Shown piece by piece: positions 1-64,000 of a stretch of DNA of 64,000 nt. Under the pieces are notes generated by a model, which saw only the letters and a program-made list of their open reading frames with translations, was not told the origin of the DNA and did not search any database. The DNA is taken from positions 372,001 through 436,000 of the forward strand of contig DATEMU010000012.1 in NCBI GenBank assembly GCA_035275405.1, read 5' to 3'. The position numbers were made by a program, and so were the translations under genes. Position 1 is the first letter of the stretch; each line of letters starts with the position of its first letter. This DNA comes from Phycisphaerae bacterium. Its GTDB lineage: Bacteria > Planctomycetota > Phycisphaerae > UBA1845 > UTPLA1.

Positions 1-107
1 AAGCCAGCCAGGCCGCCAAGGTCGCGCCCACCAGCCGGCCCGAGGGTACCAGATCCCCGGACGCGCCATCCGCCGGGGCCAATCGACCCGCGCGCCTGGA
101 CCCGTAA
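1..107 (+). CDS. Possible 3' end of an unidentified gene
   Basis: A reading frame enters from the left edge and ends with TAA at 105-107. It encodes about 34 residues rich in Ala, Pro, Ser and Arg, like a disordered C-terminal tail. Another frame is also open across this stretch, so coding is not certain. The 270 bases that follow, up to the flagellin start, hold no gene I can support and no clear sigma-28 or sigma-54 promoter. Confidence 0.25.
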   Translation, partial: ASQAAKVAPTSRPEGTRSPDAPSAGANRPARLDP

Positions 108-380
108 CAATCGGACGCTTCGGTATCAACACTGATACCTGCGAAAGACGGACCACGGCATCCACTTCAACAGCTCGTCCAACATTATTCTCGGCAATTG
201 GTTAGGTGCGTCGTATGGACCGCGTCCGCGTTTGGCCCCCGTTGGAAGTTATATCTTAGGTTTGCCAGGCGGATAGGCGAACGAGTTCCCAGTATTGAGA
301 TCGCGGATGGTGGGCCGTGATCGCGCGTGTGAGTATTGAAAGAAGGGCCAACCGTATTAGGAAGGAAGGGTAAGAAGCTT

Positions 381-1778
381 ATGGGTCTCACCGTTACCAA
401 TGTAAACACACTGTCTCTCTTAAACATCCTGAATCGGACGACTGCGAACCAGTCGGCGACACTCGCCCAATTGGCGACCGGTTTCAAGATCAACAAGGGT
501 GCCGATGATCCGGCGGGTTTGATCGCCGTGCAGAGTCTTTCCTCGGAACTGACCGGCGTCGAAGCGGCCATTGCCAACGGGCAACGGGCCAAGTCGTTCG
601 CCACGACGGCAGACGGCGCGCTGACGGAAGTCTCCTCGCTGCTCAATCAGATTCAAAGTCTGGCCGCCAAGAGCACGAGTTCAGGCGCGTTATCGGCGGC
701 GGAAATCGCGGCCAACCAGGCGCAGATCGACAGCGCGATCGATTCGATCGACCGGATCGTTCGCACCACGTCGTTCAACGGCAAGCGTCTGTTGGATGGG
801 CAGCTTTCCATCCGGGCAACGGCGACTCTTCCGGCCGAGGTCACCGACGTCAAAGTCTATTCCCGGCCGTCGTCGACCGCCAACCAGACGTTTGCGGTGA
901 ACGTGACGACACCGGGAACGGTCGCGTCGGCCACGCTGACGACGGTCGCCTCGGCGGCCCTCTCTGCCGCCTCGTTTTCGATTACCGGCGCGCTCGGCAC
1001 GGCCACGATCGCCGTCACCGACACCGATACATTGGCACAGATTCGCGACAAGATCATCGCGGCGGCCGCGGACACGGGCGTCTCGGCATCACTGAATGCG
1101 GGTCAGATTCGCATTCAAAGCCGCTCCTACGGTTCGGCGGCATTCGTGCAGGCGTCGTACATCAGCGGCGACGTAGACTTCAACAACGTTGCCTATACGG
1201 CAGGCAATAATGCGGTGGTGACCGTCAATGGGCAGAACGCGGCCGCCGATGGGTTGCGAGTTTCGTTCAACTCCAATGGCACAAGCGGCGAGTTCGTCCT
1301 GACCGCCGCGGGCAATGTCGCCGGGACCGCCGGCAATATTACGATCAGCGGCGGCGGCGCGACGTTTCAACTCGGTACCGAAAGCAACACGCAATCGACG
1401 ATCGGACTCAACCCGCTGTTCAGCCAGAACCTGGGCGACAGCGTCACCGGGTATTTGAGCACGATCAAGAGCGGAGGCGTGAATTCGCTGACCACGAACG
1501 CCAATAACGCCGTGAACGTCACCCGGGCGGCGATCATGCAGGTGGCGACGGCCCAGGGCCGGATCGGCGGGTTTCAGAAGTACCAGGTCGAGACCGTGCT
1601 GAACAGCCTGGGCGCGACGCAGGAAGCCCTGGAAAGTGCGCGCAGCACTATTCGCGACGTGGACTTCGCCAAGGCGACGGCGGAGCTGAGCCGGCAGAAC
1701 GTGCTGCTCCAGTCGGGCATTTCGCTGCTGGGCGTCGCGTCGCAGCAGACGTCGCAGATCCTGGGCCTGCTTCGTTAG
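381..1778 (+). CDS. fliC: Flagellin
   Basis: Structural subunit of the flagellar filament, exported through the flagellar type III apparatus. The first 140 residues form the conserved N-terminal D0/D1 helices (TLSLLNILNRTTANQ, GFKINKGADDPAGL, then a DSIDRIVRTTSFNGKRLLDG region). The last 85 residues form the matching C-terminal helices (NSLGATQEALESARS, IRDVDFAKATAELSR, ending in QTSQILGLLR). The middle, about residues 150-370, is a variable Ala/Thr-rich domain. At 465 residues it is of ordinary length. The ATG at 381 is preferred to one at 336: it follows GGAAGGAAGGG at about ten bases and gives the usual start of family members. No other flagellar gene is in the window, so the gene looks monocistronic, with its own terminator after a structured 3' region. 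Confidence 0.93.
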   Translation: MGLTVTNVNTLSLLNILNRTTANQSATLAQLATGFKINKGADDPAGLIAVQSLSSELTGVEAAIANGQRAKSFATTADGALTEVSSLLNQIQSLAAKSTSSGALSAAEIAANQAQIDSAIDSIDRIVRTTSFNGKRLLDGQLSIRATATLPAEVTDVKVYSRPSSTANQTFAVNVTTPGTVASATLTTVASAALSAASFSITGALGTATIAVTDTDTLAQIRDKIIAAAADTGVSASLNAGQIRIQSRSYGSAAFVQASYISGDVDFNNVAYTAGNNAVVTVNGQNAAADGLRVSFNSNGTSGEFVLTAAGNVAGTAGNITISGGGATFQLGTESNTQSTIGLNPLFSQNLGDSVTGYLSTIKSGGVNSLTTNANNAVNVTRAAIMQVATAQGRIGGFQKYQVETVLNSLGATQEALESARSTIRDVDFAKATAELSRQNVLLQSGISLLGVASQQTSQILGLLR

Positions 1779-1800
1779 CCCGGTGTCTGAAGGCCGCACG

Positions 1801-1889
1801 GGCTGATGAGTATCAGCCTGACGCGCCGCGTCCGTGGGGATAGAGACGCGGCACGGAGGCGGCCAAAGGACGAAAACCGGCGAAGCCGG
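1801..1889 (+). other. Structured 3' untranslated region after flagellin
   Basis: Three perfect hairpins follow the flagellin stop: GGCTGAT/ATCAGCC at 1801-1818, CCGCGTC/GACGCGG at 1826-1851, and CCGGC/GCCGG closed by GAA at 1877-1889. They lie within the same predicted transcript as flagellin because the terminator comes after them. The downstream gene is on the other strand, so this is not a leader for it. Function unknown; it may stabilise the mRNA or be processed into a small RNA. Confidence 0.45.
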
Positions 1890-1914
1890 CGCCCGGGTCT
1901 GGTGGGTAAATCAC

Positions 1915-1957
1915 ACGGCGGGATCGAGCAAGTCTCGGTCCCGCCGTTCTTTTTTTG
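1915..1957 (+). terminator. Rho-independent terminator of flagellin
   Basis: Perfect inverted repeat ACGGCGGGA (1915-1923) and TCCCGCCGT (1939-1947) followed by a T-rich run through 1957. Orientation fits the end of the flagellin transcript. Confidence 0.85.
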
Positions 1958-1976
1958 GTTTTTGGCAAGCGGGAAT

Positions 1977-3137
1977 TTACGTCATCTCGCGGCGGGCGTA
2001 GCGAATCGCTTGGCGGACCCAGTCGAGGCAGGGTTCCGGGGCGACGCCGTAGTTGTCGAAGATGATTGACGCAACACCGGCTTGTGCGGCGCGATGGACC
2101 GCACTAACGAGCGTCGGGCTGTCCGGCGCCCAAGGCGGATAGCAAGTGAAATTGATATCGCAGTGCGCAGGGCCTCCGGCTTCCGCTATTTCTTCAGACG
2201 GCCATTCATGCTCACGGCTACTGACGACCGGAACGTAGAATCCGTCGCAGTACTTGTTCAACTCCTCCGGCCATGCGGCGGTCGAATCATTCGGACCGGC
2301 GAGCGCTGTTCGGAGGGGAGCTTTGCAGCACGCCCATAGCGAATGGACCAGCAAGGTGACGGACTCCTGCCGCGTCCGTTGAAAGTCGGCGAGGACCCGG
2401 TTTTCTGCAATCAGGTCCGGGAATTCCACTGCCGGGACCGGCTCCAATCGGCTCAATTTCATGAAAAGTCCATTGTGGACAGCGCGGAGCGCGGATACAT
2501 CAACGCCGGCGTCGGTCGCTCGCTGAAGGCAGGATGCGCAATAGCAAGAGTCGAAGAAAAGTGTAGAAATCGCCGGAGGCAGTTGCAGGGAATTCATATA
2601 TCCCGTTGTATAACCCGGTTCGAAGTGGGCGGACTCGAGGTTGAGCGCATCCACGGGGTAGTTGGTCGTGATATCTTCGACGAGCGCGGCGAGATAGGCG
2701 CGTACGTCGGGATGTGAGGGGCACAGCCAGTGGTCGCTGGGGCGACCGAAGAAGTCGGCGCATGCGGCGTGAGGATAGCGTTCGACGAGCGTGTCGCCCT
2801 GGCAGCAGGAGATCGATACGCGGAGCTTGAGGCGGTGCTTTTCCGCAGCTTCGGCGATTTTTTGCAGCGGGTTGCGCGTCTTCATCCAGGCAGCCGGGAT
2901 CGGACGAATTTGCAAGCCGGAATAGAGCTTCGCATCCGGTTGAAAGTGCGCCGCCGCGCTACAAATGAACGCGCGGTCGGCTTCCGCTGCGCGCGGGCGA
3001 ATCTCGCGGATGCCCTCGTGCACGGCCGGGACGAGGAGTGCATCCACGCCGATATCGCCGGCCAGCCGCGCGATCGCGTCGTCGTAGCCCTCCAGATCAA
3101 GGTCCCACGGGAAACATTCAAACGCGGTTTGAATCAT
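1977..3137 (-). CDS. Hypothetical protein, glycoside-hydrolase-like TIM barrel
   Basis: A soluble protein of 386 residues with no signal peptide. Alternation of hydrophobic strands and helices, with strand-end motifs such as VDALLVPAVHEG, LRVSISCCQGDT, VDALNLESAHFEPGY and ASIIFDNYG, resembles the putative sugar-active TIM barrels whose substrate is unknown. A DSCYCASC stretch near residue 205 (CYCASC) could hold a metal. The longest frame starts with TTG; I chose the ATG at 3137, which follows AGGG at about eight bases. It converges with flagellin and diverges from the secreted protein at 3323. A short perfect inverted repeat, GAAACG/CGTTTC, sits at 3225-3239 in the divergent spacer. Family assignment is inference; no catalytic residues can be named with confidence. 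Confidence 0.6.
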   Translation of the reverse strand: MIQTAFECFPWDLDLEGYDDAIARLAGDIGVDALLVPAVHEGIREIRPRAAEADRAFICSAAAHFQPDAKLYSGLQIRPIPAAWMKTRNPLQKIAEAAEKHRLKLRVSISCCQGDTLVERYPHAACADFFGRPSDHWLCPSHPDVRAYLAALVEDITTNYPVDALNLESAHFEPGYTTGYMNSLQLPPAISTLFFDSCYCASCLQRATDAGVDVSALRAVHNGLFMKLSRLEPVPAVEFPDLIAENRVLADFQRTRQESVTLLVHSLWACCKAPLRTALAGPNDSTAAWPEELNKYCDGFYVPVVSSREHEWPSEEIAEAGGPAHCDINFTCYPPWAPDSPTLVSAVHRAAQAGVASIIFDNYGVAPEPCLDWVRQAIRYARREMT

Positions 3138-3322
3138 CGCAGACGCCCTCAACTTCCATTATCCGCCGAAATTGTGCCATGTGCCACAGGCGTGCGACTG
3201 ACCCATATCGTGCAATAGGCGAACGAAACGCGGCGTTTCTAATAGGAGATGAGCCGTCGCGGGTTATGATGTCCATAGGTGGCGACGAGGCCGCCGCCTT
3301 CTAACCGGGGAGGAGTGGTGCC

Positions 3323-4531
3323 ATGCCGCGCGCTTGTCACATCGTTCCGATTACCGCCATTGTCCTTGCCGTATTGAACATCGGCGCCGGCATCCGCGCC
3401 GCGGATTGCACCGTTACGTCGGTCGGGTTCACGCCGCTGAACGATCTCGGCACGGGCCTTTACCTCGGGCTATTTCAGGGCGGGCTTTATCCCGGCGGCT
3501 CAAATCTCGTTCCTTCTGCACATGCGGCCGTGGGTCGCGCGCGAGCCCTGGCCATTCAGCCCATCGACGGCAAATACATTCTGCTCTCCATCGGCATGTC
3601 CAACACGACGCAGGAATTCTGTTCGCAGGGCGGCGGTCTGCCGTGCGATGCATGGACCTTTATGGGCCAGGCCGCCGTGAATCCGCGCGTGAACCACACG
3701 ACGCTGGCGATCATCAACGGCGCGCTCGGCGGCCAGGCGGCGGCCACGTGGGATTCGCCGACCGATCCGAATTACGACCGCGTGCGCGACAACGTGCTGG
3801 CGCCGGCCGGACTGACCGAATCGCAGGTGCAGGCGGTGTGGGTGAAGCTGGCTAATCCCCAGCCTTCAAGTTCACTGCCCAACGCCAACGCGGATGCCTA
3901 TATCCTGAAGGCTTCAACCGCGAACGCATTGCGGGCTTGCAAGACGCGCTACCCGAACTTGCAGATCGCGTTTGTGTCGAATCGCATCTACGCCGGATAC
4001 GCGGGCTATCCCGTGCCGCAAACGACGCTCAATCCGGAGCCCTATTCGTACGAGTCGGGGCTGGCGATGAAATGGCTGATCGAGGCGCAGATCAACCAGA
4101 TGGCCGGTGGGGCCGTCGATCCTGTCGCCGGCGATTTGAACTATGCAACGGTAGCGCCGTGGGTTGCGTGGGGACCCTATCTGTGGGCGGACGGGACGAC
4201 GCCGCGGAGCGACGGCCTCACTTATATATGCTCGGACTTACAGAGCGATGGGACGCACCCTGCCATGACCGGCGAACAGAAAGTCGGCGAGATGCTGATG
4301 GAGTTCATGCTGACCTCGCGGTCGGCGACGCCCTGGTTTCGGAGCTGTGAATTAGGTGATATGAATGAAGACGGACTCTTCGACGGCCGCGACGTGCCGC
4401 TTTTCGTGGAGACGCACCTTAATCCGCCGGGCGCGACGATGTACCAGCGATGCTCGGCCGATTGCGATGACAGCGGAACTCTTAGTGGGGCGGATGTGGG
4501 GGCGTTCGTAATGCGGCTATTGGAGGGTTAA
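3323..4531 (+). CDS. Secreted SGNH-hydrolase-like protein with dockerin-like C-terminus
   Basis: A 402-residue exported protein. Residues 1-26 are a signal peptide ending near AGIRA. Around residues 90-110 the segment YILLSIGMSNTTQEF looks like the first block of an SGNH/GDSL-type fold, where Ser follows a Gly-rich strand, and a late DGTHPAMTGEQ motif (about residue 315) resembles the block carrying catalytic Asp and His. The last 60 residues contain two Ca-binding loops, DMNEDGLFDGRD and DCDDSGTLSGAD, arranged as in dockerin type I modules found at the ends of planctomycete secreted proteins. The start is fixed by GGGGAGGAG just upstream. Enzymatic role and substrate are not evident; the hydrolase call is moderate, the dockerin-like module is clear. 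Confidence 0.7.
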   Translation: MPRACHIVPITAIVLAVLNIGAGIRAADCTVTSVGFTPLNDLGTGLYLGLFQGGLYPGGSNLVPSAHAAVGRARALAIQPIDGKYILLSIGMSNTTQEFCSQGGGLPCDAWTFMGQAAVNPRVNHTTLAIINGALGGQAAATWDSPTDPNYDRVRDNVLAPAGLTESQVQAVWVKLANPQPSSSLPNANADAYILKASTANALRACKTRYPNLQIAFVSNRIYAGYAGYPVPQTTLNPEPYSYESGLAMKWLIEAQINQMAGGAVDPVAGDLNYATVAPWVAWGPYLWADGTTPRSDGLTYICSDLQSDGTHPAMTGEQKVGEMLMEFMLTSRSATPWFRSCELGDMNEDGLFDGRDVPLFVETHLNPPGATMYQRCSADCDDSGTLSGADVGAFVMRLLEG

Positions 4532-4552
4532 GTCGAACGCAAACGCGGCGGA

Positions 4553-4699
4553 TTAGCCGACGCGCGTCTTGACGTTTATCCTTCGACCCCGCTTGCGCTT
4601 ACGGGCGATGAGCTTACGGCCTCCCACGGAGCGCATGCGGGCGCGAAACCCTTGTTTGCGGTTGCGTTTTCGGTGGCTGATTCGATGCGGATAATGCAC
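4553..4699 (-). CDS. rpmH: 50S ribosomal protein L34
   Basis: Only 48 residues, easily missed by length filters. The protein begins VHYPHRISHRKRNRKQ and carries the L34 signature GFRARMRSVGGRKLIARK, then a basic tail. It starts with GTG, preceded by GGAG eight bases upstream. L34 binds 23S rRNA in the large subunit. In most bacteria rpmH sits next to rnpA and dnaA; neither is beside it here, so the gene is isolated between a secreted-protein gene and the H1-like gene, and is transcribed away from the latter. Confidence 0.93.
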   Translation of the reverse strand: MHYPHRISHRKRNRKQGFRARMRSVGGRKLIARKRKRGRRINVKTRVG

Positions 4700-4853
4700 G
4701 GCAGAGGCTCCGGGTCGGACTAATCAAACGGGGGCAATCATCTCACGAAAAACGGATGCTAACTGTTTGTCGGTTCGCCCGCAAGTTATGGATATAACCT
4801 GTCTTCAATAAATCGCGACCCTCATTTTCTACCCGGAATCGCCGATTTCCATC

Positions 4854-4881
4854 TTGTCCCGTACTAAAGTCCGGTTAGACT
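4854..4881 (+). promoter_or_regulatory. Candidate sigma-70-type promoter for H1-like gene
   Basis: TTGTCC (4854-4859) and TAGACT (4876-4881) with a 16-base spacer, about 90 bases before the H1-like start. The surrounding 4700-4970 spacer is less GC-rich than the genes and must also hold the promoter of the divergent rpmH. Confidence 0.4.
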
Positions 4882-4882
4882 C

Positions 4883-4946
4883 CTCGGCGGTTGGAGGGCT
4901 AGGGAAGCCGAGAAGCCGGGTTTCAAAGGGCTTGCGCTCTTTTTTT
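4883..4946 (+). terminator. Terminator-like leader upstream of H1-like gene
   Basis: Two hairpins fall between the candidate promoter and the start codon. The first pairs CTCGGC with GCCGAG (4883-4912). The second pairs AAAGGGC with GCTCTTT around TTGC (4925-4942) and runs into seven Ts, the form of an intrinsic terminator. The Shine-Dalgarno ACAGGAGA and ATG follow only 25 bases later, so this looks like a leader attenuator rather than the end of a gene. Confidence 0.5.
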
Positions 4947-4970
4947 CGCTAAACGACAGGAGACCGATTC

Positions 4971-5159
4971 ATGCAGGAGTACGAGACCCTCAAGCAGCTT
5001 GTAGAGGCCTGTGCGGACGACGTGGCCAAGGCCGAGGGCGGCAATAAGGCCGCCGGCACCCGCGTTCGTAAAGCGATGCAGGATATCAAGAACGCGGCTC
5101 AGAACGTCCGCAAGAAGATCCTCGAAGTCCGCTCTACCGAGGCAGGGGCGGAATCGTAG
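4971..5159 (+). CDS. Histone H1-like (Hc1-type) DNA-binding protein
   Basis: A 62-residue protein rich in Lys, Ala and Glu. The pattern KQLVEACADDVAKAEGGN then KAAGTRVRKAMQDIKNAA and QNVRKKILEVR is typical of the short Hc1-related histone H1-like proteins known from chlamydiae and planctomycetes. It is expected to bind DNA non-specifically and help organise the nucleoid. The start follows CAGGAGA at about ten bases. The next gene, the FabZ-like dehydratase, begins about 75 bases on and may be cotranscribed. The leader carries a possible attenuator, which would suit an abundant, growth-phase-regulated protein. Confidence 0.8.
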   Translation: MQEYETLKQLVEACADDVAKAEGGNKAAGTRVRKAMQDIKNAAQNVRKKILEVRSTEAGAES

Positions 5160-5236
5160 AGAGGCTAGAATCCGTCACGCGCCGGCATGTCTGATGACTT
5201 GCGGCCACCCGGTCCGTTTGTTGTAAAAGGCCTCGC

Positions 5237-5722
5237 ATGCCGCCGCCCGCCATCCTCGACCTTGCCAATGTCGATACGAGCCGCCTGCTCTACACGCGGG
5301 AGCAGATCTACGACCTGTTGCCGCAGCGATTCGAATTCTCCCAACTCGACGGAATCTATCACCTGGACAAGGCGGCCGGCACGGTCGCCGGTTATCGCGA
5401 GGTCCGCCCCGACGAATGGTGGTGCCGCGGTCACATGCCGGGCAACCCGATTTTCCCCGGCATCTTGATGATGGAGAGCGCCGCCCATCTTGCGGCCTTC
5501 GCGCAGCTTTTTATTATGCCAATGGAGGAGGGTTCGTTCATGGGCTTCGGGGGCGTGGACGGGGCCAAGTTCCGCGGCTCGGTCATCCCCCCGGCGCGGA
5601 TCGACTTTGCCGGCAAGATGATCGAAGCCCGCACCCGCCGGTTCGTCTGCGATATCCAGGCCTATTGCAAGGGGACCATGGTCTTCGAAGGGCGGGTCAC
5701 GGGCATGCCGCTGCGGCAGTGA
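5237..5722 (+). CDS. FabA/FabZ-like 3-hydroxyacyl-ACP dehydratase
   Basis: A 161-residue single hotdog-fold protein of the FabZ group. FabZ removes water from 3-hydroxyacyl-ACP in fatty acid elongation. The active-site segment GHMPGNPIFPGILMMESAAH (about residues 62-81) matches HxPGxPxxPGxLxxE, with the catalytic His at 63 and the acidic residue at 77. The later FMGFGGVDGAKFRGSVIPP segment matches the strand where FabZ has a KxRxxVxPGD pattern, although the Asp after PP is replaced. The N-terminus (LLPQRFEFSQLDGIYHLD) also fits. It is not in a fab operon, so it may be a paralogue serving a special lipid rather than the housekeeping enzyme. ATG at 5237 follows AAAAGG. Confidence 0.8.
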   Translation: MPPPAILDLANVDTSRLLYTREQIYDLLPQRFEFSQLDGIYHLDKAAGTVAGYREVRPDEWWCRGHMPGNPIFPGILMMESAAHLAAFAQLFIMPMEEGSFMGFGGVDGAKFRGSVIPPARIDFAGKMIEARTRRFVCDIQAYCKGTMVFEGRVTGMPLRQ

Positions 5723-5765
5723 CCGGGCCACTATTCTGCCGCAGACTGTCCTGTTCGACAGCGGT

Positions 5766-6038
5766 TCACGTATACGTCGCTCTGAGCTTGCGCTTCCACA
5801 TCGACGGGTGGCGGTCGCGATGATCGTCGGTCGCCTCAACGGGCTTGGGCGCGGGTTCGACGTGGCGCGTGGGTTCGACGGTGCGCACGGGCGTGGGTTG
5901 TTTATGCCGAGCCGGCGTCGCCGCGCGGCGCGGTGAGGGTTGCGGCTGCCTGTCGACTTGCGCGCAACCGGATAACGCTCCCACGAGCAGGGCCAGACTT
6001 CCCCAGATGGCGCGATGTCGGAGCCGGTATGCGTTCAC
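5766..6038 (-). CDS. Small lipoprotein, Pro/Arg-rich
   Basis: A 90-residue protein with a short basic start, a hydrophobic stretch (IWGSLALLVGALSGC) and a lipobox LSGC at about residues 22-25, followed by a disordered tail rich in Pro, Thr, Arg and Glu (repeats such as PTPVRTVEPTRHVEPAPKP). It should be lipidated and anchored in a membrane. I chose a GTG at 6038 because GGGGGAAA lies just before it and the signal peptide then begins properly; the frame stays open upstream to 6236 but that extension would bury the signal sequence. No function recognised. Confidence 0.55.
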   Translation of the reverse strand: MNAYRLRHRAIWGSLALLVGALSGCAQVDRQPQPSPRRAATPARHKQPTPVRTVEPTRHVEPAPKPVEATDDHRDRHPSMWKRKLRATYT

Positions 6039-6349
6039 TACTTTCCCCCAAACGGCGATCGATTCGATGGGTTCGCCGCCCTCATGCGGCCGATCGTTGA
6101 GCGGCCGTGGATACGCGGTCGAACCTGTGACCGACACTGGGTCGGCAGAAACATCATCGTTTCGCGGCGACCGTGACGTGAGAAATGCGGCGATATCAAT
6201 ACTGCCGGGCACGTTCGGGGCGATAATGACCGTCACGCCTGCTGTGTTTCAGTTCGCCTCATGCACTGGTCGATATGCCCGATAACCAGACGTTCGACTT
6301 TGACGGTTTCCGTGCGCGCATGGCACGAGACAAACCTTTGGATTGCTTC
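6039..6349. other. Divergent intergenic region
   Basis: About 310 bases between the small lipoprotein (minus) and the TPR protein (plus). It should contain both promoters, but no convincing pair of boxes, terminator or RNA gene was seen. If the TPR gene starts at 6275 instead of 6350, part of this stretch is coding. Confidence 0.4.
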
Positions 6350-7756
6350 ATGTACAGAAATACTGTGGTCCAGAGCGTAGTGATCTGGGCCGCGGCGCTG
6401 CAGTGGCTGCCTATGGTTGCAGCGGACGAAGGCGGTTCGTCGGCCTTCACGTGCGAAGTGCCATCGGTCTCCTCTTCATCACTCTCGATTACCTATCAAG
6501 TGGGTGGGAACGGTGGTCAGGTTACTCAGGTCGATGCTTTCGTTACCCACGACGAGGGACAAACATGGCGGCAATTCGCGTCGCAGCGATCGGGCGGGGG
6601 ACTTTCGATTCCGCAGGCGCATACCTCGGGGAGGTTGAGGTTTACGGCGGAGTCCGACGGGCTGTACGGCTTCTTCATCGTCCTTCACAACGCGGCCGGG
6701 GCGTCGTCGCCGTCGCCGACATCCGGGACCGCGCCGCAGCAGTGGATTCGCGTCGACCGGGAAGCGCCGATCGTGCAGATCCTGGAGGCGCGACCGGACG
6801 AGCATTTCAATCTCAATCGAGATGTGACGATTCGATGGACGGCACAGGACGCCGATCTTCCCGATCGGCCGGTCAGCCTTCACTATCGCAGCGAGCAAAC
6901 AAAGTCGTACCGACTGATCGCCGAGTTGTTGGAAGCATCGGGCTCCTTTCGTTGGACGGCGCCGGAAGATCTGAGCGCTCCGTTTTCGGTCAAGGCCACG
7001 GCGATCGACCGGGCGGGGAATGTCGGGCGTTCGATCGCGAGCGATATCGCTCTACGCAGCGACCGACCCGCCGTTCGGGTACAGAACTCGACTCCCGCGG
7101 CATCGACGTCGGGAGAATCGCCGCGTTTGGCGGATGTAACAAGAGGAAACGAAAAACCCAATGCCGTTGATCCACTCCCGGATACACCGGCGTTGATTGG
7201 GCCCGGCGAGCCCGTTCGCGGCGATCAATCGCCGGATCGGAAGGTCAATCAGGAAGCGCAGCGGAAATATGACTCGGGCACCTGGCACCGACTCCGCGGC
7301 GAGACCGATCTGGCACTGGCCCGTTATCGCGAAGCGCTCGACCTCGATCCCCACCTGGCCGCCGCCCGCCACGACTTGGCCGCATTGCTCTTGCTGTCCG
7401 GGCAGCCGGAAGAGGCGGAAAAGGAATTGCGAGCACTGTTAGTGGATGAACCGACCCATCGCGCGGCATTGAAGTCGCTGGCGCTCGTGCAGACCCGGCG
7501 GCAAAACTACCGGTCGGCGGGAGAGACGCTCCAGCGCTTGCTGTTGCTGGAGCCTGACGACGCCGAGGCGTGGCTTTACTTCGGGGATGTGGCCATGTTC
7601 ATGGGCGATCGAGCCGGGGCGCGGGCGTCCTGGGCCAAGGTAGCAGATCTACAAGAAGCGCCGGAGGCCGTGCGGTCCCGTGCGGCCGAGCGCATGAAAC
7701 TGTACCCAGGACGACCGACGGAGTCGGGACTGGCCAGCGGCGAACCCGAGCCGTAA
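6350..7756 (+). CDS. Exported protein with TPR repeats
   Basis: About 468 residues. A signal peptide (residues 1-25, ending near PMVAA) is followed by two beta-rich segments: one like an exo-sialidase/Ig-type domain (VTHDEGQTWRQF, then DGLYGFFIVLHNAAG), and one like a fibronectin/Ig domain (DREAPIVQIL, then FSVKATAIDRAGN). A disordered linker leads to a TPR region of three or four repeats (for example LARYREALDLDPHLAAARHDLA and LQRLLLLEPDDAEAWLYFG), implying a scaffold for protein contacts outside the cytoplasm. In-frame ATGs at 6275 and 6320 are alternatives; 6350 gives the cleanest signal peptide. The stop is two bases from the longest frame of the next gene, holA, so the two may be cotranscribed. 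Function unknown. Confidence 0.65.
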   Translation: MYRNTVVQSVVIWAAALQWLPMVAADEGGSSAFTCEVPSVSSSSLSITYQVGGNGGQVTQVDAFVTHDEGQTWRQFASQRSGGGLSIPQAHTSGRLRFTAESDGLYGFFIVLHNAAGASSPSPTSGTAPQQWIRVDREAPIVQILEARPDEHFNLNRDVTIRWTAQDADLPDRPVSLHYRSEQTKSYRLIAELLEASGSFRWTAPEDLSAPFSVKATAIDRAGNVGRSIASDIALRSDRPAVRVQNSTPAASTSGESPRLADVTRGNEKPNAVDPLPDTPALIGPGEPVRGDQSPDRKVNQEAQRKYDSGTWHRLRGETDLALARYREALDLDPHLAAARHDLAALLLLSGQPEEAEKELRALLVDEPTHRAALKSLALVQTRRQNYRSAGETLQRLLLLEPDDAEAWLYFGDVAMFMGDRAGARASWAKVADLQEAPEAVRSRAAERMKLYPGRPTESGLASGEPEP

Positions 7757-7790
7757 GATGGCCTCCAAACGCCGGTGGAACCGGTGTCCC

Positions 7791-8801
7791 ATGGCCAAGA
7801 CTCAAAAAACATCCAACGCATCGCCGGCCCCCGTGTACGCCGTCTTCGGCGCCGACGCTTATCTTCGCGGTCAGGCCGTCGAACGTATAAAGGCGCTGGT
7901 CCTCGGCGCGGATCGTGATCGGATGGCGCTCGCGGAGTTTGAAGGCGACAACGCCCGACTCGCCGATGTCCTGGACGAATGCCGGACGGCCTCACTCCTG
8001 GCCCCGCTTCGACTGGTTATCGTCAACGACTCAGACGGATTTGTGACCGCGCATCGCGCGGCCCTGGAGTCCTACATCGAAGAACCCTGTCCGACCGGAG
8101 TACTGATGTTGGTGTGCCGGTCGTGGCAAAAGAGCTGGCGAATCTACAAGCTCGTTGAAAAGGTTGGTGTCAATATCCCGTGCGAAACGCCCAAGGCAGC
8201 AGCCCTTCCAGGCTGGTTGGCCGGCCAGGCGCAGGAGGCGCACGGCGTTCGTCTGGAGCCGCAGGCGGCGCGGCGTTTGGCCGACCTCGTCGGGCCGCAA
8301 CTGGGTCTGCTCGACATGGAATTGGCGAAGTTGGCGACATACGTGTTGCCGAGGACCGGTATCCGATTGGAAGACGTGGATGCATTGGTCGGGGCCTCGC
8401 GCGAAGAAAAGGTCTTTATTCTCACCGACGCCATTTCCGCGGGTGACGCCGGCGGCGCCTTGGCGCTGTGGGACCAGGTCATGGCGATGGATCGCAAGGC
8501 GGAATTCAGGGCCGTTGGTGGTCTGCGCTACGCCTTCGCGCGGCTGGCAGAGGCCAAGCGACTGGTCGGACAGGGTTCGTCGCTTTTCGATGCCGCGCGG
8601 GCCGCGGGAATCTGGACCGATACGCATCAGCTAAAGCGGCAATTAGACCGGTTTTCCCTGCGCCAATGGCAGCAGATTCTGGTAAAACTCCTCTCCATCG
8701 ACGTGGCGACCAAGACCGGGCTGGGAACGGTACGGTCGGCCGTTGAAAAGCTGATCGTTGAATTGTGCGCGACCGGGCCCGCCCGCGTCGCGGCGCGTTA
8801 G
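7791..8801 (+). CDS. holA: DNA polymerase III subunit delta
   Basis: Delta subunit of the clamp loader, which opens the sliding clamp ring. Of about 336 residues, the order matches HolA: N-terminal AAA-like domain beginning VYAVFGADAYLRGQAVERI, the middle segment LLAPLRLVIVNDSDGF and LMLVCRSWQKSWRIYK, the RLADLVGPQLGLLDMELAKL helix pair, the EDVDALVGASREEKVFILTDAI motif, then the C-terminal helical collar (FRAVGGLRYAFARL, ending VEKLIVELCA). As usual for delta, no Walker A site is present. I prefer ATG 7791, which has GGAA upstream; an in-frame ATG at 7758 would add 11 residues. It lies between two exported-protein genes, which says little about its role. Confidence 0.9.
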   Translation: MAKTQKTSNASPAPVYAVFGADAYLRGQAVERIKALVLGADRDRMALAEFEGDNARLADVLDECRTASLLAPLRLVIVNDSDGFVTAHRAALESYIEEPCPTGVLMLVCRSWQKSWRIYKLVEKVGVNIPCETPKAAALPGWLAGQAQEAHGVRLEPQAARRLADLVGPQLGLLDMELAKLATYVLPRTGIRLEDVDALVGASREEKVFILTDAISAGDAGGALALWDQVMAMDRKAEFRAVGGLRYAFARLAEAKRLVGQGSSLFDAARAAGIWTDTHQLKRQLDRFSLRQWQQILVKLLSIDVATKTGLGTVRSAVEKLIVELCATGPARVAAR

Positions 8802-8815
8802 CGAGGGAAGTCATC

Positions 8816-10642
8816 ATGCAAATGCATCGTTTGTGTTCCGTTGGGCGATGGATGATGGTGTCGGTCGTCGTCGCCGTGTGCGGCTGCGCCGAAGGCGAGT
8901 GGGATTGGTTCGGGCTCAATCGGCCGGCCTCCAAGGACAAGCCGGTGACCAAGGCGCGGAGGCCGGTGAAGAGCGAGCCGGCGGTCGCGGAAGCCAAGAA
9001 CCCGCCGGATCCGGCGGCGGACGATCCCAAGAGCAAGGAGGTGGATGAAAAGGTCGAGCGCTACGTTCAGTCGATGGAGCCGAAGTACGATCCGTCGTAC
9101 CAAAACAACGACGTTACTTCCAAGATTCAGCGCCAAGGTGATCCGGATCGCGCCGCGCGGGTGCGCCAGACCGCGATCCGCAGCCGGACCGAGCCGGAGG
9201 GGAACGAACCCGAGAATGTGTCCGTGGAAGCGGCCATTGTCGAGCCGTCAGACGAATCCCAGCACGCGGCTCAATCAGACAGTGGGGCCGACAATGGCGA
9301 GGAGACCGAAGGCGATCGTCAGGAAGTTCCCGCGGATCAGGAGCCAGCCACGCCCGCTCAGGGTAAGGCGGAGATGGCGGAGTCGAGCCCGCCGCCAAAT
9401 TCGGAAGACTCCACCGCTCAAGAGGAAAGCGCGACGGCCGAAACGGCGATGAAGCCGCCGGTGCTTTCGGAGGTCACGGTCGAGCCATCGACGACGCCAA
9501 ATGAAGCGGGGCCGCAGGACGGCACGTCGGCGAGCCCGCCTGAAAATCATCAATCGGGCGAAATAAATCAGTCTGAGGCGGCCGTGAGCAACGATGGCGC
9601 TCTCGCTTCAACGCCGACAGAGCGAAATCCAACCGGTGCGGGCGACGAATCCGCCGAATCATCGCCTGATGGCTCCGAGCACAACGACGCGCCACCGGAT
9701 CAGTCCAAGACAATAGGTTCGCCTGCGCCTCCATTGGCGGAGCAGCGTTCCGCAATTGTCGAGGACCATAACGCCACCGAGGCGACGTCAAACCAGACGG
9801 TACGCGTGGATACTACCGTCGACGAGCCGCGGGTGGAGGTCCCTGAGCCGAAGCCGGAACAGGCTCCGCCGGCCATGGAGACAACGGCACGCGAAGAGCC
9901 GGTTGCTTCCGCTCCGATTGCGGTGAATGCGCCCGCGTCACGGGCGGCGGGTGATGCAACGCAAAAGAAGGTGCGGGCACAGGAGGCCATCGCCGCAGCG
10001 AATCCCGACAACGTGGAGGAGCAGTTCAAACTGCGCATGTTGTATCTTGTGGAGGGTCAGGACCAAAAGGCCCTGGCGCCGTCGCCGGGCCTGGATGCCG
10101 AGACGCAGGAGATCATGTTCGGCCAGCTCCGGGCGGTGCAAGCGGCGGGGATGCCGAATTCCCCAGACCCGGCAATCTGGGCGAATCGACAGCTTGAAGC
10201 GCTCGAGAAGCTCCGCGGTCTATTGCGTTCCAAGGCGGATTTGCTGGTTCCGAAAGTGGAGCTTTGCCGTGCGATTGACGGGTTTGGACGGTACGAGCCG
10301 TTTGACCCCCTGGAGTTCAAAGCCGGGGGCAAGAATCGGGTGCTGCTCTACATCGAGGTCGATAACTTCAAGAGCGAAACGACCGCCTCCGGCATGTATC
10401 GCACGCTGTTGTCCGTCCGCGAGAGTCTCATGAACAAGAACGGCGAGGAGTTGTGGAGTGCCAAGGACGACAACATCGAAGATCTGGCCCGGGGAAAGCG
10501 GCGGGACTTTTATTTGACGATCGGTCCCTTGGCGATTCCTAAATCCCTGGCCCCGGGGGAGTACGTGTTCAAGGTCGAAGTCGAAGATGTTCTGGGCGGG
10601 AAGATCAACAGCAACGTCGTCCGGTTCAAGATGGTTCCGTGA
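8816..10642 (+). CDS. Large disordered lipoprotein
   Basis: A 608-residue protein starting with a signal sequence and lipobox (VVVAVCGC, Cys near residue 23). Residues 30-380 are low complexity: Glu, Pro, Ala, Ser and Gln repeats typical of a disordered spacer, perhaps a periplasmic tether. The last 210 residues are ordered: a helical part (NVEEQFKLRMLYLVEGQDQKAL) and a beta-rich domain (KNRVLLYIEVDNFKSETTASG, then FYLTIGPLAIPKSLAPGEYVFKV). The C-terminal domain is probably the working part; I do not recognise its family. The ATG at 8816 follows GAGGGAAG. The stop overlaps or abuts the next gene, suggesting an operon from holA through the methyltransferase-like gene. Confidence 0.65.
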   Translation: MQMHRLCSVGRWMMVSVVVAVCGCAEGEWDWFGLNRPASKDKPVTKARRPVKSEPAVAEAKNPPDPAADDPKSKEVDEKVERYVQSMEPKYDPSYQNNDVTSKIQRQGDPDRAARVRQTAIRSRTEPEGNEPENVSVEAAIVEPSDESQHAAQSDSGADNGEETEGDRQEVPADQEPATPAQGKAEMAESSPPPNSEDSTAQEESATAETAMKPPVLSEVTVEPSTTPNEAGPQDGTSASPPENHQSGEINQSEAAVSNDGALASTPTERNPTGAGDESAESSPDGSEHNDAPPDQSKTIGSPAPPLAEQRSAIVEDHNATEATSNQTVRVDTTVDEPRVEVPEPKPEQAPPAMETTAREEPVASAPIAVNAPASRAAGDATQKKVRAQEAIAAANPDNVEEQFKLRMLYLVEGQDQKALAPSPGLDAETQEIMFGQLRAVQAAGMPNSPDPAIWANRQLEALEKLRGLLRSKADLLVPKVELCRAIDGFGRYEPFDPLEFKAGGKNRVLLYIEVDNFKSETTASGMYRTLLSVRESLMNKNGEELWSAKDDNIEDLARGKRRDFYLTIGPLAIPKSLAPGEYVFKVEVEDVLGGKINSNVVRFKMVP

Positions 10643-10643
10643 C

Positions 10644-11246
10644 GTGCACGATCCCGTCGGCTCGACATCCTGGCACAATCGGCACCTCGCGCACTTCAAA
10701 AGGCTGGATGAATTGCTCCGCGCGGAAGGGCCCGGGCGGCCGACGATCATGCTCATCGGCCCCGGCGGCGTGACGCGTCTGGCGGGGATGCTCCTCAACG
10801 ACGCGGCGGCCAACGGCTCGTCGGCGATTCGGAAGTTGATCGGCGATGCGGCGCGGTACAGCGACCAGGTGCTGCGGCGGATTCCCTGGATGCCGCTGGC
10901 GTCACTGGAACCGGTGGAGCTGGAATCGGTCATCACCGTGCCGCACGAACTGGTCGTCGTCGACCATTCGCGGCGGATCCTCTCGGCCGTCCGCACGCAA
11001 CTCCCCCAGGCGAAGTGCCTGCTCACGGATATTTCCTTTCAACGCCCGTCGGTCGAGGCGGACGTGGTGATCGCGTTCAATGTCGTGTGCCGTCTGGAGG
11101 ATCCGGGGGCGGGAATGGCCAACATCGTCGCGGCGGTTCGGCCGGGAGGGTTGTTGATGATGGACGATCGTTCCGCGGAGGCGCACCTCTGGCCGCTGCA
11201 TCGCTTCACTAGTATTGCCCCCAAGATCTATCGGCGCGACGCGTGA
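10644..11246 (+). CDS. Methyltransferase-like protein, SAM-fold, divergent
   Basis: About 200 residues. The segment TIMLIGPGGVTRLAGML resembles the first SAM-binding strand-loop, ELVVVDHSRRILSAVR the acidic end of strand 2, and ADVVIAFNVVCRLEDPGAGMANIVAAVRPGGLLMMDD the motif around strands 4-5 of class I methyltransferases. The Gly-rich loop is poorer than usual and the substrate is unknown. The longest frame begins at 10587 inside the preceding lipoprotein gene; a GTG at 10644, one base after that gene's stop, is my choice, though no strong Shine-Dalgarno is seen. The tight spacing suggests cotranscription. Confidence 0.55.
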   Translation: MHDPVGSTSWHNRHLAHFKRLDELLRAEGPGRPTIMLIGPGGVTRLAGMLLNDAAANGSSAIRKLIGDAARYSDQVLRRIPWMPLASLEPVELESVITVPHELVVVDHSRRILSAVRTQLPQAKCLLTDISFQRPSVEADVVIAFNVVCRLEDPGAGMANIVAAVRPGGLLMMDDRSAEAHLWPLHRFTSIAPKIYRRDA

Positions 11247-11274
11247 CCATCCTCGCTAAGATGTCAAGCGAAAC

Positions 11275-12060
11275 ATGGAAGCAGTAACGCACAATTGGAT
11301 TGCTACCGCATTGAGGGACCGCTTCGAGTCCGACGCGATCCTCGGTGCGGATGCCCTGTCGATCCGAATCGGCGCAAAGCCCGCGACCGCTCTTCCGCCG
11401 TCGGCCCCGCCTCTTGCCCCCGCCCGTCCGCCGGTGAGAGCCGAGGAAGTTCGCGAGCGAACGATCCAACTCGCCGTTATCGACGACAACGAAGTAAAGG
11501 GCTGCGTCAAGTGCGGCCTCTCGGCGACGCGGACCAAGACCGTCTTCGGCGTGGGCAGCCCGGCCGCGCGGATCATGTTTATTGGAGAGGCTCCCGGGCA
11601 TGACGAGGACCTCAGCGGCGAGCCCTTCGTAGGGCGGGCGGGTCAGCTTCTGACGGACATGATTCAAAAGGGCATGGGGTTGCGGCGCGAAGACGTCTAT
11701 ATCTGCAACGTGCTCAAGTGCCGGCCCCCGAACAACCGTACGCCCGCCTCGGACGAAATCGCCGCCTGCAAGGACTATCTGCTGCGGCAGATTCAAATCG
11801 TCAATCCCGAGGTGATCATCGCCCTCGGCGCGCCGGCGGCCCAAACCCTGTTGAGCACCCGCGAAGGCATCGGCCGCCTCCGCAGCCGCTGGCATGAGTT
11901 CTATCCCAGCGGCACCGCCCTCGTCGGCGCACCCATCCCGGTCATGCCAACCTACCATCCCGCCTATCTCCTTCGCGATCCCGGCGAGAAGAGCAAGGCT
12001 TGGGAAGACCTGAAGTTGGTTATGGCGCGATTGGGGCTACCGATACCCGCCAGGAAGTAG
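11275..12060 (+). CDS. Uracil-DNA glycosylase, family 4 (Fe-S)
   Basis: Excises uracil from DNA in base excision repair. Of 261 residues, the first 70 are a poorly conserved Pro-rich extension. The Fe-S ligands are visible as Cys77-X2-Cys80 and Cys149-X15-Cys165. Motif GEAPGHDED (104-112) followed by [12 protein letters not shown] is the family 4 substrate-binding block, and HPAYLLRDP near residue 230 supplies the other catalytic-site motif. The set of motifs separates it from family 1 Ung. The gene starts 28 bases after the methyltransferase-like gene and may belong to the same transcript. ATG 11275 has only a weak ribosome-binding site. Confidence 0.92.
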
Positions 12061-12549
12061 GCTCATGTCACGCCGGAGATAGAACACCGGGTTGTTTCAG
12101 GACGTATCAATGGCAGCGGCGGCGCGCAGGGCTTTGCCTGGCTCGGCGTTGCCACGGGCGATTCGTACGTTCGAATGGCTCGCACGGCCAACCGAACTTT
12201 GTCTAAGCGAAGTCCGCGCGCTGGTCGATATCGGGAAACTCGAATCGTCGATCCGTTGCCGCCGCGGTCGTCCGTCGGCGGTGTCATGCGGCAATCAAGT
12301 GAACGGTCTCCGCGAGCCGAGTAATATTTTGGAACAACGTCCTATACCGATGGAACGGTGTTCCCAGAAAAAGCGCGGTTCGAGGCTGAAAAGACGTGGT
12401 CTGATAAGGTCACGCGTTTCCAGCGTTGAGACCGAAGTTTTTTTTGGAAAAAGCGGATTTTGCGTTTGGCATGGACCGATAGACAATGGTAGGGTTGTAC
12501 TAGCAGCAATCGTCGCGCGGCGGCCCGGGAGTCGCCGTTTGAGGCATTC
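12061..12549. other. Long intergenic region
   Basis: About 490 bases with no gene I can support. Reading frames here have unlike codon use, no recognisable motif and no ribosome-binding site. The 12360-12480 part is relatively A/T-rich with runs of As and eight Ts (around 12438), but the bases before the T run do not form a good stem. It probably holds the promoter of the next gene. Confidence 0.5.
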
Positions 12550-13020
12550 ATGGCGGCCAGCAAGTCTCGACACCAGCATCGTCACTACAAGACTCTCATT
12601 GCCCTCGTCGTCTCCATGACGGGAGGGACTTTTTTCCTCTTGTGGGTCGGCCGTCTCTCGCCGGTCACACCTCTTCGCGGCCAAGTTCTCTCTTCGCCGC
12701 GCTGGAGTGAGATCGCCGTTCGTGCGGAGAGCGATCGCAACCCTCGTGGATTCTTCCACTTACGCATCGACGAATCCGGCCAGCTCTACCAGAGTTCGGC
12801 CTGGAAAATCGGCCAACCCGACCCCGATCGTCCTGAGACGATCCACTTGTTGCTGACAACGGCGAGCGGCGAAGGTGTCACGGTGGCCCAGGAGCAAACG
12901 CTGTCACGAACGATCGCCGATCTGCGGCGGCAACACGCCATTCCCTCTACCGGCATCGGCGTCATCGCCGATTCGCGCGCCCAAACCGCCAGCACCGGCG
13001 ACGTCGCCATTCGCTTCTAG
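12550..13020 (+). CDS. Membrane-anchored protein, possible degenerate amidase/PGRP fold
   Basis: A 156-residue protein with a basic N-terminus (KSRHQHRHYK) and one transmembrane segment (TLIALVVSMTGGTFFLLWVG, about residues 15-34), then an extracytoplasmic domain. The order FFHLRIDESGQLYQSSAW, then IHLLLTTASGEGVTVAQEQTL, then RTIADLRRQHAIPSTGIGVIAD follows the layout of N-acetylmuramoyl-L-alanine amidase type 2/PGRP domains (strand with His and DG.IY, a G-I-hydrophobic strand, then a helix and R.YGIP...I.GH). The zinc-binding His positions are not kept (FFHL may retain one), so it may bind rather than cut peptidoglycan. This reading is inference from pattern only. Start ATG has a weak upstream site; TM placement supports it. 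Confidence 0.5.
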   Translation: MAASKSRHQHRHYKTLIALVVSMTGGTFFLLWVGRLSPVTPLRGQVLSSPRWSEIAVRAESDRNPRGFFHLRIDESGQLYQSSAWKIGQPDPDRPETIHLLLTTASGEGVTVAQEQTLSRTIADLRRQHAIPSTGIGVIADSRAQTASTGDVAIRF

Positions 13021-13110
13021 TCTCCCTTTTCCTGACAATACTCCCTCAGCCGATTGATCGGCACATTCGCTCCGCGCCCCCGGCGGTGCATGCAATCCTG
13101 GGGTAGGCCC

Positions 13111-15033
13111 ATGTCCGCCGTTTCAATTCAAGGGGTCGTCAAGTCCTACGGCGGCCACGTCGTCCTCGACGGCGTGAGCTTGGATCTCCATAAAGGCGAA
13201 AAGGTCGGATTGATCGGGGCCAACGGGTCCGGCAAGACGACCCTGTTCAAACTTATCGTCGGCGCGGAGAAGCCGGACCGTGGGGACATTGCCGTCTCGG
13301 CGGGAACGACTATCGGGTACCTGCCACAGGAGCCGCAGCTTCCGGAGGATGCGCCGCTGATCGAAGCCGTCGGCGCGGTATTTGAAGAGCATCGCCAATT
13401 GGAGGCGGAACTGGCAATCCTCTCTCACGACATCTCCGCGGCTCACGACCGCGCGCAGGGCGGGAACCTGTTCGAAAAGTATGACCGGCTTCGGGCGCGC
13501 TTCGAGGCGGGGGGAGGCTATGACTACGAAATCCGCCTGCGGGAGGTCCTCGGCGGGCTGGGCTTCGCGCCGGAGGAGTATCAGCAGAGCGTCTCTCAGC
13601 TTTCCGGCGGTCAAAAGTGCCGTGCCGCATTGGCCCGGCTGCTTTTGGAAGAGGCGGACTTTTTGCTTTTAGATGAGCCGACGAATCACTTGGACATTGA
13701 CGCCACTCGGTGGCTGGAGCGGCACCTGGCGCTCCACCGTGGCGGGGCGGTCATCATCTCGCACGATCGGTACCTGCTCGATCGTGTGGTGACCAAGATC
13801 GTCGAGGTCGAGGACAAGCGGGTCAGCGTCTATCCGACGAATTACACGAACTACGCCCAGGCCAAGCGTCTCCGCCTGCTCCAGGCCCAGCGCGACTTCG
13901 AAAAGCAGGACGCCTGGTTGGCCCATCAGCGCGATTACATCGATCGGTCGCGGTACGCCAAGGATTCCGCCAAGCAGGCCCGCGGTCGGCAGAAGTACCT
14001 CGACCGCATGGAGGCCGACGGGCGGATCTTGAAAAAGCCCAAAGGCGACACCGCGGCGATGAAGCTGCGCCTTAAGAGCGACGAGCGCGGCGGGGACATG
14101 GTCATCCGCTGCGAGAAGGCGACCAAGGCGTTCGGCGACGTGGTGCTCATCCGCGATCTGGATTTTGAGATGACCCGCGGGGAGAAGATCGGCATCATCG
14201 GGCCCAACGGCGTGGGTAAGACGACGCTGTTGCGGATGCTCCTGGGCCAGACGCCGCCGACAGGCGGGAAGGTGCGGCTGTTCGAGAATCTGCGGGTGGG
14301 CTATTACGACCAGGAGCACCGTGATCTGGATGAATCGCTGACCGTGCTGGAGGCGGTGCGGGCGGTGCGACCGGAGATGTCCGAGGGCCAGGCACGGTCC
14401 TTCCTCGCACTGTTCCTGTTCCGCGGCGAGGAGGTCTTCAAGCGGGTTGGCAGCCTGTCCGGCGGCGAGCAGTCGCGCGTGCTCCTGGCCCGCCTGGTCT
14501 GGCAGAGCCCGCAGATGCTCATCCTCGACGAGCCGACAAACCACCTGGACATTCCCGCCCGCGAAGCGTTGGAAGAGGCCCTGACCCACTACACCGGCAG
14601 CATTCTGGCCGTCAGTCACGATCGTTACTTTCTCGATCGAGTCGCCGAGCGGCTATTGGTCCTGGTCGAGCGCGGTCGCCACGAACTCATTGCCGGAAGC
14701 TGGTCGGCCTACGCGACGATCCTCGCGCAACGCGAGGAGGCGAGCCGGGCGGAAGAAGCCCGTCGCCGCGAGGAGCTGCGCGAAAAGCAGCGCCACGCCG
14801 CCGATTCGGGTCCGAAGAAAAAATCGCGTTCGAAGTACGCGGCGAAAAAAGTCGAGGAGATTGAGGAAAGGATTATGGCCGCCGAATCGCGGATGAAGGA
14901 GCTGGAGACCGCGTTCGCCGACCCCGCCCTCATGAAAGACGCCGACCGCGCGAAGGCCCTGCACGCCGAATACGACGCGCTGCGAGCTGAACTCGCGGCT
15001 CTCAACGCCGAATGGGAAGCGGCGATTGAGTAA
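13111..15033 (+). CDS. ABC-F family ATPase
   Basis: A soluble protein of 640 residues with two ATP-binding cassettes and no membrane domain. ABC-F proteins act on ribosomes, in translation factor or antibiotic-protection roles. Cassette 1 has GANGSGKTT, LSGGQKCRAALARL and LLLDEPTNHLD; cassette 2 has GPNGVGKTT, LSGGEQSRVLLARL and LILDEPTNHLD. Between them lies the charged helical linker (about residues 245-325, QAQRDFEKQDAWLAHQRDYIDRS) that reaches the tRNA site in relatives. The C-terminus (residues 545-640) is a coiled coil rich in Arg, Glu and Ala, as in Uup-like members. Start ATG 13111 follows GGGGTAGG; a longer frame begins at 13054. It stands alone between unrelated genes. Confidence 0.92.
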   Translation: MSAVSIQGVVKSYGGHVVLDGVSLDLHKGEKVGLIGANGSGKTTLFKLIVGAEKPDRGDIAVSAGTTIGYLPQEPQLPEDAPLIEAVGAVFEEHRQLEAELAILSHDISAAHDRAQGGNLFEKYDRLRARFEAGGGYDYEIRLREVLGGLGFAPEEYQQSVSQLSGGQKCRAALARLLLEEADFLLLDEPTNHLDIDATRWLERHLALHRGGAVIISHDRYLLDRVVTKIVEVEDKRVSVYPTNYTNYAQAKRLRLLQAQRDFEKQDAWLAHQRDYIDRSRYAKDSAKQARGRQKYLDRMEADGRILKKPKGDTAAMKLRLKSDERGGDMVIRCEKATKAFGDVVLIRDLDFEMTRGEKIGIIGPNGVGKTTLLRMLLGQTPPTGGKVRLFENLRVGYYDQEHRDLDESLTVLEAVRAVRPEMSEGQARSFLALFLFRGEEVFKRVGSLSGGEQSRVLLARLVWQSPQMLILDEPTNHLDIPAREALEEALTHYTGSILAVSHDRYFLDRVAERLLVLVERGRHELIAGSWSAYATILAQREEASRAEEARRREELREKQRHAADSGPKKKSRSKYAAKKVEEIEERIMAAESRMKELETAFADPALMKDADRAKALHAEYDALRAELAALNAEWEAAIE

Positions 15034-15102
15034 CTGGCGTGGCACTGTTCGCGGATCGGAAGCGTCAGATTTACGAATTGAGGGCGCGTCGGAACGATGG
15101 CG

Positions 15103-17517
15103 TTACTCGACGGTGAAGTTTATCACAATATCTGGGCTGTGGACGCCTGCTTCGTTAACGCCCCGAATCATCAACGTCGCATTGGTGGTTGGGTACCAGT
15201 TGTAGACGCCCTCGCCCACGAACTCTAGCGCGATCGTCTCCCAGGTGTTCCCTCCGTCGAGGCTTGTTTCATAATGATCGAATCCCCCGGTTTTCGGATT
15301 CATGTTGTGGATGAACGTCAGTTGGACCTTATTGACGTCCTGGCGCTCAGCCGTGGCCTGAATGTTGTTAAGTGGGTATGTCAGATTCGTGTCGTCGTCG
15401 GCCACGACCGGAACGTTGAGCCAACCCCCGCCACACTCGGCGCTGACATCTTCATAGTCGTCGTACAAGAACGCAGATATAGAATCGCCTTGTGGCGGGA
15501 AGTGGTTCCACTTGTTTGCGGCAAAAGTATGATTGTACTCGAAGAGGTCTGTCTCCGCGGGAGGAGTCAGCAGTGTGTTTGACCACCAGGCTAAAGGGAT
15601 ATGCGGGAAGATCGGAGCCGTACAAATGGGATGTGGTTGAAAAACCAACCCCGATCCGTTGGCCGGTATCGCACGGTATCCGCGTCCTACGAAACCGGCC
15701 TCGTACGCTACAGTAATCGCATAATTCCCTGCGTCATGGTGAGCACGCATCTGCGCGATGCTCTGCGGGATTCCGTCGGCGCCCTCAATCCAGCGGTTGG
15801 CATGCGGGAAGAAAAGGACCCACTTGTTGAACCGGGTTGAGTACACTTCAACCATGACGTCGCCCCCGCAATTCACGTCATTTCCGCCGACACGCCGCGC
15901 CGGGATTCCATGTGCGACGCACATGCCGATGACGGCATATGCCAACGATCCGCAACTCCAATGGTGGCTGGCCAATCCCAAGGCGAAGTTCTCGCCGGGG
16001 GCAAAGCTTACCCAGGCTAGATTCGTCGGGGGTAAAGGGAAAGGTCCGCTCGGCTGTTCGCCGGTTCCGTTGATTTCGATTGTTGGTGGGTCGACGGAGC
16101 GACGGCCAATCGCATATTGGCACGTCGGATTGGACCAGATACGGAACGTGCTGACCGGAAACGTAATCGTCAGGGGAAGTCCCCAGGAGATTACGTTCGA
16201 ATGCGTGGCCAGCACAGCGTAACTTCGCCGGGCGTCCGCGGCGATCGCCAAGACGTTGTTGGTGATCGGCTGGCCTAGGAACGTCGACGGGACGTTACAT
16301 TGCCCATCATTGTTGGAACCCCAAGCGACCACCGAACCGTCATCGAGAATCGCGACGCAGTGATCGCTGCCTGCGGCAACCTGAGTGACGTGGGTTTGCC
16401 AAGCGCCGTTGAATGGCACAGTTGTCGACATGGAGCCCCACTGCACAACGGTTCCGTCGAACCTAAGGCCGATGCTAAAACTGGCCCCGGCGTCGAGGGC
16501 AATAAACCCGCTGTTCGGCGAAGGAACATTGCACTGCCCGACGCTATTGTCGCCCCAAGCCACGATCGATCCGTTAGCACTAAGCGCGAGGTTATGGTTC
16601 CCTCCCGCCGCGATTGCAATGAAATCCGCATTGGGCGTGGGTGCTGTGCCTTGGCCAAATTGATTACGCCCCCAGGCGACGATGACGCCCGTGATCCTCA
16701 GGGCCAAGCTGTGATGCTGACCGGCCTCTACCGCCATGAAGCCGGAATTCGGAACAATATCGTCGACGCCGCTGACGTTCCCGTAAAGATCATCGTCACC
16801 CCACCCGGTGATCGTTCCATCGTCGGCGAGGGTGTCTAGAATCAATTTTGCCCGTGGAGCCAGACTGAATTCGATATCCCGGCCATGCCAATGCAAACGG
16901 GACGACACGAACCGAACGATTGCCTGAATCATCTCCCACTCGCGGTCCTTCCAGTCCGCCTGCATGTCAATGCCCGCGAATATGTCGTGCTCGCTCGCAA
17001 AATCGCGCAGGTCGGGCAGGTCGCCTTCGTCGTACGCCTCCATCTCGTAGGGATAGGTCGGGTTACAGACGACGACGCCATTCTGAAGGATGGTGACATC
17101 CGGCGCATGCGTTCCTTGTAACAGGGCTTGCGAAAAGCCGAGGATGTCTCCGGGGTCGATTCCGCCATCGTCGTCAAAATCGGCGGCGCAAATCTCCGCC
17201 AAAGTCGTGAAGGGAGAAAACAAGATTGCTGTAAATCGTGCAATGTCCCGTCCATCACGGACGCCATCACCGGTGACATCGCCCGCAGAAACCGGGGGAC
17301 ATAGCTCACCACAGGTGCCGAATTGCCCCCCGTTGGTGATATCGCCGACCTCGCCGCCCGGGTCGTCAATCTGCGTCCCGACAAATCCCGTGGGCACGTC
17401 GGGTAAACGCGCATGCACGACGGTCGCCCCGCATGCGGCGCAAAGTGCGGCAACGAGGGCTGCAAACTGCGGGATTGCCCATCGGCGACTGACGGGTTGG
17501 GGATGGTGATTCTGCAT
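15103..17517 (-). CDS. Secreted dockerin/RCC1/transglutaminase-like protein
   Basis: An 804-residue exported protein with an unusual architecture. Residues 1-36 are a signal peptide. Residues 79-134 hold two Ca-binding loops (DVTGDGVRDGRD, DFDDDGGIDPGD) of the dockerin-like type. Residues 185-231 look like the first helices of a transglutaminase-like domain (REWEMIQAIVRFVSSRLHW). Residues 232-514 form about six RCC1-type propeller repeats (ITGWGDDD, VIVAWGRNQFGQ, SIVAWGDNSVGQ, SVVAWGSNNDGQ). Then HHWSCGSLAYAVIGMCVAHG (Cys522) and GIPARRVGG resume the transglutaminase core. The His expected before VEVY and the Asp expected after W are replaced, so only the Cys of the triad remains and activity is doubtful. 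The longer frame to 17712 would bury the signal peptide. A C-terminal Ig-like segment ends the protein. Confidence 0.75.
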   Translation of the reverse strand: MQNHHPQPVSRRWAIPQFAALVAALCAACGATVVHARLPDVPTGFVGTQIDDPGGEVGDITNGGQFGTCGELCPPVSAGDVTGDGVRDGRDIARFTAILFSPFTTLAEICAADFDDDGGIDPGDILGFSQALLQGTHAPDVTILQNGVVVCNPTYPYEMEAYDEGDLPDLRDFASEHDIFAGIDMQADWKDREWEMIQAIVRFVSSRLHWHGRDIEFSLAPRAKLILDTLADDGTITGWGDDDLYGNVSGVDDIVPNSGFMAVEAGQHHSLALRITGVIVAWGRNQFGQGTAPTPNADFIAIAAGGNHNLALSANGSIVAWGDNSVGQCNVPSPNSGFIALDAGASFSIGLRFDGTVVQWGSMSTTVPFNGAWQTHVTQVAAGSDHCVAILDDGSVVAWGSNNDGQCNVPSTFLGQPITNNVLAIAADARRSYAVLATHSNVISWGLPLTITFPVSTFRIWSNPTCQYAIGRRSVDPPTIEINGTGEQPSGPFPLPPTNLAWVSFAPGENFALGLASHHWSCGSLAYAVIGMCVAHGIPARRVGGNDVNCGGDVMVEVYSTRFNKWVLFFPHANRWIEGADGIPQSIAQMRAHHDAGNYAITVAYEAGFVGRGYRAIPANGSGLVFQPHPICTAPIFPHIPLAWWSNTLLTPPAETDLFEYNHTFAANKWNHFPPQGDSISAFLYDDYEDVSAECGGGWLNVPVVADDDTNLTYPLNNIQATAERQDVNKVQLTFIHNMNPKTGGFDHYETSLDGGNTWETIALEFVGEGVYNWYPTTNATLMIRGVNEAGVHSPDIVINFTVE

Positions 17518-17841
17518 ACCCCTAACGGCCTCTGATGTTGGAAATCGAGCCTCCCCCTTGAAACGGCCCTCATCGAATTCGATACCCGCCTGGACCATGG
17601 CGATGAAGATCGTTTGCGCGTCTCGCGCCGCATAACAGAATGGGAGGCTTCGATCGACGAGCCCTCCGGAGGTCTCCTCCCCAATACTAACACTTTGTTC
17701 GCTCCGCCGCAAGCGCCGTTGGAGGATTCCTCCCCCAAAAAAAGCTGGAACCGCCGTTTTTAGAGTTGGTTGTTTCCCGTTATGTACTCTATACTACAAG
17801 ATGTATCCTATGGTACACACAATATGGAAAGGAAACAACCC
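17518..17841. other. Divergent intergenic region
   Basis: Separates the secreted RCC1 protein (minus) from a membrane protein (plus). It is more A/T-rich toward 17750-17830 and includes the candidate promoter listed next. No RNA gene or terminator was recognised. Confidence 0.45.
17766..17795 (+). promoter_or_regulatory. Candidate promoter for membrane protein gene
   Basis: TTGGTT (17766-17771) and TATACT (17790-17795) with an 18-base spacer, about 45 bases before the chosen start codon. Confidence 0.4.
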
Positions 17842-18228
17842 ATGGCCTCCCAACCCCTTCAAACCGCTCTCGCCCTCGCCTTCCTCATCGTCGGCCTCTC
17901 GCACATCGTATGCGGCTGGCGCTGGAAGGCCTTCTTTGAACCGATCTTCAAAAACCCCTCCGGCCCGTTTGTCATCGCCCTCATGACGTTTCCGCTCGGG
18001 CTGCTCATCGTCGTCACACACAATCGCTGGGAGTGGGACTTGAGTGTGCTCGTAACGGTCTACGGATGGGCGGCTCTGATCAAAGGGGCGATCTACTTTC
18101 TTGTGCCCGGTCTGCCGCTGAAGTTCGTCACCGAGCGGATTCGCTCACCGCGCCACTTCGCCACCGCCGGTTGTATCCTGCTGGTCCTTGGCGCGCTCAT
18201 GGCCTACGACTGCGTCTACGCGGGCTGA
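17842..18228 (+). CDS. Small four-helix membrane protein
   Basis: 128 residues with four hydrophobic segments (about residues 7-25, 42-62, 68-92 and 108-126) and short loops, including CGWRWKAFFEPIF after the first helix. The ATG at 17842 follows AAAGGAAA at a good distance; an in-frame ATG at 17824 overlaps that site and is less likely. The gene lies 47 bases before kynurenine 3-monooxygenase on the same strand, so they may share a transcript, but nothing in the sequence ties it to tryptophan metabolism. Family not recognised. Confidence 0.65.
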   Translation: MASQPLQTALALAFLIVGLSHIVCGWRWKAFFEPIFKNPSGPFVIALMTFPLGLLIVVTHNRWEWDLSVLVTVYGWAALIKGAIYFLVPGLPLKFVTERIRSPRHFATAGCILLVLGALMAYDCVYAG

Positions 18229-18275
18229 GCGGGCAGTTGGCGGCGCGCGCTCGTTGCCGTCTAATACGCCTCGAC

Positions 18276-19613
18276 ATGCCCAACGGCGACGACACACGAT
18301 TCACCCTCATCGGCGGCGGTCTGGCCGGAGGGCTGTTGGCGACGTACTTGGGCCGCGCGGGCTATGCCGTAGATCTCTACGAGCGGAGGGCCGACCCCGG
18401 AGCGGGCAATTTCGTGGGCGGCCGGTCCATCAACCTCGCGGTCTCGACGCGGGGAATCGACGCGCTGGAGCGTGTGGGGTTGGCCGAAGAAGTGCTGAAG
18501 ACGGCGATCCCCATGCGCGGGCGCATGATCCATGGTCCGCGCGGCGATCTGCACTTTCAGCCCTACGACAAAGACCCGTCGCGATGCATTTATTCGATCG
18601 GGCGGGCAACGATCAACAGTGTGACCTTGACCGCCGCGCAGCGTCTGCCGAATGTGCGAGTGCTATTCAATCACCGCTGCACGGACGTAGACCTGGATCG
18701 CGGCGTCGCTCACATCCTGGATACGGCAACGAATCGGACGATCGAGACGGAGGACGGCGTCGTCATCGGCGTCGATGGGGCGTTTTCGGCTGTGCGGCGG
18801 GCCATGCAGCGGTTGGATCGATTCGATTATTCGCAGGACTACCTTCGCCACGGATATAAGGAACTGACCATCCCGCCGGGGGCGAGCGGTGAGTTTCAAA
18901 TGGAGAAAAATGCCCTCCACATTTGGCCGCGGCGGAGCTTTATGATGATCGCCCTGCCGAACCCAGATGGTTCGTTTACATGTACCCTCTTCTGGCAGTT
19001 TGAAGGGCCGGTGAGCTTCGCGAGAATCCGCGACGGCGACGACGTGCGGCGGTTCTTTGCGCGCGAATTTCCCGACGCGGTGCCCCTGATGCCCACGCTC
19101 GTGGAGGACTTCCAGGCCCATCCGACGGGTTCGATGGTGACCGTCCGCTGTCGGCCGTGGCACTACGGTGGCAAAGTAGCGATCGTCGGCGATGCGGCGC
19201 ACGCAGTCGTCCCATTCTACGGGCAGGGGATGAATGCTGCGTTCGAGGATTGCATCGTGCTGGACGAATGCCTGCGCCGGCACGCACCGAACTGGGAGCG
19301 GGCTTTCGGCGAATACGAGGCCGAGCGGAAGCCGAACGTGGACGCGCTGGCCGACCTGGCCGTTGAAAACTTTCGCGAGATGCGCGACAAGACGGCCTCG
19401 CGGGCGTTTCGCCTCAAGAAGAAGATCGAGCGGACGCTGCATCGCCTGCTGCCGGGCCGGTATACTCCCTTGTATACGATGGTGTCGTTCACGCGAACGC
19501 CCTACGCTGACGCGGTGCGGCGAGCGCGGCGGCAGGATCGCATTGTGTTGGTTGCTGCCTGGATCACGGTTGTTGTCGTGTTGGTCATGCTGGCGCTGGC
19601 CGTGAGTTTGTAG
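18276..19613 (+). CDS. kmo: Kynurenine 3-monooxygenase
   Basis: FAD- and NADPH-dependent hydroxylation of L-kynurenine to 3-hydroxykynurenine. 445 residues. The N-terminal dinucleotide-binding motif is LIGGGLAGGLLATYLGRAGY with the following YERR; the KMO-type block GRSINLAVSTRGIDALERVG (about 43-62) and IPMRGRMIH are diagnostic within the FAD hydroxylases. The second FAD motif is GDAAHAVVPFYGQGMNAAFED. The C-terminus carries a hydrophobic helix (about residues 420-442), as in KMO proteins that attach to membranes. ATG 18276 replaces a longer frame starting inside the previous gene. It is followed 70 bases later by tryptophan 2,3-dioxygenase, the first enzyme of the same pathway, which supports the call. 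Kynureninase and 3-hydroxyanthranilate dioxygenase are not in the window. Confidence 0.93.
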   Translation: MPNGDDTRFTLIGGGLAGGLLATYLGRAGYAVDLYERRADPGAGNFVGGRSINLAVSTRGIDALERVGLAEEVLKTAIPMRGRMIHGPRGDLHFQPYDKDPSRCIYSIGRATINSVTLTAAQRLPNVRVLFNHRCTDVDLDRGVAHILDTATNRTIETEDGVVIGVDGAFSAVRRAMQRLDRFDYSQDYLRHGYKELTIPPGASGEFQMEKNALHIWPRRSFMMIALPNPDGSFTCTLFWQFEGPVSFARIRDGDDVRRFFAREFPDAVPLMPTLVEDFQAHPTGSMVTVRCRPWHYGGKVAIVGDAAHAVVPFYGQGMNAAFEDCIVLDECLRRHAPNWERAFGEYEAERKPNVDALADLAVENFREMRDKTASRAFRLKKKIERTLHRLLPGRYTPLYTMVSFTRTPYADAVRRARRQDRIVLVAAWITVVVVLVMLALAVSL

Positions 19614-19630
19614 GGCGGGCTCTGCCCGCC
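19614..19630 (+). repeat. GC-rich hairpin after kmo
   Basis: GGCGGGC/GCCCGCC around TCT, beginning directly after the kmo stop codon, with further GC-rich repeat-like bases to about 19660. No T run follows, so it is not a standard terminator. Confidence 0.5.
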
Positions 19631-19683
19631 GCGGACGCGCGCAGAGCCCTGGCGGGCCGAGCCCGACGCACGAGGAGTCGTCC

Positions 19684-20466
19684 ATGTCCCTGACCTATTC
19701 GAGTTATCTTCATCTCGACGACCTCCTTGGTTTACAGGAGCCGCGCTCCCGCCCGCCCGAGCACGACGAGATGCTGTTTATCGTCATTCACCAGGTCTAT
19801 GAGCTGTGGTTCAAGCTACTTCTGCACGAAGTCGAGAAGATCAACCGCGACTTCACGGGCAACGACCTGTACGGCGCGATTCACACGTTCAAGCGGGCCC
19901 GGACGGTCATGAAGACGCTGGTGGGGCAGCTCGACATCCTGGAGACGATGACGCCGATGTCGTTTTCGAGTTTTCGGGATCGGCTGGAAACGGCGTCGGG
20001 TTTCCAATCGACGCAGTTCCGAGAGCTGGAGTTCGCCCTCGGCTTCAAGCGGCCCGCAACGCTGAAATTCGTCGATCCGCAATCGCCGGCGTTGGCGACC
20101 CTTCAACGCCGGCTCGCCGACACCAGCGTGGTGGATCACTTTTACGACTTTCTGGGGCAGCGCGGTGTTACGATTCCGCCGTCATTGCGTGGCGGCGACC
20201 GGACACAGCCGACCCAGGCCAACGAACAAGTTCAGGAAGGACTCCTGGCGCTCTATCTAAAGCACCCGGAGTTGGCGATCCTCTTCGAACTCATGACGGA
20301 TTTTGACGAAGGCCTGCAGGAATGGCGCTACCGCCATGTGAAGCTCGTCGAGCGGACGATCGGCAGCAAACATGGGACGGGCGGTTCGCCGGGCGTACCG
20401 TTCTTGAAGGAATCGCTCTTCAAGCCGATCTTCCCCGACCTGTGGGCGATTCGGCACCGGATATAA
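19684..20466 (+). CDS. kynA: Tryptophan 2,3-dioxygenase
   Basis: Heme enzyme that opens the indole ring of L-tryptophan to N-formylkynurenine. 260 residues, near the usual bacterial length. LFIVIHQVYELWFKLLLHE (31-49) contains the active-site His36; the FREL.FALGF block at 112-121 and RYRHVKLVERTIG (215-227), with proximal heme ligand His218, follow; KHGTGGSPGVPFL near the end binds the substrate carboxylate. Start codon follows GAGGAG. Together with kmo immediately upstream it makes half of a kynurenine route toward quinolinate/NAD or tryptophan degradation. It converges with the SDR gene, with seven bases between stops. Confidence 0.95.
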   Translation: MSLTYSSYLHLDDLLGLQEPRSRPPEHDEMLFIVIHQVYELWFKLLLHEVEKINRDFTGNDLYGAIHTFKRARTVMKTLVGQLDILETMTPMSFSSFRDRLETASGFQSTQFRELEFALGFKRPATLKFVDPQSPALATLQRRLADTSVVDHFYDFLGQRGVTIPPSLRGGDRTQPTQANEQVQEGLLALYLKHPELAILFELMTDFDEGLQEWRYRHVKLVERTIGSKHGTGGSPGVPFLKESLFKPIFPDLWAIRHRI

Positions 20467-20473
20467 GTGCAGG

Positions 20474-21193
20474 TCAGCTTTTCTTGATGACCAGGGTCTG
20501 CCCGCTGACGTGCGTGCAAGCGGGGGACAATAGCATCTCCACGAGCGCTGCCACTTCGTCGGGCTGCAGGGTTTGATCGGCGGGGAAGTCGGGAAATGAT
20601 CCGCGGAGCATGTCGGTCTCAACCGCCCCGGGGGCGACACCATAAACACGGATTCCGAGAGGCTTGCCTTCATCGGCGAGGGCCTTGGTGTAGGCATTCA
20701 CGAACGCCTTCGTCGCGCCGTAAGCTCCCAGGCCCGGGAAGGGATCGTAAGCCGCGACCGATGAAATGTTGACGATGGCGCCGCTGCCGGTCTTCGCCAT
20801 GATCGGCCAGACTTCCCGGCAGCAGAGGAATATCGCGCGGGTATTCGTGGCGACGAGGGTGTCGAAGACCGCCGGCTCCATGTTCTCGATAGTGGCGACC
20901 GCCGCGAAGCCCGCGCAATTGACGAGAATGTCCACGTCGCCAAAAGCCGACTGCGTCTGGTCGACCAGGCGCGCGACGTCGTCCAATTTGGTGAGATCGG
21001 CGACGACGGCCAGGGCCTGGCCCCCGGACCGCGCGATGAGCTGCGTGGTTTCGTTAAGCTGATCGAGGGTGCGCGAGACGACCGCCACGTTCGCCCCCGA
21101 CGCCGCAAGGCGGGCAGCGATGGCCCGCCCGATACCGCGACCCGCGCCGGTCACGATGGCGGTCCTAGCTTTGATTGGGGGCGTGGGGGGCAT
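20474..21193 (-). CDS. Short-chain dehydrogenase/reductase
   Basis: An NAD(P)-dependent oxidoreductase of the classical SDR type, about 239 residues. TGAGRGIG near the N-terminus binds the cofactor; NCAGFA is the structural NNAG-like motif; the catalytic set is Ser in NISSVAAYD and Tyr/Lys in YGATK. The Ser-Arg after strand 2 (VVSRT) suggests NADP(H). The substrate cannot be read from sequence. ATG 21193 (MPPTPP) is chosen; ATG 21211 is possible. Its first bases overlap the end of the small Cys-rich gene on the same strand, implying translational coupling. Confidence 0.85.
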   Translation of the reverse strand: MPPTPPIKARTAIVTGAGRGIGRAIAARLAASGANVAVVSRTLDQLNETTQLIARSGGQALAVVADLTKLDDVARLVDQTQSAFGDVDILVNCAGFAAVATIENMEPAVFDTLVATNTRAIFLCCREVWPIMAKTGSGAIVNISSVAAYDPFPGLGAYGATKAFVNAYTKALADEGKPLGIRVYGVAPGAVETDMLRGSFPDFPADQTLQPDEVAALVEMLLSPACTHVSGQTLVIKKS

Positions 21194-21410
21194 GGGATAG
21201 GCTCGTAGCATCGAGGTTTGCTCTTTGGTTTGCGCTCAATTGAACGAGTTCGATCCGGCGTCCGAGCCGATCATCGCGAAAGTTTCCTGGACCGCACGCA
21301 CAGGATCCGCCGCATGCGGAATTGGCGGTTCGTGTGCTGCGCATGAGCCGCCGTACGACGTGTACGAAGGCGGCGAGCACCAGGAGTCCGACGATGCCGT
21401 ATTCGATCAT
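21165..21410 (-). CDS. Small membrane protein with Cys-rich motif (FeoB-associated type)
   Basis: 81 residues. One N-terminal transmembrane helix (IEYGIVGLLVLAAFVHVVRR) is followed by a short Cys cluster, CGGSCACG, at about residues 30-37. This is the layout of the FeoB-associated Cys-rich membrane proteins, which are thought to help ferrous iron transport, but no feo gene is nearby, so the role here is open. The start (MIEYG) is inferred from the conserved N-terminus; GGAG lies 14 bases upstream, rather far. The C-terminal 30 residues overlap the SDR start and are not conserved-looking. Confidence 0.5.
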   Translation of the reverse strand: MIEYGIVGLLVLAAFVHVVRRLMRSTRTANSACGGSCACGPGNFRDDRLGRRIELVQLSANQRANLDATSLSHAPHAPNQS

Positions 21411-21587
21411 GACAAGATTGTAATCTCCACTCGGCAATTCGACGAGTCTTCGCTGCAAGCATATGATATTCCGTCTCAAAGCCCCGCGCAGACTTGCCGG
21501 GGCTTTACAATTAGATAGGAGCGCCGCGCTACGAACACTCACCTGGGATGGAGCCGAAGTCGTTGGCAATTAGCACCGGCTTTCGCC

Positions 21588-23099
21588 GTGCTCCTGGGTT
21601 GCCTTTTCACTTTCCTTTCCGGATGCGCCGATCCCGGCCCGGAAATGATGCCGACCGCCCCACTCCGCGTGGAGCATTCCACCGGCGCGGAAGAGCGTCT
21701 ATATGACAGCAACGGCGACGGAGTTGCGGACTACCATGAACGGCTGGGGCCCGACGGCCGCGTCGCTCTCCTGCGTCTTGATCTCAACAATGACGGCCAG
21801 ATCGACGAGGTAGTTGATCGGACGGTCCGGCGACTGGATACCGAAGCGCCGGCGGATCGACACCTGCTCGTCATTCTTGACAGCGTTCCCTATAAACTGG
21901 TGCAGGAGGCGTATGCGCGAGGGCGGTTTCGACTTTTCTATCCTCCGGTACGAACGATCGCTCCTTTTCCGGTGATGACCGACGTGGCGCTGGCCGAGTT
22001 TTTCGGCACGTCCCCGTCGTTGGCCAGCGAATCGCAGTACTACGCCGATTCCAAATTGCGCGGTGGATACACGGCGTATGCCGAGGAACGGGTCGCAGGC
22101 GGATGGCTGGCCCATGTCGATTACCACATGCGCTTCTGGGTGCACTCCGTCGCTTATTTTTGGCCCTTCACCTGGTACAACCACGAGTTGGGCAATATTC
22201 AGCGGCAATTTTACGGTTCGGACGTCAATTTCTTTGTCGGCTACTCGGTCTGTACCTCCGGTCTGGGGGCGCAGTACGGTCGCGACGGCCACCAGGGGGC
22301 CCTGGTTCGGCTCGATCGGTTTTGCCAGTCGGTCATGCACCGGCTGCGCGGCCGAGTGCAGATCACGTTGATGTCAGATCATGGGCATTATTTGGGACGA
22401 AGTTATCGCATCCCGTTGCCTGACATTCTTGAGAGGATGGGCTATCACGTCACGGAGAAACTCAAGGGCCCTCAAGACGTGGCCGTGCCGGAATTCGGCG
22501 TGGTTTCATGTGCAGCGATTTATACGCAAAGCCCGGCGGCCGTGGCCCGCGATTTGATTGGAGTGGACGGGGTGGAACATGCGGCCTACCTCGCGGATAG
22601 CGATGAAGTTGTGGTATTGGGCCGTAGCGGGCGGGCCCGAATTACCTCGGGTCCGGACGGCCTGAAGTACGAATGCGAATACGGCGACCCGCTGGAAATG
22701 CTGCCGGTCCTTGCGGGTTTGCAATCCAAGGGGGCGGTGGATGCCCAGGGGTTCGCCCGCGATCGCGCGCTCTTCGACGCCACGATGGAACACAAATACC
22801 CCGACGCGCTGCATCGCCTCTGGCGGGCATTTCATGGTCTCGTGGAAAGCCAGCCCGACGTGCTGCTTTCGGTGCAGGACGGGCGACATTGCGGCAGCCC
22901 GTTCATGTCCAGTGTGGTCGACCTGATGGGCTCACACGGCAATCTGGGTCCGGCCTCGTCGTCCGGGTTTGCCATGACCACGGCGGGAGAATTGCCCTCC
23001 GTCCTGCGTTTAGCGAACTTGCGGCCGGAACTAGCGAAAATTGGCGTCCCGATCGACGCGAAGCCGGATCGCTCGAATGACAAGGTGGTTCGGCGCTAA
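21588..23099 (+). CDS. Alkaline-phosphatase-superfamily lipoprotein
   Basis: About 503 residues. A hydrophobic start and lipobox (LSGC, Cys13) are followed by two Ca-loop-like segments (DSNGDGVADYHE and DLNNDGQIDEV), then an alkaline phosphatase/phosphodiesterase fold: LLVILDSVPYKL supplies a metal-binding Asp, PFPVMTDVALAEF the nucleophile Thr region, MSDHGHYLG the Asp-His pair, and GSHGNLGP a late His. This suggests a metal-dependent hydrolase of phosphate or sulfate esters, or a phosphotransferase, facing the periplasm. The annotated start is GTG; the signal peptide then lacks basic residues. The frame is open upstream through an Arg-rich SRSRW stretch after an AGGAG site, so a rare start codon (ACG 21531 or CTG 21543) is possible. 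It ends tail to tail with the next gene, the stops overlapping. Confidence 0.65.
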   Translation: MLLGCLFTFLSGCADPGPEMMPTAPLRVEHSTGAEERLYDSNGDGVADYHERLGPDGRVALLRLDLNNDGQIDEVVDRTVRRLDTEAPADRHLLVILDSVPYKLVQEAYARGRFRLFYPPVRTIAPFPVMTDVALAEFFGTSPSLASESQYYADSKLRGGYTAYAEERVAGGWLAHVDYHMRFWVHSVAYFWPFTWYNHELGNIQRQFYGSDVNFFVGYSVCTSGLGAQYGRDGHQGALVRLDRFCQSVMHRLRGRVQITLMSDHGHYLGRSYRIPLPDILERMGYHVTEKLKGPQDVAVPEFGVVSCAAIYTQSPAAVARDLIGVDGVEHAAYLADSDEVVVLGRSGRARITSGPDGLKYECEYGDPLEMLPVLAGLQSKGAVDAQGFARDRALFDATMEHKYPDALHRLWRAFHGLVESQPDVLLSVQDGRHCGSPFMSSVVDLMGSHGNLGPASSSGFAMTTAGELPSVLRLANLRPELAKIGVPIDAKPDRSNDKVVRR

Positions 23100-24238
23100 C
23101 GTGCGTGGCGGCGGTTGGCCTTTTGGCCCCAGCGCTGCGAGACGGCGTAGTCCAGGAAGGTGAAGACCCGTTCTCGAGAAAAGGACGGATAGCGAACCCC
23201 GGCAGCCTCGCGCACCGTGCGGGCGTTAGTATCATCGAAGACGGGGTGGTGTCGGATTCGTGGCACCAGCAGGTCGTATTTTTCCCAGAGCAGCGATTCG
23301 GCGACGGATTTGTCAGCCAGTTCGCCCCCGCTGTCGGCATCGACGAAATAACCGCCAGTAATGCCGAAATAGGTCTCCATCCACTTCTTGAAATCGTCCC
23401 AGCAGGGTGGGGCCGGGTCCGTCAGATGGTAAATCCGGCCGTGGTACTCGGGATTGAGTACGACCTCCGCAATCACCCGCGCGGCGTAATCGACGGGAAC
23501 GAAGTTCTGAATCGGATCCTCGGGACGACCGGGGATGCGATGGGGAATATTCGAGATCTCGCCGTTGGAGCCATCACTGCATTCGGTCTTCATCAGGCTG
23601 ATGAGCCGGGCGAACTGGTAGAATCCGCCGAATTGCGTCGTGTAGCCCGTGGTCGAGTCGCCGACGAGGAAGCTGGGGCGGAGGATGGTGAGGATGTTGC
23701 CATTCTCGCGTGCCCATTCCGCGAGGGCCGCCTCGGCAATCCATTTGCTCTCTTCGTACTGGGTCTGAAACGACGGCGGCCGCTCCTGGTGGATTTCCTC
23801 CATGACCCGCTGCGACTTGGTCCCACAGACGTAGGCGGTGCTGACGGCGTGAAGGCGATGCACGTCATGTCGCCGCGCCCAGTCGATCAGGACGGTGGTG
23901 CCTTCGACGTTGGTCCGGAAGGGTTCGCCGTTGCCATTGGAATACAGTTGCAGGCTGGCGGCGCAGGCGACGATGTCGTCGGTCGGGCCCCACTGGCCGT
24001 CCGGCAGGTCGTCCGGCAGGGCGCCCTCACGGAGTATGAGCTGGCCTGATTTGACATAATCCTCGACTTCCACGTCGAGCTGACGCAGGAGCCCGGCGAG
24101 GCGGTGCCGCGTGTCCTGGAGAGGGGCGCGAAGAAGAGCCACCACCCGTCGTTTGCGGTGGAGGAGATCGCGCAGGATGAATTGGCCAAGGAAGCCGGTC
24201 GCCCCGGTCAGTAATGTGGTCGGTCGGTGTTGTTCCAT
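23096..24238 (-). CDS. Thioester-reductase-like NAD(P)-binding protein
   Basis: A 380-residue extended SDR of the NAD-binding 4 group (fatty acyl-CoA reductase and carboxylic acid reductase R-domain relatives), which reduce thioesters to aldehydes or alcohols. TLLTGATGFLGQFILRDLL binds the cofactor and VVALLR ends strand 2. The catalytic Tyr and Lys are in YEESKW (about residues 160-165), with the Ser/Thr in HAVSTAYVCG. RPSFLVGDSTTGY and NFVPVDYAARVI are typical of the group. There is no carrier or adenylation domain. It diverges from an alpha/beta hydrolase, and acyl substrates for both are plausible but inferred. Confidence 0.8.
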   Translation of the reverse strand: MEQHRPTTLLTGATGFLGQFILRDLLHRKRRVVALLRAPLQDTRHRLAGLLRQLDVEVEDYVKSGQLILREGALPDDLPDGQWGPTDDIVACAASLQLYSNGNGEPFRTNVEGTTVLIDWARRHDVHRLHAVSTAYVCGTKSQRVMEEIHQERPPSFQTQYEESKWIAEAALAEWARENGNILTILRPSFLVGDSTTGYTTQFGGFYQFARLISLMKTECSDGSNGEISNIPHRIPGRPEDPIQNFVPVDYAARVIAEVVLNPEYHGRIYHLTDPAPPCWDDFKKWMETYFGITGGYFVDADSGGELADKSVAESLLWEKYDLLVPRIRHHPVFDDTNARTVREAAGVRYPSFSRERVFTFLDYAVSQRWGQKANRRHAR

Positions 24239-24409
24239 CAGTTATCCGTGTTCGGTCCCGCGAACGAACGCAACATCTTGGGGGGGCAGGCCTTTCAATG
24301 CAAGTCTTTTTATCGTAGTCGTCGTAATCCGGCAAACGGCCCCGCGATAAGGCTTTTCCTTATACACGACCGGTAACAACGGCCCTATTACCAGGCTACG
24401 GTCGCACAA

Positions 24410-24438
24410 TTGACCGGTCCAGCCCGCCCACCTAACTT
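24410..24438 (+). promoter_or_regulatory. Candidate promoter for alpha/beta hydrolase gene
   Basis: TTGACC (24410-24415) and TAACTT (24433-24438), 17-base spacer. A small hairpin ATAAGG/CCTTAT lies upstream at about 24351-24367. The 222-base divergent spacer also serves the reductase gene. Confidence 0.45.
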
Positions 24439-24460
24439 ACCCAGCTAGGGCTTTTCATCC

Positions 24461-25753
24461 ATGATCCTGGGACAATTCTCTGAGCGGTCATTCCCCTTTG
24501 TAGCCACAGATTGGACACGAGCCTCACCTGGTTTTGAGGCCGGGACTCGCTCATGGTTACGGCGATGTCACCAATCCTTGGCTGGGCACCTGCCTCCATC
24601 ACGCGCGGGGGCGCTTCTCACGGAGGACCTCGTTGATTCGGCGGGCCGACCACGTGATGTCTTCGGCCATTTTGAGATCAAACCGGAGCGGCTAGCGAGC
24701 CTGCGAGGCAACTGGGACGGGCTGGCTCACACGGCACAGGCAACCGGGACGGATTCGGCGCCGGGGTTACCGACGCCTCCCTGGCCGGGGTATGAGGATA
24801 TCTGGATACCCGTTGGCGAGGGTGTCGAGATCTCCGGGCGGTTGGGGCTCGCACTGGGAACAGATGGGTCTGGGGAGCCTAAGGATTGCATCGTGATTCT
24901 GCCAGGGCTGCTGGGGGATAACAACGTTCTCCGGACGCGCGACTTGTGCGACGCCCTGAGGGCCTGCGGGTTCCATGCGGTGGCGCTGGAGTTTCGCGGG
25001 CATGGACGAACGCTCATCAGGCATCCGGAGCTTTACTACGGGTTCGGTGTGCTTGAAACACTGGATACCTTGGCGGTTTCTCGCTGGCTGGAAGCCCAGC
25101 CCTACGTTCACCGGACGGGCTTGATTGGATTCTGCTGGGGGGCCAACCATGCGCTAATCGCAGGATGGTACGACGATTGCCGCCGGGATCATCCCAGCAT
25201 TAATCCGACGCTGGCCGCCGTGTTGCCGACGGTCCCGGAGTATCGACACTTTTCAGCCGGGGTGATGGCGTTCTCGCCGGTGCTGCGGTTTGAAGAGCTG
25301 ATTGCGGCGCTGGAAACGCCGTGGTCGAAGTTTAAGCACCCTGTCCTTTCCGGCCTGCAACAGAACATTCGGACGCGGATGGAGTATCGAAAGGCGGGGG
25401 ACACGAGCGGCAGCCTGCGGCGGTGCATCGAATTCGAATTTGCGCATGCGTCGCTGCGCTATGCGGATGGGTTCCGGGATGCGGTACATTTCCTGCGGCT
25501 CCTGCCGTACAGGGACCTGCCGGATCATGAGAAACTGGCGAACGCGCGGATGCCGCTACTTATTGTCTTCGCCGCAAACGACCCACTGTCCAAGGCGCAG
25601 GATGTGGCCGATCTGATGGCGACGACCAGCCATCCCAACACCGCGGCCGTCGTCTTGCCGGGCGGCGGGCACATCGGGTTCGCGCCGTACGCGAAGCAAT
25701 ACTACTACAGCCTGATCATGAACTTCTTTGATCCGTCGTGCGGACCGCGCTAA
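24461..25753 (+). CDS. Alpha/beta hydrolase with Cys nucleophile
   Basis: 430 residues. The first 110 are poorly conserved; then a YheT/polyhydroxybutyrate-depolymerase-like alpha/beta core: IVILPGLLGDNNVL (oxyanion loop), VALEFRGHGRT, and the nucleophile elbow GFCWGANHA with Cys225 where most relatives have Ser. The acid is probably in FAANDPLSKA and the base in LPGGGHIGF. A Cys nucleophile is known in dienelactone hydrolases, so hydrolase activity is still possible. There is no signal peptide. The Shine-Dalgarno is a modest TAGGG. It diverges from the thioester-reductase-like gene. Confidence 0.75.
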   Translation: MILGQFSERSFPFVATDWTRASPGFEAGTRSWLRRCHQSLAGHLPPSRAGALLTEDLVDSAGRPRDVFGHFEIKPERLASLRGNWDGLAHTAQATGTDSAPGLPTPPWPGYEDIWIPVGEGVEISGRLGLALGTDGSGEPKDCIVILPGLLGDNNVLRTRDLCDALRACGFHAVALEFRGHGRTLIRHPELYYGFGVLETLDTLAVSRWLEAQPYVHRTGLIGFCWGANHALIAGWYDDCRRDHPSINPTLAAVLPTVPEYRHFSAGVMAFSPVLRFEELIAALETPWSKFKHPVLSGLQQNIRTRMEYRKAGDTSGSLRRCIEFEFAHASLRYADGFRDAVHFLRLLPYRDLPDHEKLANARMPLLIVFAANDPLSKAQDVADLMATTSHPNTAAVVLPGGGHIGFAPYAKQYYYSLIMNFFDPSCGPR

Positions 25754-25831
25754 ATTGATATCAAAGGCGGCCGACGCTCACTCGACCTTTCCGAGCGGCG
25801 CCGGCCGCGAGAGTTCACGGTTGACTTTCGG

Positions 25832-27577
25832 CTATGCAGATCTCCCGCCTGATCGTCGCCGGCGGGCGAAGGTCCAGCCGATCAGGCCGAACGGTATCAT
25901 TGTCGCCACGCCTAATCCGCACCACGAGTTCGAGTTCGAACCGGCGGGAGTGGGAGCATCCGCAACAGCGGCAATTGAGGCAAGTTGTGCGCATTGCGAC
26001 TCCTTATGGCTGCCGGTCGGGTCATGAATTTGGAAATTCCCTCCGTCGCTATAACCGAACACCTCATAAGCGATAGCCGACGCGAACGTGTCGTCGCAGT
26101 GGATCTTAATGCGATAGAAGTCCGGACACGTACAGTCGGCCCCCGCTCCAGAGGCGCCGCCGGGCGGACACAGCTCAGGCTCCGGATCGTTGGGCGAACC
26201 GGGCTCGCCAAGGTCCTCCATGTGTACCTCGAAGGCATAGAGCGGGCCGTTCGTAAGCGTGCATCCGGGTGGGGACGTTCTGATGTTCTTGATCGTCCCG
26301 ATGCCCCTGAAGTCAATCTGCTTGAAATGCCCGTTGGCAGCGGCATGGGGACAGACGGGCGGATCGCTGCATTCAATGCAAGTGATCATCGTTCCTTCCG
26401 GTGCGCTGGCCGTGCCCGCGTGGAAGGTGAAGATCCCCAGCGGGCCGCTGTGCTGGGTGTGCGTCCACTCCCCCCAGGGTTGTGCAGACGGGCAACAACC
26501 CGTGAGCGGGGCCCCGGCCTGGCCGCCGAACGTGTAACGGTTTCCATTGACTTCGTTGTTGCCGCCGCCGGTCACGCGGCAGCCGGAGGGAGGGGGAGGC
26601 GGAGGGGGGCAGTTGACCGTCGTCAGTGTGCGGCAGCACGTGCCGGTGCAGCCATTATCGGTGATGACCAGACAGTATTGGCCGGCTGTGCCGATCGTGA
26701 TACACGCGTCGTCCGCCTGGCCCGCCGGGATGACGCCGCCGCCGCTCGCGGTCCACGAATAAGTGTCCATATTGGCTGGACCGCACCACGTTGTTGTTTC
26801 ACCCTGGCAAAGGTTTTCGATACCGCCCGTGATCGTGCAATCGAGATCGGAACCGATCTCCAGAACGACCCCTCCCTTGCAGAAACAGCCATCGTCCGTC
26901 GTGACAATCACGGCAATCACGACATCTCCGCTGGGCCCCGCAGTATAGGTGACGCAACGTTCGCCCTCTCCGTCGATGATCATGCCGCCCTCGAGCAACC
27001 ACTCATACGTCGCGCCCAGTCCGGCATCGGGAACGCATGCCGTGTTGCCGGTCGAATTGGGGCAGGGCGGGTCCGCCGTAATCGTGCAATCAGGATTCGG
27101 ATTGATCACCACGGACGCGTCGTCTTCCGAGGTCACCGTCGTGGTGCCGACGTCGGTCACGAAGTCGCCGCTGGCTTCTGCGGTATTAGTGCGAGTGCCG
27201 ACCGGCGGCGTGCGGGTCGCCGTGTAGGTCCAAGTTTCATCGGGGTCCAGCAGTCCGACGCCGCTGGTATCGCCGCCGACAAGAACGGGGCTGAAGTCAT
27301 CATCGCTTTCGGGAGAGTTATCCCCCGGCGTGCCGTTGTCGTCCACGACGACGACGTTTTCAAGAGGCACGTCGCCGGGATTGGTCACGGTGTAAGTATA
27401 GGTAATCCCGGTACTTTCGCAGGCAGACGTGGAGTCGGCGTTTTTGACGATGTGAATATCCGGATTCACCTGACCCCAGACCGGCGGCGACACGATCGCG
27501 ACGATCATTAACGCGAGTCCGACGACGGCTATATGACTCACTCGACTCGATATTCCACTACTTTCCGAGAATAACAT
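25832..27577 (-). CDS. Surface protein with DUF11-type domain and C-terminal anchor
   Basis: A 581-residue exported protein. The signal peptide (residues 1-36, ending SPPVWGQ) precedes a DUF11-type repeat (DIHIVKNADSTSACESTGIT, TYTVTNPGDVPLENVVVVDD, TNTAEASGDF), then two Cys-paired Ig/PKD-like segments (ATYEWLLEGGMI and DTYSWTASGGGVIP), a Pro run and a Cys-rich domain (GGQAGAPLTGC). The C-terminus is a hydrophobic helix (LGVATMIPFGLIGWTF) ending ARRRRSGG, a sorting/anchor tail like those of PEP-CTERM-type proteins but without the PEP motif. ATG 27577 has a perfect AGGAG eight bases upstream, so the longer frame to 27769 is rejected. Probably a cell-surface protein; ligand unknown. Confidence 0.75.
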   Translation of the reverse strand: MLFSESSGISSRVSHIAVVGLALMIVAIVSPPVWGQVNPDIHIVKNADSTSACESTGITYTYTVTNPGDVPLENVVVVDDNGTPGDNSPESDDDFSPVLVGGDTSGVGLLDPDETWTYTATRTPPVGTRTNTAEASGDFVTDVGTTTVTSEDDASVVINPNPDCTITADPPCPNSTGNTACVPDAGLGATYEWLLEGGMIIDGEGERCVTYTAGPSGDVVIAVIVTTDDGCFCKGGVVLEIGSDLDCTITGGIENLCQGETTTWCGPANMDTYSWTASGGGVIPAGQADDACITIGTAGQYCLVITDNGCTGTCCRTLTTVNCPPPPPPPSGCRVTGGGNNEVNGNRYTFGGQAGAPLTGCCPSAQPWGEWTHTQHSGPLGIFTFHAGTASAPEGTMITCIECSDPPVCPHAAANGHFKQIDFRGIGTIKNIRTSPPGCTLTNGPLYAFEVHMEDLGEPGSPNDPEPELCPPGGASGAGADCTCPDFYRIKIHCDDTFASAIAYEVFGYSDGGNFQIHDPTGSHKESQCAQLASIAAVADAPTPAGSNSNSWCGLGVATMIPFGLIGWTFARRRRSGGRSA

Positions 27578-27915
27578 CTTGAGTACTCCTGCGCGGTTGG
27601 CGCGCTGTCGGCGATTCTCCGAGTAGCCCGCTTGTCGCCGGGCAGACTTCAAAACCGCCAATGGCCTGGTTCTTCGGAATGCAGGATCCCGAGTCTCGAC
27701 AAGTCTTTTCCCCTGCGAGGGAGCGTGCATTGCCAAAAAAAATGAAAAAACCAACTCTCTGTTTTTCAATGGACTCCCCCTGCCGAAGACAGCCTAACGC
27801 TGCGCTGAGCGACCGTCGTCGCACGAAGCTAACACTAGATCTTTAGCGCGGAAACGTAACACCAGAATGAAAAACGCTTAACGCGCAGGCCGCTTCAGTT
27901 TGCGCGGAAGCATAC
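27578..27915. other. Intergenic region upstream of surface protein
   Basis: About 340 bases between the end of the phosphodiesterase operon and the surface protein start, both on the minus strand. It contains A and T runs near 27737-27775. I looked for a cyclic-di-GMP riboswitch and a sigma-54 site and found neither convincingly. Confidence 0.4.
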
Positions 27916-29592
27916 CTATCGAATCGCGGATGGGTCCCAGCGGGAAGGCGCGGCCTGACGGAGCTTGTCGGCGATGCTTTCACCGTCCAGGGAATATGTG
28001 GCGATCCGATCGCCTTCCCCGAGCAGATCCAGCACAGTGGGGGTCAGGTCGACGAGTCGCGCATTTGGAATCGACGATCCTTTTGGCAATCCGGGACCGG
28101 CGAAATACATCGGGATTAGCATGTCTTCCGGAAGGCAGGAACCGTGTTCGCCCCGATCGTGACCTTCAAAGGCCCAATCCCGCGCCGAGAAGACCACGAA
28201 TTCTCCTGTGCGTGGTGAGTCAAAGGCTTCGACAATTTGAGGAATAAAATCCGGATAATTCGTAGAAGCTAAGGCGGCAAGCCATTCACGGGACGTATGC
28301 CAACCGGCGGCGGCGAAGGCGGAGAGAGTTGCGTTGTCCGAAATTTGAAGTGGATCGTTCGGCTCGTTCGGCCAAGGGACAATCCGGTACATCGGCTTTT
28401 TCTCTTCCATTTTGCGCTCAATAAGGGCTGCGCCGCGGCGCGAAAAGACGTGAACCGTGCCTGGCGCGGGCGAAGTACAGACGAGTTCCACGCCGGGCAG
28501 CTTCCAAAGCGGGGAAGCGTCCTGTTCGGCGCCGCCGGACACGCACCGCGAAACCTCTTCCGCACTGACCGGTCGGCTCCAACCCCTCGATCCCTTCAAA
28601 TGTACATAGATTCGACGGAAAGAGCCGTCGATGACGATGGCGTCGTAATTCTCAAAATGGTCGAATGCCGTGATGTAGTCCCGGGCGAAATACTCGCCCC
28701 GATGGACGTGCAGCCGGCGCTCCTTTCGCAGCCAGCCGACCAGATCCACTGATTTCGTGGCATGGACATCTGGGTGGGAGTGATCGGAAACCAGGATGAG
28801 CGTCGTTCGTTCGAGAAGATGCTCGCGTGCCAACGCGTCGGTGACGCGCTGGATTTGACGGTCAATATTCTCCACGGCCGAGGCGTAGGCGGACGAGTCC
28901 GAGCCGCTGAGATGGCCGATTTCGTCGATGCCGGGGAAGTAAAAAGTCAGCAGGCTGGGCCAGCGGCCGGCGCGGTTGACATAGTCCCCTATTTCCTCGA
29001 GGGAACCGGCGGAGAGTTGATCGATGCTCTGAAACAGTCCGACCGCCCAAGCCAGCCCGGTAGGAACTTCGTTAGTCTCGGCAATGTTCGCGCCGCGGTG
29101 CGTATGGCATTGGATGCTGATCGTGAAATGGTCGTTGAGCATTTCGTAAATCGTGGGATCGCGGAAGTCGTGATTGACGGTCTGGTAATGCGAGGGGCGG
29201 ATGTAGTCCGTGGATGCGAGCGTGCGGCGGTCGAACCATTGGTTGCCGACGATTCCGTGATGTCCGGGAAAACGGCCGGTAAGGAGGCTGACGGTATTGG
29301 GATAGGTCATCGCAGGAATGCTGGTCACGGCGTGCTGCACCCCTACGCCGCCGTCGACGAAGAGCCGCTGGATCGTGGGGAGCCGGCCCTGAGCGAGAAA
29401 CTGATTCAGGTGGCCTCGATCCAGACCGTCCACGAAAAAGAGCACGACGGATTTTTCCGGCCGCTCGACGGTGGGTTCCAGTTGCAGACGGAGGGGATGG
29501 CGACCGCACCCCGTCAGGAGGACGAGGACGCCCGCGAGCCTGAGAAATGCTCTACTCGTGCGGTTGGAAGGTTGATCGTTGAGCGTCTTCAT
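27916..29592 (-). CDS. Type I phosphodiesterase/alkaline phosphatase-fold lipoprotein
   Basis: 558 residues. Lipobox LLTGC near residue 29, then a complete nucleotide-pyrophosphatase/phosphodiesterase layout: metal ligand in VVLFFVDGLD, nucleophile Thr in SIPAMTYPNTVSLLTG, GIDEIGH, SDHSHPD and the late His in DRGEHGSC. Probably hydrolyses phosphodiesters or phosphoglycerol-type groups outside the inner membrane. It is the last gene of a three-gene operon: its ATG overlaps the stop of the permease gene (ATGA). The coupling suggests that substrate release or modification follows transport or membrane release by the ABC system. The precise substrate is unknown. Confidence 0.85.
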   Translation of the reverse strand: MKTLNDQPSNRTSRAFLRLAGVLVLLTGCGRHPLRLQLEPTVERPEKSVVLFFVDGLDRGHLNQFLAQGRLPTIQRLFVDGGVGVQHAVTSIPAMTYPNTVSLLTGRFPGHHGIVGNQWFDRRTLASTDYIRPSHYQTVNHDFRDPTIYEMLNDHFTISIQCHTHRGANIAETNEVPTGLAWAVGLFQSIDQLSAGSLEEIGDYVNRAGRWPSLLTFYFPGIDEIGHLSGSDSSAYASAVENIDRQIQRVTDALAREHLLERTTLILVSDHSHPDVHATKSVDLVGWLRKERRLHVHRGEYFARDYITAFDHFENYDAIVIDGSFRRIYVHLKGSRGWSRPVSAEEVSRCVSGGAEQDASPLWKLPGVELVCTSPAPGTVHVFSRRGAALIERKMEEKKPMYRIVPWPNEPNDPLQISDNATLSAFAAAGWHTSREWLAALASTNYPDFIPQIVEAFDSPRTGEFVVFSARDWAFEGHDRGEHGSCLPEDMLIPMYFAGPGLPKGSSIPNARLVDLTPTVLDLLGEGDRIATYSLDGESIADKLRQAAPSRWDPSAIR

Positions 29593-32162
29593 TCGTAGCC
29601 AATGGCCTGGATGATATCGAGGCGGCGGGCGGCGCGGAGTGGGAGCATTGCCGCGCCGAGGGCGATGAGCAGGGCGGCCAAGCCCGCGTAACCCATTGCA
29701 TCATAAGGAATGACCACCGGAATATCGTGGCCCGAGGCCTTGATGGTCATGGGCACGACCAGAAACCTTGCGGTGGTCAGGCCGATGACGCCGCCGGCCA
29801 AAGCGCCGAGCGCGCCGAGCAAGGCCGCCTCGATGGCTAGGAGTTGCTGGATCTGCCGGGCAGACGCGCCGATGGCGCGGAGCAGACCGATCTGGCGCGA
29901 TTGCGTAAGCAGCGAGACGAGGAGGGTATTGGCGACCCCGACGCCGCCGACGATGACGGAAAGTACCAGTTGCATATTGGCCAGGGCAAACCACTCGCGG
30001 GTGAAACGCCGGGCGAAGTCCATGAGGTCATCGAGGCGGTAGAGGTACAGGCCGTATCGACCGCTGAGCCGCTCGGTCAGCTTCGCCTGGTAGCGCGCGA
30101 TATCGTCCCCCGTGGGGAGGCCGATGCCGGCAGAGGGGCGAACGCGAATATCGAGGTAGGAAAGGGAGGTGTCGTTCCAGAGCGAGTGATAGACCGCCCG
30201 TTCCATGAAAACGCTTCCCCGGAACCAAGTGTAATCCGTCTGGATGCTGTGGATCGCGAAGGACCGAGGACCTTGTGGCGTGTCGAGGGACACTTGATCA
30301 CCCGGGCGGAGACCATGAATACGCGCGAGATTGGCGGAGACCTCGACTTGGCCGGCCTGCAGCGCGGCGGCGCGGGCGAGGTCGGCGGCCGGATTGGCGG
30401 AGCGGCCTCGATCGATGCGGCCCTTTTGAACGGCGGCGGTGTCGTAGGTGATGAGCATGATGTCGTCGCCGCGGAAGGGCACGAGGCGCGAGCGAACCCC
30501 GTAGGCTTCGGCGCACTCGGGGTCCCGGCGGATTTCATCGAGAAGGTGCGCAGGAAAGCTGCTGGAGGGGTAGGCCGTGGAGGCCATGTCGTTGGTCTGA
30601 AGCGTCATGTCGAAGACGAGCACGTCGTCCATCCAGCGCGAAATTTCCCGGTCCAGGCCGCCGATGATCGAGGCCATGGCGATGATGAGGCTGAGGCTGC
30701 CGCCGAGGGCGATGGTGGTGAGGGAGGTTCGTGACGGGTTCAGGATGATGTTGTGCAGCGCGAGAAACGCCGGCACGTTGGAGAATCGACGAGCCAGTCG
30801 GCGGATGGGCGGGCTGAACCAGATCAGCAGTTGCGGTCCGGCCAGTGCGATGCCGAAGAGGCCCGCCATGAGCCCGGCGACGGTCGGCTTCCAGTCTGTG
30901 CGCGGATGGCGGACGACGACGGCGCAGAAGACCAGCAGGGCAATGCCGATGACGAGCCAGAGTCCAGTGCGCTGGCGCAGCTGCGATTCGACTTCGCCGG
31001 GCCTCATGGCGGCGGTCGGCGGGAGCATCGCGGCGGCGCGGGCGGGGGCGTAGGCGCCGAGGATGGCGGCGAGCATGCCGACGATGGGGGCGAGGATCCA
31101 CGCGTCCAACGGAACGACCAGTTGTGGGGCGGCCAAATCGAGCATGATCGTGAGGGTCCGGGCCGTCTGCTCCAGGGCATAAGAGGCGATCGCGCGGCCT
31201 CCGACCGTGCCGAGAACTGAGGCGACGAGTCCAATCAGGGCGGCTTCGCCCGTGACCACGGCGAGGATTTCACCTCGCGTCGCGCCGAGGGCGCGGAGCG
31301 TGCCGATTTCCTTGGCACGCTGAACAACGGATAGTGACATCGTGTTGTAGACGATGAAGAGGCCGATGACGGAGGCGAGGAGGCTGAAGCAGACGAGGAT
31401 GGTTTGGAACTGGCTGGTGATGTAGTCGAAGGTGGGGTTATGCCCGCGGATCGGTTCAACCGACGCGGTGTCGCCCAGCGATTGAGTCAGTGCGTGGAGT
31501 CGCTCGGGGGAGTCGAGGGTGAGTTCGATGCGATCAAATCGGCCGGGGCGGCCGAGGAAACGCTGGGCAGCGCCGACTTCCATGAAGATGATGTTGCCGT
31601 CCATGGCGAGGGCGGCGCCGTCGGAGAGGAGGATGCCGGCGATGGCGAATTCGCGCGTATCGGCGGGGCCGGTCAGTGAGATCTTTTCACCGAGCCGATA
31701 GCTGAAGCGATCGGCCAGGCGGCGGGGGATGACCACGGCATCGGGGTTGAGCAGCAGCGTGGGCAAGTCCAGTTGAACGCTCTGTTCGAGTTGATAACCG
31801 CGAAGTTTGGCCTCGCGCAGCGGGCTGATGCCGAACAGCATGACTGTCTGTCGTTCCTGCGCAAGGACCGCGGCGGCTTGCACAACCGGCGCGGCAGTCA
31901 CGCCGGGGAGATTTTCGATCGCGGCGAGGACGGCTTCATCGACGCCGGCGGGTGCGACGACGCGATACTGCGCTTTACCGGCGAGCGCTTCAAGATTGCC
32001 GTGAAATGCATGAACGATGCTCTCTTGCGTGATCCGCATCGAGACAAAGAGCATGACTGCCACGGAAATGGAAAACAGGCTGAGGAGATACCGCAGCGGA
32101 TGCCGACGCACATGCTGCGGCATGGTCGCGAGGAGTTGCTGCAGCACGGAAGCCAGTGTCAC
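29589..32162 (-). CDS. MacB/LolCE-like ABC transporter permease
   Basis: 857 residues, a double-length FtsX-type permease. There is one N-terminal helix (YLLSLFSISVAVMLFV), a periplasmic MacB-PCD-like domain (about residues 50-245), three to four helices (for example VCFSLLASVIGLFIVYNTMS), central helices, a second periplasmic domain (about 520-690) and a final three-helix FtsX block (MQLVLSVIVGGVGVANTLL, ending in YAGLAALLIALGAAML). About ten helices in all. Such permeases use cytoplasmic ATP hydrolysis to move periplasmic substrates such as lipoproteins, lipids or peptides. Translation begins with GTG overlapping the ATPase stop (GTGA), and its stop overlaps the phosphodiesterase start. Confidence 0.9.
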   Translation of the reverse strand: MTLASVLQQLLATMPQHVRRHPLRYLLSLFSISVAVMLFVSMRITQESIVHAFHGNLEALAGKAQYRVVAPAGVDEAVLAAIENLPGVTAAPVVQAAAVLAQERQTVMLFGISPLREAKLRGYQLEQSVQLDLPTLLLNPDAVVIPRRLADRFSYRLGEKISLTGPADTREFAIAGILLSDGAALAMDGNIIFMEVGAAQRFLGRPGRFDRIELTLDSPERLHALTQSLGDTASVEPIRGHNPTFDYITSQFQTILVCFSLLASVIGLFIVYNTMSLSVVQRAKEIGTLRALGATRGEILAVVTGEAALIGLVASVLGTVGGRAIASYALEQTARTLTIMLDLAAPQLVVPLDAWILAPIVGMLAAILGAYAPARAAAMLPPTAAMRPGEVESQLRQRTGLWLVIGIALLVFCAVVVRHPRTDWKPTVAGLMAGLFGIALAGPQLLIWFSPPIRRLARRFSNVPAFLALHNIILNPSRTSLTTIALGGSLSLIIAMASIIGGLDREISRWMDDVLVFDMTLQTNDMASTAYPSSSFPAHLLDEIRRDPECAEAYGVRSRLVPFRGDDIMLITYDTAAVQKGRIDRGRSANPAADLARAAALQAGQVEVSANLARIHGLRPGDQVSLDTPQGPRSFAIHSIQTDYTWFRGSVFMERAVYHSLWNDTSLSYLDIRVRPSAGIGLPTGDDIARYQAKLTERLSGRYGLYLYRLDDLMDFARRFTREWFALANMQLVLSVIVGGVGVANTLLVSLLTQSRQIGLLRAIGASARQIQQLLAIEAALLGALGALAGGVIGLTTARFLVVPMTIKASGHDIPVVIPYDAMGYAGLAALLIALGAAMLPLRAARRLDIIQAIGYE

Positions 32163-32860
32163 GGAGACTCGACCTCCGCCAGCGACGCCGAAGCGCTTGC
32201 CTCGACGCGGCCGTCGCGAATGCGAATCACCCGATCCGCCAATGCAGCGACCTGGGCGTCGTGCGTGACAAGCACGGTGGTTCGTCGCGTGTCGTGGGCG
32301 GTCTGGCGGATCATGTTCATGATTTCCGAACTGGTGGCGGAGTCGAGATTACCTGTCGGCTCGTCTGCCAGCAGAAGCGCCGGATCGGTGATCAGCGCCC
32401 GGGCGATCGCAACGCGCTGCATCTCTCCGCCGGACAATTCGTCGGGATAGGCGCTGGCCCGGTCGGCGAGCCCGATGCGTTCAATCAACGCATCGACCAT
32501 TGGGCGGACGGCCCCGAAGCGCCGGCCGTCGAGAAGCAGGGGGATGGCGATGTTGCGATCCAGCGGAAGGTTCGGGAGCAGATTGAAGAACTGAAAGACC
32601 AGGCCAATGCGATAGCGGCGCAATTCGGTACGCTGTTCTTCAGACAGGACCGTGGTATCACGGCCTTCGATGAAGACCCGGCCGGTCGTCGGCAGGTCGA
32701 GCGCCGCGGCCAGGTGAAGAAAGGTGCTCTTTCCCGAACCGCTGGGACCGACGACGGCGACGAATTCGCCGCGCTGAATATCCAGGGAGAGGCCATCCAG
32801 GGCCCGCGTCGGCCTCCCGCGCCGCTCATACACCTTGGCAACATTCTCAAAACGGAGCAT
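32159..32860 (-). CDS. LolD/MacB-type ABC transporter ATPase
   Basis: 233 residues, the standard size. Walker A GPSGSGKST, Q-loop FQFFNLLPNL, signature LSGGEMQRVAIARAL, Walker B LLLADEPTGNLD and switch His in VTHDAQ are all intact. It energises the adjacent FtsX-type permease. The longest frame begins with TTG at 32896; ATG 32860 gives the normal LolD start (MLRFENVAKVYERRG). First gene of the three-gene operon, divergent from the DAHP synthase gene. Confidence 0.93.
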   Translation of the reverse strand: MLRFENVAKVYERRGRPTRALDGLSLDIQRGEFVAVVGPSGSGKSTFLHLAAALDLPTTGRVFIEGRDTTVLSEEQRTELRRYRIGLVFQFFNLLPNLPLDRNIAIPLLLDGRRFGAVRPMVDALIERIGLADRASAYPDELSGGEMQRVAIARALITDPALLLADEPTGNLDSATSSEIMNMIRQTAHDTRRTTVLVTHDAQVAALADRVIRIRDGRVEASASASLAEVESP

Positions 32861-32947
32861 ATCGGGGAGTGAAAAGTCAAAGGGTTGAAAAGTCAAAAAC
32901 AGAAGTTCCGTCGCGGGGACGCCCGGCCGGCGCGCAGGGGCGCGCCC

Positions 32948-32976
32948 TTAACTTCATACGGCGGCTGAGCGATAAT
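32948..32976 (+). promoter_or_regulatory. Candidate promoter for DAHP synthase gene
   Basis: TTAACT (32948-32953) and GATAAT (32971-32976) with a 17-base spacer, about 20 bases before the start codon. A GC-rich palindromic stretch (32929-32946) lies upstream. Confidence 0.45.
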
Positions 32977-32996
32977 GATCGGCGCGAGGCAATATT

Positions 32997-34013
32997 ATGA
33001 TCGTTGTCATGAAGTCCGGTTGCACACCGCAGGACGTTCAACACGTCGTCCAGCTTTTGCGCGAACGGGGGTTGAAGGACCACGTGATCGTCGGAACCGA
33101 TCGCACCGTTGTAGCGGCGATCGGCGACAAACGGCAGATCGACATGAGCGCGATCGAAAACGCTCCGATGGTCGATCGGCTGGTGCCGATCCTGTCGCCG
33201 TACAAAGTGGCGAGCAAGGAGGTTAAGGGCGAGCCTTCGGTGATTTCGATCGGCCAGGGCGCGACGATCGGGGGGAAGAAGCTCTGCGTGATCGCCGGAC
33301 CGTGCAGCGTGGAAGATGAAATACAGATCATGGCGTCGGCGCACGCCGTGAAGGCGGCAGGCGCGGTGGGTCTGCGCGGCGGGGCCTTTAAGCCGCGGAC
33401 AAATCCATACGAGTTTCAGGGACTGGGCGAAGAGGGCCTCAAGCTGCTGCGCAAGGCCGGCGAAGAAACGGGCCTGGCTGTCGTGACCGAAGTGATGAGC
33501 ATCGATCAGGTAGAGTTGGTGGCCGAGTACGCCGACGTGCTCCAGATCGGGACGCGAAACATGCACAATTTCAATCTGCTCGTCGCCGCGGGACGCACGA
33601 AAAAGCCGGTCATGCTAAAGCGCGGCTGGAGTGCGACGCTGAACGAATTCCTTCTGGCCGCCGAGTACGTCATGAATGAAGGCAACACGAGCGTCATCCT
33701 CTGCGAGCGCGGGATTCGCACCCACGAGACCTATGTTCGCAACACGCTGGCGCTGGGGATCATCCCGGCGATAAAGCGCGAGTCACACCTGCCGATCGTG
33801 ATTGATCCCTCGCAAGGGACGGGCCACGCCTACATGGTTCCGGCCATGAGCCGCGCGGCAATCGCGGCCGGGGCGGATGGCCTCCTCATCGAAGTTCATC
33901 CCGATCCCGAGCACGCGCTCACCGATGGCGCGCAGTCCATCACGCCCCAGGTCTTCGCCGACCTCATGAAGCAGATCGCGGCGATCGCTCCGGCCATTGA
34001 GCGGACCGTCTAG
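32997..34013 (+). CDS. aroF: 3-deoxy-7-phosphoheptulonate synthase (DAHP synthase)
   Basis: First step of the shikimate pathway: phosphoenolpyruvate plus erythrose 4-phosphate to DAHP. 338 residues, the type I-beta form with a ferredoxin-like N-terminal domain (residues 1-70, [20 protein letters not shown]) that in relatives senses Phe or Tyr. The catalytic barrel shows [13 protein letters not shown] (metal/PEP site), [43 protein letters not shown] and VIDPSQGTG, with [16 protein letters not shown] at the end. GAGG lies nine bases before the ATG. The type I-beta N-terminal domain makes feedback control by aromatic amino acids likely. Confidence 0.95.
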
Positions 34014-34561
34014 ACGCTGACGCGTGGGAGATTCGCGTGGCGCCTACGTCGCGTCAGTAGCGGTCCGACTCGGTCTGATTCTTGGTAGCCCGAGCAGGAG
34101 GTCGTCAAGCCCGACGTGGTTTGGATTGGCTGACCAGTCTGGTCTAGCGATCGACCTGACCCACGAAGTGTGTGCGGTAGGTATCGCAACTATATTGCCT
34201 TTAGATAGTTATGTGATACAGCGTGCCGCCTTGGATTCGGCTGGGGCCGAAGGAGCCGCGCCGCCAGCAGCGAAGAACTTCCGCCAAGGCTTGGATTAGG
34301 CTCTTTTCAGACATGTCAGGAGTAGCTATAATAAGGCTCAGAAGGCAAGCCTCTTGGGAATAAATTCCCGCCACCGCGCGTTTGTTCTTGCGGGTGATCG
34401 GGACGGTGGGCTTGTGTCCAGATCGATCGGCTCGGCGCGTGTTGCCGCGAAAGATCGGCAGCGGCATCGGATCTTGTCGGCTTGGATTTCAGGCAAGCGG
34501 ACTCAAGTTGGAGATCACGCCCTTTTTTGCCACGGATTGGCAGGTACAAGGAGTTGTTATC
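34014..34561. other. Long leader region before pseudopilin
   Basis: About 550 bases without a supportable gene. The second half, after the candidate promoter, would be a 5' leader of about 220 bases. It includes small hairpins GGGAA/TTCCC (around 34356-34369) and AAGATC/GATCTT (around 34450-34476), and a run of six Ts shortly before the Shine-Dalgarno. No known riboswitch class was recognised. Confidence 0.4.
34304..34332 (+). promoter_or_regulatory. Candidate promoter for pseudopilin gene
   Basis: TTTTCA (34304-34309) and a perfect TATAAT (34327-34332) with a 17-base spacer, in a locally A/T-rich stretch. Confidence 0.45.
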
Positions 34562-35428
34562 ATGTTATCCCGCAATCGCAAGTCGACGGGTTTCACGCTA
34601 ATCGAGCTGTTGGTGGTGATATCCATCATCGCGGTGTTGATCAGCATACTTCTCCCCGCGCTCTCCAGCGCATTACTGCAAGCCCGCAAAATCCGCGACC
34701 AGGCGAACCTCAAGTCGATGGGTACGCTTGCTCAGACCTATGCCAGCGAGGACCCTAAAGGCATCATCGGTCCGGTCCACCCCGAGTACAACAACTTCTG
34801 GTACGAGGGCTACGCCGAATACGGCGGCGGGGCGGGGACCATGAACTTCGTCAATTGGGGCGAGGAATTCGATCCACGTACGCGACCGTTCAATCGACTG
34901 ATTTACGGCCCGCGGGGCATTGTGGCCAACACGGCGCCGGGGGATCGCGGCGTGTTTCAGGAGTTTCAGTGCCCTGGGAATGAACTGGGCTGGCAGGAAT
35001 GGCCGGGATTCGGGACCGATCCTCGCGAGACGGAATCGTCTTATTATAAGGCCAATGGCACCGCCTATCGCATGAACAACGTCACATTTGACGACGGAAA
35101 TGTCTTAGGGACTTACGGCCGGTCGGTGACCCAGATCCCGGACGCATCTGTCACCATCGGATTCATGGAGTCGAGAGTCTTTCAGACGCTCTGGACGAAC
35201 GAAGTCTGGGGTATCGTCGAACCCGGAGAGTTGACCGGCTATCACGGAAAGCTCGGCTTTTTCAACATCGTCTACACGGACGGGCACGCCGATTTCAAGG
35301 ATTTTGGAAACGGCACCTATTACCAGCACATCATCTGGGAAAACCACTCCGAGTGGAACGAGTACGATATGCGCGGAAGCTGGGGACGATTCGATTGTCT
35401 CCCGAACCCGCCCATCGGAGAACTCTAA
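34562..35428 (+). CDS. Pseudopilin-like protein (prepilin-type N-terminus)
   Basis: 288 residues. The type IV prepilin-like leader is short and basic (MLSRNRKSTG), cleaved before FTLIELLVVISIIAVLISIL with Glu at mature position 5. The rest is a soluble domain with aromatic-rich segments and the planctomycete-type late motif VYTDGHADFKDFG. Members of this group are numerous in planctomycetes and are presumed components or substrates of a type II secretion/type IV pilus-like system. ATG 34562 follows AAGGAG, so the longer frame from 34382 is rejected. The next gene, a zinc-ribbon membrane protein, follows about 90 bases later before a shared terminator. Confidence 0.85.
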   Translation: MLSRNRKSTGFTLIELLVVISIIAVLISILLPALSSALLQARKIRDQANLKSMGTLAQTYASEDPKGIIGPVHPEYNNFWYEGYAEYGGGAGTMNFVNWGEEFDPRTRPFNRLIYGPRGIVANTAPGDRGVFQEFQCPGNELGWQEWPGFGTDPRETESSYYKANGTAYRMNNVTFDDGNVLGTYGRSVTQIPDASVTIGFMESRVFQTLWTNEVWGIVEPGELTGYHGKLGFFNIVYTDGHADFKDFGNGTYYQHIIWENHSEWNEYDMRGSWGRFDCLPNPPIGEL

Positions 35429-35519
35429 GCGTGACGACGGGTATCGCCCGTGCGGAGTGTTCGTTCAGAAACAAAAAAGTAGGGCGGGCGACTTTTTACG
35501 TCCGCAGGGACGCAATTAG

Positions 35520-35903
35520 ATGAGCAAGAAGAACATTATTGCTGGCGTGGTGCTCGTCGTCGGCTTGGCCGTCAGCATCTATCTCTGGAGCACGGTCGGA
35601 ATGGGCGAGGATCCAGGCGACCAAACCGTTGCACAGAAGATGATGGATTTCACCTGCCCGGCATGCAAACAGACCTTTCAATTAAGCGTGGCCGACGCCG
35701 GAGCGATGCGTCGGGCCAACAACGGGGAAATCGTCTGTCCGGGTTGCGGGGCAACCGGCGCGCAGAAGGAAGATCTTGAAGTCGTACTCGGTGGCGGTGG
35801 CTTCAAGGACGATTCGGAAGAAAAGCCTGCCGAAGAAGCCGTGGCCGCCGAGCCTGCCAAGCCCAAGCCGGCTCAGGGCGGTCGGAAGAAAATTAACGAA
35901 TAA
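35520..35903 (+). CDS. Membrane-anchored zinc-ribbon protein
   Basis: 127 residues. A single N-terminal helix (IIAGVVLVVGLAVSIYLW) is followed by CPACKQTFQL and, about 28 residues on, CPGCGATG: two CxxC knuckles likely to bind zinc. The C-terminus is a charged, Ala/Pro/Lys-rich tail. It follows the pseudopilin gene and the pair ends at a strong terminator, so it may assist the same secretion or pilus-like system; this is inference from position. Confidence 0.7.
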   Translation: MSKKNIIAGVVLVVGLAVSIYLWSTVGMGEDPGDQTVAQKMMDFTCPACKQTFQLSVADAGAMRRANNGEIVCPGCGATGAQKEDLEVVLGGGGFKDDSEEKPAEEAVAAEPAKPKPAQGGRKKINE

Positions 35904-35937
35904 GAACCGCTACTCAATGGAATTGGCTTGACCTTGA

Positions 35938-35967
35938 ACGGGACCCGCAGTGGTCCCGTTTTTTTTC
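35938..35967 (+). terminator. Rho-independent terminator
   Basis: ACGGGACC (35938-35945) pairs with GGTCCCGT (35952-35959) around six bases, followed by a T run to 35967. It closes the pseudopilin/zinc-ribbon transcript. Confidence 0.9.
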
Positions 35968-36083
35968 GTATCGAAAGCCGTCCGAGACTCCCGGATTTTG
36001 GGCCCCCAAACCCCTATGAACTAATCCGCTCACTTGGTAAAATGTTTTAGCACGCTCGTAACTGGGTACTGAAAAGTGCCACA

Positions 36084-39011
36084 ATGACCAATAGCGCATT
36101 AGCACGTCGTCGGTGGATCATCGCCCTCAGCGGCGTGATCTGCAATTCAATGTGCCGCGTTTCGGATGCCGAGCCCCTCCGCTTCGGCTTCCTATGGCAC
36201 ATGCACCAGCCGGTTTATTACCCCTACGAGTCCATCACGCAGACGCAGGCCAACGGGCGGTACACCTTCAACGTCATCGACATCCACAACCAGCGGTTTG
36301 GGCCGTACTCGACGTGGCCGCGCGACGCCGTCCAAGCCGGCGCCGGTTTGCCTCACCTCGGCGCATCGGTGAGCTTCAGCGGCTCGCTCATCGAGAATCT
36401 CAACGCCCTGGCCGCGGCAGGCGTCAACGGCGGGATGTGGACGAACTGGTTCAACGGCTATCGCCAGGGCATTGCGCTGGCGACCACGCTGGGCAACCCG
36501 CGGCTGGATTTGGTCGCGTTCGGCTATCACCACCCGCTCCTTTCTCTGCTCGACGTGCAGGACATGCGGATGCAGATCAAGCTGCACAAGCACGTGTATG
36601 GACAGGCGTGGGCGGGGGGACCGGCGTACAGTGCAGGCATGTTCCCTCCGGAGACGGCGTTCTCCACGCGGATCATCCCGGCGCTCGTCGCCGAGGGTGT
36701 CGAGTGGGTGCTCGTCGACAACATCCATTTCGATCGGGCGTGCGCCGGATACCCGCACACCAACGCGTCATGTATTTACGCGCCGAACGCGGCGGATCAG
36801 ATCAACCCGGATCCGGCGACGACCGGTGGGGCGTGGGTGCAGCTCAACAACCTCTGGGCGCCCAGCCAGGTCAGCGCGCCGTTCGGCTATCAGCCGCATC
36901 TCGCGGAGTATGTCGATCCCTCGACGGGAGAGATCGCGCAGATCATTGCCGTGCCGGCGGCGCGCTACGAGGGCAACGAGGACGGCCGCGGCGGCTACGG
37001 GGCGTTTCTCTACGATCAGGTGATGGATGCGTATCTCGCGTACAACAACGACCCGGCCCACCCGATGTTTGTCGTGCTGCACCACGATGGTGACAACTAC
37101 GGCGGCGGGACGGACGCATATTATCACAGCAATTTTCAGAACATGATCTCGTGGGTGACCAGCGATCCGGACTACGAGGCCACAACGGTGCAGGACTATC
37201 TCGATCGCTTCCCGGTCGCGGCGGGCGACGTGATCCACATTGAAAACGGCGCCTGGGCAGGGGCGGATTGCGGCGACCCGGAGTTCAAAAAGTGGCTGGG
37301 CGATCCGAACGGGAGCGGCTGGAGCCCGGATCGCAACAGTTGGGCCGTTTTGACCGCGGCGAAGAACCGCGTGTTCATGGCGGAGGCGATCGCGCCGGCG
37401 GTGAGCATGCAAAACGTCATGACCGGCGGCGGGACGAATACGGAGAAGGCCTGGCACTATCTGCTTTGCTCCGAAGCGAGCGACTATTGGTACTGGGATA
37501 GCAGCGGCGAACCGTGGGACAGCAACGTGACGCGCGGATGCAATCAGGCTGTGTCTTTTGCGGATTCGGTGATCGCCGGGCAGACGGACACGACGCCGCC
37601 GACGGTCTTCGTTCCGCAGCGCGAGCCCTACAACCCCGGCGGTATCGAATGGGGTCCGTCGGTGGAGCCTTCGGATTTCGAGGTATGGACCTACGCCGAC
37701 GACGTGAGCGGTTTGACGAGTGTTACGTTGAAATGGCGAGTCGATGGCGACGGCCTCAATCCGATCGCCTCGATTCAGAACGAAACCTATGCGGGCGGGC
37801 CGGAGGTCGGGGTGTGGAATAGCGCGGCCATGAGCGTGACACCGCCGCCGACGGTGCCGGCGAATATTCTTGCCGCCACGTATCGAGCGTCGCGTTACGC
37901 GGCGATGATCACGGGGCAGCAGGACGTGCTGATCGATTATTACGTCGAGACGCTGGACGGCGCGGGGAACCTGGCGCGGACCGACATTCAGCATGTTTAT
38001 GTCGGAACGACGGCGACCGGCGGCGGCGACGTGGTCGAGGTCGCCCCCGATCCGCCACTGGCGGGGCAGAATGTCACGGTGCGTTACGACCCCGCGGGAC
38101 GGCCGCTCGCCGGGGCCGGGACGGTCAAGATGCATTATGGGTTCAATACCTGGAACCCCGTCATCTCACCGGATCCGACCATGACATGGAATGCGGGGAT
38201 TTCGCGCTGGGAGATGACCGTTGCCGTGCTGGGCAGTGCGACGCAGCTCGATGTGGTCTTCAACAACGGCGCGGGGACCTGGGACAACAATGGCGGGCAG
38301 GATTGGCACTTTGCCGTGCAGGGCGGCGCGCCGGAACTCGGGTGGACGATGGACGGGCAGCGCGATGCCGACGCCAGTCTCGTCGCACAGAACGGCGCGA
38401 TGTCGCTTTACGCCGGCGTGCGCGGCACGAAGTTGTATGTCGCCGCGCCGGATGCGGGCGAGGGCAACGATCATTTCATCCTCGTCGCGGCCGTGCCGGG
38501 CGCACTGCGGGCGGCGCCGTGGGCCAAGGCTGGTCAGGTCGCGGATTGGAGCGCGTTCCTGGCGGACGAGAACAACAACGACTACGAAGGCTGGTTCGAT
38601 CAGGGCGCGGGTGTGCCGGTGCAAGCCATGACCGGGGCGAACGGAGGCTATCTCGAAGGGACGATCGATCTGGCGGCCGAGTTGGGCGCGATGCCGGATC
38701 AGGTGTACCTCGCATTCTTGCCATATACGAACAACGACGGCGGTACGCTCGTGTCGGGGAGCCAGGTACCGGCCTCGATCAACGCCAATGGAACCGTCGA
38801 GGCCGGTGAGTACGTCTTGTTTCAGACGTACTTGCGCGGCGACCTCAACGCCGACTGGAGCGTCGATCTGCTTGACGTGTCGGGCTTCGTTGAGGTCTTG
38901 CTGGGCAACGACATTGATACGGCACATTTCCGGGCGGCGGACATGGACGGCGGGGGAGAAGCTAACGGCGCGGACATCGCGGCGTTCGCGGCGACTATCA
39001 TGGCCCCGTAG
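36084..39011 (+). CDS. GH57 glycoside hydrolase with starch-binding and dockerin-like domains
   Basis: 975 residues, secreted (N-terminal signal, residues 1-29). The GH57 hallmark HMHQP is at 39-43, the family fold continues with GGMWTNWFNGYRQG and FGYHHPLL, and MFPPETAF holds Glu190, the likely nucleophile; the acid is probably the Asp in LHHDGDNYGGG. GH57 enzymes act on alpha-glucans (amylopullulanase and alpha-amylase types). Residues about 500-640 are an Ig-like segment (TTPPTVFVPQREPYNPGG); about 655-755 resemble a CBM25/53 starch-binding domain (VTVRYDPAGRPLAG, MHYGFNTWN, DVVFNNGAGTWDNNGGQDW). About 760-910 is a DOMON/CBM9-like region. The last 60 residues carry two dockerin-like Ca loops (DLNADWSVDLLD and DMDGGGEANGAD). 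A maltogenic or pullulan-degrading role outside the cell is likely. Confidence 0.85.
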   Translation: MTNSALARRRWIIALSGVICNSMCRVSDAEPLRFGFLWHMHQPVYYPYESITQTQANGRYTFNVIDIHNQRFGPYSTWPRDAVQAGAGLPHLGASVSFSGSLIENLNALAAAGVNGGMWTNWFNGYRQGIALATTLGNPRLDLVAFGYHHPLLSLLDVQDMRMQIKLHKHVYGQAWAGGPAYSAGMFPPETAFSTRIIPALVAEGVEWVLVDNIHFDRACAGYPHTNASCIYAPNAADQINPDPATTGGAWVQLNNLWAPSQVSAPFGYQPHLAEYVDPSTGEIAQIIAVPAARYEGNEDGRGGYGAFLYDQVMDAYLAYNNDPAHPMFVVLHHDGDNYGGGTDAYYHSNFQNMISWVTSDPDYEATTVQDYLDRFPVAAGDVIHIENGAWAGADCGDPEFKKWLGDPNGSGWSPDRNSWAVLTAAKNRVFMAEAIAPAVSMQNVMTGGGTNTEKAWHYLLCSEASDYWYWDSSGEPWDSNVTRGCNQAVSFADSVIAGQTDTTPPTVFVPQREPYNPGGIEWGPSVEPSDFEVWTYADDVSGLTSVTLKWRVDGDGLNPIASIQNETYAGGPEVGVWNSAAMSVTPPPTVPANILAATYRASRYAAMITGQQDVLIDYYVETLDGAGNLARTDIQHVYVGTTATGGGDVVEVAPDPPLAGQNVTVRYDPAGRPLAGAGTVKMHYGFNTWNPVISPDPTMTWNAGISRWEMTVAVLGSATQLDVVFNNGAGTWDNNGGQDWHFAVQGGAPELGWTMDGQRDADASLVAQNGAMSLYAGVRGTKLYVAAPDAGEGNDHFILVAAVPGALRAAPWAKAGQVADWSAFLADENNNDYEGWFDQGAGVPVQAMTGANGGYLEGTIDLAAELGAMPDQVYLAFLPYTNNDGGTLVSGSQVPASINANGTVEAGEYVLFQTYLRGDLNADWSVDLLDVSGFVEVLLGNDIDTAHFRAADMDGGGEANGADIAAFAATIMAP

Positions 39012-39098
39012 GGGCCCCGAAGGGCCTGCCAGCGGTCGCAACTTATTCTCTTAACTTGTTATATATTAAATATTTACTGAATATGCGTTAGGTCGTCG

Positions 39099-39154
39099 TT
39101 GCAGTTGCGTATATCTTTATGATATCATTGTGCTAGACAGGCTGGGGGCTGTCT
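39099..39154 (+). promoter_or_regulatory. Candidate promoter and leader hairpin for SPFH gene
   Basis: TTGCAG (39099-39104) and TATCAT (39123-39128) with an 18-base spacer, then a hairpin AGACAG/CTGTCT (39135-39154) at the expected RNA 5' end. Upstream, 39045-39090 is the most A/T-rich stretch of the neighbourhood. Confidence 0.4.
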
Positions 39155-39176
39155 CACTAGAAAGGAAGGTTGGGTC

Positions 39177-40088
39177 ATGGCATCGGAATTTGAGCGCGTC
39201 CCACGGAATGGTTGGGCTTTACTGGTCGTGATGCTCGTCCTTTCCATCGGCGTGATCGCCGGACAGATCTGGTCGATCTACGACTGCGTCCAGCAAGTCA
39301 AGCAGCATACGCTGACGTCGGGGTTCTGGCTGGGAATGCACATCACCGGCTGGGCGCTGGCGATTCTGATCGTCTTCATCCTATGGTTCGGATTCTTCAC
39401 GCTCGAGCCGAATACCGCCGCCGTACTTCTGCTCTTCGGCGAGTACAAAGGCACGGCCCACCGGCAGGGGTTTCACTGGGCCAACCCCTTCTACCACCGG
39501 ATCAAGGTCTCGCTGCGGGCGCGGAACCTGAACAGCGAAAAGCTCAAGGTCAACGACCAGCGCGGCAATCCGATCGAGATCGCGGCGGTCGTCGTGTGGC
39601 GGGTGAAGGATACAGCGCGGGCCGTGTTCGACGTGGATGACTACACGCATTACGTCTCCATCCAGAGCGAGTCGGCAGTGCGGCACCTGGCCAGCAGCTA
39701 TCCCTACGACAGCCACCAGGAAGAGCTGTCGCTGCGCGGGAGCATGGACGAGGTCTCGCGGGCCCTGCAGGCAGAATTGGAAGAGCGCTTGTCCAAGGCC
39801 GGCGTGATCGTCGATGAGGCGCGGCTGGCCCACCTGGCCTACGCCCCGGAGATTGCGGGAGCGATGCTGCGGCGGCAGCAGGCCGAGGCGATCGTCGCCG
39901 CGCGGACGCGAATCGTCGAAGGCGCGTGCGGCATGGTGCAGATGGCCCTGGCGCACATCGAGAAGGACAAGATCGCCGACCTCGATCCCGAGCGCAAGGC
40001 GGCGATGATCAGCAACCTGCTGGTGGTGCTCTGCAGCGAGCAGGCGGCCCAGCCGGTCGTGAACGCGGGGACGCTGTATACGGGTTGA
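39177..40088 (+). CDS. SPFH/Band 7 domain membrane protein
   Basis: 303 residues. Two N-terminal transmembrane helices (about residues 12-33 and 50-73) lead into an SPFH (stomatin/prohibitin/flotillin) domain: [65 protein letters not shown], then a helical segment with [20 protein letters not shown]. The C-terminal helix contains the REIVEGAC-like stretch [17 protein letters not shown]. Such proteins oligomerise in membranes and organise microdomains or proteases. The start follows GGAAGG. A ribbon-helix-helix gene follows after 43 bases; the two are probably an operon. Confidence 0.9.
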
Positions 40089-40094
40089 TGATCC

Positions 40095-40114
40095 CACGGG
40101 CAGAGACGCCCGTG
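40095..40114 (+). repeat. Hairpin repeat between SPFH and RHH genes
   Basis: CACGGGC/GCCCGTG around six bases, seven bases after the SPFH stop, followed by CCACT. The 3' end GTGCCAC is shared with the palindromes in the ribosomal cluster. Confidence 0.55.
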
Positions 40115-40131
40115 CCACTGGGGCGTTTTTC

Positions 40132-40326
40132 ATGGCGGACAAGAAGGCCATCCTGCTGCGAATCCCGCAGGACTTGTGGGATCAGTTGAACCGCTGGGCG
40201 CGGGCGGACCTGCGGAGCCTTAATGCGCAGATTGAGTTCTTGCTGCGCGATGCTGTGAGGAAGAGATCTGGCCGACCGCCGGAGAACGCAAACGCACCAA
40301 AGGAGAGCGGCTCCGAGGCGCCCTAG
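40132..40326 (+). CDS. Arc-like ribbon-helix-helix protein
   Basis: 64 residues. KAILLRIPQDLWDQLNRWA then RSLNAQIEFLLRDAVRKR is the beta-strand plus two-helix pattern of Arc/MetJ-type DNA-binding proteins; the SLNAQIEFLL helix is typical of small RHH proteins that sit beside SPFH genes in other bacteria. The C-terminus is a short polar tail. It probably dimerises and binds DNA, perhaps controlling its own operon. No toxin gene is adjacent, so a toxin-antitoxin role is not supported. Confidence 0.8.
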   Translation: MADKKAILLRIPQDLWDQLNRWARADLRSLNAQIEFLLRDAVRKRSGRPPENANAPKESGSEAP

Positions 40327-40496
40327 AACTTTGTCGGAGTGCATAAGTCAAGACTGGGACAACCTTTGCTGTTGTCGCCGTCTTGATCATCCTCGATTGG
40401 CAGGACCTTTGGCACGCGAATTGCTGAGAGGATTCGCAACCAGACATGGCGCGGGGAGTTCATCACTCGCGCTCTGCCCTCGTCGGAGGAAAAACG

Positions 40497-41684
40497 ATGT
40501 CCACGACAATACACCAACTCAGTATTGATGCCGGGTCGCGTTTTGTCTCAAAGAAGGGGCTAACGCTTTATTTGTTCGAGCCGCAGCGAATGGAAGGGTT
40601 ATCCACATTCCTGTTTGCCGCGATGACGCTCGCCATAGGCGTACCGTCGTCCATAGCGAGCGCTGATGTGTGGTCTGTGAGCAATCTCCACCCTGCCATC
40701 GCAACATTTTCCGAGGCCTACAGTGCGAGCGATGGCATGCAGGTGGGTCAAGCATCTATAGGAGGCCAGTACCACGCCAGCTTGTGGAGCGGCAGCGCCG
40801 ACTCATGGGTTGACCTCGACCCCGCAGGATCAACGGAGTCGTATGCCAATGGAGTGAGCGGAAGTCAGCAGGTGGGCTATGCCTTGGTGGGCGGACATTA
40901 TCGCGCTAGTTTGTGGAGCGGGTCCGCCATTTCATGGGTGGATCTTTCCCCTTCCGGGTCGACGGATTCTTCAGCCAACGGAATATTCGGCGGCCACCAA
41001 GTCGGAGAAGTCTTGGTGGGCAATCAGTATCACGCTAGCCTTTGGAACGGCACGGCCGCTTCTTGGGTTGATCTCAACCCTGTAGGGTCGGTAGATTCAC
41101 GTGCCATCGGCGTGGGCGACGGCCAGCAGGTGGGCTACGCCTCCGTGGGCGGCCAGTTTCGTGCCAGTCTGTGGAGCGGTTCCGCTGATTCGTGGGTAGA
41201 CCTTTCTCCAGTGGGGTCAAACGAGTCCTACGCTTATGGTGTGAGCAGCGGACAACAGGTAGGTCGAGTGGTCGTGGGTGGACAATATCGCGCAGGCCTT
41301 TGGAGCAACTCTGCCGCGTCGTGGGTGGACCTCAACCCCGCCGGCTCGCTCTGGTCGATCGCCTTTGGTGTGTGGGGCAAGCAGCAAGTAGGCGAAGCTG
41401 CAGTGGGTGGCTATGGTCGCGCCAGTCTATGGAGTGGGAGTGCCGCGTCGTGGTTTGACCTAGGCGCATTGCTTCCTGCAGACTTCACCATTTCAAGTGC
41501 TCGAGGCATCTGGAGCGATGCCAATTTCACCTACGTGGTTGGGTACGGCTTCAACACGGTGAGCGGCCGTAATGAAGCTTTGCTGTGGACGCAGGCGATC
41601 CCCGAGCCGGGCGCGGTGGCGTTGTTTGGGTTGGGGTACTTGCTCGTCGCGATGAGGCGGCGGAGGGCCCGTCGGTTTGTTTGA
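40497..41684 (+). CDS. PEP-CTERM protein with tandem 43-residue repeats
   Basis: About 395 residues. A long N-terminus leads to a signal peptide (EGLSTFLFAAMTLAIGVPSS, cleaved near IASA). The body is six tandem units of 43 residues containing QQVGYA.VGGQYRASLW and SASWVDLNPAGS, similar to the HAF-type extracellular repeat. The C-terminus IPEPGAVALFGLGYLLVAMRR has the PEP motif, a hydrophobic helix and a basic end, the exosortase sorting signal. ATG 40497 follows GGAGGAAAAA; a start at 40590 (MEGLST) would give a shorter signal peptide and cannot be excluded. Likely an exported surface or matrix protein; a beta-propeller made from the repeats is plausible. Confidence 0.8.
   Translation: MSTTIHQLSIDAGSRFVSKKGLTLYLFEPQRMEGLSTFLFAAMTLAIGVPSSIASADVWSVSNLHPAIATFSEAYSASDGMQVGQASIGGQYHASLWSGSADSWVDLDPAGSTESYANGVSGSQQVGYALVGGHYRASLWSGSAISWVDLSPSGSTDSSANGIFGGHQVGEVLVGNQYHASLWNGTAASWVDLNPVGSVDSRAIGVGDGQQVGYASVGGQFRASLWSGSADSWVDLSPVGSNESYAYGVSSGQQVGRVVVGGQYRAGLWSNSAASWVDLNPAGSLWSIAFGVWGKQQVGEAAVGGYGRASLWSGSAASWFDLGALLPADFTISSARGIWSDANFTYVVGYGFNTVSGRNEALLWTQAIPEPGAVALFGLGYLLVAMRRRRARRFV
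40719..41486 (+). repeat. Six in-frame 129-base tandem repeats
   Basis: Units start near 40719, 40842, 40971, 41100, 41229 and 41358. Each encodes 43 residues with a conserved ASLWSGSA core (first and last slightly divergent). The array lies wholly inside the PEP-CTERM gene. Confidence 0.85.
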
Positions 41685-42010
41685 CCGTCGCCGACGCCAT
41701 TTCTATGATGAAGCATCTGTAGGCAATTTGCCGATCGAATGGATACCGCCATGGCCGAGATGCCCCATTTACTTCTGAGCTTCATCGAAAGCACCGGCTT
41801 TCGGCGCTGGTGGTCGCATGGGCCAGTGTGCCACAAGGGCTCCATCGGCGCATCCGATTTCATGTCCACCGTCTTCAACGAATGACCGATTAGATTCCTG
41901 TGAACTTCGTCCTGCACGGGTGCTTCAGGCGTCCGCGCGGGCCGCTCGTTGGAATCTCCGAAATCGTGTCAATCCTGTGCATCTTGTCCAAATGCTCCTG
42001 AGGTCTTCCC
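41685..42010. other. Intergenic region
   Basis: About 325 bases between the repeat protein and lysine aminotransferase. It includes a degenerate copy of the GCACCGGCT palindrome near 41791-41810. A 48-codon frame at 41739 has no recognisable motif and no good ribosome-binding site. No terminator or promoter is clear. Confidence 0.4.
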
Positions 42011-43375
42011 ATGAAGACGGATACGCTTACTCGAAGAAATGAATCAACGCCGATGCCGACGGTCGCGCCGGGCGAGGTCGTGCCGGAACTAAAAAAACAC
42101 ATCCTGGTGGATGGGTTCGAACTGGTCGTCGATGTCGCAAACAGCCAAGGCAGTTACTTTCGTGACGCGGCGACCGGACGGACGCTGATCGATCTGTACA
42201 GCTTCTATGCCTCGATGCCGCTGGGTTTCAATCATCCCTATTTCGAGCACCCGGAGGTCCGCGAGGACCTCTTGGACGCCGCGCTGGTGAAGGTCGCCAA
42301 CTCCGACGTGTACACGCCGCAGTTCGCGCGATTCGTGCAGACCTTCGAGCGCGTGGTCGGCGTGCCGGGGCTGGACCGGTACTTTTTCATCGAAGGCGGG
42401 GCGTTGGCGGTGGAGAACGCCCTCAAGGCCGCGATGGACTGGAAGGTCCAGAAGAACATGGCCGCCGGTCGTGGGGAGATCGGCACCGAAATCCTGCACT
42501 TCCGCAAGGCCTTCCACGGTCGCAGCGGCTACACGATGTCGCTTACCAACACGGACCCGACCAAGACGAAGTGGTATGCGAAGTTCGACTGGCCGCGGGT
42601 GACGAATCCGCACCTCGACTTTTCGATGGCCGAGCCGGCGCGGACAGCGAAAGTCGTGGCCGATGAGAAGGCCGCCGAGGCGGAGATTCTCGCGGCGATC
42701 AAGGTTCGACCGCACCGGATCTGCGCGATCATCCTCGAGCCGATTCAGTGCGAGGGCGGGGACAATCACTTCCGCCGGGAATGGTTCCAAACTCTGCGGC
42801 GGCTGTGCAACGAGAACGACATGCTGCTGATCTTCGATGAGGTGCAGACAGGGATGTGCATGAGCGGCCGGACGTGGTGCTGGCAGCATTACGACGTCAT
42901 GCCCGACCTCATGGCCTTCGGCAAGAAAGCCCAGGTCTGCGGGATCATGGCCGGCAAACGGCTGGACGAAGTGCCGACCAACGTCTTCCGCGTCTCCAGC
43001 CGGATCAACTCGACATGGGGCGGAAACCTGACGGACATGGTCCGCTCGACGCATTACCTGAACATCATCGAGCGGGAGAATCTGGCGGAGAACGCCAGGG
43101 TCATCGGCGAAAAGTTCCTCGCACAGCTTCAGAACCTCGCGGCGGAGGAGCCGATCATCTCGGCGGTCCGCGGTCGCGGGCTCCTGATGGCGTTTGACCT
43201 GCCGGATACCGAGACGCGCAATCGATTTTGGAAGGGCTGCTTCGAGGCGGGGCTGCTCGTGCTGCGCTGCGGCGAGCGATCGGTGCGCCTGCGGCCGGCC
43301 CTCGATGTAAAGGCGAACATCGTTGGCGAGTCGATCGCGGTGATGCGCGACGTGCTGCGGCGGATGCGGGCCTAG
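42011..43375 (+). CDS. lat: L-lysine 6-transaminase
   Basis: PLP enzyme transferring the epsilon-amino group of lysine to 2-oxoglutarate, giving 2-aminoadipate 6-semialdehyde. 454 residues, class III aminotransferase. Features specific for LAT are the SFYASMPLGFNHP segment, FIEGGALAVENALKAA (127-142), HFRKAFHGRSGYT, EPIQCEGGDNHFR (243-255), IFDEVQTG and the PLP-lysine block AFGKKAQVCG (Lys305 likely forms the Schiff base), then INSTWGGNLTDMVR. The first 20 residues are variable; M15 is an alternative start. An ALDH7-type semialdehyde dehydrogenase lies 1.5 kb downstream on the same strand and would take the product onward, supporting a lysine degradation role. Confidence 0.92.
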   Translation: MKTDTLTRRNESTPMPTVAPGEVVPELKKHILVDGFELVVDVANSQGSYFRDAATGRTLIDLYSFYASMPLGFNHPYFEHPEVREDLLDAALVKVANSDVYTPQFARFVQTFERVVGVPGLDRYFFIEGGALAVENALKAAMDWKVQKNMAAGRGEIGTEILHFRKAFHGRSGYTMSLTNTDPTKTKWYAKFDWPRVTNPHLDFSMAEPARTAKVVADEKAAEAEILAAIKVRPHRICAIILEPIQCEGGDNHFRREWFQTLRRLCNENDMLLIFDEVQTGMCMSGRTWCWQHYDVMPDLMAFGKKAQVCGIMAGKRLDEVPTNVFRVSSRINSTWGGNLTDMVRSTHYLNIIERENLAENARVIGEKFLAQLQNLAAEEPIISAVRGRGLLMAFDLPDTETRNRFWKGCFEAGLLVLRCGERSVRLRPALDVKANIVGESIAVMRDVLRRMRA

Positions 43376-43397
43376 CGGCCGGCCGCCGTGCCGGCCG
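43376..43397 (+). repeat. GC-rich hairpin after lat
   Basis: CGGCCGG (43376-43382) and CCGGCCG (43391-43397) form a perfect seven-base stem immediately after the lat stop codon. No T run follows. Confidence 0.5.
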
Positions 43398-43431
43398 TAG
43401 AGCGCGGCGCACGGTGGGAACGGGCTCATTC

Positions 43432-43803
43432 ATGAAGGTGATGTGGTCGCTGTACTTCGGCTTGTTGCTCGCGATGATCGCGACGTCGTTGGTGACCGGC
43501 CGGCGGGCGACGGTCTTGACCGGGGAGCCGCATTATCTCTTGACGCGGACGAGCATCCTTGTGGAACGACACGTCGCACCCAAGAATGCCACCGATGCGG
43601 CGCTGGACGCGGTCTTTGAGGAGGCCGGGGAATCGACGGACATGACCGTCGAGGAGCCGATGTTCGTCTTGGGCCTGGCCGATGCGACAGGACCGGTGGT
43701 CCTGGGGGGCGGGCTCGTTGTCCTGGTACTTGGGTGGCGGCAGCGGCGTCGGCGGCGACGACCGGGGGGTGGCGCTGGCGGGGGCGCGGGCCCGGAACTA
43801 TGA
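43432..43803 (+). CDS. Small membrane protein
   Basis: 123 residues. An N-terminal hydrophobic helix (WSLYFGLLLAMIATSLVTG), a soluble middle rich in Glu and Ala, a second helix (GPVVLGGGLVVLVLGW) and an Arg/Gly-rich end. No family recognised. It lies between lat and the YceI gene, about 55 bases after lat, and could be part of the same transcript. The start MKVMWSL is inferred from the hydrophobic segment; the upstream longer frame overlaps lat and is rejected. Confidence 0.5.
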   Translation: MKVMWSLYFGLLLAMIATSLVTGRRATVLTGEPHYLLTRTSILVERHVAPKNATDAALDAVFEEAGESTDMTVEEPMFVLGLADATGPVVLGGGLVVLVLGWRQRRRRRRPGGGAGGGAGPEL

Positions 43804-43920
43804 TGCGCGAAACGGCGAGGACGATCGGGGGATCTAACGCCTCCGCGGGATCGGCCCATGCGGGTTCGGCCTGACGATCGAAACCTCGCGCGACCGGTCG
43901 AGCCAATGGAGGTTCATCCC

Positions 43921-44733
43921 ATGAAATGCCAGATTCGCTTGTTTTGTCTGACGGCCGCGGTTCTATCCGGGATTGCCTTCTTGGCACCGGACGCACTCTT
44001 CGCCGGCCCGGCGGGACCTGGTCGGAGAAAGGCCCCCAAGCCAGCGTCGCCGGCGGCAACGCCATCCACAACGGGCTTCGAGGTCGGCCCGGACGAGATG
44101 GCGAATTATCAGGTCGACCCGAAGTCGTCCATCAACGAGGTGGTGTTCACCTCGACGGCGCCGAAGGAAACGATCAAGGGCAAGACGACGAAGGCGACGG
44201 GGCACCTGGACCTGAATCCACGTAAGCTCGACTCGGTCGCCGGAAGCTTCGCGGTTGCGTGGGCCGATGTCGATACCGGGAACAAGACGCGCAACGAACA
44301 CATGATGGATGCCCCGTGGGTCAACGCGAAGTCGCACCCCAAGATCGAATTCACCGTCACGTCGCTGGAGCTGTCGAAAACGAAGCCGAAGCCGGGCAAG
44401 GAAGGCCAGGCCCTGAAGGGCAAGTTGATCGGCACGATGTCGATAAACGGCAAGGACAAGGAGATGAAGATCCCGGTCACGCTGGCGTATGTCCCGGCCG
44501 GCAAGGACAAGGACGGAAAGGACGTGACCGAGGGCATCGGCGTGAAGGCGCGGTTCTCGATCGCCCTGGCGGATTTCGACATCAAGGGCAAGGGCGTTGG
44601 CCAGGCCGTGGCCAAGTCGCAGAAGGTCAAGGTGTCGCTGTTTCTGGCCAAGTCGGACGGGAAATCGGAAGACAAACCGAGCGGGGACGAAAAGAAGGAC
44701 GAGAAAAAGGACGGGGAAACAAAAGAGAGCTGA
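43921..44733 (+). CDS. Exported YceI-like protein
   Basis: 270 residues. The signal peptide (residues 1-27, ending DALFAG) is followed by a lipocalin-like YceI domain: YQVDPKSSINEVVFTSTAP, ATGHLDLNPRKLDSVAGSFAV, TRNEHMMDAPWVNAKSHPKIEF and a C-terminal FSIALADFDIKGKGVGQAVA. YceI proteins bind isoprenoid or amphiphilic ligands in the periplasm. The tail is a Lys/Asp/Glu-rich string. GGAGG lies eight bases before the ATG at 43921, fixing the start and rejecting the longer frame from 43858. Its link to the flanking lysine genes is only positional. Confidence 0.85.
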   Translation: MKCQIRLFCLTAAVLSGIAFLAPDALFAGPAGPGRRKAPKPASPAATPSTTGFEVGPDEMANYQVDPKSSINEVVFTSTAPKETIKGKTTKATGHLDLNPRKLDSVAGSFAVAWADVDTGNKTRNEHMMDAPWVNAKSHPKIEFTVTSLELSKTKPKPGKEGQALKGKLIGTMSINGKDKEMKIPVTLAYVPAGKDKDGKDVTEGIGVKARFSIALADFDIKGKGVGQAVAKSQKVKVSLFLAKSDGKSEDKPSGDEKKDEKKDGETKES

Positions 44734-44773
44734 TCCTCCCGCCTGCAGGGGCGATTAGGATTGAATGATTCAC

Positions 44774-44797
44774 GTGGCGGGCGAGTCGGCCCGCCAC
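44774..44797 (+). repeat. Strong GC hairpin upstream of ALDH7 gene
   Basis: GTGGCGGGC (44774-44782) and GCCCGCCAC (44789-44797) around six bases, followed by TTT only. It may end the YceI transcript weakly or be a member of the local palindromic repeats. Confidence 0.6.
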
Positions 44798-44839
44798 TTT
44801 CATATGAACGGTGGGGTGAGTTCGCTACGGGATGAAGTT

Positions 44840-46363
44840 ATGCATGAAGTATTGAAGAGACTGGGGCTGGAGCAGGTGAACGCCGGGGCCTTCTGCGGCA
44901 AATGGATGGGCTCGGACGTGAAACTCGATTCGATCTCGCCGATCGATGGAAAGGTCATTGCATCGGTCGCGCAGGCTACGCCGGGCGAATACGAACAGGT
45001 GGTGCAGGCCGCGGCGAAGGCGTTTGAATCGTGGCGGCTCGTGCCCGCCCCGCAGCGCGGCGAAGTGATCCGTCAGCTCGGCAATGCCCTCCGCGCGGCC
45101 AAGCGCGACCTCGGTGAACTCGTCACGCTGGAGATGGGCAAGATCCGCGCCGAGGGCGAAGGCGAAGTGCAGGAGATGATTGATATTTGCGACTTCGCCG
45201 TCGGGCTTTCGCGGCAACTTTACGGGCTGACGATGCACTCGGAGCGACCGGGGCACCGGATGTACGAGCAGTGGCATCCGCTGGGCGTCGTCGGCGTCAT
45301 CAGCGCGTTCAACTTCCCCGTCGCTGTATGGTCGTGGAATTCGGCGCTCTCGGCGGTCTGCGGCAATGCGACGCTGTGGAAGCCGTCGAGCAAGACGCCG
45401 CTCACGGCGGTGGCGGTCACGATGATCGCCGAGCGCGTGTGCCGGGACAACAAGGTCGATCCGGCGATCTTCAGCCTGGTGATCGGCCGCGGGTCGACGG
45501 TCGGCGAGTTGCTGATCAATGATCGGCGCATTCCGCTCGTTTCGGCGACGGGTTCGTGCAGGATGGGCTATCGCATCGGCGAGGTGGTGGGCAAGCGGCT
45601 GGGCCGGACGATCCTGGAACTCGGAGGAAACAACGGCATCATCATCACCCCGGAGGCCGATCTCGACCTGGCGGTGCGGGCGATCGTCTTCGGCTCGGTC
45701 GGAACGGCCGGGCAGCGCTGTACGAGCACGCGGCGGATCATTGTCCACGAGTCCATCCGCAAGACGCTGACCGACCGGCTGGTGGCGGCGTACAAGCAGG
45801 TGAAGATCGGGAATCCCTTGAGCGAGGCAACGTTGATGGGCCCGCTGATCGACAAGGCCGCCGTCGAGGAGATGAAGAAGGCGCTGGCGCAGCTTCGGGC
45901 GGAGGGCGGGGAGATACTCTGCGGGGGCGAAACGCTCTCGGGTGACGGCTACGCCGGCGGTTGCTACGTCACGCCGGCCATCGCCCTGGCGAAGAACGAA
46001 TACAAGATCGTCCAGGCAGAGACATTTGCGCCGATTCTCTATGTGATTGACTACAAGACGATGGACGAGGCGATCCGGCTGCATAACGGCGTGCCACAGG
46101 GGCTGTCGAGCGCGATCTTCACACGAAACCTGCTGGAGGCCGAGCGGTTCCTGTCCAGCGTCGGCAGCGATTGCGGCATCGCCAACGTGAACATCGGCAC
46201 GAGCGGCGCGGAGATTGGCGGGGCCTTCGGCGGCGAGAAGGAGACCGGCGGCGGTCGCGAGAGCGGAAGCGACAGCTGGAAGGCGTACATGCGCCGGCAG
46301 ACCAACACGATCAACTACACGAAGGAGTTGCCGCTGGCGCAGGGGATCAGGTTTGGGGAATGA
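44840..46363 (+). CDS. amaB: ALDH7-family aminoadipate semialdehyde dehydrogenase
   Basis: NAD-dependent oxidation of 2-aminoadipate 6-semialdehyde to 2-aminoadipate. 507 residues. Catalytic Glu260 is in LELGGNN and Cys294 in [15 protein letters not shown]-site [14 protein letters not shown] and KPSSKTPLT precede them. The C-terminal block [20 protein letters not shown] and [16 protein letters not shown] is characteristic of antiquitin-type ALDH7. The pairing with lysine 6-transaminase supports the substrate. The longer frame from 44765 crosses a strong hairpin, so the start at 44840, giving the usual family length, is preferred; its Shine-Dalgarno is weak. Confidence 0.9.
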
Positions 46364-46411
46364 AGCGCACTGGATAACCGTCGCGCGCGGTTTCGCTGAG
46401 CATTGCCCACA

Positions 46412-46867
46412 ATGAAGTGTTTCGTTCACCCTGAGGCGGACGCCGTCGCCGTTTGCACGGTTTGCGGGAAGGCTTGCTGCTCGGCTTGCGCGGCCGATTT
46501 GGGGCGCGTCGTGTGCTGCAAGGGCCGGTGCGAAGTTGAGGCACGGAGGATGACGGACCTGCGCGATTTTTCATTCACTCAACCCAGTCTGGCCGAGAGC
46601 CGTATTAAATGGGCGGCCGGTGCCCAGGTCCGCGGCGCGTTGTTTAACCTTTTGATTGGCGCTGGGTTTATTGCCTTCAGCATCTTTGATCCGCGATTTC
46701 GGATGATCCTCTGGATGGGCGGACTCTTCGTTGCGTTCGGTCTCTTCAATTTGATTCGGTCGCGACTTCCAAAAGAATCGAAGCAGTTTCGCTTGTGCGC
46801 TCATTGCGGGTACAACATTACCGGGAATACGACCGGGAAGTGCCCGGAGTGCGGGAAGTTCTTCTAG
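46412..46867 (+). CDS. Zinc-finger membrane protein (B-box-like plus zinc ribbon)
   Basis: 151 residues. The N-terminus CFVHPEADAVAVCTVCGKACC..C resembles a short B-box-type zinc finger; two transmembrane helices follow (about residues 75-92 and 98-115); the C-terminus CAHCGYNITGNTTGKCPECG is a zinc ribbon of the type common in planctomycete proteins. The longest frame starts with TTG three codons upstream. Function unknown; the metal-binding ends on the same side of the membrane suggest a sensor or adaptor. Confidence 0.65.
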   Translation: MKCFVHPEADAVAVCTVCGKACCSACAADLGRVVCCKGRCEVEARRMTDLRDFSFTQPSLAESRIKWAAGAQVRGALFNLLIGAGFIAFSIFDPRFRMILWMGGLFVAFGLFNLIRSRLPKESKQFRLCAHCGYNITGNTTGKCPECGKFF

Positions 46868-46898
46868 TTTGCACGAATTATCAACACGGGGATGACCA

Positions 46899-48320
46899 AT
46901 GATTCAATCGCGTACGGTGCTGATCGCGGCGTTGATGGCAATGGGACTGTTTGTGGAGGCGTTCGGGGAGGGCGCGCCGCGCGGGGCGGACAGGAATTGG
47001 CATGCCTGGCGGGGACCGCTGGCGACCGGGGAGGCCCCCAAGGCCGATCCGGCGGTCGAGTGGGGCGAGAAGAAGAACGTCCGTTGGAAAGTCGAGATTC
47101 CCGGTCGCGGACATGCCGCGCCGATCGTCTGGGGCGATCGCGTCTACATTCAGACGGCGGTGGAGACATCAAAGGAAGCGGAGGCGGCGGCGGATGTTGC
47201 CGGCGACGTGCCGGTCTTTGCGACGTTGCAGCCGGGCGGCAGTCCGCCGGAAGGTGAGCGGCGCCGCGGGGGCGGGCGAGGCGGGCGCGGGCGCAATCGG
47301 CCGCCGGCGCCGAAGAACTTGTACGACTTCAAGGTGCTGGCGCTGGATCGTAAGACCGGCAAGACTGTCTGGTCCAAGACGGTGCGTGAGGAAAAGCCGC
47401 ACGAGGCGGGTCATTCGGACGCGTCGCAGGCGTCGAATTCGCCGGTCACGGACGGCGAGCATCTCTACGCGTACTTCGGATCGCGCGGGCTCTATGGCCT
47501 GACGTTGGATGGGAAGGTGGAGTGGGAGGTTGACCTGGGGGACATGCGGACGCGGAACGAGTTCGGCGAGGGCAGTTCGCCGGTACTGCATGGCGACACA
47601 CTGATCATCAACTGGGATCACGAGGGAAACGATTTCATCGTCGCCTTCGACAAGAAGACCGGCAAGGAACGCTGGCGGGTGGAGCGCGACGAGCCGACGT
47701 CGTGGTCCACGCCGATCGTGGTGGAGGTGGAGGGCAAGCCGCAGGTGGTAGTGACGGCAACGAACCGCGTTGTCGCCTATGACGTGGAGACGGGAAAGGA
47801 GATCTGGTCGTGCGGCGGCATGACGGCCAACACGATCCCGTCGCCGATGGCGGCCGACGGTCTGCTCTACGCCATCAGCGGGTTCCGGGGCGCGGCGCTT
47901 CTGGCGATCGACTATGCGAAGGCCAAGGGCGACATTACGGAAACGCCGGCGATTGCGTGGACGTACGATCGCGATACGCCCTATGTTCCCTCCGCCACGC
48001 TTTACAACGGGCGGCTCTACTTCGTGGACAACAACCGGCCGCTCCTGTCATGCCTGGATGCGAAGACCGGCAAGCCGCACTACGAAAAGGAGCGGCTGGC
48101 GGGGATCGATGGCGTGTACGCCTCGCTGGTGGCGGCGAAGGGACGGATCTATGTGGTCGGTCGCGATGGGACGACGCTGGTGATCAAGGATGGACCAAAG
48201 TTCGAGGTGCTGGCGACGAACGAACTCGAGGACGGATTCGATGCGTCGCCGGCCATCGCGGGGGACGAGCTGTTCCTGCGGGGAACAAAGCACTTGTACT
48301 GTATTGCCGACACGGATTAA
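46899..48320 (+). CDS. Exported PQQ-type beta-propeller protein
   Basis: 473 residues. Signal peptide (residues 1-23) then a WRGP motif (NWHAWRGPLATGEAP) that opens many planctomycete PQQ-like proteins. Propeller strands recur as VLALDRKTGKTVWSK, IVAFDKKTGKERWRV, VVAYDVETGKEIWSCGG and SCLDAKTGKPHYEK. An Arg/Gly-rich insertion sits near residues 120-135. It lacks a heme or obvious catalytic residues, so it is probably a binding or scaffold propeller rather than a PQQ dehydrogenase. Ends eight bases from the convergent anti-sigma gene. Confidence 0.8.
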   Translation: MIQSRTVLIAALMAMGLFVEAFGEGAPRGADRNWHAWRGPLATGEAPKADPAVEWGEKKNVRWKVEIPGRGHAAPIVWGDRVYIQTAVETSKEAEAAADVAGDVPVFATLQPGGSPPEGERRRGGGRGGRGRNRPPAPKNLYDFKVLALDRKTGKTVWSKTVREEKPHEAGHSDASQASNSPVTDGEHLYAYFGSRGLYGLTLDGKVEWEVDLGDMRTRNEFGEGSSPVLHGDTLIINWDHEGNDFIVAFDKKTGKERWRVERDEPTSWSTPIVVEVEGKPQVVVTATNRVVAYDVETGKEIWSCGGMTANTIPSPMAADGLLYAISGFRGAALLAIDYAKAKGDITETPAIAWTYDRDTPYVPSATLYNGRLYFVDNNRPLLSCLDAKTGKPHYEKERLAGIDGVYASLVAAKGRIYVVGRDGTTLVIKDGPKFEVLATNELEDGFDASPAIAGDELFLRGTKHLYCIADTD

Positions 48321-48327
48321 TTGCGGC

Positions 48328-48567
48328 CTACGAGTCCATTTTGGACCGCGCAGCAAGGATTGCCTTGATCAACTCTTCCGGGGGATTCTCGTCGGCGTCG
48401 GAGCACGCGCATTTGCCGAGTTTGATTGTCTGCTCGTACGACTTGAGATAGGCGACGCATGGGGGGCACATCGCCAGATGGCGCTCGAATTCCGCGCGTT
48501 GGGCGGCGGGGAGTTCGCCGGAGAGGTAGTCACCAAGGAAGTCGATCAGCTCGCGGCAGGTGTTCAT
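48328..48567 (-). CDS. Soluble zinc-binding anti-sigma factor
   Basis: 79 residues. The zf-HC2 signature is HLAMCPPCVAYL (His-X3-Cys-X2-Cys), with the expected upstream CRELIDFLGDYLSGEL. There is no transmembrane helix, unlike many anti-sigma factors. Its start codon overlaps the stop of the ECF sigma gene (ATGA), which indicates translational coupling so that sigma and anti-sigma are made together. It should hold the sigma factor inactive until a signal, possibly redox or zinc related, releases it. Confidence 0.88.
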   Translation of the reverse strand: MNTCRELIDFLGDYLSGELPAAQRAEFERHLAMCPPCVAYLKSYEQTIKLGKCACSDADENPPEELIKAILAARSKMDS

Positions 48568-49178
48568 CTCGTGGTCCCCCGCATATACGGATCGAGAAGC
48601 GTGCGCAGCGCCTGGCGGGCGCGGTGCAGGCGCGTCTTGACCGCGTTGATGTTGATGCCTAATAGCCGGGCAGTTTCTTCGGTGTCCAGTTCCTCGATAT
48701 CCCGTAGTACCAGGACCGTTCGATAGGTCTCCGGCAGCCGATCGATGGATTGGCGGACGACGTCGCGCGTTTCCCGCGAGGCGATGAGGTCCTCGGTCGA
48801 TCGCTGCCAGGAGACGGCGGGTTCGGATTGGTGACCGTCGGCGAGGAACTTGGGGAGCTGGTCGTCGATGGATCGTTCAGGATTGCGGCGGCGCGCCCGC
48901 AGTTTCATGAGCGCGGCGTTGACGACGATCCGGTGCAGCCACGTGGAAAGGCGTGACTGACCGGCGAAGGAGCCGAGAGCCTTAAACGCAGAGAGGAAGG
49001 CCTCCTGTACGGCGTCGTCGGCGTCTTCGTCGTTGGCGAGGATACGGCGGGCGACGGCGCGCATGGGGCCGGTGTACTCGTGGACGAAGCGAGCGAAGGC
49101 GTCGTCGTCGTCGGCCTGAAGTCCCGCCAGAAGGGCTGACTCGTCCTGGCGCAAGGTGGAATCGTCAATCCCATCCAT
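48564..49178 (-). CDS. ECF RNA polymerase sigma factor
   Basis: About 204 residues. Region 2 is FARFVHEYTGPMRAVARRIL, DADDAVQEAFLSAFKAL and RLSTWLHRIVVNAALMKLRARRR; region 4 is LPETYRTVLVLRDIEELDTEETARLLG and NAVKTRLHRARQALR. Region 3 is absent, as in the ECF group. It directs transcription of a small regulon and is controlled by the coupled anti-sigma factor. The frame is open to 49325; starts at 49178, 49184 and 49196 are all possible. The LCAT-like and LolA-like genes upstream on the same strand may share its operon or regulon. Confidence 0.92.
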   Translation of the reverse strand: MDGIDDSTLRQDESALLAGLQADDDDAFARFVHEYTGPMRAVARRILANDEDADDAVQEAFLSAFKALGSFAGQSRLSTWLHRIVVNAALMKLRARRRNPERSIDDQLPKFLADGHQSEPAVSWQRSTEDLIASRETRDVVRQSIDRLPETYRTVLVLRDIEELDTEETARLLGININAVKTRLHRARQALRTLLDPYMRGTTR

Positions 49179-49284
49179 GAACATCAGAATACCCATGACT
49201 CGGATGCCATGGCAAGGTCCGTGCTTGCACAAGGACGGAGTACCGACGACGGCGATCAGCGGGATTCGCCCGATACGAATCGAA

Positions 49285-50706
49285 TCAACCGCGGTCTTCG
49301 AGGAGCGTGAATAGCACATTGTCACTGAAAATCGGGTCCTTGGTCATACCGAGGTGGTTCGCTAAGAGGAAAGTAACCTGGGTCCAGCGGATCGGGGAGA
49401 CGAGTCCGGCCGTCCAGGTCCGGCCGACGCGCTCGTCCATGAGGGCGCTGGTCCGCAGGACGGTTCCGTCGCCCTCCGCCCAAAGGGCGTCGCGGAGTTT
49501 TCCGGATTGCGTGTCGACAGATAGGGCGGCGAGAGTGGGTACGGCGTCTCCGGCGTATAGGAGAAGCGACAAGCCGGAAGGCGGCTTGGCGGGTGCGTCA
49601 AGCGCCGCGTGAAAGGCGGCAGCGCGGCGAAGGCACTTGGTCTGATGGTCGAGGGCGATGCTGCGGCGTGCGTCGGCGTCGGCGATTTCAGGGAGGAGAT
49701 TCTCTAAGACGCGGGCTTGTTTGCGGGAGGCGAGGCCCCAACCCATTTTCTCCCAGAGGGCCGGGTCGAACATATCGTAGGTCTTGCTGGAATCGGCGGC
49801 GTCGACGAGTGCGCCATGGCGCGAGCGCGGGAGCAATTGATAAACCGAGGGCATCGTGCCGAGGACGGCGGGTTCATAGGTCGGGAGCGTCGGGCCGAAG
49901 TGCGCGCCGTCGACGAGTTCCTTGAGGGCCTCGGCGGAGCCGGCGTTGGGGGTGCCGATGATGATGGCGCGACGGACGTACTTCGCGCCAGCCCAGGTAA
50001 TGAGTGGCGCCGCGCCGTCGGCAGGCAAGTCAGCGTTGCCATATTGAAGGAAGTAGCGGGCGATGAGCCCGCCCATGGAGTGGGCGACGATGTCGAATTT
50101 TACTTCGCGGGGCTTGCGACCGTAGCGGCGATTGAGGGCTTCTTCGACGTAGCCGCGGCGCTCACGGATGAAATCGTGCAGGCGGCGGGCGTTCTCGACG
50201 TTGTCGCGCCGCCAGTCGTAGTCGAACTGGAAGCAGGTGTAGTGATCCTGACCGTAGTCGATGGCGCCGGCCTTGCCGAGCAATTCATCGCGATAGCCGC
50301 CTACGCCGAGGGTGGCGAGGATGTTGACGTAGGCGTTGAGTTCCAGAGGAAGACCGAGGAGGTTGAGCCGGACTCGGTCGAGGACGCCGTTCGGGACCAC
50401 GTCGTCGCGCAGGTTCGAAAGGTCGTAATCTTTTTGCATCGGGAGGGCGAAGAGGCGAGCGCCGTCGGGAGTGCGCGGGTCGGCGTAACCGCCGGCGAAC
50501 GCGCCCCAGACGATTCGGTCGGTACCGCCCTGGGTGAGTTTGGAGCCGAGGATGCCGGGGATGACGATGACGGGATGGCGTTCCTCGTCGTGTTCGCGGG
50601 CGGCGCGGCGGTAGAGTTCACCGAGGTCGGGCGATTGGATGGGGGCCGCGCAGCCGCTTAAGGAACTAATCAAGACGATGATCGAAAAGACGCGGCGCAG
50701 CGGCAT
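49285..50706 (-). CDS. LCAT-like lipase lipoprotein
   Basis: 473 residues. Lipobox LSGC (Cys19) then a lecithin:cholesterol acyltransferase-type alpha/beta hydrolase: PVIVIPGILGSKL, FQFDYDWRRD, VAHSMGGLIARYFL with nucleophile Ser210, GTPNAGS, an Asp in EGDGTVLRTSA and His in NHLGMTKDP. LCAT-type enzymes move or release fatty acids from phospholipids, so a role in envelope lipid turnover is likely. ATG 50706 gives the lipoprotein signal; the longer frame to 50811 overlaps the neighbouring gene. It lies 49 bases after the LolA-like gene and about 100 before the sigma gene, all on the minus strand. Confidence 0.85.
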   Translation of the reverse strand: MPLRRVFSIIVLISSLSGCAAPIQSPDLGELYRRAAREHDEERHPVIVIPGILGSKLTQGGTDRIVWGAFAGGYADPRTPDGARLFALPMQKDYDLSNLRDDVVPNGVLDRVRLNLLGLPLELNAYVNILATLGVGGYRDELLGKAGAIDYGQDHYTCFQFDYDWRRDNVENARRLHDFIRERRGYVEEALNRRYGRKPREVKFDIVAHSMGGLIARYFLQYGNADLPADGAAPLITWAGAKYVRRAIIIGTPNAGSAEALKELVDGAHFGPTLPTYEPAVLGTMPSVYQLLPRSRHGALVDAADSSKTYDMFDPALWEKMGWGLASRKQARVLENLLPEIADADARRSIALDHQTKCLRRAAAFHAALDAPAKPPSGLSLLLYAGDAVPTLAALSVDTQSGKLRDALWAEGDGTVLRTSALMDERVGRTWTAGLVSPIRWTQVTFLLANHLGMTKDPIFSDNVLFTLLEDRG

Positions 50707-50755
50707 GATCGAGGACTCTCTGGACTCTCTTGAGATGCTGCGGCAGAAGGGGTGG

Positions 50756-51487
50756 TTACTTCGATTCGCTGAGATCGACGACGGGGACGCCGGGAGGGGG
50801 CTTGAAGACAAACCGTTCGGGCTTGAGTGGAGGGTCGAGCTTGATGTCGGTCAATTCGGTTAGTTGGATTCGTTTGCCCGTGGCATCGTGTCCGGTGCTA
50901 CGAATGCGGATGCCGGACTCCTTGGTCAGATAGTAGATCGTTTTGGCCGGTCTACCGGGGGCACGGGTCTTGGGAACGGTTTCGAGGACCCAAACCTCGT
51001 GTGATTCGATGTTCGCATCGGGAAGAATCCGGAAGTTAAAATCGCGCTCAAGGCTCGCAAAGAAGGCCTCGTCCGCGAGCACCGTCTGACTGGGCATGGG
51101 CTGGGCACGGGTGGCGGAGGGAGGCTGGCCGGCGGTGGTGCTGATCGTGTAGGCGTACTTGCCGTCGGAAACCGTCTGAATGGTCTGGTCGACCACGGCG
51201 GTCCTGCCGGCGGCGGTCTGCGTGACAGCGTTCTTCAGATCGACCCGAAACAGGAGTCGTCCTTTGCTGCGGAGGTGTTCGTAGGTTCCGGTGGCGTGGG
51301 ACCGAATTTGGGCATTGCTTGCGAACAAGTCCGTGGAAATGGTGATATTGGCGGCGAGTGACTTGTGCGCCGCAGCCTGTTGCCGGCAGGTGTTCTTGAT
51401 TTGTTCGATTGTGGAAGGTGGAGTTGCTTCCTGTGGCGGTTGCGCGGTTGATAAGACGGTCATCACGAAAAAGGCAAGGGCGGACAT
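50756..51487 (-). CDS. Exported LolA-like protein
   Basis: About 243 residues. A signal peptide (SALAFFVMTVLSTAQ) and then a mainly beta protein whose sequence of segments (SLAANITISTDLF, GRLLFRVDLKNAV, VSDGKYAYTIST, RTKxIYYLTKESG-like block, DIKLDPPLKPERFVF) follows the open beta-barrel of LolA/LolB-related lipoprotein or lipid carriers. It may bind acyl chains in the periplasm. The start at 51487 is chosen from the signal peptide; the frame extends to 51766. Immediately upstream of the LCAT-like gene, which supports a lipid-related role. Confidence 0.6.
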   Translation of the reverse strand: MSALAFFVMTVLSTAQPPQEATPPSTIEQIKNTCRQQAAAHKSLAANITISTDLFASNAQIRSHATGTYEHLRSKGRLLFRVDLKNAVTQTAAGRTAVVDQTIQTVSDGKYAYTISTTAGQPPSATRAQPMPSQTVLADEAFFASLERDFNFRILPDANIESHEVWVLETVPKTRAPGRPAKTIYYLTKESGIRIRSTGHDATGKRIQLTELTDIKLDPPLKPERFVFKPPPGVPVVDLSESK

Positions 51488-51944
51488 GAGATCGGATTCT
51501 ATGAGTGATCTGCCGAATGGGCATGTGCGAGACACCGCCTTTTTGGTGTTTTTATCACATGGAGGGGTGTGCAGAAGCACCCGCGGCTGATAACGGTACA
51601 ACCAGTCTCGAAGGTCAGGTTTCGGGTCCGAATCGGTCGGCTTAATTCGATCCGAAGGGGTTGGCGGGGATGCCGGCGTGAGGCGCGCCGGGCAAAACGG
51701 AGCATATCGGACAGCGCGTAAGTTGTTTATATTTAGTATGTTACTTAACCTTTGAATCGTTGGCAAAGAGGTTAAATGGTCCCGGAAAAATGCTCAAAAA
51801 AAAGAGAAATCGTTATCAAGAAGGGTTGACTTGGGGGGCAGGTTCTGGTAACGTACCAGTTGAGTTCGAGGCAGTGCACAGGCACTGGAAAAGAAGCTAT
51901 CTACGCCCCACGGAAAAGGCGTAACCAGTAACGGAGGAGATGAA
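51488..51944. other. Divergent A/T-rich intergenic region
   Basis: About 460 bases between the LolA-like gene (minus) and a PEP-CTERM gene (plus). The part 51715-51830 is strongly A/T-rich for this genome. It contains the promoter of the PEP-CTERM gene listed next; no promoter for the minus-strand group could be picked with confidence. Confidence 0.5.
51826..51887 (+). promoter_or_regulatory. Promoter with overlapping inverted repeat and leader hairpin
   Basis: TTGACT (51826-51831) and TAACGT (51849-51854) with a 17-base spacer. A perfect inverted repeat CTGGTA/TACCAG (51845-51859) covers the -10 box, a possible operator. A hairpin CAGTGC/GCACTG (51872-51887) follows near the 5' end of the RNA. 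It precedes the PEP-CTERM gene by about 60 bases. Confidence 0.6.
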
Positions 51945-52520
51945 ATGCGAATCACAGCACTTATTACGGGATTGGTTTTGTTGGCGGTTAGCCCCGCTAA
52001 CGCGGTTTTCATTGGTTTCGATTCGGAGCCGAATGACACCACTGGAACGGCGGATCCGTTGATCAGCGATGATGGTGATTTCAACACCCCGACCTGTACC
52101 CTCAGCGCGGACGTTGGATTCGGCACATTGGCTGCCGGCAACGTCGACTTCTACAGCGTCTTCATCCCGGCGGGATGCATCCTGACCGCGACCACGACTC
52201 CGCTGAGCCCGTTCGGCAGCGTTCCTGACACGCTTCTCGCTATGTTTAATCCCGCCCTGATCCCGGGTTCCACCAACGACGATGCCGGGAATCACGTCAA
52301 TGGTACGGGTTCAAACCGCGGATCGACGATCCGGTTTTTGAGCCTGGTATCGCAGACGTACCAAGTCGGCGTTACGGGTTTTCTCGATTCTGATTTTAAC
52401 GGCACCGGTCACACTCAAAACGGCGATTATCTTTTGACGGTCAGCATCACCCCTGAGCCGGCGACGATTGGTTTGCTGGTCGGCGGCCTGTTGATCGGCC
52501 TGCGACGCCGCGTTCGCTAA
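51945..52520 (+). CDS. PEP-CTERM protein
   Basis: 191 residues. Signal peptide (residues 1-20, ending SPANA), then a beta-rich domain that resembles bacterial pre-peptidase C-terminal (PPC-like) domains: SEPNDTTGTADPL near the start and VDFYSVFIPAGCILTATT in the middle. The C-terminus is PEPATIGLLVGGLLIGLRRR, a textbook PEP motif, hydrophobic helix and Arg cluster recognised by exosortase. The start follows GGAGGAGATG. Promoter and terminator flank it, so it is monocistronic. Presumably exported to the cell surface or extracellular matrix. Confidence 0.88.
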   Translation: MRITALITGLVLLAVSPANAVFIGFDSEPNDTTGTADPLISDDGDFNTPTCTLSADVGFGTLAAGNVDFYSVFIPAGCILTATTTPLSPFGSVPDTLLAMFNPALIPGSTNDDAGNHVNGTGSNRGSTIRFLSLVSQTYQVGVTGFLDSDFNGTGHTQNGDYLLTVSITPEPATIGLLVGGLLIGLRRRVR

Positions 52521-52548
52521 GTTCGGTTTACTACACTTTCGCATTTCA

Positions 52549-52583
52549 AACGCCGCGAGGGTTGTCCTCGCGGCGTTTTTTTT
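52549..52583 (+). terminator. Rho-independent terminator
   Basis: AACGCCGCGAGG (52549-52560) pairs perfectly with CCTCGCGGCGTT (52566-52577) around five bases, followed by eight Ts. It ends the PEP-CTERM transcript. Confidence 0.95.
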
Positions 52584-52685
52584 GCGCGCTTTTTTCGCAG
52601 GCCGGCGCGATATACTTTGCAGCCCTTGCCGCCGATTGACGGGACGGTAAGGCGGGTGGGTCGATGTCAGGCGGGTAGGTTGTTC

Positions 52686-54803
52686 ATGTCGGAAACCTCG
52701 GACGGGAGCGATAGCGGCAGACCCTCGGCCCTGGCCAGGGTACGCAACATCGGGATTGCGGCACATATCGACGCGGGGAAGACGACCACGACCGAACGCA
52801 TCCTGTTCTATACGGGCCGGACGCATCGGATGGGGGAGGTCGATGACGGGACGACCACCACGGATTTCGACGAGCAGGAGCAGAACCGCGGGATCACGAT
52901 CTTCAGCGCGGCGGTGACCTGTCCGTGGAAGGACCATCGGATCAATCTGATTGACACGCCGGGGCACGTCGATTTTACGGCGGAGGTCGAGCGGAGCCTG
53001 CGCGTACTCGATGGGGCGGTCGTCGTGTTCGACGCGAAGGAGGGCGTGGAGGCGCAGTCGGAGACGGTGTGGCGGCAGGCGCGGAAGTACCACGTTCCCT
53101 GTCTTTTCTTCGTCAACAAGATGGACAAGATCGGGGCGGATTTTTTCATGTCCGTGGCGTCGACCGAGAAGCGCCTGGAGGCGCATCCGGTGCCGGTGCA
53201 GATTCCGATCGGGGCCGAGTCGACGTTTTCGGGGGTGATCGATCTGCTGACGATGAAGGCGCTGCGCTTCACGGGTCCGCAGGGAACCATTGTCACGGAG
53301 GAGGAGATTCCCGAGTCGCTCTCGGAAGAAGTGCGACATTGGCGACATCATCTGGAAGAGAAAGTGTCCGAGACGGACGACGGATTGATGCACAAGTACC
53401 TCGAGGAGGAGGCGCTGGGCGAGGCGGAGATCAAGGCGGCGCTGCGGCGGGCGACGATCGCGGGGAAGCTGCACCCGGTCTTCTGCGGATCGGCGCTGAA
53501 GAACACCGGCGTCCAACCGCTGCTGGACGGCGTCGTGGACTATCTCCCGTCGCCGGTCGAGCGACCGCCGGTGGATGGGGTGGTGTCGCCGGATGATCCG
53601 ACGAAGGTTGCAAGGAAGCCGTCGCGGGATGAGCCGTTTGCGGCGATGGTGTTCAAAATCGTGGCGGAGAAGCCGCTGGATTTGTATTACCTGCGGATTT
53701 ACAGCGGATTTCTCAAGAGTGGCTCGCGGGTGTTCAACGCGAATACGGGTAACAAGGAAAACCTCAGCCGGATGTTCCGCATGTTCGCGAAGCGGCGCGA
53801 GCAGATCGACGAGGCGTCGGCGGGCGATATCGTCGCGGGCGTCGGGCTGAAGGAGGCGCTGACGGGGCACACGCTCTGCGACGCGCGGGCGCCGATCGTC
53901 CTGGAGCGGATCGAGTTCCCCACGCCGGTCATCAGCGTGTCGGTCGAGCCAAAGAACACGAAGGACAAGGAGGCGATGGGGGAGGTGCTGGCCAAGATGG
54001 CCCGGCAGGATCCGACGTTTCGCTATGGGATCGACGCGGAGACGGGGCAGACGATTATCAGCGGGATGGGCGAGCTGCACCTGGAGGTGCTGACCTACCG
54101 GCTGGAGCACGATTATCGCGTGCCGGTGAGCGTAGGGCGACCGCTGGTGGCGTATCGGGAGGCGATCACGCACGCCGCGGAGGCGGAGGCACGGTTCATT
54201 CGGCAGACCGGCGGGCGTGGGCAGTACGCGGTGGTGACGCTGCGGGTCGAGCCGATCGCGGTGGAAAAGGGACACGACGCGTTTGAGTTTGTGGATGCGA
54301 CGACCGGGGGGGCGGTGCGGCGGGAGTTCGTGAACGCCGTGGAGCGCGGGGCGCGAGAGGGGATGCAGATGGGGGTGCTGGCGGGGTACGAGGTGCTGAA
54401 CGTGCGGGCGACGCTGCTGGACGGGAAGGAACACGACGTGGACAGTTCGGAGCTGGCGTTTGAGAACGCGGGGCGGCTGGCGATAGAAGAGGCGATGAAG
54501 AAAGCGGGGCCAGTGCTGCTCGAACCGATCATGAAGCTGCAGGTGACGGTGCCGGACGAGTACTTCGGGGCTGTCAGCGGGGACATCAGCGCGCGGCGGG
54601 GGCTGATTCAGGATACGGAGATGCGGGGCAGGCAACGCGTGATCCATGCGCAGGCGCCGCTTTCGGAATTGTTTCAGTACGCGACGAAACTGCGGACGCT
54701 GTCGCAGGGACGGGCGGGACATTCGATGGAGCCGCTGGCGTATGAGCCGATGCCGCCGGGATTGCAGCAGGAGCTTTTGCGCAAACATGGGTACATCGAA
54801 TGA
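52686..54803 (+). CDS. fusA: Elongation factor G
   Basis: Ribosomal translocase GTPase. 705 residues with all five EF-G domains. G1 is [16 protein letters not shown], switch [21 protein letters not shown]3 [18 protein letters not shown]4 NKMDK; domain IV begins [15 protein letters not shown] and carries GGRGQYAVV, and the C-terminal end has [21 protein letters not shown]. Switch I differs from the usual GAATMDWMEQEQERGIT form, so it could be one of several EF-G paralogues. It lies 1.4 kb before rpsJ, but rpsL, rpsG and tuf, its common companions, are absent. ATG 52686 is chosen over 52617; TAGG lies upstream. Confidence 0.88.
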
Positions 54804-54919
54804 GCGATTGGCCATGAGGCGATGGGATTCATGGGAAGAATGGGAAGTATGGGGCGGCGGGGGGCGACAAGTGTTCGCCCTTCGGCGGCGAGAACCTTTT
54901 TCCGTCTTCGGCGAGATTC

Positions 54920-55723
54920 CTAACTTGAGTTGAGGAAGGCGCCGGGATCGAAGTCGGCCAAGATTCGCCGGCGAAGGGCTTCGCGGCGGGGGTCGGGGTC
55001 GGGGAGATCGGCGAGATCGAGGCGCGGGGCGAGGGGGTCGGGGAGGGAATGCGGAAGTGGGAATGCGGAATGCGGAATGGGCGAAGGGGAAGCGACCGAA
55101 GCGACAGGATTACGATGGACTGGATTTGGGACGGTCGGGGCCGGGGGATTTGAGATATCAGGAAGCGGCTCGGCGGGAGCCTCGCCCTCCCGGAGTTTTT
55201 CGGATTCGGCGCGGAGGTCTTTGCGCTGGAGGTGCGCGGCGATCTTGCAGAGGCGCGACAGGTCGTTGTTTTCGCTGCGCGTCTTGGCGGCATCGGCTTT
55301 TTGCGAGGCGTTCTCCATTCGGCGGCGGGCGATTTCGACGTTGCTGGCGGCCTGGTAAATTCGAGTGAGGCGGTTGAGGGCGGTGAGACCGGCGTCGTCG
55401 TCGAGGCTGGCGTCGAGGAGGCGGAAGGCGAGGACGCGGGGGACGAGTTCGACGGGGTCCTGTTCGGCATCGCAGGAGCGGGCCATTTCGATGAGGGCAG
55501 CAGAACGGCGGACGCGGCGGGCCCAGTAATAAAAGGCGGTGAAGCTGATTCCGAGGCGATCCAGTTCGAAGTGCTGGAAACAGTCGTGGTAGGTCCAGGG
55601 GTTTTTGCGGATGAGGGCTTCGACCAATTTGGCGCGGAGTTCGGCGTCGGCCTTTTTGAAGAGTGAGGATTTGCTGTCGGACTTTTCGACGGCTTCGCAG
55701 AGTTCGGCAATGGTATCGGGCAT
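54920..55723 (-). CDS. Hypothetical helical protein with repeat-derived segment
   Basis: 267 residues. The first 170 are helical and look genuinely coding: ELCEAVEKSDSKSSLF, then NPWTYHDCFQHFELDRLGIS and FTAFYYWARRVRRSAALIEM suggest a DNA- or RNA-binding helix-turn-helix, faintly like small terminase-type phage proteins. The segment REGEAPAEPLP is the translation of a GC-rich repeat (55165-55194), followed by a low-complexity Pro/Ser tail. A competing frame overlaps but is low complexity. GAGG lies nine bases before the ATG. Function not recognised. Confidence 0.5.
   Translation of the reverse strand: MPDTIAELCEAVEKSDSKSSLFKKADAELRAKLVEALIRKNPWTYHDCFQHFELDRLGISFTAFYYWARRVRRSAALIEMARSCDAEQDPVELVPRVLAFRLLDASLDDDAGLTALNRLTRIYQAASNVEIARRRMENASQKADAAKTRSENNDLSRLCKIAAHLQRKDLRAESEKLREGEAPAEPLPDISNPPAPTVPNPVHRNPVASVASPSPIPHSAFPLPHSLPDPLAPRLDLADLPDPDPRREALRRRILADFDPGAFLNSS
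55165..55194. repeat. Interspersed GC-rich repeat inside coding sequence
   Basis: On the minus strand this stretch holds GGAGGGCGAGGCTCCCGCC and the following GAGCCG, a palindromic element resembling one widespread in planctomycete genomes. Here it is in frame and encodes GEAPAEPLP. Confidence 0.5.
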
Positions 55724-56194
55724 GGAAATTCAACCTCGCGAGAAATGGCGCTTGAAAACTCCTGAAGTTCCTGAAATTGGGCGCGTCGGCGCGGAATCTC
55801 CGGGGCCAGTGATCAGAGGTCAGTGAGGCGAGGGTGGCTGGTTTCTCCCGGCGCGCCGGGATCGACTTGGCGTACCTTTGCCCAGCCGGGCCGCTTCGTC
55901 ACCCACAGCGGGTAACGCTACGGTGGCCTCCTCTTTTTTCCTGACTACACTCTCTATCCCTGCTCAGCGCTCCCTCTAAAACGGGAGTGGGCTGAGGTAG
56001 CCTGGGAATGTCGCAAGATATTGTGGCGACGATGGTTAGGATGGCATCGCCTTCCAGGGCTCCTCTCCCTCTCGGGGGCCAGTGCTTTAAGAGCGGGGGC
56101 ACCTTGACATCGGCAGCGGGCGTGGTACGCTGTCTGGTCTTGCCTTGCCCGGCGTCGGGCAGCAGGAACTGGCGCTGGCGGACAGGTTTAAGCC
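55724..56194. other. Intergenic region before S10 cluster
   Basis: About 470 bases upstream of rpsJ. It has a perfect 14-base palindrome CCCGGCGCGCCGGG at 55847-55860 and no supportable gene. The last 90 bases carry the candidate S10 promoter and a leader hairpin TGCCCG/CGGGCA at 56146-56161. Confidence 0.5.
56104..56131 (+). promoter_or_regulatory. Candidate promoter of S10 ribosomal protein cluster
   Basis: A perfect -35 box TTGACA (56104-56109) and TACGCT (56126-56131) with a 16-base spacer, 63 bases before the rpsJ start. A hairpin follows in the presumed leader. Confidence 0.55.
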
Positions 56195-56503
56195 GTGGCA
56201 CTCGATCGAATTCGCATTCGAATGGAAGCCTACGATCATCGCGCGCTGGATGGCTCAGCGCGGGAGATTGTGGAGCACGCGAAGCGCACGAATGCGCGGG
56301 TGCGGGGACCGATCCCGCTGCCGACGCGGATCGAGCGGTACACGGTCTTGCGCAGCCCGCACGTCGATAAGAAGTCCCGCGAGCAGTTCGAGATGCGAAC
56401 GCACAAGCGGGTGATTGATATTTTCGAGCCGACGGCTCGGACGGTGGAAGCCCTCAACCGGCTGGTGGTGCCGGCGGGCGTTTTTGTAAAGATCAGGGCG
56501 TAG
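56195..56503 (+). CDS. rpsJ: 30S ribosomal protein S10
   Basis: 102 residues, the normal length. [20 protein letters not shown] at the start, [22 protein letters not shown] in the middle (16S rRNA and NusB contacts) and [16 protein letters not shown] identify it. It also takes part in antitermination with NusB. Start codon is GTG with AGG upstream. First gene of the S10 cluster. Confidence 0.97.
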
Positions 56504-56639
56504 ACCGGACGCGCATCGGTCAGCGGACACTCGAACCGAGTATCGAGTTCGTCGAACCCCTCTTTTAAGACAACCCAGCGCGTGAGACGTATCGCGCGCA
56601 CGACGGAACAACCGGAATGGTAAGGGATATCCTGCCATC

Positions 56640-57311
56640 ATGAATGCAGCGATTTTAGGCAGAAAAGTCGGCATGACCCGCGTGTTCGCGGAGGACGGCG
56701 CTTCCGTGCCCGTGACGGTGGTGGAGGCAGGTCCCTGTCCGGTCCTTCAAGTGAAGACGAAGGAGACGGACGGCTACGAGGCGGTGCAACTCGGGTTCCT
56801 GGACGCCAAGGCCAGCCGAAGCACACGACCGCAGATCGGCCATACGCGGAAGGCACAGTCGAAGCCGCAGAAGTTCGTGCGGGAGATTCGGCTGCACGAA
56901 CCGACGGAGCGCAAGGTCGGGGAAAAGATCAGCGTCGAGGTGTTTTCCGAACAAGAGATCAAGTACGTCGACGTGGTGGGGACGAGCATCGGCAAGGGAT
57001 TTCAGGGGGTCATGAAGCGGCATCATTTCGGCGGGCAACCGGCCACGCACGGGACCGAGCGCAAGCACCGGTCGGCGGGCGGCATCGGGGCCTCCGGTAA
57101 TCGCGGTTTCGGCCGATGCATCAAGAAGGGCAAGAAGATGCCGGGGCATATGGGCCATGAGCGAATTACGGTTCGAAACCAGAAGCTGATCTCGGTGGAC
57201 AAGGATCGAAATCTGCTGCTCATCGAGGGGGCGATTCCTGGTCCGGACGGCGGTTACGTGGTGGTGTACCAGGCGAAGACGAAGGGCGCCCCGAGTAAGA
57301 AGGGCAAGTAG
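56640..57311 (+). CDS. rplC: 50S ribosomal protein L3
   Basis: 223 residues. AILGRKVGMTRVFAEDG opens the protein; KGFQGVMKRHHFGGQPATHG and HRSAGGIGASGNRGF, then KKMPGHMGHERITVRN form the conserved loop reaching the peptidyl transferase centre. It follows rpsJ after a 136-base gap with no clear signal. A terminator-like hairpin lies directly after it. Confidence 0.97.
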   Translation: MNAAILGRKVGMTRVFAEDGASVPVTVVEAGPCPVLQVKTKETDGYEAVQLGFLDAKASRSTRPQIGHTRKAQSKPQKFVREIRLHEPTERKVGEKISVEVFSEQEIKYVDVVGTSIGKGFQGVMKRHHFGGQPATHGTERKHRSAGGIGASGNRGFGRCIKKGKKMPGHMGHERITVRNQKLISVDKDRNLLLIEGAIPGPDGGYVVVYQAKTKGAPSKKGK

Positions 57312-57319
57312 ACAATGGT

Positions 57320-57349
57320 CGCGGGCGTGGAAACGCCGCGGCCTTTTTT
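57320..57349 (+). terminator. Terminator-like hairpin between rplC and rplD
   Basis: CGCGGGCGT (57320-57328) pairs with ACGCCGCG (57333-57340) apart from one bulged G, capped by GGAA, then GCC and six Ts (57344-57349). It begins nine bases after the rplC stop and lies before the likely rplD start, where an attenuator acting on the downstream genes would be expected. Confidence 0.55.
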
Positions 57350-57365
57350 GTTGGCTGCGAATGTC

Positions 57366-58013
57366 ATGATTGAGATACCGGTGCTGAACATCAAGGGCGA
57401 GAAGGTGGGGAGCGAGAAGCTCGACCCGGCGTCGCTCGGCGGGAAGGTGCGACTGGACCTGCTCAAGCAGGCGGTAGTGACGTACCGCGCCAATCAACGG
57501 CAGGGGACAGTGACGACGAAGAGTCGGGGGATGGTCCACGGTTCTTCGAAAAAGCTGTACCGGCAGAAGGGGACGGGCCGGGCGCGAGCGGGCAATCTAC
57601 GGACGCCGGTTCGCGTGGGCGGCGGTCATGCGTTTGCGAAGGTGAACCGGGATTTTTCGAAGAAGCTGTCGCGAAAGATGCGGCGTGCGGCGCGAGACTC
57701 GGCGATTCTGGCGAAGGCGATATCGGGGACGGCGATGATCGTCGATGGACTCAAGTTTGACGCGCCGAAGACGGCGACGATGTCCAAGATGCTGAAGGCG
57801 ACGAAGGCGGATCGCGGGGCGCTGCTGGCGTACGCGACGGACGACGCCAATATGCTGCTCTCGGGGCGGAACATCCCGAATTTCGACATCAAGCGCGTCG
57901 GCGACATCAACGCGTATGAAGTGATGAAGGCCCGGCGGCTGATCTTTACGCCGGAGGCCTTCGCGGCGTTTCGGAAGGAACCGAGCGGGGCGGCCCGTTC
58001 GGCGAAGGTTTAG
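57366..58013 (+). CDS. rplD: 50S ribosomal protein L4
   Basis: 215 residues from ATG 57366, whose MIEIPVLNIKGEKVG matches the usual L4 start. The frame also opens at ATG 57315, adding 17 residues translated across the terminator-like hairpin; neither start has a strong ribosome-binding site. TKSRGMVHGSSKKLYRQKGTG and RARAGNLRTPVRVGGG form the extended loop lining the exit tunnel; the C-terminus FDIKRVGDINAYEVMKARRL is typical. In E. coli L4 represses its own operon by attenuation, which makes the adjacent hairpin notable. Confidence 0.93.
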   Translation: MIEIPVLNIKGEKVGSEKLDPASLGGKVRLDLLKQAVVTYRANQRQGTVTTKSRGMVHGSSKKLYRQKGTGRARAGNLRTPVRVGGGHAFAKVNRDFSKKLSRKMRRAARDSAILAKAISGTAMIVDGLKFDAPKTATMSKMLKATKADRGALLAYATDDANMLLSGRNIPNFDIKRVGDINAYEVMKARRLIFTPEAFAAFRKEPSGAARSAKV

Positions 58014-58021
58014 GTGCGACG

Positions 58022-58333
58022 ATGGATATCTACCATGTGATCCGGCGGCCGCTCGTGACCGAGAAAGGCACGCACCAAAGCAAGCAGTCGTTCGGGGCGA
58101 CGCGGACGCGCGCCGGCCGCGGCGGGGCGTACAGTTTCGAGGTCCACCCCGGGGCGAACAAGATCGAGATTCGGGACGCGATTGAGAAGATTTACAGCGT
58201 GAAGGTCGCCAATGTGCGGACGAGCGTCCACGCTGGGAAACGGCGGCGGTATCGTTTCAAGACGGGATTGACTCGCGGCTGGAAGAAGGCCGTGGTGGTA
58301 TTGGAACCGAATTTTCATATAGACCTGTTTTAG
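58022..58333 (+). CDS. rplW: 50S ribosomal protein L23
   Basis: 103 residues. IYHVIRRPLVTEKGTHQ and the C-terminal half (FEVHPGANKIEIRDAIEKIY, VKVANVRTSVHAGKRRRY) are diagnostic; the tail WKKAVVVLEPNFHIDLF is standard. A basic insertion (about residues 24-36, SFGATRTRAGRGG) is longer than in most bacteria. It sits at the tunnel exit and docks trigger factor and SRP. Eight bases separate it from rplD. A hairpin GTCCGCC/GGCGGAT follows at 58344-58364 before rplB. Confidence 0.96.
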   Translation: MDIYHVIRRPLVTEKGTHQSKQSFGATRTRAGRGGAYSFEVHPGANKIEIRDAIEKIYSVKVANVRTSVHAGKRRRYRFKTGLTRGWKKAVVVLEPNFHIDLF

Positions 58334-58388
58334 GAAACAGCACCGTCCGCCACAGAGGGCGGATGCTATAAGAAGCGACGGATAAGCC

Positions 58389-59258
58389 ATGGGTATCAAG
58401 ATCTACAAGAAGACGACCGCGGGACGACGGCAGTCCAGCGTGAACGACTTCGCGGAGTTGACGGATCGCAAGCGGCGGCCGTTCAAGTCGCTGTGTCGGC
58501 CGATGGTTTCGACCGGGGGGCGCAACAATCAGGGATTCACGACGTCGCGGTTTCGCGGCGGCGGGCACAAGAAGCTGTATCGGGTGATCGACTTCAAGCG
58601 GAACAAGGACGGGGTGACGGCGGCGGTGGAAGCGATCGAGTATGACCCGAACCGGAACTGCTTTATCGCGCTGGTGCGCTACGCGGATGGGGAGCATCGT
58701 TACATCCTGGCGCCGAACGGCCTGAAGGCGGGCGACAAGGTGATGAGCGGCTCGGGGGTGGAGCCCAAGCTGGGTTACACGATGCCGCTGGCGGAAGTGC
58801 CGGTGGGGATGGACGTACACAATATCGAGATGATCGCCGGGCAGGGTGGAAAGCTCGTTCGATCGGCGGGGGGCGCGGCGAAGCTGGCGGCCCGCGAGGC
58901 GTTGTGGGCGACGATCATTCTGCCATCCGGGGAAATGCGGCAAGTTCGCGTGGAGTGCCGGGCGACGATCGGCCAGCTCGGCAACGTGGACTACAAGAAT
59001 ATCAGTTGGGGCAAGGCCGGCCGCAGTCGGTTTCGGGGTCGCCGACCACACGTGCGAGGGACGGCGCAGAACCCGGTGGCGCACCCCCTGGGCGGCGGCG
59101 AGGGTCGAAGCGGCGGCGGTCGTCATCCGTGCAGCCCGACGGGCGTGTTAGCCAAGGGCGGGCGGACGCGGAATCCGCGGTTGAATTCGAATCGACGGAT
59201 TTTGCGGCGGCGGAAGAGCCGGCGGTATGGACAGGTGTCGCTGCCGCGGAAGAAGTAA
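58389..59258 (+). CDS. rplB: 50S ribosomal protein L2
   Basis: 289 residues. It begins [17 protein letters not shown] and has [59 protein letters not shown] and the C-terminal [22 protein letters not shown]-type loop whose His supports peptidyl transferase. Binds 23S rRNA and bridges the subunits. Normal order after rplW. Confidence 0.97.
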
Positions 59259-59304
59259 ACAGAATTCACCGGCGGAGCGTCGCCGGATTGATGAGAGAGC
59301 GAAC

Positions 59305-59619
59305 ATGGGACGCAGCTTAAAGAAGGGACCGTTTGTGGACCCGCGGCTTTTTGAGAAGGTCGAGCGGGCGGTGCGCGACGGGAGCCACGAGGCGATCAAG
59401 ACGTGGGCGCGGCGGTGCACGATTCCGCCGGAGTTCGTGGGCAAGTCGTTCGACGTTCACAACGGCAAGATTTTCAAGCGGGTGTTCGTGACGGAAGACA
59501 TGGTCGGGCACAAGCTCGGCGAGTTCAGCCTGACCCGGATTTGGAAGGGTCATGGCAGCGGCAGGAAGACCGAGGAAGCGGCGGCCGGCGGAGCGCCTGC
59601 GGGCCCGGCGAAGAAGTAG
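59305..59619 (+). CDS. rpsS: 30S ribosomal protein S19
   Basis: 104 residues from ATG 59305, which follows GAGAGAG; the longer frame begins inside rpl[33 protein letters not shown] and [13 protein letters not shown] are the S19 motifs. A short Ala/Gly-rich extension follows the usual end. Interacts with S13 and 16S rRNA in the 30S head. Confidence 0.96.
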
Positions 59620-59630
59620 GGATTGGATTT

Positions 59631-59659
59631 GCACCGGCTATTAGCCGGCGCCACAAAGG
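59631..59659 (+). repeat. Palindromic repeat, rpsS-rplV gap
   Basis: Arms CCGGCT and AGCCGG with an ATT loop, preceded by GCA and followed by CGCCACAAAGG. The same core occurs at 61793, 63240 and 63881. Its tail includes the AAAGG that serves as rplV ribosome-binding site. Confidence 0.75.
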
Positions 59660-59665
59660 TTGGTC

Positions 59666-60007
59666 ATGGCAGCGTGGACATCGACACATCGATATGCACG
59701 AATCAGCCCGCGGAAGGCGCGGTTGGTGACACAGCTCATCGCCGGTCGGCACGTGGACGAGGCGCTGGAGCTTTTGAAGTACACGAAGAAGCGGGCGTGC
59801 ACGCTGGTGGACAAGGTTCTGCGAACGGCAATGGCCGACGCGGATGAGCAGGAAGGGAACGTCAAGAAGTTGTACGTCCACGAGGCGCGGGTCGATTGCG
59901 GCCCGACGATCAAGCGCTTTCAGCCGAAGGACCGCGGCCGGGCGCATTCGATCCTGAAACGAACGAGCCACATCGTGGTGACGGTGGGCGAAGGCCCGAG
60001 AAAGTAA
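59666..60007 (+). CDS. rplV: 50S ribosomal protein L22
   Basis: 113 residues from ATG 59666. RYARISPRKARLVTQLIAG and LKYTKKRACTLVDKVLRTAMAD, then KLYVHEARVDCGPTIKRFQPKDRGRA-type loop (rRNA-binding hairpin along the tunnel) and HIVVTVGE identify it. Ribosome-binding AAAGG comes from the preceding repeat. Confidence 0.96.
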   Translation: MAAWTSTHRYARISPRKARLVTQLIAGRHVDEALELLKYTKKRACTLVDKVLRTAMADADEQEGNVKKLYVHEARVDCGPTIKRFQPKDRGRAHSILKRTSHIVVTVGEGPRK

Positions 60008-60019
60008 AGAAAACGGCGT

Positions 60020-60739
60020 ATGGGACAAAAGGTTCATCCAATCGGTTTTCGCGTCGGAGTCACTGAGGACTGGCGGTCGCGCTGGTACGCGCCAAAGGCG
60101 GCGTACGCCGAGTTTCTCATTGAAGATGAGAAGATCCGGAAGCTGATCGACGTGCAACTCAATCGGACGTCGCCGTTCGCGGGATGCGCCGGGGTGGAGA
60201 TCGAGCGGACGCGAAACGAAGTGAAGGTGGTTCTGGCGACGGCGCGACCGGGCATGGTGATCGGCCCGAAGGGGGCGGAGGTCGACAAGCTGCGGGAGAA
60301 GCTGGAGGAGCTGATCGACCGCAAGGTGGCCGTCAATATCAAGGAGATCAAGAACCCGGATCTGAACGCGCAGCTCATCTCCCTGGATATCTGCGAGCAG
60401 CTGAAGAAGCGGGCGAGCTTCCGGCGGGTGATGAAGATGCACTGCGAGTCGTCGATGCAGGCGGGTGCGCTGGGGGTCAAGATCATCTGCAAAGGGCGAC
60501 TGGGCGGGGCGGAGATGTCGCGGCAGGAGACGCAGAAGCTGGGCTCGATTCCGTTGCAGACTCTGCGGGCGAACGTGGACTACGGTTTTGCCCAGGCGTT
60601 TACGACGTATGGGGCGATCGGCGTTCGGGTGTGGTTGTACAAGGGGGAATATCGGGATTTGAAGGAAGCGGAGCAGGCGGTGGAGCCGGCGGGCGGCGAA
60701 GGCGGCGACGGTCGGCGTCGGCGCGGCGGGGCGGAATAG
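60020..60739 (+). CDS. rpsC: 30S ribosomal protein S3
   Basis: 239 residues. GQKVHPIGFRVGVTEDWRSR opens it; the KH domain shows VLATARPGMVIGPKGAEVDK; the C-terminal domain has MQAGALGVKIICKGRLGGAE and VDYGFAQAFTTYGAIGVRVW. A Gly/Arg-rich tail of about 25 residues ends it. Part of the mRNA entry channel. Confidence 0.97.
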   Translation: MGQKVHPIGFRVGVTEDWRSRWYAPKAAYAEFLIEDEKIRKLIDVQLNRTSPFAGCAGVEIERTRNEVKVVLATARPGMVIGPKGAEVDKLREKLEELIDRKVAVNIKEIKNPDLNAQLISLDICEQLKKRASFRRVMKMHCESSMQAGALGVKIICKGRLGGAEMSRQETQKLGSIPLQTLRANVDYGFAQAFTTYGAIGVRVWLYKGEYRDLKEAEQAVEPAGGEGGDGRRRRGGAE

Positions 60740-60763
60740 TCAAGCGAAGCGGGAGCGCATGAG

Positions 60764-61183
60764 ATGGCATTGATGCCGGCACGAGTGAAGTTTCGCAAGC
60801 ACCATCGAGGGAAGGTGCGCGGGAATGCCACGCGCGGCAACAAGGTGTCGTACGGGGAGTACGGGTTGCAGACGCTGGAGGCGGGCTGGATATCGGGGCG
60901 GCAGATCGAGGCGGGGCGGATGTGCGCGTCGCATTATCTGCAGCGGCAGGGGCGTGTGATCATCCGGATATTTCCGCACAAGAGCGTGTCGAGCAAGCCG
61001 CTGGAGACGCGCATGGGCAAGGGCAAGGGCGAGCCGGATTACTGGGTCGCCGTGGTCAAGCCTGGGACGGTGCTTTTTGAGATCGGCGGAGTCGAGGAAG
61101 ACGTGGCGCGGCAGGCGCTTTCGCGGGTGGCGCGGAAGATGCCGCAGCGTTGCCGGTTCGTCCGGCGGCGACACGGGTTGTAG
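60764..61183 (+). CDS. rplP: 50S ribosomal protein L16
   Basis: 139 residues. MPARVKFRKHHRGKVRGNAT, YGLQTLEAGWISGRQIEAG, RIFPHKSVSSKPLETRMGKG and KGEPDYWVAVVKPGTVLFEI are the L16 motifs. Two ATGs at 60764 and 60773 are possible starts. Contacts the A-site tRNA region. Confidence 0.96.
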   Translation: MALMPARVKFRKHHRGKVRGNATRGNKVSYGEYGLQTLEAGWISGRQIEAGRMCASHYLQRQGRVIIRIFPHKSVSSKPLETRMGKGKGEPDYWVAVVKPGTVLFEIGGVEEDVARQALSRVARKMPQRCRFVRRRHGL

Positions 61184-61207
61184 GTTTTCAGGCGACGGTG
61201 ATTCGAG

Positions 61208-61453
61208 ATGAAGATCGGCGATTTGCGAGAACTGAAGACCGACGAGCTGCACAATGAGCTGGACCGGCTGCGCCGGCACCTGTTCGATCTGCGCAGCCAG
61301 CGGGTGACGGAAAAGCTGGAAGACCCGTCGCAGCTTCGCAAGACGCAGACGAATATCGCCCGGATCTTTACGGTCCTTCAGGAGCGCGGCGAAAAAGACG
61401 TGGAGCAAAAGCAGTACCACCTGGAATCGGTGGGCACGGCGAGGAAGTCGTAA
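61208..61453 (+). CDS. rpmC: 50S ribosomal protein L29
   Basis: 81 residues. [20 protein letters not shown] and [20 protein letters not shown], then [18 protein letters not shown] form the two-helix L29; a short polar tail follows. Immediately after the stop, GGCACCAGACAGGG (61455-61468) looks like a fragment of the local repeat. Confidence 0.94.
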
Positions 61454-61481
61454 CGGCACCAGACAGGGAATCGAGCGGACG

Positions 61482-61778
61482 ATGACGAGCATTCAAGACA
61501 CCCAATCAACGTCGACGGCAGCAGACGCCCAGCGGCGCGGGCGGCGCAGCCGGATGGCGATCGTGGAGTCGGATCATCAGGACAAGACGATCAAAGTGCG
61601 GATCGACCGGTCGATGAAGCACCCGAAGTACGGAAAGTACATGAAGCGGCGGGGCATGCTGCACGTGCACGATGAGAAAAACGAGGCGAAGGCGGGCGAC
61701 TGGGTAGAGATCGTGGAGTGCCGGCCGATTTCGAAGCTGAAGTCATGGCGTCTGGCGCGGGTGATACGGAAGGCGTAG
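61482..61778 (+). CDS. rpsQ: 30S ribosomal protein S17
   Basis: 98 residues with about 20 extra at the N-terminus. [23 protein letters not shown]-type start, [20 protein letters not shown] and [20 protein letters not shown] define it. An internal start cannot be ruled out. Binds helix 11 of 16S rRNA. Confidence 0.95.
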
Positions 61779-61792
61779 GAATACGGTGAGGA

Positions 61793-61820
61793 GCACCGGC
61801 TAAAAGCCGGTGCCACAAGG
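61793..61820 (+). repeat. Palindromic repeat, rpsQ-rplN gap
   Basis: Perfect nine-base arms GCACCGGCT and AGCCGGTGC around AAA, then CACAAGG, which again supplies the ribosome-binding bases for the next gene (rplN). Confidence 0.8.
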
Positions 61821-61828
61821 CTGGCACG

Positions 61829-62242
61829 ATGATTCAAGCCGAGAGCGTAGTGGATATCGCGGACAACACCGGGGCCAAGCAGGCCATGGTGATTCGCGTG
61901 TTGGGGGGCTCGACGGGCCGGCAGCGGTTCACGCGGCGGACGGCGAGCGTCGGGGACATTGTGGTGTGTACGGTGAAGAAGGCGTTGCCGAACAGCGACT
62001 ACCTGGTGGGCAACAACCGCAAAGAGCGGAGCAGCCGGCGAAAAGTCAAGTGCGTGGTCGTGCGGACTCGATCGCCGGTGCGGCGGCCGGACGGCAGCTA
62101 CGTTCGGTTCGACACCAACGCGGCGGTGATTATCGACGAGGAAAAGAATCCCAAAGGGACGCGCATTTTCGGGGCGGTCGCCCGGGAGCTGCGGGACAAG
62201 GGGTTCATGAAGATCGTTTCGTTGGCCACCGAGGTCGTTTAG
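61829..62242 (+). CDS. rplN: 50S ribosomal protein L14
   Basis: 137 residues, longer than the usual 122. [20 protein letters not shown] and VLGGSTG open it, and [38 protein letters not shown] end it. Two basic insertions are visible: RQRFTRRT (about 32-39) and a [11 protein letters not shown] segment (about 63-73). They would lie on the surface near the L19/RsfS side. Family membership is certain. Confidence 0.95.
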
Positions 62243-62264
62243 GGCCTCGGGCGGCGATAGGTGA

Positions 62265-62618
62265 ATGATGGCGGCGAAGGTCAGAAAGAACGATCGAGTT
62301 GAAGTGCTCTCCGGCGATCACAAGGGAGAGCAGGGGCGCGTCCTGCGCGTAGATCCGGTGAAGAACCGAGTGTTCATCGAGGGAGTGAACCTGGTTTACC
62401 GGCACCTGCGGCCGAGCCGGACGAACCCGCAGGGCGGGCGTATCCGCAAGGAGGCGCCGGTGCATATCTCCAACGTCATGCCGGTTGATCCGAAGACCGG
62501 GCGGGGGAGCCGGGTGCACTTCGAGGTTGACCGGGACAAGAGCGGGAAGGTGACGGGGAAGCGACGGGTGAGCAAGGGCGGTACGGCATTGGAAGAAGCG
62601 AAGGCGGCGGCGAAGTAA
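62265..62618 (+). CDS. rplX: 50S ribosomal protein L24
   Basis: 117 residues. The KOW motif is KNDRVEVLSGDHKGEQGRVL, followed by NRVFIEGVNLVYRHLRPSR and the EAPVHISNVMPVDPKTGRG block. A Lys-rich tail ends it. An ATG pair at 62265/62268 leaves one codon of uncertainty. Early assembly protein of the 50S subunit. Confidence 0.95.
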   Translation: MMAAKVRKNDRVEVLSGDHKGEQGRVLRVDPVKNRVFIEGVNLVYRHLRPSRTNPQGGRIRKEAPVHISNVMPVDPKTGRGSRVHFEVDRDKSGKVTGKRRVSKGGTALEEAKAAAK

Positions 62619-62663
62619 GGACGACGAGGCGCGCGGCGCGAACAGCCGCGGCGGGTAACGAAC

Positions 62664-63218
62664 ATGGCTCGGCTACTTGAGAAATACAAGACGCAGGTTC
62701 TTCCGGAGCTGCAGAAGGAATTCGGACGGACGAACCGGCTTTCGATACCGAAACTGGAAAAGATCGTGGTGTCGATGGGTGTCGGCAAGGCGGTCGCGGA
62801 AAAGAAGCGGATTGACTCGGCCCAGAAAGAGCTTTCGCAGATCACCGGCCAGAAGCCGGTTGTCTGCCGGGCCCGCAAGGCGGTGTCGAATTTCAAGCTG
62901 CGCGAGGACATGCCGATCGGCGTGATGGTGACGCTTCGCGGGCAGCGGATGTACGAATTTCTGGACCGGGTGATCAGCATCGCGATCCCGCGTATTCGCG
63001 ACTTTCGGGGGTTGAACCCGAACAGCTTCGACGGTCGCGGGAACTACAACATGGGCCTGACGGAACAGACGGTGTTTCCGGAAGTGGACGCGGACAAGGT
63101 GGAGTTTCAGCAGGGGATGAACATCACCCTGGTGACGAGCGCGCGGAACGACGCGGAGAGCCGGCGGCTGTTGATGCTGATGGGCATGCCGTTCCGGCGG
63201 GATGAGAAGGAATCGTAG
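62664..63218 (+). CDS. rplE: 50S ribosomal protein L5
   Basis: 184 residues. RLLEKYKTQVLPELQKEFG, VVSMGVGKAVAEKKR, KPVVCRARKAVSNFKLRE and MPIGVMVTLRGQRMYEFLDR, then RIRDFRGLNPNSFDGRGNYN identify L5. Binds 5S rRNA and contacts the P-site tRNA. Confidence 0.97.
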   Translation: MARLLEKYKTQVLPELQKEFGRTNRLSIPKLEKIVVSMGVGKAVAEKKRIDSAQKELSQITGQKPVVCRARKAVSNFKLREDMPIGVMVTLRGQRMYEFLDRVISIAIPRIRDFRGLNPNSFDGRGNYNMGLTEQTVFPEVDADKVEFQQGMNITLVTSARNDAESRRLLMLMGMPFRRDEKES

Positions 63219-63239
63219 GTTTATCCTGTAAGAGGATTT

Positions 63240-63264
63240 GCACCGGCTATTAGCCGGTGCCACA
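63240..63264 (+). repeat. Palindromic repeat, rplE-rpsN gap
   Basis: Perfect nine-base arms GCACCGGCT and AGCCGGTGC around ATT, then CACA. Same core as the other copies in this cluster. Confidence 0.8.
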
Positions 63265-63277
63265 CGCGAGGTCGTTG

Positions 63278-63463
63278 ATGGCGAGAAAGTGCTGGAGGAT
63301 CAAGGCCGCGGCGAAGCCGAAATTCGCGGTGCGCGGCTATACGCGATGCCTGGTGTGCGGGCGGTCGCGCGCGGTTTACAAGAAGTTCAAGTTGTGCCGG
63401 TTGTGTTTCCGGTCCCTGGCGCTGGAAGGGAAGATCCCCGGCGTACGGAAGGCGAGCTGGTAA
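63278..63463 (+). CDS. rpsN: 30S ribosomal protein S14, zinc-binding type
   Basis: 61 residues from ATG 63278. The two CxxC pairs in [20 protein letters not shown] mark the short zinc form (type Z). [18 protein letters not shown] is the standard end. A longer frame from 63257 would read across the repeat. Only the zinc form is seen here; a zinc-free paralogue would have to lie elsewhere. Confidence 0.96.
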
Positions 63464-63481
63464 GCGAGGTAGAGAACGAGC

Positions 63482-63880
63482 ATGTGGAGTGACCCGATCG
63501 CCGATTTATTGACCCAGCTTCGGAACGGCCTGCGCAATCATGCGAAGCAGGTGACGCTGCCGTACAGCCGCGTGAAGATCGCCATCTGCAACGTGTTCAA
63601 GGAGGAGGGGTACGTTTCGGAGGTTGAAAAGATTCCGGGCACGGCCGGCCGGGACCTGCTGCGCGTGACGCTTAAGTATGGGCCGCGCGGCGAGCAGGTG
63701 TGGACGCACGTTCGGCGGGAGAGCAAGGTCGGATGCCGCAAGTACGTGGGCGCGAACGAGATTCCGCGGGTGCTCAACGGGATGGGCATCTCGGTGTTGT
63801 CTACGAGCCACGGCGTCATGAGCGATCGGAAGTGCCGGGAGAAGAAGATCGGCGGCGAGTTGATTTGCACGGCGTATTAG
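63482..63880 (+). CDS. rpsH: 30S ribosomal protein S8
   Basis: 132 residues. DPIADLLTQLRNGLRNHAKQ, YSRVKIAICNVFKEEGYVSE and the C-terminal GISVLSTSHGVMSDRKCREK, then IGGELICTAY are the S8 motifs. Binds 16S rRNA and, in relatives, represses the spc genes by binding their mRNA. Confidence 0.97.
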   Translation: MWSDPIADLLTQLRNGLRNHAKQVTLPYSRVKIAICNVFKEEGYVSEVEKIPGTAGRDLLRVTLKYGPRGEQVWTHVRRESKVGCRKYVGANEIPRVLNGMGISVLSTSHGVMSDRKCREKKIGGELICTAY

Positions 63881-63910
63881 TCACCGGCGATTAGCCGGTA
63901 CCAGACAGGG
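63881..63910 (+). repeat. Palindromic repeat, rpsH-rplF gap
   Basis: Diverged copy with ACCGGC and GCCGGT arms, directly after the rpsH stop, followed by ACCAGACAGGG. The tail matches the fragment after rpmC (61455-61468). Confidence 0.7.
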
Positions 63911-63918
63911 TAGCGACG

Positions 63919-64000
63919 ATGTCACGTGTTGGAAAAAAACCGATTGCCTTGCCGACCGGGGTCAAGGTGGACGTCAAGGGCAGCGCCGTCAGCGTGACGG
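63919..64000 (+). CDS. rplF: 50S ribosomal protein L6, 5' part
   Basis: The first 27 codons before the window ends. MSRVGKKPIALPTGVKV followed by VKGSAVSVT is the L6 N-terminus, and position after rpsH agrees with the spc order. Ribosome-binding bases come from the preceding repeat tail. Confidence 0.93.
   Translation, partial: MSRVGKKPIALPTGVKVDVKGSAVSVT

Follow-up and report, generated by a model that had tools for sequence, protein, structure and literature searches.

How a transglutaminase-like (TG) domain might accommodate an entire repeat propeller a few residues ahead of its catalytic cysteine is the question raised by one gene in the 64,000-nucleotide stretch of a Phycisphaerae genome analysed here (assembly GCA_035275405.1, contig DATEMU010000012.1, positions 372,001 to 436,000; hereafter the window). 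The product of this gene, P0001, was read in an initial annotation of the DNA letters as a TG-like domain (residues 185-231 and the helix carrying Cys522) split by about 280 residues of RCC1 repeats and preceded by a dockerin-like module. Of the catalytic triad only the Cys was thought to be kept, with the His before VEVY and the following Asp replaced. Here we describe the domain order of P0001, the evidence that its flanks belong together, the properties of the insert, the fate of the catalytic residues, and the distribution of the family among related bacteria.

The P0001 gene and its flanking modules

The P0001 open reading frame comprises 804 codons on the minus strand and starts with MQNHHPQP (Table 1). 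The ORF listing takes an upstream TTG start, which gives a protein of 869 aa; the ATG at 17517 was chosen as the probable start because it gives an ordinary signal peptide. The frame contains no internal stops, and its GC content is alike across all parts. The gene is flanked by genes for an ABC-F type ATPase and for the kynurenine pathway, which lie on the other strand. No operon link was found at the P0001 locus, and neither an operon nor a shared neighbour there hints at a role for the protein. Within the flanking region, an FAD monooxygenase gene adjoins that of tryptophan 2,3-dioxygenase (window 18033-20466), likely a kynurenine pathway pair.

The dockerin-like module ahead of the TG part is real, although it scores only 16.9 bits with Pfam Dockerin_1 (cutoff 22.9). 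Residues 61-136 of P0001 are 54% identical to a site elsewhere in this genome (E 2.5e-18). Because the module is one of ~43 dockerin matches in this genome, and because the genome (96% complete) contains no match to cohesin (PF00963), it does not point to a cellulosome. Other dockerin-like modules occur in the window at 38838-38984 and 4352-4531, at the ends of ORFs of 975 and 402 aa, respectively.

Table 1. Features of the P0001 gene, with positions given in the window.
Feature	Position	Strand	Basis
Gene for secreted protein P0001 (804 aa)	15103..17517	-	ATG at 17517, stop at 15103-15105; ORF and translation
Putative signal peptide, aa 1-37 (WAIPQFAALVAALCAACGATVVHA)	17407..17517	-	Read by eye from the sequence
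Dockerin-like module, aa 78-133, two D-x-[DN]-x-D-G type loops	17119..17286	-	Pfam Dockerin_1, below cutoff
TG N-terminal half, aa 141-231 (DWKDREWEM and RAKLILDTL helices)	16825..17097	-	Propeller-free profile
Inserted RCC1/BLIP-II-type propeller, aa 232-515	15973..16824	-	RCC1_2, BLIP-II, half-blade closure, G001 blades
TG C-terminal half, aa 516-600 (Cys helix, beta hairpin)	15718..15972	-	Propeller-free profile
Cys522, catalytic cysteine position	15952..15954	-	Alignments; kept in 5/5 members
Asp553, at catalytic His position	15859..15861	-	Alignments; Asp in 5/5 members, His in L136
Phe570, at catalytic Asp position	15808..15810	-	Alignments; Phe/Cys/Trp in members, Asp in L136
FN3-like beta-sandwich, C-terminal, aa ~714-802	15112..15378	-	Fold search of G012 homologue model

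The split transglutaminase-like domain

Three natural homologues of P0001 (G012, G015 and G002, with ORFs of 458-499 aa) lack the propeller and contain both flanks as one unbroken stretch. A profile built from these three proteins only (A1) matches P0001 in exactly two blocks, which meet at the insert: A1 positions 2-105 match P0001 residues 141-240 (E 3.2e-24), and positions 101-371 match residues 517-800 (E 1.8e-43). When searched against Transglut_core (PF01841), intact P0001 gives 17.7 bits over family positions 53-105 only, below the cutoff of 23. Removal of the insert and joining of the two halves raises the score past this cutoff, to 24.2 bits, and the match then covers positions 15-105. 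The propeller-free homologues themselves score 21.2-28.4 bits, with G012 (28.4 bits) the only one to exceed the cutoff. The matches of two of them span positions 11-104, and that of the third spans 53-105.

The two-block match and the joined-halves match together place the insert between the helix RAKLILDTL and the segment ASHHWSCG, six residues before Cys522. Invariant motifs of the propeller-free forms are kept in both halves of P0001. Judged by these profile comparisons, the flanks of P0001 are one TG-like domain split by a propeller, in agreement with the initial annotation. The domain shares with Transglut_core the helix order, the Cys helix, the GIPAR strand and an HxxxEVY-type hairpin, and differs from it in being split by 284 residues and in the replacement of the triad His and Asp.

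The inserted RCC1 propeller

The insert in P0001 matches RCC1_2 (PF13540) with 107.5 bits (cutoff 22), and its closest solved relative is BLIP-II (E 1.5e-39). Six consecutive RCC1 units are readable. Ahead of them, DGTITGWG corresponds to the latter half of a unit, and behind them NLAWVSFAPGENFALGL corresponds to the first half, so that the first half-blade (residues 231-242) and the last (residues 495-515) would make up a seventh blade. Closure of the ring was assessed by joining the last half to the first and scoring the product with an HMM of 70 RCC1 units from related genomes. The joined halves score 22.3 bits (4.4 and 12.2 bits alone), and the maximum among controls with one half shuffled (n=400) is 16.0 bits.

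An orthologue from another genus, G001 (L030:1905-5156, 1083 aa), has the same domain order as P0001 and is 52% identical to it over residues 75-479. Each of the six P0001 blades finds its best match in the same-position blade of G001. The G001 ring is itself interrupted, after the sixth blade and before the closing half-blade, by a Kelch propeller (PF24681, 73.2 bits), making this a three-level nested protein. At the sequence level, ring closure is clear for P0001 and tentative for G001, whose joined half-blades score 14.0 bits, inside the range of the P0001 controls.

By its repeat pattern, the P0001 insert looks like a complete seven-bladed propeller. As the first and last half-blades would form one blade, both ends of the insert would, from the architecture of propellers, exit at one place. 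The insert resembles BLIP-II/RCC1 propellers in repeat sequence, in its seven blades by count and in secretion. Unlike free-standing BLIP-II, it is inserted in another domain, and its blades 5 and 6 are degenerate. RCC1_2 repeats in this genome are confined to the P0001 gene, and Kelch repeats are abundant.

Fate of the catalytic triad

Cys522 is conserved in all five family members (P0001, G001 and the three propeller-free homologues) and is invariant together with Trp520 and Gly523. The register of the other two triad positions was settled by L136 (genome G146), a remote homologue detected in a class-wide search (E 0.001), which is a contiguous TG protein with Cys-His-Asp intact and a Transglut_core score of 61.5 bits. 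The L136 segment GHEVAEVWSNQFNRWIMMDP was aligned to GDVMVEVYSTRFNKWVLFFP of P0001, and likewise to the remaining members, by way of the shared motif S..[FYW]N[RK]W. L136 further shares PLG..E[IM] with the family and resembles it at the C-terminal end; in contrast to P0001, its TG domain is uninterrupted, its triad is complete and it carries no propeller.

In this register, the triad His is replaced by Asp in all five members (Asp553 in P0001), and the triad Asp by Phe570 in P0001 and by Phe, Cys or Trp in the others, which upholds the earlier reading that Cys alone is retained. An alternative register, with the His at Asn564, arose because Pfam and hhalign alternate between members, and was dropped once L136 had fixed the first. 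The propeller-free members have lost the triad too, so its loss can be explained without the insertion. Since the loss is common to all five members and contiguous triad-bearing TGs serve as outgroup, it is best placed before the insertion.

A 409-aa ORF from the same class (L135, genome G712) also encodes a degenerate TG-like protein, in which the segment aligned with the start of the Cys helix is GSRADLTCV and lacks the expected Cys.

Proposed function and alternative readings

We consider P0001 to be probably a secreted pseudoenzyme, in which a dead TG/papain-like fold holds the seven-bladed propeller as an extracellular ligand-binding head. The core fold would have lost the triad His and Asp while retaining the Cys, and a whole RCC1/BLIP-II-type propeller would have entered the loop that connects the last helix of the N-terminal half to the Cys helix. 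There it would close on itself, its first and last half-blades making one blade. As the propeller ends would leave at the same place, the host domain could still fold around a short double linker, with its two halves packed together. The domain would most likely be non-catalytic and would serve extracellularly to carry one propeller or two, with the dockerin-like and FN3-like modules as putative spacers or anchors. This accords with the initial annotation, which suggested either an unusual platform for binding or regulation or a remnant of the fold. An old enzyme fold has apparently been reused as a mount for binding modules, as the propeller-free relatives have lost the same catalytic residues.

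BLIP-II is a secreted binder (PMC9218822), and the P0001 propeller may likewise bind a ligand. Rad4/XPC, EPB42 and FBXO21 are described, in the sections of PMC10318531 and PMC4713717 drawn on here, as TG folds that have lost catalysis and now act in binding or as scaffolds. These proteins are eukaryotic, whereas P0001 is a secreted bacterial protein, and the same sections mention no propeller before the Cys helix in any of them.

For a site that is entirely dead, the invariance of both Cys522 and the Asp in place of the His is unusual, and some altered chemistry may persist. The main rival to the pseudoenzyme reading is that Cys522 works with Asp553, as in the Streptomyces microbial transglutaminase, and that the propeller selects or gates the substrate. 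According to the part of PMC10318531 that treats it, the Streptomyces enzyme uses Cys-Asp-His and cannot do without the Asp that stands where the His would be. The presence of Asp at this position in 5/5 members and the invariance of Trp520, Cys522 and Gly523 fit such a site. However, the third-position His of the Streptomyces enzyme is Phe, Cys or Trp here with no conserved His in its place, the conserved His536 lies at the end of the Cys helix, and the scans made gave no sequence relation between the two proteins. We regard an active Cys-Asp site as unlikely.

Cys522 could also have been conserved for structural reasons: it would pair with a second Cys, located on the strand that once bore the His, and the resulting disulfide would stabilise the dead fold under the oxidising conditions outside the cell. 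The five cysteines common to P0001 and G001 are at positions 522, 533, 550, 632 and 695, and in all members another Cys lies no more than three residues from the Asp553 position. The signal peptide suggests that the protein is exported, as this reading would have it. The second Cys nevertheless occupies different columns in the two groups, being Cys550 in the long members and, in the short ones, the second residue past the Asp, and no reliable model gives the Cys-Cys distance. A disulfide is also one of the less likely accounts of Cys522.

A bolder and rather unlikely proposal is that the catalytic mouth of the TG fold has turned into a docking loop for propellers (RCC1, then the nested Kelch), with the invariant Cys-Asp pair performing an altered chemistry under propeller control.

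Under the pseudoenzyme reading the two halves would fold into one domain; alternatively, the TG part might merely be a spacer, its halves independent stalk pieces that have been unpacked since the insertion. The AlphaFold models, which are of low confidence and lack a packed domain, could be taken in this sense. The model of P0001 (5-row alignment) has a mean pLDDT of 39.8 and that of a propeller-free homologue (4-row alignment) 45.5, both too low to show the fold. The P0001 model excludes the RCC1 region, as the RCC1 rows were left out of the alignment, where MAFFT had misplaced the homologue halves. Both models contain the Cys helix followed by a strand and hairpin at VMVEVY/KWVLF in the expected order, at pLDDT ~50-60. 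The retention in both halves of motifs invariant in the propeller-free forms, and the complementary ends of the insert, which would let the host domain close, make the spacer reading quite improbable.

A fold search of the G012 model gave matches to the FN3-like end only (FN3 domains at model residues 281-374, best Z 8.2), with no TG among the rows, and is uninformative on the TG part. The family profile, run against solved structures, retrieved no TG.

Distribution and history of the family

The family is present in five genomes, belonging to three genera of one taxonomic family, among the genomes searched, which comprised 150 relatives, 114 genomes of the order, and samples drawn from the class (397 genomes) and the phylum (392 genomes). 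A scan of a genome-contig collection gave G012 and G015 as the only matches, and viral, plasmid and phage collections contained no relative. Among the homologues surveyed, the insertion is shared by one orthologue (G001) and absent in three. In a tree of the non-insert columns, the two long proteins are separated from the three short ones with support of 100. As G001 is found in the same genus as two of the short-form genomes, the history of the gene is not that of the species. The insertion probably represents the derived state, given that contiguity is general among Transglut_core proteins.

On the evidence of its blades and junctions, the insert is inherited in two genera. Its occurrence in only two sampled genomes might raise the suspicion that there is no true insertion but an artefact of assembly, a fortuitous fusion of genes or a gene in decay. 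This is exceedingly improbable and was rejected: G001, from another genus and an independent assembly, shares both junctions and is 52% identical to P0001 through the insert, and the P0001 frame is open, stop-free and of similar GC throughout.

A literature search for a propeller-in-TG architecture found no paper. To our knowledge, there are few natural cases of an enzyme fold that carries a complete repeat ring beside its nucleophile and for which propeller-free relatives are at hand. Here, forms with an intact triad, with a lost triad and no propeller, with one propeller and with two propellers stand side by side, so that the order of events can be read. With them it becomes possible to test whether binding modules are readily accepted at the site of a dead enzyme. 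A propeller in a TG-like domain is in itself a real oddity, not a revolutionary one.

At the G001 locus, a DDE transposase gene (DDE_Tnp_1_4, 572 bits; L030:430-1773) lies directly upstream of the orthologue.
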